Positions 1 to 31,624 of a stretch of DNA of 31,624 nt are shown here, in pieces (position 1 is the first letter of the stretch; each line of letters starts with the position of its first letter). Location of the stretch: NCBI GenBank assembly GCA_025786725.1, contig JAHLTZ010000084.1:1-31624 (forward strand), in the 5' to 3' direction. The notes under the pieces are model-generated. The model saw nothing but the letters and a program-made list of their open reading frames with translations. It did no database searches and had not been told where the DNA came from. The stretch is from Syncephalis fuscata (Eukaryota > Zoopagomycota > Zoopagomycetes > Zoopagales > Piptocephalidaceae). The translations under genes were made by a program, and so were the position numbers.

Positions 1-574
1 TGCAAACTATGTAACATGTAACTTTAAATATTTATTGTAATTAACATTAATACTACTATGGAAATAAAATAGCAATCTAAACATATAAAAGTGCGCAAAA
101 ATAAAAAGGTTATTGCTATTATTTTTTATTTAAAATAATCAATGATATAGCTTCTTTTACCTAAATAAAAAACGTGCTATAAATTTGTTAAAAGTACGCA
201 GCTACAATTCTTTAACATAATTACAAATACGATAATTATGCTTACACTTTACAAACACATTTAATGGTGTTAATTGTCGTAATATTTAAATAAAATATTA
301 CACATTTATATCGTATACTGTGTATACTTTTACTTCTGGTTAGTGTGCGTTAGTTGCTTTAACTTGTATTATTCTACAGTTTACAACATGTGTAATACAG
401 AGTTTGGTTGTTATATTATTTATCATTGCTACTGTTTCCTAGTACTATTGAATCAAAATCTCGCTTTATTTACTTTAATAAAAATAACCATCAATTACGA
501 ATAAACCAAATTGAAGTTATTTTTGTTTCATGTAAAGATTAAAGCTTGGTTGATTTATGATATTTAAGCGGCTA
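1..574. other. AT-rich stretch, no gene seen
   Basis: No open frame with a recognisable protein, no splice-site series and no tRNA-like promoter boxes were seen. It lies downstream of the minus-strand secreted-protein gene ending at 575 and probably contains its 3' untranslated region. Confidence 0.5.
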
Positions 575-1169
575 TTAAAGTCCATGTCCGTCTTGAGATT
601 TGTGCGTATCCTGCTTACGGCTTTCATGATCACGAGATGCTCCATTTTGGCCATGTTCACCATTTGGTTTCTTATACTCCATATGCTTATCAAAGAAGCC
701 GCCTCGATGTTCTTGGTCAAATAATAGCTTTTTAAAGTTTTCATTATTCATATCGCGACGGAAATGGTGTTCTTGGCCTGGTTTATGGCTTTCATGGTCG
801 CGAGATGCTTCATTTGGGCCATGTTCACCATTTAATCCCTTATGCATTTCAGGACTACGATGATCATTTCCTTGATGTTCCTTATGCTGGCCAGGGAAGC
901 CACCTCGATGCTCTTGATCAAATGATGACTTTTTAAAGTCTTCATTATTCATGTCACGGCGGAGGAGCTGACCTTGGGGTAAATCATAGTGATTAAATTC
1001 ACCCTTAATATCATAAAATTGAGAAGAATCTTAATGTCAAAGATTATTAATTAATGTTTATAACAGTATGTATGTTTATATTACCTTTGGGGGTAGGCTG
1101 TGCGTATATTGTGCCAACCAGGGCAGACAATATATAAGTGGTGGCGACAAGAATGGTAAAGTTACGCAT
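575..1169 (-). CDS. Secreted His/Glu-rich protein with two dibasic-delimited repeats
   Basis: Predicted secreted protein of 179 residues in two exons, 1169-1085 and 1029-575, with a 55-nt GT-AG intron (1084-1030). The splice is phase 1 and gives an open frame. Residues 1-23 form a signal peptide (MRNFTILVATTYILSALVG, then TIYA before QPTPK). After a 30-residue spacer come two homologous repeats, residues 54-120 and 121-179. Each begins DMNNE(D/N)FKK and includes FDQEHRGGF and (E)ASRDHES. Each repeat is immediately preceded by Arg-Arg (LLRR-D and HFRR-D), as expected for Kex2 cleavage in the late Golgi. The repeats are rich in His, Glu, Asp, Gly and Lys and have no Cys. I do not recognise a named family. 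The layout (signal, spacer, RR-separated repeats) resembles fungal Kex2-processed repeat proteins. Function is unknown; a secreted peptide, surface or metal-binding role is possible. Confidence 0.8.
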
Positions 1170-2325
1170 TTTGTGCTTTCGTTTGTTCTATAAACGTTGA
1201 AGTTTGAAAAAAGTGAGAGCGAAAAGCTTTATGCTGGTCGTGTGAAATCTAGCTAGAAGTGATGATGAATTGGTATTTACAAAGCTAGTGCTTATGAGTG
1301 CTTTTATAGTAGATTAGTTGGCAATCTTTCTTAGTTACTGCGTCTTGGGAAGCTGTAGAATCGATCATAATAGAAGTGAGTTTGAAATTATAAATATCTG
1401 TAGGCATTTTAAATTCTTGGCGATATTAATAATTAATGTTGCAAGCAAACTTGTTAGCTTTTTTCAGTAAATAAAATGCAAGCTATTTTTAAATAGATAG
1501 CATTGTAAAAGTGAAATCCAAAAGTAGCTATACTAATTTATATTGTCGAGTATTAAACGGCAATGGTAGTACAAACTAGATAGCGGCATAATTAACCAAC
1601 TTTGCCTATACAATAAAGCAATGCTAAAATGTTTCCACTAGTGGTAATAAAGTCAAGAAAACAGTGCTTATATGGTATTCTAGTAAATTGAATAGTAATA
1701 ATATTGCTATTAGTTTGATTGTTGCTGTTTTTTTAATGCTACTTGAACTGATAACTAATTATACTGGTTACCCATCTAACCAAAAAAGTAACTGAATTTA
1801 CAGATTCGGAGTTTATTTTTATACATTTATGGCAAAAAATATATTTTTAAATAATTGCCAAGAATTGACATAACCGATAGATATTGTGATACCGTTGTGG
1901 TTACTTGAGACGTGTAAGAATAATAGTAAAGAAAATAGATTTAGAATTAAGCAATGCTTTTATAAACTATCAAAGCAAGAAATAAGATAAAAGTTTAATT
2001 GCATCCAGATGAGAACCAGTCAGCTACCAATTTCTTTACCGTAATACTGATGATTACATGCTCACTCTTTTGGATTTACCCCAGTAAATAGCATTCAAAT
2101 TGTTTGTATTAAGTTTTTAACTAATACGTTTTATTTCTGCTAATTCTATTAAATTAAAATTACGTTTTATCTGCTTTAATAACCAAAAACGTAATAAATT
2201 TACAGCCTGTAAAAAAAGCTATTTTATTAAACAGCTTGTTTAATGTAATTTGTCTAAAATTGTTTTTGCTTTAATTGCTTAATATCCAGTAGCTCTTTTA
2301 CATAAGAAATTGTGGAGATAGACAA
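1170..2325. other. Intergenic AT-rich region
   Basis: About 1.15 kb between the start of the minus-strand secreted gene and the 3' end of the glycosyltransferase relic. It probably holds the promoter of the former. I see no coding frame, repeat array or RNA gene in it. Confidence 0.45.
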
Positions 2326-4042
2326 CTAAATAAAAATGGCGAAAAAAACAGCAAACAAAACATATAGATTGTAGTTTTTTGCTTTCCACCATGGCATACG
2401 CCAGTTTGCGCTTTTGTGAGCTATTATGGCGCCTGGGACTGCGGCTAGTTTAATAAGATCCGCTCCCCGAGCCTGATCGCGCTCAATGATACGTACTATT
2501 TTCTTGAGTCTTGCCACATTAAAAAGAAACTGTTTTTTTTGTTTGAATTATCTGATAATAAACGATAAAGCATTTTATCAAGTGTTTCCTCGTTTACTTG
2601 CAATTTTGGTAGCCATAAGCCTACTCCCTGTTCCGCCAGTTCAATAGCGTCGCCTAGTTGATCGATAAGATCAGATATTTCAATAATTGGTACACCTGTG
2701 TGTAATGTCTCATGAACAGATGACATACCACAGCGTGTAATAAATAATTTGGTTGATGGATGTTGCAATACAGCTTGTTGTGATGCACAATTCAATAAAT
2801 GAATTACTGGATGTTTATCCAAGCGCATGTCTCCAATACTGTGCGCAATGTCATCAACAGTTATAGTTTTAGGCACTGTATTGTGCTCATCATCATCATA
2901 CATGCTCGACTGCATTAATCCCCACACCACATCATCAAGCAATCCTTTTTATGAACAACTAATAAAGCATGTATAATCTGTGTTATGCATTGAGGGGATA
3001 TAATAGTAATGGTGCCAAAACCAACATAAACTACTCATTTACGCATATCCAAGAATTCACGTAATTTGTTCGATAATGGCGCAAAAATTGGCGGCATAAA
3101 AAGCCCAATTATAAATGTGTTGGCTGGCAATGGCTGCGGTGTCTGGCAAACAGTCAGTATAATTTTTCACGATTACTGGCAGCTTACTTCAAAACCAAAA
3201 AGCTATTTACCAGTACTATACCATGTCGCCAACAGTCAGCGTAATTTGTGTACGGAGTAACACCAAGCTCAGACATAGTATACCGTTTTTTATAATGGTA
3301 TCCCAAGAGCTCAGCAAAAACCGCGCTGGCAACAGAACGGTATCGGATAGACGTTCCATAAATGTGGCATGCTCGTAGGTTGATGAGATTGTGCTGAAAA
3401 CATTTGTTATATAAGGCTGCGTTATAAAATCTACACAAGTCAGACCAATAATACAATCGTTTATCCGGAACATAGTTACCTAGCCCACCAAGCATAGGTG
3501 TAGTGACCACAAAAGGGCGTTTTGCGTAACGGGCAGCGTCGTAGCGGCCGTAGTTGAAAAAATCACACACCACAACATCTACTACATTGTCTTTAATCCA
3601 TTGACTGAAAAACTTGAATTTGCTTGCATATTAGTGTAGGCTTAATCGCCGTACTACCACAGTAAATTCTACCGGATCTGCATCGGTATCAGAAAACAAA
3701 TATCTACGGCATGATCCCATTATGACAGTCTTATTCAATGAATTTTCACCAAGGCTTATCGGGTGCAAGGATGGATAGTCCTTCACCAGGATGCCAGTGT
3801 ATCGTTGTAGCTGGCAAATGTCACATTATGCCCACGAGCCGACAGTATGTTGCTTAGCAATAGCTGTGGTGCCGTGTGCGAGCACGCACTAACTGCAGTG
3901 TTCATTAAAATATTCAATGGATGATCAAGGTCCGCATGCTGGCTAAAAGCCGATTCAACACTACTGGCTTTAACTGAAGCCTGCGATTTAGTATAGCATA
4001 CAGCAACAAGCTAATACTAAAAAACAGTTTTTTCAGCTGCAT
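2326..4042 (-). pseudogene. Decayed UDP-glycosyltransferase (GT1 family)
   Basis: Relic of a membrane-anchored family 1 glycosyltransferase, an enzyme class that moves a sugar from a UDP-sugar to a lipid or small molecule. From the 5' end (4042) one can follow a hydrophobic leader (MQLKKLFFSISLLLYAIL), an N-terminal Rossmann segment (LLLSNILSARGHNVTFASYN), a mid region (PFVVTTPMLGGLGNYVPD), the strand that opens the donor-binding half (VVYVGFGTITIISPQ), a UGT-signature-like stretch (TRCGMSSVHETLHTGVPII) and a C-terminal membrane segment (YNLYVLFAVFFAIFI). These pieces lie in different frames. There is an in-frame TGA at 3037-3035, just before the VVYVGFGT strand. Frame changes occur near 3950, 3780, 3220, 2945 and in the A-run around 2530. 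The signature has Arg-Cys where HCG is usual. With this many breaks it is very probably inactive. One or two homopolymer breaks could be sequencing errors, but not the whole set. Confidence 0.85.
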
Positions 4043-4961
4043 ATTAAAGTAGCAATAAAAAATTACTAAGTAACAATTTTCTAGCCTATTTTTTATTTTA
4101 TTATGAAGTTGAAACGTGTGTAATGGCAGTAGAGTAGATAGATGTAAAACACGTTTCAATACTCTATATTACTTGGAATAACTCAAATGCAATAAAAAAA
4201 CGCTCATACTGTCAATATTTTTACTCTTCCAGCAATCGTTAGCAATAAATCAATCGAGCCAGTGCTGAGGTCTTACTGTGCGTTGTGTTAATGCATAACT
4301 CTGTAGACTGAGCGTCAAACATTTTTAGGCAGCAGCATTCTATTCACGCAGTATACTCATCCATCCTATCTGTCTGTACCACTTCATTCTAACCTGTATA
4401 CTCAGTGCAACACATGCTGGAAACGCACAGCCAAATGGCGCTGTTACCTTTATAGAACCAATCGAATTTAATTTGGAAGCATGTGGTGGACTGTGTAACA
4501 ATATTTTATTTTATTGATTGGTCTTGGACCACACATGTACCGTCTAATTGCCACATACACGTCATCTGAATGAGTAGGCGTAGGCTCATTAAAGAATACT
4601 AAAAAACTGAAATCATGCCTAGTTGTCCAAAATGTATTCCATAGAATCATAGAGATGCATCTTGATTGGTGTGAACTGTATCTGCAATGTGCTTTCTGCA
4701 GATTTTCTCTCTGGTGTAAAAGCATTCCATCCTTCACATGAATATACTTTTATTGGTAGAAATTGCATGCGCAGTCTATTCTGTGCAATAAAAAACATTC
4801 GCCTCTTCACTGTCGCCGTAAACTTAAATAGCTCACATCGATTTGCGATTGCTACTACACTTTGTCAACTCCTACACACACTCTCTCTTTTCTACTACAT
4901 ATTATTTACCACTACCATTATTTACTACATACTCTCTCTTTTGGTCTACTTGTCTATTCTA
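4043..4961. other. Intergenic region with pyrimidine-rich leader
   Basis: No gene that I can support. The last 120 bases are CT-rich, with two copies of a CTCTCTCTTTT-type tract (about 4881 and 4932), and look like the promoter or 5' untranslated leader of the microexon gene starting at 4978. Two short overlapping minus-strand frames at 4468-4810 may be a degraded coding relic but match nothing I know. Confidence 0.4.
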
Positions 4962-4976
4962 ACAAATCAACATTAC
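4962..4976 (+). promoter_or_regulatory. Shared 15-bp leader motif, copy 1
   Basis: The 15-mer ACAAATCAACATTAC ends one base before the ATG at 4978. The identical 15-mer occurs at 8171-8185 upstream of the Pro/Tyr repeat secreted protein. Its placement in both leaders suggests a common transcription-start, untranslated-leader or regulatory element. This is inferred from two copies only. Confidence 0.5.
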
Positions 4977-4977
4977 C

Positions 4978-6167
4978 ATGAATTTTTCCATTGCTACTGT
5001 CTGCACTTTCGTCGTGTTTTTTGTGTCCGGTGTAATCTTGGTGGATGCCATGCCATCCCGAGGTCGTGGTAATATGCTGTACTTATAAGCAACTATTGCA
5101 ATATTAACCGTTTAATATTTGTTTATATAAACCGTCTGGAACTGCAGGACTAGTCAGAAGTAAGGAATTTATATGGACAATTGTATATTTACTAATTTTA
5201 ATCCACTGTCGATATCGATTTAATAAATGTGTACTTGTAGGAGGTATACTATTTTTATAAATAAAATATACAAAGACTGACCACGCAGTATTTTCTGATG
5301 TAAATTACTAAACCAATATCAATAGATGAGCCACAAGGTATAGCACGACTATAAATTTTTGATTATATGGCATTACTAACAATGACTTAAAAACTTTATT
5401 ATTTATAGACAGTAAGTGACTTTAAAGCACAAATTAGTTAATATTTATGCATGTTATTATTAATAATTATTTCTAGATCGTAAGTGGCTTACATTATAAT
5501 TTCATCAATACCTATATATGTGTATTGTTTATAGTTTGTAAGTTATACTATGAAGCAGTGCTAGTAATACTTATATAAATGATATTGATTACTTATCATC
5601 CACAGTTCTTAAGTCGCATATGAAACTACTGCCAATATCACTGACATAAACTATTGCTTGCTAACTATTTATAGAACGTAAGTTGCCGGACAGGCCAACA
5701 CAAATGATATTTACACGTGGTATTGACAACTATTATTTGTAGACAGTAAGTTAAATTAAAATTGCTATAAGTAATATTTACATATGCTATTGCTAAACTA
5801 TTATCAATAGTTTGTAAGCTGCAATAAAAATTACTACCAGTGTTACTTATATATGTTAACAATCGAATTTTATTTATAGTTAGTAAGTTACATTAAATTT
5901 TAACACTACCGATGTTTACAAGTTTTATTGATAAACTATTATTTGTAGATCGTAAGTTGCATTACATTTTAATACCTTATAATTTATATATCCTACTACC
6001 TAATTCTTGTTTACAGAGAGTAAGTTACATAATAAGCTAGTTTTATTGATACTTAAACATGTTGCTGGTATTCTACTATTTATAGGAGGTAAGCTGAATT
6101 CTATCTGTTTACTTAATCTATTTTATATAAATCTGATCAATAATGTATGTTCATATGATTAGATTAA
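4978..6167 (+). CDS. Microexon gene for a 51-residue secreted peptide
   Basis: Proposed gene of 15 exons. Exon 1 (4978-5068) encodes a signal peptide (MNFSIATVCTFVVFFVSGVI, then LVDA) and MPSRGR, ending in phase 1. Then come a 12-nt exon 5148-5159, GAG 5241-5243, a 12-nt exon 5326-5337, and eleven 3-nt exons starting at 5409, 5477, 5535, 5606, 5675, 5743, 5811, 5880, 5949, 6017 and 6086. A last exon at 6163 completes an Asp codon and then reads TAA (6165-6167). All introns are phase 1. Nearly every microexon is directly preceded by TAG or CAG and followed by GTAAG(T/C/G) or GTATA. The exception is TTC at 5606-5608, followed by TTAAGT. The 156-nt spliced message has no internal stop: signal peptide, a short propeptide ending GLVRR, then DEPQDNLFQHIFNQRD. 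The Arg-Arg-Asp junction matches the Kex2-like RR-D sites in the 575-1169 gene. The exon 1 signal peptide and the splice-site series are seen directly. The full chain is inference, and the last exon and the TTC unit are the weakest parts. Function is unknown; a secreted effector or signalling peptide would fit. Confidence 0.62.
5409..6088 (+). repeat. Tandem ~69-bp array of single-codon microexon units
   Basis: Eleven triplets lie between perfect splice-site motifs at a spacing of 68, 58, 71, 69, 68, 68, 69, 69, 68 and 69 bases. In order they are ACA, ATC, TTT, TTC, AAC, ACA, TTT, TTA, ATC, AGA, GAG. Each unit is one short intron of about 65 nt. It starts GTAAGT(T/G), often followed by a RCAT-like stretch. 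Its middle is AT-rich, with ATTTACATATG-like words. It ends in a CTAAC/TAAACTATT branch-like site and TTATTTATAG. The intron bodies are diverged copies of one another, while the splice signals are nearly invariant and the enclosed triplet varies. One unit has TTAAGT instead of GTAAGT after the triplet (5609). Purely random occurrence of AGNNNGTAAG ten times in 700 bases is not plausible. Confidence 0.85.
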
Positions 6168-8170
6168 ATGATCAATCAAGGATGCTGGATCAAAAACTAT
6201 GGCTGTCATTTAAGCATATTTTAGGTATACGCCTGATTAATAACAAGGTTATTTAACAGCACGCTATGTAGTCCCTTGTACACCAAGATCTGGCTTATAT
6301 CCTGGTCGGTCCACTTTCTAATCGATGGTGCCGTTATATTACTAATAAGATAATATATATTATTTATACTAATAAATATTCTTATGCTAATAAACATATC
6401 ATGATATCTTACAGCTGTGGCATTAATACTTTATTCTTGTTTTTACCTTTACTTGATAGCAATTAATAGCAAACAAACGGAAAATGCAAACAACAACAAA
6501 CGCACTCTTATGCGATAAATTATAGAACGGTATAATGGTAAATAGACCAGTACAATCAATCCAATTTAACAAAAAATAATAATTGAATTAGACCAGAGTA
6601 TGATAAATTTTGTTTAAATAAAAAATAAGAGTAATAGTTTATGCCACCCCATCTAGTCTATTATATATCAGTTCATACTATTGTATATAACAGGTGCAAT
6701 TAAATCTAATGCTAATCCCATTTATATATTGCATTATTATTGTTTATTAAATAATAGTGTGCTAATGCTTTATTACAGCACTGTTTATCCGTGCCATGAT
6801 GGACACACGGTGCCACGTCACAATATTACCAACTTGATAGCTTAACTGTCTGGATACATCATCTAATTTATTCAAGGCTCAGCTACAAACATACATTTCA
6901 GTAGAAAATATGTCACATGAGCCGTTTAATATTATGTGCTTCACAATAGCATGGCTGTGGCTCAGATATGCTAAAGTTGCTTTCCAGCATTTGCTACAGT
7001 TAAATAAACACAATATTGTATGGCTTTTAACTTTACAGTAGCTAGACTGCTAGGATAAACAGCCTAATTGAATATACAAGACAAAATAAAAATGCAGGCC
7101 ATAGTCCATACGCTAGAGCGTATCAATTGCAAAGCACTACTTGTAAACATCCATTAGCACAAACATTGCTTATGCTGTAAAGCAGTATTGTATAAGTTTC
7201 CAAACGGTAACAGTATATAGAAACACCTGAGTAGATGCGATAGTATAATAGACTATGTCAATCATTTAGGCCAACCATATTACCGCTATGCTGTTAATGC
7301 CTCTGCCAAGTATTCACTAAATTGACTCATAGACAACAAATACATCGAATCGAGATACTTGTTCAGATCAGTGACCGAGAAACAGGTTTTTGAACAAGCA
7401 GACTTATTTGGTTGCAAAAATAGTTGGAATGAAAGTTCGTAAAACACACATGAACTTGGCTATTGACCAAGCTGACATACACAAAGCATTAATTAACAAA
7501 GCTTACTCATTATAAAATGCACATATGTGCTTAATTGGCTAGTATAAAGCCACATTTTAATACCATATTATCGTGATGTAACGTATTTATTAAATAGCTA
7601 GTTTGAAGAATTCAAAGTGTTGTTAGCTTCTGTAAGACAAAACAAATCGACGATTGGCCTATCCTTCAATTAATATGGCATTAATTAGTGTCTTAAAAAA
7701 ATGAATCACTATTTGTTTCAATAACGTGAATAAAGCCGCTATCGCCTTAATTAAAAAAGACATCATAAAAAATTGGCCTTTTGTTCAGTCATCTCCCTAG
7801 CATAATTGCGTAGCCTTTTATTGCTTTAATTAATGGGTGGGTCTATTTTAAGCTTTACCAGGCGGTTGTTCAAGATGTTTTCCTTTTTAAGATGTTATAA
7901 TCAAGCTATTCTACTTATTGAATCCCATGAAAAAATGCATAAAGTACGACAAATAAATAGGCCTATATTAATTTACTACTTTGCATAATTTAACTAATGG
8001 CATAAATCATAAGTTCATTAAATTGTATATTTAAGGCAATCACATATTTTATTTGACCAAATTATTAAAAGTTATAGCTATACGCACGACTCTCCATTCA
8101 AAAACTTACGGCCTGAATCTCATATTACTCGATCTTAGCTTATCAGCACATCATTTGTTGAACTTTTCTT
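6168..8170. other. Intergenic region, no supportable gene
   Basis: Two kilobases of AT-rich sequence with stops in all frames. I found no further microexon units after 6088, no tRNA-like boxes and no clear terminal repeats. A somewhat more GC-balanced patch near 7290-7440 may be decayed coding sequence but cannot be assigned. Confidence 0.4.
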
Positions 8171-8185
8171 ACAAATCAACATTAC
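8171..8185 (+). promoter_or_regulatory. Shared 15-bp leader motif, copy 2
   Basis: Same 15-mer as at 4962-4976, here 19 bases upstream of the ATG at 8205. See the first copy for interpretation. Confidence 0.5.
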
Positions 8186-8204
8186 GTTTTAATCATCATT
8201 CAAA

Positions 8205-9368
8205 ATGTTTAGCAAGCGTACGACACTGGCCGCAATATTGCTTATCGCTGCAACAAGCAATGTTTTATTCGTCTCGGGTGCGCCATCTATAGATCACAAT
8301 GCATCAACTGATCAGCCTACTAGTACTGATGCACCTTTCTTAGGATCGAACTCCGATGCCAGCAATATCTTTAATGGCCAGCACAAAGACTGTTATGGCA
8401 ATTTTTTGAAAAAACGTTCTTATAATACTGGCTATGGTAACAATATACCTGTTCCAACCTATTCAAATCAATCACCTCCAGTATATGTACCAGAACCAAC
8501 CAAGTCATATACGTCTATGCCAACTAAAAGCACTCCAGCGACGGTATCAGAGTCGATTACAACGTATATACCTACGTTTACTCCAATATCCCATGCACCT
8601 GAGCCATCTAAGTCAAATACACCTGTACCTTCTTCACATAAGCCATATACGCCTGTGCCTGCGCCAAAGCCTCATGTACCTGCTCCACACAAGCCATATA
8701 CGCCTGTGCCTGCGCCAAAGCCTCATGTACCTGCTCCACATAAGCCATATACGCCTGTGCCTGCGCCAAAGCCTCATGTACCTGCTCCACATAAGCCATA
8801 TACGCCAGTACCTGCGCCAAAGCCTCATGTACCTGCTCCACATAAGCCATATACGCCTGTGCCTGCGCCAAAGCCTCATGTACCTGCTCCACATAAGCCA
8901 TATACGCCAGTACCTGCGCCAAAGCCTCATGTACCTGCTCCACATAAGCCATATACGCCTGTGCCTGCGCCAAAGCCTCATGTACCTGCTCCACATAAGC
9001 CATATACACCTTATTACCCAGTCAACCGATACGGTAATGGATACTCGCAGTATGGCTCATATGGTTCTGGTTCCTCAAGCGGCTCATATAATGGATACTC
9101 ACAATCGTATGACTCTCAATATGGCTCATATGGTTCTGGCTCATATGATTCTAGCTATTCAGCCTATCCATATAGTGGATATTCGCAATCTTCCGCATCT
9201 CGATATGGATCATATGGCTCTGGCTCATATGGTTCTGATTCTGGCTCATATGGTTTTGATTCTGGTTCATATGGCTCTAGCCATTCAGCCTATCCATATA
9301 GTGGATATTCGCAATCTTCCGCATCTCAATATGGATCATATGGCTCTGGCTCATACAGCGGATACTAG
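8205..9368 (+). CDS. Secreted Pro/Tyr-rich repeat protein (cell-wall or extracellular matrix type)
   Basis: Intronless 387-residue secreted protein. Residues 1-25 are a signal peptide ending FVSG before APSID. A Lys-Lys-Arg at 69-71 (NFLKKR then SYNTGY) is a likely Kex2 site that would release the long C-terminal part. Residues 72-144 are rich in Pro, Thr and Ser. Residues 145-263 are seven identical 17-residue repeats of the type HKPYTPVPAPKPHVPAP, followed by a partial eighth. Residues about 270-387 form a Gly/Ser/Tyr tail with repeated YGSYGSGSY and AYPYSGYSQSSAS motifs. There is no catalytic domain. The composition resembles structural wall glycoproteins and Tyr-crosslinkable matrix proteins; this is inference from composition, not from a recognised family. 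The ATG at 8205 is chosen because it begins a textbook signal peptide and follows the leader motif at 8171-8185. It lies in the same secreted-gene region as the genes at 575 and 4978. Confidence 0.85.
   Translation: MFSKRTTLAAILLIAATSNVLFVSGAPSIDHNASTDQPTSTDAPFLGSNSDASNIFNGQHKDCYGNFLKKRSYNTGYGNNIPVPTYSNQSPPVYVPEPTKSYTSMPTKSTPATVSESITTYIPTFTPISHAPEPSKSNTPVPSSHKPYTPVPAPKPHVPAPHKPYTPVPAPKPHVPAPHKPYTPVPAPKPHVPAPHKPYTPVPAPKPHVPAPHKPYTPVPAPKPHVPAPHKPYTPVPAPKPHVPAPHKPYTPVPAPKPHVPAPHKPYTPYYPVNRYGNGYSQYGSYGSGSSSGSYNGYSQSYDSQYGSYGSGSYDSSYSAYPYSGYSQSSASRYGSYGSGSYGSDSGSYGFDSGSYGSSHSAYPYSGYSQSSASQYGSYGSGSYSGY
8637..9011 (+). repeat. 51-bp tandem repeat, 7 full copies plus a partial one
   Basis: In-frame coding minisatellite inside the Pro/Tyr-rich protein. 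Seven complete 51-bp units (8637-8993) encode the same 17 residues. The partial eighth encodes HKPYTP and then diverges. Copies differ by only a few synonymous bases. Copies 4 and 6 share the CCAGTACCT variant where the others have CCTGTGCCT, which suggests recent duplication or unequal exchange of multi-copy blocks. Confidence 0.95.
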
Positions 9369-9954
9369 CAACATCGCAGCTACCATTATTAAGAGTTTAC
9401 TTTAATCATGCTTTTACATGCTATTAATTAATAAACTATAGCAGCTTAAACAATACTAGTTATTTATTATCTATATTAAAACAACGTTTGCTTAATTGAA
9501 TTCTTTGCCAATCCAAGAGTAATCGAAATAAAGTATATAATTATAGACATATCAACAGAATACTTTATTAACTAACTATATTAAATTATGTTTGCGTAAT
9601 TCAATATATTCAGTGTTTTCCATCAATTATTAACGCATAGATCACTGTTAATATAAGATTCGTACTCTAGCAGCTAAATTATAAATCGTTAATAATCGGC
9701 ATACAAGTCTATCTTTATTAAATAATAAGTAAAAAAAACAATATTTTTCATCTTTATCAAGCTGTGTGCAATTAATTATCACTTTCTAGCGCACAGCTTT
9801 CGTTCAAAACGATATGTATATAAATAACACATTAACGAAAGTGTGGATATGCTTGCATTGGTTTGTTTAATAGATTTATTACATAATAATTGTCGAAACT
9901 AAAATGTGACATTGGTTTAAGTGGATATCAATAAAATTTAAAACAATAATCATA
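9369..9954. other. AT-rich intergenic stretch
   Basis: Downstream of the Pro/Tyr-rich gene; probably its 3' untranslated region followed by spacer. Nothing else seen. Confidence 0.45.
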
Positions 9955-10170
9955 CTTTTACTGCATGGGCTAGGTGCTTCTTGAAAAGGTAGGCGACATG
10001 GGCTAGTATAATTGTGTTAAAATGGGATACGAGTAACCAAAGCCAGCTACGTAGTTTTAGTGGTCATGAGCTTGAAACACAATTCTGACTGCTCGTATCC
10101 CATTTTAACACAATTATACTAGCCCATGTCGCCTACCTTTTCAAGAAGCACCTAGCCCATGCAGTAAAAG
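9955..10170. repeat. Perfect 79-bp inverted repeat with 58-nt loop
   Basis: Left arm 9955-10033 and right arm 10092-10170 are exact reverse complements over 79 bases, separated by 58 bases (10034-10091). A transcript across it would form a very stable long hairpin. The arms are less AT-rich than the flanks. I see no target-site duplication next to the outer ends and no open frame inside. It may be a fold-back mobile element, a small-RNA precursor or a recent inverted duplication. Confidence 0.95.
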
Positions 10171-10809
10171 CGCTATTGATGCTATATAATAAATATAATG
10201 GGCATGTCGCGTTAAATACCATTTTATCAAGTCACAATTAACCATCCAACACTAAACAAATGATTAAATTTTCTTCAAGCAATAAAAACTTGCTCATCGA
10301 AAAAACGGTCAGATTTTACGCTTTAAATAAGGCTGCCGTTTATGATCGGCTCTTTCTCGTTTTCCTTTGAGCTTTTCCCTCTTCTATTCCTTGCTTAGCC
10401 TATCACTGTTACCGCTGCTGCTTGTTGTCGCGTTGAATACCAGCCACTGCCTAAGTAGTTTTGAGTCTATTGTTATAGCAAGCTATCAACCTGCTAGCCT
10501 GCTTGGTCTCTATATTAATTCCAGTGGTCAAACGGCGTAAAACACGCTTTGATAGCTGACGCACGCGTTCTATTTATCCTTGGGCGCGCTTGGGATTTAC
10601 CGTTATATTCTCTTACTTACGAATCAAAAGTAAAACATAGTAGCCTATGCATTAGCATATTTATGCCCAAGACTAGTAAATAGTGCTTACTGTGTTTACC
10701 AACAAGCTACAGGCTGTTTTGCTTTTATTGCGCAAAAAGTGCGACTTAGTTATTTATTATCTTTTGGCACTAACCGAAAACAACGTGTCATTATTCGTTG
10801 GCACAATAT
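10171..10809. other. Upstream region of the cyclin gene
   Basis: About 640 bases between the inverted repeat and the cyclin start codon. From about 10320 to 10640 it is less AT-rich and CT-rich, which would fit a long 5' leader and promoter. No independent gene recognised. Confidence 0.4.
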
Positions 10810-13124
10810 ATGCCCGTTGAGCGGCATCTATCTTTAGCAACTACGGTTGCAGCTGCCTCAACAGCCATGTCTTCAGTCCAAACGCTGGCATACCGACAAG
10901 CTAACGGATGCAAACGCACCGGAAGCGGAAGTGATGTATGGCACTTTAACGAGGCTTCTGTTACACGGTCGCAACCGTCATTGGAACTTGCTTCCGACCG
11001 TCGCCACAGCATAGCAGACATATCCATGGCTGAATCTACAGAGCTGCCATACTGGCATCATCATAATGAGTCAAATGACAGTATGGTAACGGCCAACGGT
11101 ACTCATCGCGTTTATGACGAATGCCATCGCCAAATGAGTTACACGAATGATGCCGCTATTCTCGCTGATTCAGGCCACAATGATATCAGCGATAAACAAT
11201 CCGATAGCAAAATAACAGAACGCTTTCCAGCGCATCAAAGTGAAACATTGGTAAATGCTGACGATCAGCATATGAATTTGCATTCTACAAGCCAAATACA
11301 TTATGATAACAAAACTAATAGTACTAGACACGCAGCGACAGTGCCAATAGCAGCTAGTATGGCACGCACTCAGGCGTCTACTAACTGCCGTAGACCATTA
11401 TCTGAACTACTAACGCGTGCTCCATCATTTTATGATAGTCCTGCAGAGTCGCAAGAGGTTGATGACTATGCAACTCTAGGAAGATGGGCTCAACCTGAAA
11501 AAAGAAGAAAGATTGATGCAGAACTAGAAACAGAAATACCGCCTTGTATATCTTCAAATAACACTGCAACCTCTCATTTCTCACATCGACGAATTACAAC
11601 TATGGCATCTATTGAAATGGTAGATGCACCTCCTTTTGAACGTCAGAAGAGCCTATCAGAACATACATCTGGTTTTCTTGAATGGTCAGCCAACTATAAT
11701 GCTGCATTACAGAACTCAAAACAAATGGCATCAACACTGTTACAGCCAATTACTTCTAATGAAGATTATACATCTATAGAATCAAATATCTTTGGTTGTA
11801 GTTCTCCTGATAACATTAGAAATAACAGAGATACTATAGATGATAATCCATTTGAAACTAATCACCATAGCGAAAATACTGATGTTGACGATGACGACGA
11901 TGACGACGATGATCACGAGGATAATGAAAATCGTCCACCACCGGTTCTTCAGCTACCACGTCCTGATGAACTTGATTGGACTCTACGATTAAAAAACACT
12001 GATCTAAATGGCAGCAATGCCAATCGTACCGATGATAACGATAATGACGATGATGATGATGATGATGATGACACATCTGCATCACTTGAATATGTTATTA
12101 ATGATCAAACGCGTGCACAGCCCGATCCTAATTACGCTGCTAATATGTCATTACCATTTGATTTTGAAAAATTTCGTCGTCGTGTCGTTATTTGGGCTAT
12201 TCAGGCAAGTCATTTAATATTATTTAGTTAGTAGTACTTTGTATTTTATTACTAACTTTACTACAAATGACGATGCTTATTGATATAGACATCCGGTGTT
12301 CTTGGCTATCATGCGGAAACGGCTTATTTGGCCATCAACTTTGTCGATCGCTATTTGTCGCGAGTTCGAGTTATTGACCGACATAACTACGCACAAAATG
12401 AATCGGTGGCATTTAAGGATTTCCAACGACTAACGGTCACTGCTCTTTTAATGTCGGCCAAGCTTACAGAAGAAAACCGGAATCCATGTGCTGCTGACTT
12501 TGCCTGTTTTTGCGACGGCGAAACTACCCGAGGAGAGATCAAGGTATTTTACAAACCAATTAGCTGTCAATTATTAATGAATATGAAACAATAGCGCATG
12601 GAGATTGAATTTAGTAAAGTGCTTAATTATCAGTACCGGCCCGTCACGCCACATCGCGTCATCGGAGAAATTAGCGCGATGATTCCGGCTCTTTCCAGTA
12701 CACTAGGCGATGAGCTTATTCGTACAGCGTATCAGTATATTGCCACGGCTAGCATTGGTAAGCAATGATGTTAGCAAGTAGAACGTATGTATAAGCGATC
12801 TGTTCTAACGACAACTGTACGACAGACTATCGTGCACTTTGTTTTAAGCCGGCAATTTTAGCAGTGGCCGCACTGGATCGTGCTTTGGCGGATTTCTACA
12901 AAGTAAACCCAAGCATATTACAGCATCAATCGCTTTCATCGTTTTTGCCGCGTACAATATTAGCGCAATTAGTTAAAGCGGATATGGTAAGTAGTCGCTA
13001 TTGCTGTTATTGTTATTGTTATCATTTACTGATACTGGTTGTTTAAAAGGCTGAAATCGAAGCGTGTGCAGTCTATCTTAATGAGCTGCTTTCCTGTCAA
13101 TGGTTTTCTGGATTAGCGATGTAA
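10810..13124 (+). CDS. Cyclin with long acidic disordered N-terminus
   Basis: Cell-cycle cyclin, predicted activator of a cyclin-dependent kinase. Five exons: 10810-12204, 12289-12543, 12595-12757, 12826-12986 and 13050-13124, giving 682 residues with all phases matching. Residues 1 to about 450 are low-complexity and probably disordered, with two acidic poly-Asp tracts near residues 358-370 and 408-421. The cyclin box begins near FEKFRRRVVIWAIQ and contains ETAYLAINFVDRYLSR, LTVTALLMSAKLTEEN and EIKRMEIEFSKVLNYQYRPV, with the usual Arg and the Lys/Glu pair that contact the kinase. A second, weaker cyclin fold follows. The pattern is closest to A/B-type mitotic cyclins, but I cannot name the orthologue. 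The start is the first ATG in frame (10810). Intron 1 (12205-12288) has a GC donor (CAG-GCAAGT) instead of GT. The long N-terminus may carry degradation and regulatory signals, but no clear RxxL destruction box stood out. Confidence 0.85.
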
Positions 13125-13330
13125 TATGTAGCGTATTTTTATAAAACATGATGTTTAAAATCCTTGTTGGCCAAGCTTCTGTGTATGATTTGTGATATAA
13201 ATATTTTTACTGTGTACAAATTGGCGATAAAGCATATTCCAATTGGAGATTATACAAAAAATACAATAAAATATGTTATAGTGATAGTAATTAGTTTATT
13301 ATTGCCGTGTATTAAAAAAGTTTTTCTTTA
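13125..13330. other. Spacer between cyclin gene and inverted duplication
   Basis: Short AT-rich spacer, probably the 3' untranslated region of the cyclin gene. Confidence 0.4.
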
Positions 13331-13622
13331 ATTTATTGACTTGGATTAAAAGCAGAAGGTGAATAAAACAATAACGCTTCTTTAGCCGTGATATATACTA
13401 GAATGACCACGAGAGTGACAGCAGAGAGAGAAAGCAAAGTATATGGCTGTTCTAGTTATATAAATAATACCATAACAGCGGTGATAGTGGCAATTTAATG
13501 ATTACATCCAATAATGTTCGCTTTATTAAACTAGCTTTTTGTTTTATTGAAGACGGGACCGAGTGGTAAAAGCTATTAATGATCAAATCATTTAATCTCA
13601 TTGTCACTTGGTAGTCAAATGG

Positions 13623-13641
13623 CTTTATTTAATAACATTTG
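13623..13641. repeat. 19-bp target-site duplication, left
   Basis: CTTTATTTAATAACATTTG, identical to 13945-13963. The empty site with a single copy is in the right arm of the inverted duplication. Confidence 0.93.
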
Positions 13642-13944
13642 AATTTGAATTTATTAGCTTAAGTGAGACAACGGTCCGTAGGACCTAACCGCGCATTTGC
13701 AGCATTTGTCTGCCACCCCTAGGAGAATAGACGGTTCATTTCGAACCTATCCGCGCGCAACGCAGAACCTGCCATCTACAACTGAAACCGTTGGTGGCTC
13801 TCCTCACGTGTTGGAATATCGACCATTTCTTCTACGGAAGGATCCCATCACGCATTTCCTGAAAACAAGATTCGAACTAGGCGAACCAACATTTTCCTAC
13901 TTTAGGGAAGACGCGTTGACCGTTTAGGCCACCACGCCTCCCCC
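13642..13944 (-). mobile_element. tRNA-derived SINE insertion
   Basis: A 303-bp insertion that is clearly more GC-rich than its surroundings. It is flanked on both sides by the same 19-bp sequence (13623-13641 and 13945-13963). Read on the minus strand it starts GGGGGAGGCGTGGTGGCC. It carries an A-box TGGCCTAAACGG (13931-13920), matching TRGYNNARNNGG, and a B-box core GTTCGAATC (about 13877-13869), as in RNA polymerase III internal promoters of tRNA genes. The tRNA-like head does not fold into a clean cloverleaf: the anticodon stem is only 4 bp. So it is more likely a tRNA-derived SINE than a working tRNA gene. The other arm of the duplication lacks the insertion and has one copy of the 19-mer, which proves insertion. 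The long duplication implies LINE-type target-primed reverse transcription in trans. Confidence 0.85.
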
Positions 13945-13963
13945 CTTTATTTAATAACATTTG
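13945..13963. repeat. 19-bp target-site duplication, right
   Basis: Second copy of the 19-mer at 13623-13641, directly abutting the 5' end (minus-strand sense) of the SINE. Confidence 0.93.
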
Positions 13964-14580
13964 TTCTATTGAACATGATGATGGGTGGTGAGTGATATCA
14001 GTGATCAAATACTCGTTACTATCTAGTATGCATATATCCTCCATCTATCTATAACACTAACGCTGTATATTTATATAAATTGCAATTTATAGCCAATCGA
14101 TATATATTTAAACTGACTGCAGTTCGGAATAACATGTAACTATTAGACGATAAAATAATATACCCTATAGCGTATATACAACATCAAACATATATGCATG
14201 AGCGAATGAACGAGATTAGTTGAACGTTATAATAATAAAGCTAAAGCACAAATAAAAATAGTTTTGGATAGAACATGGCTAATTGAGTATAGAATGATAT
14301 AGAATAGTATGAATATGCAATGGGAAGAGTATAAATATTGATATTGGATTTATAATGCATATATTATAATGCGTGGAATGAGTGAAGTGTATTGCCGCAT
14401 ATAACAAATATAATGTGTCTAGTGTATTGTAGAATGATATGTAGCAATGTGGAATAGAATGGGAATAATGCAAGTAAATGGAGGATATATGCATATTGGA
14501 TAGTGAATCTACAATAATGAGTATTTGATGATTGATTTCACTCACCGCCCATCATCATGTTTAATAAAGTATTATTAAAT
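13952..14580. mobile_element. MITE-like element with terminal inverted repeats, copy 1
   Basis: The ends are long imperfect inverted repeats of about 90 bases. The left end reads TGATGATGGGTGGTGAGTGA, continues to CAAATACTCGTTA and ends ATGCATATATCCTCCAT. The right end repeats the same words on the other strand. The interior is AT-rich and non-coding. The length and lack of a transposase suggest a non-autonomous DNA element. Outer boundaries are approximate and no target-site duplication could be fixed. Confidence 0.65.
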
Positions 14581-14824
14581 CATTTACTATTAATGCAATA
14601 GCCTCAACAACAATAAAACAATCAGCTAAATAAATAAACCATTAGCATTATATTTAGTTCTTATATCTAAGTATTTATAAATACAAGTGTAATTTTTTTA
14701 TAATAGACGATATGCTGCCTTTTTACAGCATTACACAATTTAAATCAATAAAAAGCTGTGTGTTGGTTTAAGGTTTTATTGATTGAATGTTCAAAATACA
14801 CGGTATGCAAATAAAGTTGTTTAT

Positions 14825-16989
14825 TTATAACATAAATGCCCTGTAAGATCCATCGTCATTTGTTCGCCCAATAGCAGTGGTTGATACATAATATTCTGAA
14901 GTAGCCGGAATCCAAGCTTCAAATGGTTTTGGTAATCGCGGTACTTCAATGGGACCTAGAAACTCATTTTCAGCGCCGTTTTTAGTTGGTTGATGTCTAA
15001 GACAAATCGGTGGCATGTAAATACGGCCAGTTTGCATATCAACAAACATCAAATCTCCGCTGGCCTCTATATGTAGTTTACATAGAGATCCAAGAAAAGG
15101 AGTGAGGCTAGATTCGTGCATATAAGCGATCGAACGTAGTAAATTTCCATTTTGAGCATTTAGTACATCAATTGCTTTATAGCTTTGAGCGACGATTAGC
15201 CTTTTACTGTATAGATTTGTAATAGCACTTTCAAGTATAGGCCGACTCCATAATACATGACCTTCCTCGGAGCTATTAATTGGTAAAAGCTGGCCATAAT
15301 CTCTGGCATCAAATAGTGCTTGTGATGAAGTATTTGATACATCATTTCCAATTACAAAAAACAGAAGCAAAGCATCATGTGGTTCATGCTTACTATTGTA
15401 TGTTTTAACATATGGCTCAGTTATAGTAATTAAGCACATTCTTTCTGTGTACGTCTTGGCCTGAATTGTACCGTTTGGCCAATATGGAATGGCGACTTGG
15501 TTCGATAATATTTTCTCACTTTGAGGCTGGCCTTTTTGGGCGTTAAATAGCTCCCATTGAATGTATAATGACGGGCTATCACTGTTAGCAGTATGTGCAT
15601 CTTGAGTGGCCATGGAAGCAGAAGTAGAGCCAGGTTCTTTGACGTCATGTATTATTGTGCATGTTAGAAACTGGCATTGGTCGTAAGAAGCAAACTGAAT
15701 ACAGCCAGATGTACTGTGATTGTCCAATTTTGACCCTTCTATCCATTGATTGCCATCTAAATCAAATATATCAAATCGTTGGTATGGATATTGTGGATAT
15801 TTAGTATAAAAAAGTATCCATTCATTATAGATGTCAGAAAATGCATAGTTATCTTCTCTCTCGTTTTGGTGTTCAAGATAAATAACGTTAGGTGATGAGT
15901 TACCAGCAGTACGCCACACTAAAACGGCTCTCCTCTCGCTACTTTTTTGTTTATTTGAAAATGCAATCGTCGAGTATACAGTAAATTGTTAATCCAAATT
16001 AATAAAAAGTTTTACATTTGGTTTTATAACTTACAGGCTGTCTAACTCCTTTACATCGACTATTTTCAATGGCATTAATAAATATTTGATATAATTATTA
16101 GTATTAATAATTACTAGTTACCTATTGGATCCCCAGGTGCTATAATCTTCACTTCATTGTATGTATGTATCCAAACTTCAGCCACAACAAACCGACGCAT
16201 TGCATAGCCATCAAGAAAGCTATATCGGACACAGTTATTTGCCGACAGTAAAGGAATGTTTAGCTTTTTCCATGGCAGTTTTTTATTTTTGTGTTTATTT
16301 TTATTGCTAAAGACATCGTGCTGAATTACCCAAAGACTATCGCTATCATGGTCCAATGCCAATGCACCCCAAGAATTTATGTCGTGTAAATACAGGTCAG
16401 GATCTTCATCAACTACGAATTTGCACTTCTGCTCTTTGAGTCGACCTGTCATAAAATTGTAATTGCTTTGTCGCCGCCGTTGGTAAGCATAAAACCATCG
16501 AGTGGTATCGAAGTTATAAGTGACCGGTAAATGGCTAGCAGATAATATATATTCATTATCATTATTATCATTATTATAATCACTAGAGTCACTAGAGTCA
16601 CTAGAATTATTATAATTACTGTAATCACCGCAATCACTATAATTATTATAATCACTGTAATCATCATCACTATCAACAGTGTTGCTAATGGGTGATAATA
16701 AACGTTTTCGTTTTTTCCTATTTAAATTGGGCGTAGACTCTTTTGATTTTATCGTAAAATTAATTCGCCAGTTATACCATGTAAGCCATTCTTGTTCACG
16801 CCGATCGCCCAGACAAAACCTTCGTCTATATTGTTGTTCCCAATGACTAGGCGGATTTGTTATTGTCTGGTGAATAAGCTGACAGCTGTTGGTAAAAAGT
16901 ACTAGCTCCTTGGCTTCCATAAAGCGAGATAAATACAATAAAACGTCACGGTTTTGCCATAAACGTTTATTATGAGTACCTAAAGACAT
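14825..16989 (-). CDS. F-box-like protein with probable C-terminal propeller
   Basis: Three exons: 16989-16122, 16059-16035 (25 nt) and 15941-14825, with phase-consistent GT-AG introns, giving 669 residues. Residues about 10-50 (DVLLYLSRFMEAKELVLFTN, then a segment ending HWEQQYRRRF) look like an F-box, the Skp1-binding motif of SCF ubiquitin ligases. Residues about 105-147 are a low-complexity Ser/Asp/Tyr/Asn stretch from imperfect trinucleotide repeats. The C-terminal 400 residues have repeating strand-rich segments such as KRLIVAQSYKAIDVLNAQNG and SGDLMFVDMQTGRIYMPPI, reminiscent of a beta-propeller, which would bind substrate. Without a profile search the propeller is inference, and the F-box is fairly likely. 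It would act as a substrate adaptor in the cytosol or nucleus. It lies between the arms of the inverted duplication. Confidence 0.75.
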
Positions 16990-17570
16990 GACTGACTAGT
17001 AATAATTGTGCAAAAAGTGATATATGATTGACAAGGCAAACAATAGTGAAAAGAAAAAGAAAAAACATGCGCAAATATAAGCAGTTTTGCTCTATTTACA
17101 GCACAGCGGTAACACAAATACATATACCTTTTTGTCTTTTTATTCAAATGCTAAGGCTCCACGACAGCTAACACCAATGTACATAATCCATCATACTTTG
17201 TGAGTGGATCATTTATTTACCAAGTGATATAAAAGCTTATTTTCTGGCTTAATATCTGCTATTACCATGAGTAATTATAAATTATTGGTTTTCCACATTA
17301 AAGAATAGCGATTTACGCATTTTTATCTTGTTATAAGCATTGTATTTTACTTACGCAAACAATAGCTATATAATCAACTGATTTTGATTATTAATAACGT
17401 ATACAATTATATTCAACTTGCACTTTTACACACTTTTAGATGTTCACAATTGCTATAGTATTTTTATAGTATCATTATAACTCATTGCTCTGATATTTAC
17501 CAATTTATTAACAATCTAATATGATTTGGAATTAAAGAGCTGCATTTGATGTCATTCGTGTAATTGAGCT
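16990..17570. other. Upstream region of the F-box gene
   Basis: AT-rich promoter or leader region followed by spacer. No gene recognised. Confidence 0.4.
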
Positions 17571-18306
17571 AAACATTTGTTTATTTGGCATGAAGCCAAG
17601 TGGTAAACGACATCAATCATTAAAACACTCATTATAGATTGCTATCTTGTATGCATATATCCTCTATCCACCTATATATTCTGTCATACATCAGCATTTC
17701 TATGTGGCATAGAATCATATACTAAACACATTCTATTATTTATACGTTTCTATGTGCTTCACTTATTGTACTCATTGCGCTATATGCATTATAGCATCGA
17801 CATCATTTTATATGCTTTACCATTGCATATTCATTCTATACTCATTTAGCTATGCTCTATCCAAGAGCGTTTTACTTTTGTCTCGGCTTTATTATTAATA
17901 AATAGCAACTAATTTCACTTTTTTGCTCATTGATCTATATTGATAGAACAAACAATACAAGTATCTGTAAAGCTATTACTTTATTAAAAGTGCTTATCAA
18001 ATTACATATTAATAGCCAATTAGTGCTGAGTTGTTTAGTGTCAATTGATTATAACTTCGATGGTATCTAAGCCAAATAATGGTGCATTTATAAGAAAAAC
18101 AGGTTTTAAAATTGGTATGAAAGTGAAATAAACTAGGAATAAAGTCAGCATAGACAGTAATAATGCAATACTGCGCAAATCTAATAATATAGTGGTATTT
18201 GCAAAAGAGAATATATGCACACTGGATAATAAATCTACAATAACAAATATTCTGGTGGCTGATGTCGTTCATTACCCAGTTCCATGGTCAATAGAGCAAA
18301 CATCTA
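17571..18306. mobile_element. MITE-like element, diverged copy 3
   Basis: The left end (CATCAATCATT, then CTTGTATGCATATATCCTC) and the right end on the opposite strand (GCATATATTCTC, GTAGATT, TGTCGTTCATTACC) match the terminal repeats of the elements at 13952 and 21420. The middle shares words such as CATTGCATATTCATTCTATA and CTATGCTCTATCCAA. It is clearly older than the other two copies. The 87-codon frame inside (18009-18272, minus) has no recognisable content and is not called. Confidence 0.6.
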
Positions 18307-18794
18307 GTTTAATTATGCAAATATTATAGAATATAATTGTTTAACCACCAAATGATTATGCAATTGTTAATCAACTGTTTAATAGATAACATAAATTAAT
18401 TGGTCATTACTATGTTGCAAACACCAATACTTCATTATACTATAACTAACAAAAGCATTGACTCTGTTGCTAATGCTTTTGTACTTTGTCACTATGCTTA
18501 ATTAGTTATAAAACCATTTTACCATTCTATAATAAACGGTATACGATACATTCCAGACTAATATTTATCTCATGATATTAGACTTTATTTAAACTAATGA
18601 CTTGCACCAGTGATTAATTGGTATAATGCGTATCATTAAAATGCGAATTAATATTAACCAGCAATATTTTTGTCGCCGACATTAACAGTAGATGATATGT
18701 AATACTAAACAAACTAAACAAATTTTCATTCTTCTGATTTCTTTAACTGTGCCAATCACCATTCTTAGGATCGTTATTTGATACCTACTGTAAA
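18307..18794. other. AT-rich spacer
   Basis: Region between the third MITE-like element and the end of the DUF4436 gene. Nothing recognised apart from the probable 3' untranslated region of that gene. Confidence 0.4.
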
Positions 18795-20109
18795 TCACAC
18801 TACCGACAATGTATTGGAGTGTTTACCATTTCCCGATGGTGTAGCTGGCGTGATTTGTATTGTTGACACTGGCTCTGACACTGCAGCCTGCTTTGGAGCC
18901 GGGTCTTTTGCGGGAGGTGACCATCGAAGCGTATATGTAATAATAATGCTAACCGAGAATATTGTTACCAGCATAATATTCCTATAATAGGTTACATATT
19001 TAAATTAATATAAATGCAATTGTGCATTACCATTCAGTCAACCTACCAGACAAATCCAAACATATCACTGGCCACACCGACCGGCGGTACGGCTGGTTGA
19101 GAATTACGCAAACCAGGAAGCGCAAATAGAATGGCTATACCTACTGACATGTGTGGCGGAGCAACCTCACGGCCACGTACGACAAGCTGCATCCATAGAA
19201 TACCAAGGCCCAAGGTAAGGAACCACATTAGCACGCAAATGAACACAGAAAATACCACTGTTGTTGTGGTGCGACGGGTCCGAATGAAGAAAGACGCCTC
19301 AGTAACCGAGTCGTAAATTACAAATGCTCGGAAGCTAATTGATTGTACAGCACCGTCAAAATGAGCCTTGAAGGGCACAGGGAAATACGCTTTTGCGGTA
19401 TCGTTGCCTTGTTCCCGATATACTTTCATGAAGATAAATGCCGGGTACTTGTCAAGTGGATATGCTGCTTGATTTCCGTTTTGGAATGGTATTTGTAGAT
19501 CGCGGTTCTCCCTAAATAGATATAATGAGTCAACGGTTATTTATAATCATTATGGTATGGTTTGCCATTAACTTACATTATTTGATTTGCCGAAAACTTT
19601 ATTGTTGTCGTACCAAGGGTCACAGTTACAGGTGTGGCCAAAGCAGATGGCGCTGTAAGACCCTCTGCATCTACAATACCGTTTTTCAAAGACTTTGTTA
19701 CAGCACCACGGATCTCTTCTTGCGTTATTGTGGCATTGTTAAGAGCGAAGGTTCCCACAGGTAGAAATGATGCGCGCACTTTTAGAACGCCATTGGCAAA
19801 ATCGGCTCCAGTTGCCCGAAGTAGAATATCGATGAAATTCTCAGCCTCTGAAATTGACGTATCGTTATTATTTACCAAATCACTAATTGGCATATTAAGT
19901 TGGTCCGCACGCTGCTCCAGCTTTTTCATATCCGCAAAAAGCGGAGCTCGGTCGACGGAAACACGTCGGCGCACGCTTTCTTCATTATAAGCTTCGTAGA
20001 TGGGTACTACAATGATAACGTAGAGAACGCATACCAACAGCATCCAGAGTGCACGACGTATATAATCATGTCGTCGTAGAAAACGTGCTGTCCGTTTCAC
20101 CAGCGACAT
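18795..20109 (-). CDS. DUF4436-family membrane protein
   Basis: Three exons: 20109-19577, 19511-19047 and 18981-18795, with two 65-nt phase 2 introns, giving 394 residues. The N-terminus is basic (VKRTARFLRRHDYIRRA), followed by a membrane segment (LWMLLVCVLYVIIVVPIY). A lumenal or extracellular domain with the family's typical AAYPLDKYPAFIF motif follows. Then come hydrophobic segments VVFSVFICVLMWFLTLGLGI, SVGIAILFALPGLR and, in exon 3, NIMLVTIFSVSIIITY, and a Pro/Ser/Thr-rich tail. The order matches what I know of fungal DUF4436 proteins, whose function is unknown. The third exon was placed because family members continue after FGFVW, and a good donor (GTAGGT) and acceptor (TATAG) restore that continuation. 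The start is the first in-frame ATG (20109). Confidence 0.82.
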
Positions 20110-21398
20110 GGCTATATTCAATGGTAATTGTGTGTTGTGAGATTAATTCAAAATCAAGGTGTGAGTAGTTGAGCAAACAGTTGCCACCTTCTTGGCTATC
20201 GTTGTTAAGGACAGCTTGCAGACGAATAACAAATGTTGTATCGATTGACAACAGAAACAATTAATATCAATGCTAAGATGCTTAATATTAATGGTGCGAA
20301 CGAGAAAGGAATATGTGTGTATGAAGTATGGTTGTTCTGCAACGCGGTTTTATATCAGATGCAATAGTGACAAGCGAGGATCCCGTGCTGCCTTACAAAG
20401 TCTCAATAACGATAATTATTCGGAAACAACGCACAAGAATGATACACAATGATAACAACTTGGGCACCATTGTGGGTCACAAGGCACAAAGGCGACACCA
20501 CATGCATAACTAGTACTCACTAATAATTACACAACATGTGGTTGAGACTAATATGGCAAGCATCATTATTTAGTTTGTAGACTTTAATGCCAACATACTA
20601 AGCTAAGAATTAGTATTATTAATATAACATCATCACCAACGAATGTTTATATCAAATTATTCTTGCTTAATGGCCATTTGACCTTGTTTCAAATGTTGTT
20701 ACACTCTCGCATGCTTTGTTCTGGGTAACTCCCCTTTAGCCAACCCAAAAAAACGTTTTATTGCTGGCAAATGGTTGAATCAATCATAACAGAAACAGAT
20801 ATGTTACAATTTGCATTGAGGAGTAGTATTTAATCTCTAAATTCAGTCAATTTCCCTGTTATGTTTTACCTTGAATATAACAATGCCAAAATATATTTTG
20901 GCAGTTATCACACTATAAGATACACTCCATGCTGTGATTTTATATTTGCACATGACATGTACATGATTTGTTCAAACGGGCCTAATGGCGTTCAGCAATC
21001 TCAGTTTACACTAACAGCCCCAATTTCTCAAAAACCAACCAGCATAATAAATTTAGCTAATCCATTAGACTATTAGGCAGCCTTTTGGTAGTATTAGCAT
21101 TATGTGGATTTGGTCACACCATAAGCCATTAAAGTTCCATATGTGATTACGGATGATGCTGACTAAAAGAAAAAGGCGACATTTCAAACAATCCTTAGCC
21201 CAACGCCGCCTTGTCACTAACTTGAAACTTGTTGCTTGGCTCTAATTGTAATTCTAGCAAAAGCACCATTATTATAGAACAACCTGGATGCATTTCTAGT
21301 TGTATTGATTAATTTATTCATAGTTTTTCTATATATAATTTATTGTAATCTGACTTGTATTACCATAATACGATTAATCTACCTTGTTTATTAATAAT
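20110..21398. other. Intergenic region, no supportable gene
   Basis: About 1.3 kb. The first few hundred bases are probably the promoter of the DUF4436 gene. A 71-codon frame at 20861-21076 (plus) has no recognisable motif and is not called. No RNA gene boxes were seen. Confidence 0.4.
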
Positions 21399-22347
21399 CT
21401 ATTGCATTAATAGTAAATGATTTAATAATACTCTATTAAACATGATGATGGGCGGTGAGTGACATCAATCATCAAATACTCATTATTGTAGATTCACTAT
21501 CCAATATGCATATATCCTCCATTTACTTGCATTATTCCCATTCTATCCCACATTGCTACATATCATTCTACAATACACTAGACACATTATATTTGTTATA
21601 TGCGGCAATACACTTCACTCATTCTACGCATTATAATATATGCATTATAAATCTAATATCAATATTTATACTTTTCTTATTGCATATTCATACTATTCTA
21701 TATCATTCTATACTCACTTAGTCATGTTCTATCCAAAACTATTTTTATTTTTGCTTTAGCTTTATTATTATAACGTTCAACTAATCTCGTTCATTCGCTC
21801 ATGCATATATGTTTGATGTTGTATATACGCTATAGGGTATATTATTTTATCGTCTAATAGTTACATGTTATTCCGAACAGCAGTCAGTTTAAATATATAT
21901 CGATTGGTTATAAATTGCAATTTATATAAATATACAGCGTTAGTGTTATAGATAGATGGAGGATATATGCATACTAGATAGTAACGAGTATTTGATCACT
22001 GATATCACTCACCACCCATCATCATGTTCAATAGAACAAATGTTATTAAATAAAGCCATTTGACTACCAAGTGGCAATGAGATTAAATAATTTGATCATT
22101 AATAGCTTTCACCACTCGGTCCCGTCTTCAATAAAACAAAAAGCTAGTTTAATAAAGCGAACATTATTGGATGTAAGCATTAAATTGCCACTATCACCGC
22201 TGTTATGGTATTATTTATATAACTAGAACAGCCATATACTTTGCTTTCTCTCTCTGCTGTCACTCTCGTGGTCATTCTAGTATATATCACGGCTAAAGAA
22301 GCGTTATTGTTTTATTCACCTTCTGCTTTTAATTCAAGTCAATAAAT
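21399..22347 (-). repeat. Right arm of the 949-bp inverted duplication
   Basis: Reverse-complement copy of 13331-14601 without the SINE. At the corresponding position (about 22037-22055) it has one uninterrupted copy of the 19-bp target sequence, so this arm records the state before insertion. The two arms lie 6.8 kb apart and flank the F-box and DUF4436 genes. Confidence 0.9.
21420..22048. mobile_element. MITE-like element, copy 2
   Basis: Inverted copy of the element at 13952-14580, with the same terminal repeats (TGATGATGGGCGGTGAGTGA at one end and its partner on the other strand near 22000). It is part of the larger duplicated arm, so it was copied together with its flanks rather than inserted independently. 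Confidence 0.65.
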
Positions 22348-22541
22348 ATATGCATTTCCATATTGTCATTATTTAAATATAAACAAATAAATTATACATG
22401 GTAAAATACAATATTACTAGTTTGAAAAAGTATAATTTTTAAAACATGTTAAAAGTAATAATCTGATACATCGACGCTTAGCATAGCAATAGCATCATAA
22501 CATTTGTATTCATATGGTTGACTCTTCTGCATCATTGTCTA

Positions 22542-23572
22542 TCAAGGCCGCCGTGGACTTCTAGAACGATTAGGTGAACGCGATCGAGAATAGGATGGAC
22601 TGCGACCCCGCCGTCTATTATTATTTGGACTAGGACTATTGCTACGACGACGAGGCCTGCCTCTTGGTGATCCAGGCGACCTCGAGCTACTTATTGACCG
22701 ACTATAGGATCGGCGGCGATAGTGGTAGTTACCCGGACTACGTGAGCGTGCATTGCGTACATTCGATTGATTTTGCTCATAGGGCCGATAAGCATCGCCG
22801 CCACCACCACCACGATACCGTCCATTACGAAAACGATTATACCGTGATGGATAATAACTGTCACGGCCACCGCCTCTTGCGTTATAGCCACCACCATAAG
22901 ATCGCGATGGAGGAGACCGTCCTCGATAATCATTACCGCCACCTCTTCCATCACGCAAGGATGCAGACAATGGACCCGATACGGAATGACTATAACTATT
23001 CGAAGCCAGAGCAGATCGATAAAGAGTGACCACCAGCTCAACACCATCTAACTGCCCACCATGCATATACTCAATCGCCTTTTCAGCATCGGCCATCTTT
23101 TCATACTCGATTACCGCCTGTCCCCGATGGATATTCAGTCGCTCGACGCGCTGAAGCTCAACCGTGCGTATCGAGCCATAGGCGCCAAATATCTCTTTCA
23201 AATGGTCTTCCGTCACATTAATCGTCAGTTTGTTCACATTAATGGCCGGTCTAGGTGGCGGGGACCGTGAGCGGGAACGGGAGTGTGATCGCGATTGCGA
23301 AATAGATCGTGAAAAGGACCGATCGCGTGAGTAGCGTCGTCGACGTGGTCGACCACGCGACTGAGAACGAGGCGGTGAACGGCTCCGACTAAAGGAGCGC
23401 GATAACGAGCGCGATCTAGAACGCGATGAGAATGATCGTGATGATCGCGACATAGATCGCGACCGTGAACGCGATACTGATACAGGACGTGGCCTATTCA
23501 AGCAAAATAAAATGAATCAATTCTAGTATATATATATATATATACAATATACATAAAAGCATCGACTTACAT
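22542..23572 (-). CDS. RNPS1: RNPS1-like SR splicing protein
   Basis: RNA-binding protein with a Ser/Arg-rich domain, by similarity the RNPS1 subunit of the ASAP/exon-junction complex, acting in the nucleus in splicing and mRNA quality control. It has 317 residues. Residues 1-83 are dense RS/SR dipeptides. One RRM spans about residues 85-158 (INVNKLTINVTEDHLKEIFG, then GQAVIEYEKMADAEKAIEYM and HGGQLDGVELVV). An Arg/Gly/Tyr-rich section and a second RS domain end the protein. The coding region 22542-23493 has no ATG in frame before its first RS residues. A TAG acceptor at 23496-23494 and a GTAAGT donor at 23570-23565 would join AT (23572-23571) to G (23493), creating an ATG followed by PRPVSVS. 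So the start codon is probably interrupted by a 77-nt intron that also holds a (TA)n run. The alternative is initiation at an internal Met near residue 15. Confidence 0.85.
23527..23546. repeat. (TA)n microsatellite in intron
   Basis: About ten TA units, inside the proposed first intron of the RNPS1-like gene. Confidence 0.8.
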
Positions 23573-24019
23573 GAGGATATACAAATAGTATTCAAATGAA
23601 TTACGTCACTACAACACCCTATACACTCGTATATTTATACTACAGTCAGTTAGAATAATACGGCACTATCAGCAATCTTAAATGGCCGTTACTACAGTAT
23701 GCATATATTGATAGTGGTGGTGTATTCACAGTCAATCAATAGCCACAACTATAATAGATGAATAGACTGATAGATGGATGGATGGATGGATGGATGAATA
23801 GATGATGTGTTGGGTAAATAAAGACTTTTTTAGACTTCAACTTATTGACCACTTTGTATAAGTAATTACAAACAGCTATTTGCTAACTAGCTGGGTATGA
23901 GTCGCTTTATCAAGTTAAACAGTATAGTAAGTGGTATTCTATAGTATTCTACATAGAATCCATGTTACTCGTCAATTCATGTTTTAATAATTACATGTAT
24001 ATCTATAGACGAGTATAGG
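23573..24019. other. Divergent promoter region between RNPS1-like and ValRS genes
   Basis: About 450 bases separate two genes transcribed away from each other, so this should hold both promoters. It contains a (GATG)n run at about 23773-23797. Confidence 0.6.
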
Positions 24020-27000
24020 ATGGACGCGTTATCAGTTAGGATCGCGTTATTTTCTCCAACAGTATAAAATACAGTTACGATCAAATTATCTGTCATCTAG
24101 TTTAAATACACGCTTATGTTCATTATATTCAACTATTAATGAAACAAATACTAGAAATAATAATGAATTGGCTTCACTTCATCAACCTTTACCACCTACC
24201 TATAATCCGGTAATTAACTCTATATAGTATGATATGCTATGTGTTGATATCAACAAACTATATTATAGAAATTAGTAGAACATGAGTTATATGATTGGTG
24301 GGAGCAACAAGGTAATAACGCAAACACATTACATGATAACATATCAACCATATTATTGTATAGGATTATTTACATCCCGTATATCATTAAAGAAACAATC
24401 GACCTTTTCAATGTTATTGCCACCACCTAATGTAACTGGATCATTACATATTGGACATGCACTAACTGCGTATATTCAAGTAATGTTAATAGCCATTAAT
24501 ATGCAATATAGTATTTATATAATATTAGGATGCGATTGTTCGATGGAAACGAATGCAAGGCGAATCTGTTCAATGGATACCTGGCACAGATCATGCCAGT
24601 ATTGCCACACAGACTGTGGTAGAGAAACGGCTATGGCAAGAACAAAAGGTATACTTAATAGACTACTAATTACATTAAATATTGAGTATGCTAGTAATCA
24701 ATACTAATCAATAGAAACGAAGAACTGATATGACACGAGATGAATTTCTATCACATGTATGGACATGGAGACAACAATGTGGTGATCGTATATTTCATCA
24801 ATTAGTAAGAGACCAGTTATTGGTATTTATTAATAGACTCATTATTTAATATTAGAAACGGGCTGGCGCTTCATTGGATTGGACCCATAGCTATTTTACA
24901 ATGGATAAGACACGCTCTGAAGCAGTTAGTGCTGCATTCTGTCGACTTTATGATGAAGGATTTATTTATAGAGATACACGACTGGTCAATTGGTGTTGTG
25001 CCCTACGCACTGTCATTTCCGATATCGAAGTGGGTACATCAATTAGTATGATGCTGTAGGACTAATACTGATAACTACTGTAGATAGAGTATGAAGAGAT
25101 TAGTGGTCGTACGCTACTAACACTGCCTAATCACGCACTGCCGTAAGTATCTATCAATTATTACAAGTGTATTATAACATATGGATGTAAACAGTGTCGA
25201 GTTTGGCGTACTACACTGGTTGGCCTATCCATTAGTAGAAAACCAGTTAGATCGTGTAGATCATGTAGATGGTGGTATAAACGAGTTAGTCGTTGGTACA
25301 ACACGTATTGAGACAGTGTTGGCCGACTGTGCTCTAGCAGTTCATCCAAACGACGAACGTTATAAGGTAAATACCATGGCTATTCATTATTATAACACAT
25401 TAATTACTATTACTATTAGAGCTATATTGGTCGAAAGGTAAAACATCCTATAACACAGCAACACATTCCAATTATTGCCGATGATCAATTAGTCGATCCT
25501 GAATTTGGTACAGGCATTGTAAAGGTAATCCATTATATTAATTTATTTATTACATTTAATACAATCTATTAATAGATCACACCTGCCCATGATCCAAATG
25601 ATTATGCCTGTGCACGTCGACATCAATTACCCATAGTCAATATATTCAATCTAGATGGCACATTAAATGAACAATGTCACATACCAGAACTAGTGGCAAG
25701 TTACCATTAACATATTTGTCTATTACATTCATTAATTCTATGGCTATTATTACTAGAATAAAAATCGATTTGAAGTAAGATCTGTACTGTTGGAACAGTA
25801 TAAACAACAAGGCTATTATCGCGGTGCTGATACACATCATGTAACACGTATTGGTCGGTGTTCACGTACAGGTGACATTATTGAACCTATGATACGACCA
25901 CAATGGCAAGTACTGGAATATCTAATAGTGATAATGAATACATACGAATATGTACATCTAACATAACTATACAGGTATATCAAATGTACAGCGATGGCTC
26001 AACAAGTATTAGATCAATTAGATCAAAAATCAAATGATCCTCAGTCATTAAATAGCCAAAATACTTATCAAATCATACCAAGTCATTATGAAGTGGAATG
26101 GCGACGATGGCTAGGCAAGTAACTATTTAGTTGGTTGTTTATAGTATTTACCAGTAACTATAGACCATATTCATGATTGGTGTGTATCTCGTCAATTATG
26201 GTGGGGACATCGTATACCTGCTTATAAAATAGTAATGCATCAAGGATCCAAGTCAAATAGCGATGAAAATAATGATGCAAAGGGTAATAGACTCTAATAA
26301 TGTTAATTATAGCTTACTAATACATTTATTAGATATTTGGGTAGTGGCCAATACACTAATAGAGGCTCAAAGTAAAGCCACTGTTAGATTAGCTGAATTA
26401 GGCCATGATATAGCAAGTATATCATTTGAACTACATCAAGTAAGTAGAACAATAGAAATATTAACAATACACTATTATTAATATTAATATTAATATTAGG
26501 ACCATGATGTACTTGATACATGGTTTTCTTCCGGACTGTTACCATTATCGGGATTAGGATGGACAGGCAACACATCTTCTATACCAGTAATTATCTATTA
26601 TTGAATGTATTTAATTATAATAACGACATTCATATGATTAATTATTAGAATAAATATCCATTAAATTTAATGGAAACGGGTAGCGATATTCTATTCTTTT
26701 GGGTAGCTCGAATGGCCATGTTATGTACCCATTTAACAGGTGGTGTATTTCCCTTTAATGTCATTACTCTCCATCCCATGGTAAGTATAGTATCTAGTTA
26801 CGATTCAATACTAATTAAATGTTATGACTATTAATGATAGGTACGAGATGCACAAGGCCGTAAAATGTCCAAATCACTTGGTAATGTTATTGATCCATTA
26901 CATGTTATTGATGGACAATCATGGCAACAATTAAAAACAAGTATTGAACAAGGCAATCTACCCGAAAAAGAAAAGAAAAGGTACTGGTTATGGTTAATAT

Positions 27001-28572
27001 ATTTTAATAATTACTTATTTATATAATAATGTATTATGGTAGGAGTATTGGTATGATGAAACAACAATTTCCTAATGGTATTCCAGCCTGTGGATCAGAT
27101 GCACTTCGACTCTCATTACTACTAGCCACACAACAAGTATGTTCATTCTTATTACTCTATTTATTAGTTAGATGATTAAGACTAATTTGTATTTGTTATC
27201 GATTAATAGACACGGCAGATTAATATGGATATTAATAATGTGATATCTGCAAGTCATTTTGCCAACAAATTATGGAATCTTACTAAATTAACACTATCAC
27301 GACTTGACCTTTTATTAGATGATCATCATACTAACTCAGTCGATGTCATTGACTATCAACAAAGAGTTCAAACAAATGGACACTCTTTATTAAGCCAATA
27401 TATATTGTCACGTCTAGCTCATACTACGACATTGGTTGACAATTCGTTAAAACAACTGAATCTTTCAGATGCTACAGATGCTATAAAGCGGTTTATACTC
27501 GATGATCTATGTGACACGTTTGTAGAATATATAAAGCCTACACTCTATCATAAAGATCCACAGGTAAATGGATCAATTATGAATATTAATTTATTAATTG
27601 CTCATCTATGGAGCAATAGATACAATGGACCGAACTATCCACCCTACTCTATACACTTGAAGTGTCACTTCGTCTACTGCATCCTATGATGCCATTTATT
27701 ACCGAAGTAAGTATTTAATCTGGTAGATCAATAGACCATTAACAATATTAATATGTATAGCGATTATGGCAACAATTACAATACCGACTCCATCCACAAT
27801 CTATATCATCTATTATGATAGCACCTTATCCAAATCCAATAGACTTTTTATTATTTGCTAACAAGCATGCCGAACATGATCTACAGGTAACATTAATCCA
27901 ATAGTTATAATAGCCATACTTAATGTTATTACTAGTTAATACGCAGTGTTGTCCACGCATCACGTTCACTACGACAAACACATTTTATTTCAATATCTGA
28001 ACCACTACCATTTATGGTGTGGATGCCAGAAATGACCTCTAGTCATCCATTAACTAAAAACCATATAGCTATACAAAACTTTATTAATGCCCCATCACTC
28101 TCCCTTATATCGAATGAGGTAAATAACTATAATAGTAACTATCCAACATACTAATATATATGTATATATATGTATATGTATATGTATATGTATATGATAT
28201 AGATGCTATGTAATAATGAAGCGTTAAAGACCCAATTACATCAACAATCAGTAGTAGCATCTATAAGAGCAGATCTAAAGGTGTACCTACCTGTAACATC
28301 TATTCCGGATCGATTACGAGTTATTAGTCAATTTGAACAGAAACTTGGCAAAATACATAGAGAATTAGGTAAAATTGAAATGAGAATGAATAAATTAGAA
28401 TACACAACCCGTGTACCACTCTCCATTAGAGAAACCGACGAGTAAGTACTATGTTATAACTAATCATCATTATAATTTATATATGTATAATAGACAACAA
28501 TTAAAGCTACTCAAAGTACAACAACACGATCTAGATCATAGTATCCGACTATTACAGCAATCTAATGAATGA
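24020..28572 (+). CDS. VAS1: Valyl-tRNA synthetase
   Basis: Class I synthetase that charges tRNA-Val. I assembled 25 exons: 24020-24034, 24075-24209, 24269-24311, 24364-24479, 24529-24648, 24715-24804, 24856-25033, 25088-25142, 25195-25366, 25420-25524, 25576-25695, 25757-25905, 25975-26114, 26164-26283, 26333-26439, 26500-26586, 26649-26780, 26841-26980, 27043-27136, 27210-27563, 27620-27706, 27761-27886, 27936-28118, 28203-28441 and 28494-28572. Every phase matches and the product is 1061 residues, normal for eukaryotic ValRS. HIGH is at 93-96 ([15 protein letters not shown]) and KMSKS at 636-640. Other hallmarks are [28 protein letters not shown] (editing domain), [11 protein letters not shown] and [11 protein letters not shown]. 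The C-terminus is the usual coiled-coil tRNA-binding arm. The first residues ([19 protein letters not shown]) look like a mitochondrial presequence, so one gene may serve both compartments, as yeast VAS1 does. Exon 1 is the least certain. Introns 11, 12 and 13 have GC donors. Confidence 0.93.
28151..28199. repeat. (TATATG)n-type microsatellite in ValRS intron 23
   Basis: Run of ATATATATG and GTATAT units filling most of the intron before the exon at 28203. Confidence 0.75.
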
Positions 28573-28598
28573 TTACCGTAATAACAACACGCCTACTA

Positions 28599-31500
28599 CT
28601 ATCCATAAATACTTCTAGCCAGTAATGATTGTCTTCTTCTAATAGCTGTGGCATTAGCATTAGTATCTACGCCACCACCACTACCAGTCTTAGTAGTGGT
28701 AGTAGTAGTAGATGAATTCAATTTCATTTTACTACTCGATGGATGTTTATCCGATACCGTGAGTGGTGTGGGTGCTGTTGATGCCACCGATACTATAGAT
28801 GATGAAGACATGGGTACAGGCCCTGATGTAGATACATTACTAGTTACTACTTGTGGTACCACTTTCTATTAAGATGATGATGATGATCATGATCATGATC
28901 ATGATTAATAAAGTGATCTATATATATATGTATGTATATACTGGTTATTACCGTTTCAATAGTGCATACATGACCACAACCTGTAGGACATTCCAAGTTC
29001 TCTTGAACCATGTATACATATGCTTTAAATGGCCACCATGTCCACAGCCTTGACACCAAGCATATAATCCTTTAACCGTTTGATGACTAGTTCATTATAT
29101 TAGTGTATTCCTATTACTGTATTTATAGATGTCCTACCAAAGTGAACACGGATTAACAGGACGACGACATCGATCACAGGCCCAATTAGCACCATGAGGA
29201 TTATTCAATGGCCTAAAACAGTTATTACAAGTAGTATGGATGACGGTGGCCTCCTAGTTAAATACAAGCTATGAATACAAATACTTGGTGTCACAAGTCA
29301 TTTACTTGATTAATACTTGATATCTCTTCTAATCGACAATTATTCATAACCGCCGATGCAGTTGACCATAATTTAAATCGATGTAATAATTCTACCATAG
29401 ATACATCAGTAATCAATATAACCATTAATAATAATAATAATAATAATAGTTACCGATATAGGCTGTGAACCAATGTTTAGCAATGGCTGGCCATATAGCT
29501 AATTGTTGATCCAATACGAGTAATATAGTAGTGCACATTTGTACATCCCCCTATACATAGTCTGGTTAATAGATAGGCTATATAATAAATAATGACCCAC
29601 TTGTTCACCGTAGTAGTATAGTATTTCTAGTAACATTTGTTGTGGATTCCATGATTCACTCCACGGTACCACATCAGGATCAGGATAGGATAGATGAGCC
29701 ATAATCCCTAATGACTGAGGATAGTGACCAGTAGATCCAATGAATGAAGAGGATCGATGTGATTCTTGACTTGTATTACCACGTCGTTCCCATCCTTTTG
29801 ATGTTGGATCAATGTACTAAGTGATGGTCTTATAGCACACCCGTCATAGAATTACTATTAGTATTAGTGTTGTTGTTGTTGCTGTTACTGTTAGTAGTGG
29901 TGGTGGTGATGGATTGAGTTGGTTTGGGTGGTTGAGGGGGTTGTGAGAAGAGTAGTTGTAGTACACGCCAGGTTTGAGCGTACGTCCATGACCGGCTTGA
30001 GCAGCTACGCGAGCATTACGGGCACACGATGCCCATATATCCTCACCACTAGCAATACTATACTGACGGGCCATCATACAAAAGGCTGATATCAAGGGTG
30101 GCATATTAACAATACCTGCTGGTTGATGTGATTTATACTAAATAGAATTATTAGTTTAATTAACAAGTGGATTGGTCAGTAACTTACCTCGTTACCGATG
30201 GTAGTGTCACCAGAAGTGGAGGTGGTTTTATTAGTATTGACAGCAGTAGTGGATGTATTATATCATTGGTGGTGGTGGTAATGATGATGATGATGACCCG
30301 GCAGCAGCGGCCACAGCAGCAGCAGCAGGTGTAGGTATATTCGTATTATGGCTACTATTATTACTAGGCTAGGACCACTGATAGAATTACGTGTCTGTCT
30401 ACTGTACGTCTTAATGCCGATAACATAAATGTAGTAGGTGGTCGATATCTATTAATTATACCATTAGTATGATTATATTAATAATGAATAGATTGTATTT
30501 AATTACACTTCATTCTCTATTGATTTATCCTCAGCAGCAAATATATATCGTTATAGGCATTCCAACTATGTGCAGTTACAGTAATTAAATCAAGTGGTCG
30601 ATGAAAGGCCGATACATGATGTCGCATAAAGTGTTTGTCCTTTGAACATGACCATATGACACCCGGATCCTGCCATTTAAATCCTACAATTAATAGTCAA
30701 TAACCACTATACAAATAATATATACATATACGTATACGTATATATATATATATATATATAATAACTTACCGAGTGGCTACATTATCGTGTTCTTCAATAT
30801 AGTATTTGGCGAGAAAGGGTCGCCGTACATCCCATACATGTATACGGTAATCTGATAATAGAGCACATGATGCCACTTCATATTCTCTACCAGGTCTCCA
30901 CTGTACTCGAGCAACACTCGTCATGGTTTGTATAACATGAAGTGGTTTACGTCCATCAGATTTCATATCCCACACCTATCATTATTTAGTTATTTAATTA
31001 TTTAGTTACTTATAGTTTACAAATTACCTTTATAAATTTATCTCTACCACCAGTGGCCAATGTACGACCATCAGAGTGCCAGTCAACAGTCAATGCTAAT
31101 CCATAATGAGCATTAAGTTTACGTTCATAAATATTAGGCTTTCTTAAATCCCATTTCTAATAATATATTATTATTAATTAAATTGATTCAGTATCTATTC
31201 GTTTATCTACTTACTTGAATGGTGCCTGTCTCAAATGCCGCGGCTAATTCGTGTATATTGACTGGATTGAACTGTACATCTCTTACACTTTCTGATTTAC
31301 CATCAAGTACCAGTTTGGCGGTTTAGCCTCTCGTAAATCCTATAGATATAGATATAGATATAGATGTATATATATTGTCATTGATAAGATATAGCACTAT
31401 ATGTTAAATGACTTGCCCATAACCGCATTGTACCATCCTGAGAAGCACTAAGTAATAGACCACTGCCTGGTGGTCCACCACATATCCTATTGACTGCTCG

Positions 31501-31624
31501 AGCATGTTCTGATATCACTCGTTCTATAAGTAAATTGATTAGAATTAACTATATCCTATTACAATAGATATACTATATATATAGTATATAGTATAGCAAT
31601 GTATTACCTTGTAGTTTTGACGGA
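28599..31624 (-). CDS. WDR24: WDR24/Sea2-like GATOR2 subunit, 5' end cut by window, frame-broken
   Basis: Subunit of the GATOR2/SEACAT complex that signals amino-acid status to TORC1 at the vacuole. Reading down from 31624, the WD40 blocks are [51 protein letters not shown] followed by [28 protein letters not shown] and [10 protein letters not shown]. Then come [13 protein letters not shown] and an alpha-helical region ([13 protein letters not shown], then [10 protein letters not shown]). The end is the C-terminal zinc region ([48 protein letters not shown]) and a low-complexity tail ending at 28599. Introns have good splice sites. However, one-base frame breaks occur at about 31323, 30545, 29988, 29800 and 29010, in several cases looking like one missing base. 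The conserved Cys/His residues survive, so sequence errors near a contig end, or a very young pseudogene, are both possible. The N-terminus lies beyond the window. Confidence 0.8.
29428..29448. repeat. (AAT)n microsatellite
   Basis: About seven ATA/AAT units within an intron of the WDR24-like gene. Confidence 0.7.
30733..30762. repeat. (TA)n microsatellite
   Basis: TA-rich run including CGTATACGTATATA, within an intron of the WDR24-like gene. Confidence 0.7.
31339..31364. repeat. (GATATA)n microsatellite
   Basis: Four tandem TAGATA-type units in an intron of the WDR24-like gene. Confidence 0.75.

What the first reader, a model, noticed from the sequence alone, without database searches (positions are those of the whole stretch)
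4978..6167. Secreted-peptide gene built from single-codon microexons
A signal-peptide exon is followed by two 12-nt and twelve 3-nt blocks, each placed exactly between a TAG/CAG acceptor and (with one exception) a GTAAG or GTATA donor. Joined in constant phase 1, they give a stop-free 51-residue precursor with a VRR-D processing site and the mature candidate DEPQDNLFQHIFNQRD. Each residue of the mature part would cost about 69 bp of DNA and one splicing event. Microexon-rich secreted genes are known in schistosomes (MEGs) and aphids (bicycle genes). I know of no description of a serial array of 3-nt exons in a fungus. Exons this short would hinder simultaneous recognition of both splice sites, so sequential 5'-to-3' splicing is likely.
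Basis: partly seen in the sequence, partly recalled or inferred. Interest (0 to 1): 0.95.

Follow-up and report, generated by a model that had tools for sequence, protein, structure and literature searches.

The report
Fungal peptides spliced codon by codon
In this fungus, genes for small secreted peptides appear to be split so finely that nearly every amino acid of the finished peptide has its own three-letter exon, so splicing would have to assemble the peptide one residue at a time.

Summary
After a signal-peptide exon, window 4978-6167 carries two 12-nt and twelve 3-nt blocks between acceptors and, with one exception, GT donors; phase 1 gives a stop-free 51-residue precursor. It is one of many. 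The same genome holds 3288 adjacent AG-NNN-GTAAG pairs at intron-like spacing, against 16 for the reversed pattern. Units of 6 nt occur 91 times, of 4 nt only 8. At least 150 places match a related signal-peptide exon. Decisive in silico: intron-free paralogues share promoter, signal peptide, LVRR site and 3' end. Their contiguous frames show C-x2-C-x3-C in 7 of 7 distinct members, and phase-1 joining gives it in 8 of 11 Cys-class arrays (shuffled exon order: mean 0.09, maximum 2; other phases 0). So the 3-nt blocks are very probably coding exons; no RNA was available. The window gene is a Cys-free member and may be damaged: one unit lacks a GT donor, and a 99% identical copy differs there. 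Intron copies resemble each other while the codons beside them are almost unrelated. Ten paper searches showed no comparable serial case.

The parts
4848..4977 (+). 5' flank / 5' UTR, ending AACAAATCAACATTACC before ATG; this end resembles the 5' flanks of array and intron-free family members
4978..5068 (+). Exon 1: signal peptide and start of pro-region, ends after the first base of a codon; donor GTAATA
   Evidence: 132 matches to this exon in own genome
5148..5159 (+). 12-nt exon GACTAGTCAGAA; with the next exon supplies LVRR
5241..5243 (+). 3-nt exon GAG, donor GTATAC
5326..5337 (+). 12-nt exon ATGAGCCACAAG, donor GTATAG
5409..5411 (+). 3-nt exon ACA
5477..5479 (+). 3-nt exon ATC
5535..5537 (+). 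3-nt exon TTT
5606..5608 (+). 3-nt block TTC followed by TTAAGT: no GT donor; the 19-mer around it occurs only in the window although a 99% copy exists
5675..5677 (+). 3-nt exon AAC
5743..5745 (+). 3-nt exon ACA
5811..5813 (+). 3-nt exon TTT
5880..5882 (+). 3-nt exon TTA
5949..5951 (+). 3-nt exon ATC
6017..6019 (+). 3-nt exon AGA
6086..6088 (+). 3-nt exon GAG
6163..6167 (+). Start of the last exon, ATTAA: codon G|AT then stop TAA; 3' UTR follows
   Evidence: array L042 (C1:576392) ends the same way, D then stop

Best explanation
The window gene belongs to a large family of secreted, probably kexin-processed peptides in a fungus. Exon 1 carries the signal peptide and, in most members read, the pro-region up to ...LVRR. 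The mature peptide is written in a series of exons that are almost all exactly 3 nt, separated by mostly 55-85-nt introns that typically begin GTAAGT and end AATAG. The introns interrupt codons after the first base (phase 1), so each codon is the last base of one 3-nt exon plus the first two of the next. Shown from sequence: the regular signals, exon lengths of 3 or 6 but hardly ever 4, an open phase-1 frame, and agreement of the joined product with intron-free paralogues. Inferred: that the spliceosome joins them by intron definition, removing introns one after another so that the growing upstream exon supplies the missing exon body; that a kexin cuts after RR/KR; that the typical product is a disulfide-rich peptide acting outside the cell (antimicrobial or interaction peptide), the window belonging to a Cys-free subgroup. 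Most likely evolution (inferred): tandem growth and ectopic conversion of intron copies, with occasional whole-array loss through a cDNA.
For: Genome-wide pairs 3288 vs control 16. 4-nt exons 8 (control 2), 6-nt exons 91 (control 2) (these two searches required TAG, the 3-nt search only AG). In 261 distinct adjacent triplet pairs taken without any frame model, phase-1 junctions hold 1 stop vs a shuffled mean of 16.4, 0 of 2000 shuffles as low. Phase-1 peptides of 11 non-redundant Cys-class arrays hold C-x2-C-x3-C in 8 of 11; exon-order shuffles mean 0.09, at most 2 in any of 2000; phases 0 and 2 give 0 of 11; Cys 39 of 239 residues vs shuffled mean 20.3, max 31. 7 of 7 distinct intron-free members have the motif contiguously. 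Array peptides align to intron-free peptides better than residue-shuffled ones (summed score 403 vs mean 293, max 336 in 500). 5' flanks are alike in both classes; at the 3' end the arrays L039 and L040 continue after the last acceptor with AATAATCGATGG where intron-free L053 reads GAATAATCGATGG, and L046 with CATAATCAATGG where L071 reads GCATAATCAATGG, so the last intron sits exactly after base 1 of the last codon. L040 gives a complete 36-residue 6-Cys product, the length of intron-free L053. Splice sites differ less than introns between near copies: 4 changes in 813 donor/acceptor positions vs 110 in 6107 intron positions, summed over 4 pairs (sites had been chosen for fitting the consensus in one copy, which favours this). 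Fungi can splice even a 1-nt exon (PMC12940212, abstract and passages seen).
Against: No RNA evidence. Stops alone do not single out phase 1: phase 0 also holds only 1 stop in the 261 pairs (phase 2 holds 13); the case for phase 1 rests on exon 1, the shuffles and the Cys motif. Triplets are not more conserved than introns between near copies (5 of 270 vs 110 of 6107). 3 of the 11 arrays lack the exact motif and do not align to intron-free peptides better than shuffled (L045, L052, L061). The 11 were chosen after I had seen the peptides; among all distinct arrays with a chain long enough to judge, the Cys-free L042, L072 and the window and the Trp-rich L073/L076 also lack it, so 8 of 15. Nine of the 11 are cut at about 1.5 kb by the locus size, so only their first part was seen. 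Some copies are visibly damaged: L039, L064, L072 carry an inserted element, L067 lost the usual exon-1 donor, L075 holds the one in-frame stop. The splice chains come from my own scoring script; versions before one search had a fault that dropped exons beginning with GC.
Confidence: 0.88

Rival explanations
1. The arrays are an intronic satellite: exon 1 is spliced directly to the last exon across one long intron, and the AG-NNN-GT units are decoy or recursive sites whose triplets never reach the mRNA.
For: Intron copies resemble each other like a diverged tandem repeat (73.4% vs 61.4% shuffled); recursive splice sites with juxtaposed acceptor and donor exist in flies (PMC8605326, search listing only).
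Against: Joining exon 1 to the last exon gives no mature peptide, while intron-free paralogues have one with the Cys motif that the triplets encode. A satellite has no reason to avoid phase-1 stops or to hold exons at 3 or 6 nt.
Confidence: 0.05
2. The arrays once coded but are now relics; only the intron-free genes are active.
For: Several arrays carry insertions, a lost donor or a stop; the window has a unit without a GT donor; triplets and introns change at similar rates between near copies.
Against: Introns are on average only about 73% alike, so the arrays seem old, yet frame, splice sites and Cys order persist in most Cys-class arrays resolved. Of the 30 exon-1 loci fetched, 22 are arrays and 8 intron-free, though these 30 were the best matches to an array's own exon 1 and so not a fair sample.
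Confidence: 0.06
3. The arrays are spliced, but variably: since exons are multiples of 3 in phase 1, skipping any unit stays in frame, and one gene makes many peptides.
For: Constant phase 1 and symmetric exons; symmetric microexons of schistosome genes are read as favouring alternative splicing (PMC4671649, passages).
Against: Skipping a unit changes the codon at the join and would break the fixed Cys spacing seen in 8 of 11 arrays, so the complete form is favoured as the main product; some joins would make stops. Untested.
Confidence: 0.25
4. For the window gene alone: it is a damaged copy, with a nearly identical partner on C289.
For: No GT donor after 5608; the 19-mer there is found once in the genome although another copy is 99% identical over 1380 bases.
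Against: The other units, the frame and the stop are intact. I could not read the other copy, so I do not know that it is intact.
Confidence: 0.5

Closest known systems
Schistosome microexon genes (MEGs)
   Same: Long 5' exon with the signal peptide, central part mostly of microexons, mostly symmetric, small secreted proteins (PMC4671649, passages).
   Different: MEG microexons are described there as under 36 bp, 26 of 33 symmetric in MEGs 26-32; here they are almost all exactly 3 nt, up to 42 internal exons in a row (L046), in a fungus, with intron-free paralogues and mutually similar introns. No sequence relation tested.
Aphid bicycle genes
   Same: Many very small exons of constant phase, internal exons starting at codon position 2 as here; putative secreted effectors (PMC9168663, passages).
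   Different: About 17 exons on average, and a related 'megacycle' gene with over 100 microexons for about 2000 residues, so roughly 20 codons per exon rather than one; insects; no homology claimed.
Introner-like elements of fungi and other eukaryotes
   Same: Introns that are copies of one another within a genome (PMC4457414 listing; PMC9860276 passages).
   Different: [quoted passage not shown] here the copies are stacked every 3 nt inside one gene family at a fixed phase.
Isolated ultra-short exons (1-nt in Fusarium CYP621A and in Arabidopsis, 3-nt in Drosophila homothorax, 5- and 12-nt neighbours in rice)
   Same: Show that spliceosomes can join 1-5-nt exons (PMC12940212 passages; PMC8831610 passages; PMC4674806 and PMC7392893 listing).
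   Different: One or two such exons in ordinary genes, not serial arrays. Short 3-bp exons are also mentioned for fungal mitochondrial genes, where other intron types are involved (PMC12308204, passages).
Recursive splice sites (ratchet points)
   Same: Acceptor directly followed by a donor; stepwise removal (PMC8605326, listing).
   Different: Ratchet points join acceptor and donor directly; here three bases stay between them.

Membership tests
Microexon gene architecture (MEG-like) | Signal peptide in a long 5' exon | tested here: met
   Exon 1 of 91-97 nt with a signal-peptide-like sequence in window and family; judged by eye, no signal-peptide program run
Microexon gene architecture (MEG-like) | Central coding part mostly symmetric microexons under 36 bp | tested here: met
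   227 internal exons in 11 arrays: 215 of 3 nt, 12 of 6 nt; window two of 12 nt, twelve of 3 nt. Predicted from DNA only
Schistosome MEG family | Homology to schistosome MEG proteins | not tested
   No MEG sequence was compared; the organism is a fungus by domain content
Aphid bicycle genes | Internal exons nearly all starting at codon position 2 | tested here: met
   Phase 1 introns in the predicted chains
Aphid bicycle genes | Homology to bicycle proteins | not tested
Introner-like elements | Similar introns in many unrelated genes | tested here: inconclusive
   Introns within the family are alike; other genes were not examined
Kexin-processed secreted peptides | Signal peptide, then KR/RR before the mature peptide | tested here: met
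   LVRR, IVRR or LIRR after the signal peptide in members resolved; a second KR in L042 and L072. Cleavage itself not testable here

The most novel reading that the evidence does not exclude
A genome-scale system of one-codon exons: interchangeable intron copies separate single codons, so peptides can lose, gain or swap residues one at a time by recombination between introns or by exon skipping without breaking the frame, and whole arrays can be converted to intron-free genes through their own cDNA. The exon would here be reduced to one codon and act as the unit of peptide evolution.
Probability: 0.35. Interest if true: 0.97.

Novelty: new variant of a known kind. Interest (0 to 1): 0.93.

Why it matters
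If spliced as predicted, these are the most finely divided protein-coding genes known to me. They would give a natural test of how a spliceosome handles dozens of successive 3-nt exons (intron definition, order of removal, fidelity), and of how introns can multiply inside one gene family while the codons between them stay independent. Standard annotation and read mapping would probably miss the mature parts, so a large secreted peptide repertoire of this fungus, and perhaps of its relatives, may be invisible in gene sets.

Tried and rejected
First splice chains skipped many units because my script dropped exons beginning with GC; located, fixed; those early peptides are withdrawn. A 4-nt unit read in L045 was resolved as a 6-nt exon after an upstream TAG acceptor. 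Tandem duplication of triplet-plus-intron as the only process was set aside: 216 unit pairs with introns at least 88% alike (mean mismatch 8.5%; 91 of the pairs within one array) have triplets nearly as different as random units (mismatch about 0.70 vs 0.72; identical triplets 7-8% vs 3.7%). In favour of some duplication: 12 of 204 neighbouring triplets are identical against 6.9 shuffled (28 of 1000 shuffles as high), L046 has one unit more than L045. Random introner insertion was set aside because exon lengths are fixed at 3 or 6. Searching the genome with the L040 mature peptide found nothing, which by the tool's own note shows nothing. No Pfam family reached its cut-off for the four intron-free members tried; no solved structure matched the one tried. 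IFT57 gave only a match below its cut-off. A tree of exon 1 plus 5' flank (31 rows) places intron-free members in about three spots among arrays, weakly supported (the starred branches force only one change); one of its 9 'free' rows (L042_1899) is another gene that my filter let in. The organism was not identified: the rRNA search did not complete.

Rows dropped before the 11-array counts: L046, L050, L051, L063, L064, L067 as near copies of kept arrays (L067 also lost the usual exon-1 donor); L048 as a copy of L039, and L039 as damaged; L042, L043, L072 and the window as the Cys-free subgroup; L054, L055, L069 (first chains stopped at a long intron; later partial reads DRCKDCVG and DPEQCKECY, too short to judge); L073, L076 (resolved only: AGAEPKPCWEPWRGWYPCP and a close relative, a different Cys pattern); L075 (no good chain, holds the one stop).

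Full report
WHAT IS THERE. Introns are 55-82 nt. Joined in phase 1 the product is 51 residues and ends at a stop. Only the block at 5606-5608 is not followed by GT. AGNNNGTAAG occurs 12 times in the window, 10 of them in this array, against 3.16 expected (0 of 100 shuffles reach 12).

IT IS A GENOME-WIDE ARCHITECTURE. The window is the whole of contig C283 of a 28.95-Mb assembly. Two such units 60-90 bases apart occur 3288 times, against 16 for the reversed pattern. With TAG required, a 4-nt unit followed by a regular unit occurs 8 times (control 2), 7 of which do not look like array introns by eye; a 6-nt unit occurs 91 times (control 2). A family signal-peptide exon finds 150 scored matches out of 322 candidates, and the window's own exon 1 finds 132. 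Comparing listings by hand, 15 of the 22 places with a TGG unit lie within 3 kb downstream of an exon-1 match on the same strand; 7 do not. Many copies come in near-identical pairs on different contigs, so uncollapsed haplotypes may inflate gene counts.

THE DECISIVE COMPARISON. Of the 30 exon-1 loci fetched with (L048-L077; 7 distinct; L057 and L058 are near-identical) have no intron after LVRR and read on through a Cys-rich domain, for example L053 LDAKACQDCSNGCALSSSGNPLAAWLCSRNCKKFCE and L058 GPKNPAKCKECINECEGVPKPSMKEKCNKPGRCKAECA. The other 22 are array-type; 21 keep a donor-like sequence after exon 1, L067 has a changed one. A splice-chain script that knows splice signals, exon lengths and stops, but nothing of Cys, gives for the arrays GSYEECKACMVVCKDRGELS (L049), SRDPAKCEECRKRCPKVYG (L060), ASREECDDCRARCRKAGGLF (L062), AAKDSAGCRACLKRCMGHSG (L068), DPGNCEACVKRCFDTHPFW (L077) and the complete GSVAECKTCLSHCTRGGDTRKYCKIHCSHNYFPAQC (L040). 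C-x2-C-x3-C appears in 8 of 11 non-redundant Cys-class arrays; shuffling the order of the microexons gives 0.09 on average and at most 2 in any of 2000 trials; phases 0 and 2 give none. These 11 were chosen after I had seen the peptides; adding the Cys-free L042, L072 and window and the Trp-rich L073/L076 makes it 8 of 15. Against residue-shuffled versions, which keep the Cys content, the 11 array peptides align better to the intron-free ones (403 vs mean 293, max 336 of 500), though L045, L052 and L061 individually do not. Both classes share the 5' flank (8 intron-free and 10 arrays printed; the window's is the most different). At the 3' end, arrays L039 and L040 resume after an ATACAG acceptor with AATAATCGATGG where intron-free L053 reads GAATAATCGATGG; array L046 resumes with CATAATCAATGG where intron-free L071 reads GCATAATCAATGG. 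The last intron thus lies exactly after base 1 of the last codon. L045 has a different sequence at that point, and the window's 3' end is not visibly alike.

FRAME WITHOUT A MODEL. From strict runs alone, 261 distinct neighbouring triplet pairs contain one phase-1 stop, against 16.4 expected (0 of 2000 shuffles as low); it lies in L075. Phase 2 contains 13. Phase 0 also contains only 1, so stops alone do not decide between phases 0 and 1; the phase at which exon 1 ends and the Cys motif do. The zero stops of the script's chains are by construction and carry no weight.

THE WINDOW GENE. The exon-1 tree groups it with L042 and L072 (89/88, long branches), arrays without Cys in what was read. L042 reads ...LIRR AVAPLAKR VAEAAPPGFTQD (its 15-nt exon read by eye) and L072 ...LVRR DDAPLVKR GGAPFGFGQ.... 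In the window the 12-nt and first 3-nt exons supply LVRR, the family's processing site. A second copy, 99% identical over 1380 bases, lies at C289:696191-697570, but the 19 bases around the odd unit are found only in the window. I did not read that copy. If the odd block were skipped, the next join would make a stop after DEPQDNL. The window copy is therefore either damaged or unusual; the family-level conclusion does not depend on it.

INTRONS. Introns 2 onward are copies of one kind, on average 73.4% alike against 61.4% for shuffled and 59% for other window DNA. Intron 1 is a separate kind (80% among arrays, about 65% to the rest). Units whose introns are at least 88% alike have triplets nearly as different as random units (mismatch about 0.70 vs 0.72), with a small excess of identical triplets (7-8% vs 3.7%). 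Near-identical gene copies show triplets changing at about the intron rate (5 of 270 vs 110 of 6107). The plainest reading is that intron sequence is homogenised or copied between units while codons stay in place under selection, on top of some unit duplication: neighbouring triplets are identical 12 times in 204 (6.9 expected; 28 of 1000 shuffles as high), and L046 has one unit more than L045 near its end (GCC repeated). Internal donors are GTAAGT in 192 of 227, which suits sites that get little help from a 3-nt exon (inference).

MECHANISM, SHOWN AND INFERRED. Shown: signals, lengths, phase, product agreement. Inferred: intron definition with stepwise removal, so that after each step the 5' exon grows by one codon; kexin cleavage; secretion; a disulfide-rich mature peptide. 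The biological role is unknown to me; an extracellular antimicrobial or interaction peptide is my best guess (about 0.5). Whether arrays or intron-free genes came first is open; repeated loss through cDNA is easier to imagine than repeated gain of dozens of introns at every codon.

LITERATURE. Ten searches showed me no description of serial single-codon exons; only the listed hits and the passages were seen, and the library lacks most subscription journals and all bioRxiv preprints. Closest are schistosome MEGs (PMC4671649), aphid bicycle genes (PMC9168663), introners (PMC9860276; PMC4457414 in listing only) and isolated ultra-short exons, including a 1-nt exon in Fusarium with transcript support (PMC12940212). 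One paper mentions short 3-bp exons in fungal mitochondrial genes (PMC12308204), another setting. The window family works like an extreme microexon gene; membership in any animal family is not claimed.

Noticed in passing
L039:7511-7923; also within L064 and L072: A similar element (TTTTTATTTTGA..., in L039 and L072 followed by AGCTTGTGAGCCCCCGCTGC) sits inside array introns; the L039 copy has a tRNA-like GGGTTCAAACC stretch on the other strand and an apparent repeat of flanking AGTAATATTGTATATTA: looks like a SINE.
   Followed up: partly
L073, L076 (C91:3581, C2:692406): Two arrays spell a Trp-rich peptide, AGAEPKPCW..W.GWYPCP, a different product class from the C-x2-C-x3-C peptides.
   Followed up: partly
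window 8205-9368 (+): Open frame for a secreted-looking protein with 7.6 copies of a 51-base repeat (17 residues, VPAPHKPYTPVPAPKPH) and a Gly/Ser/Tyr-rich tail; no Pfam match at E 0.01.
   Followed up: no
window 22542-23501 (-): SR-rich protein with one RRM (E 4e-12), an SR-like splicing-factor candidate, on the same contig.
   Followed up: no
L054, L055, L069: Arrays in which one early intron is 885-897 nt instead of about 80.
   Followed up: no
L040, L049, L061, L074: Occasional GC donors (GCAAG, GCGAG) inside arrays; in L040 including the GCGAG unit turns C-x2-C-x2-C into the family's C-x2-C-x3-C.
   Followed up: partly
within-array intron pairs of 11 arrays: By count, intron pairs at least 90% alike are most often 4 units apart (9 of 172) and next 1 apart (7 of 205), hinting at block duplications; as a fraction, 13 apart is similar (4 of 73).
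   Followed up: no
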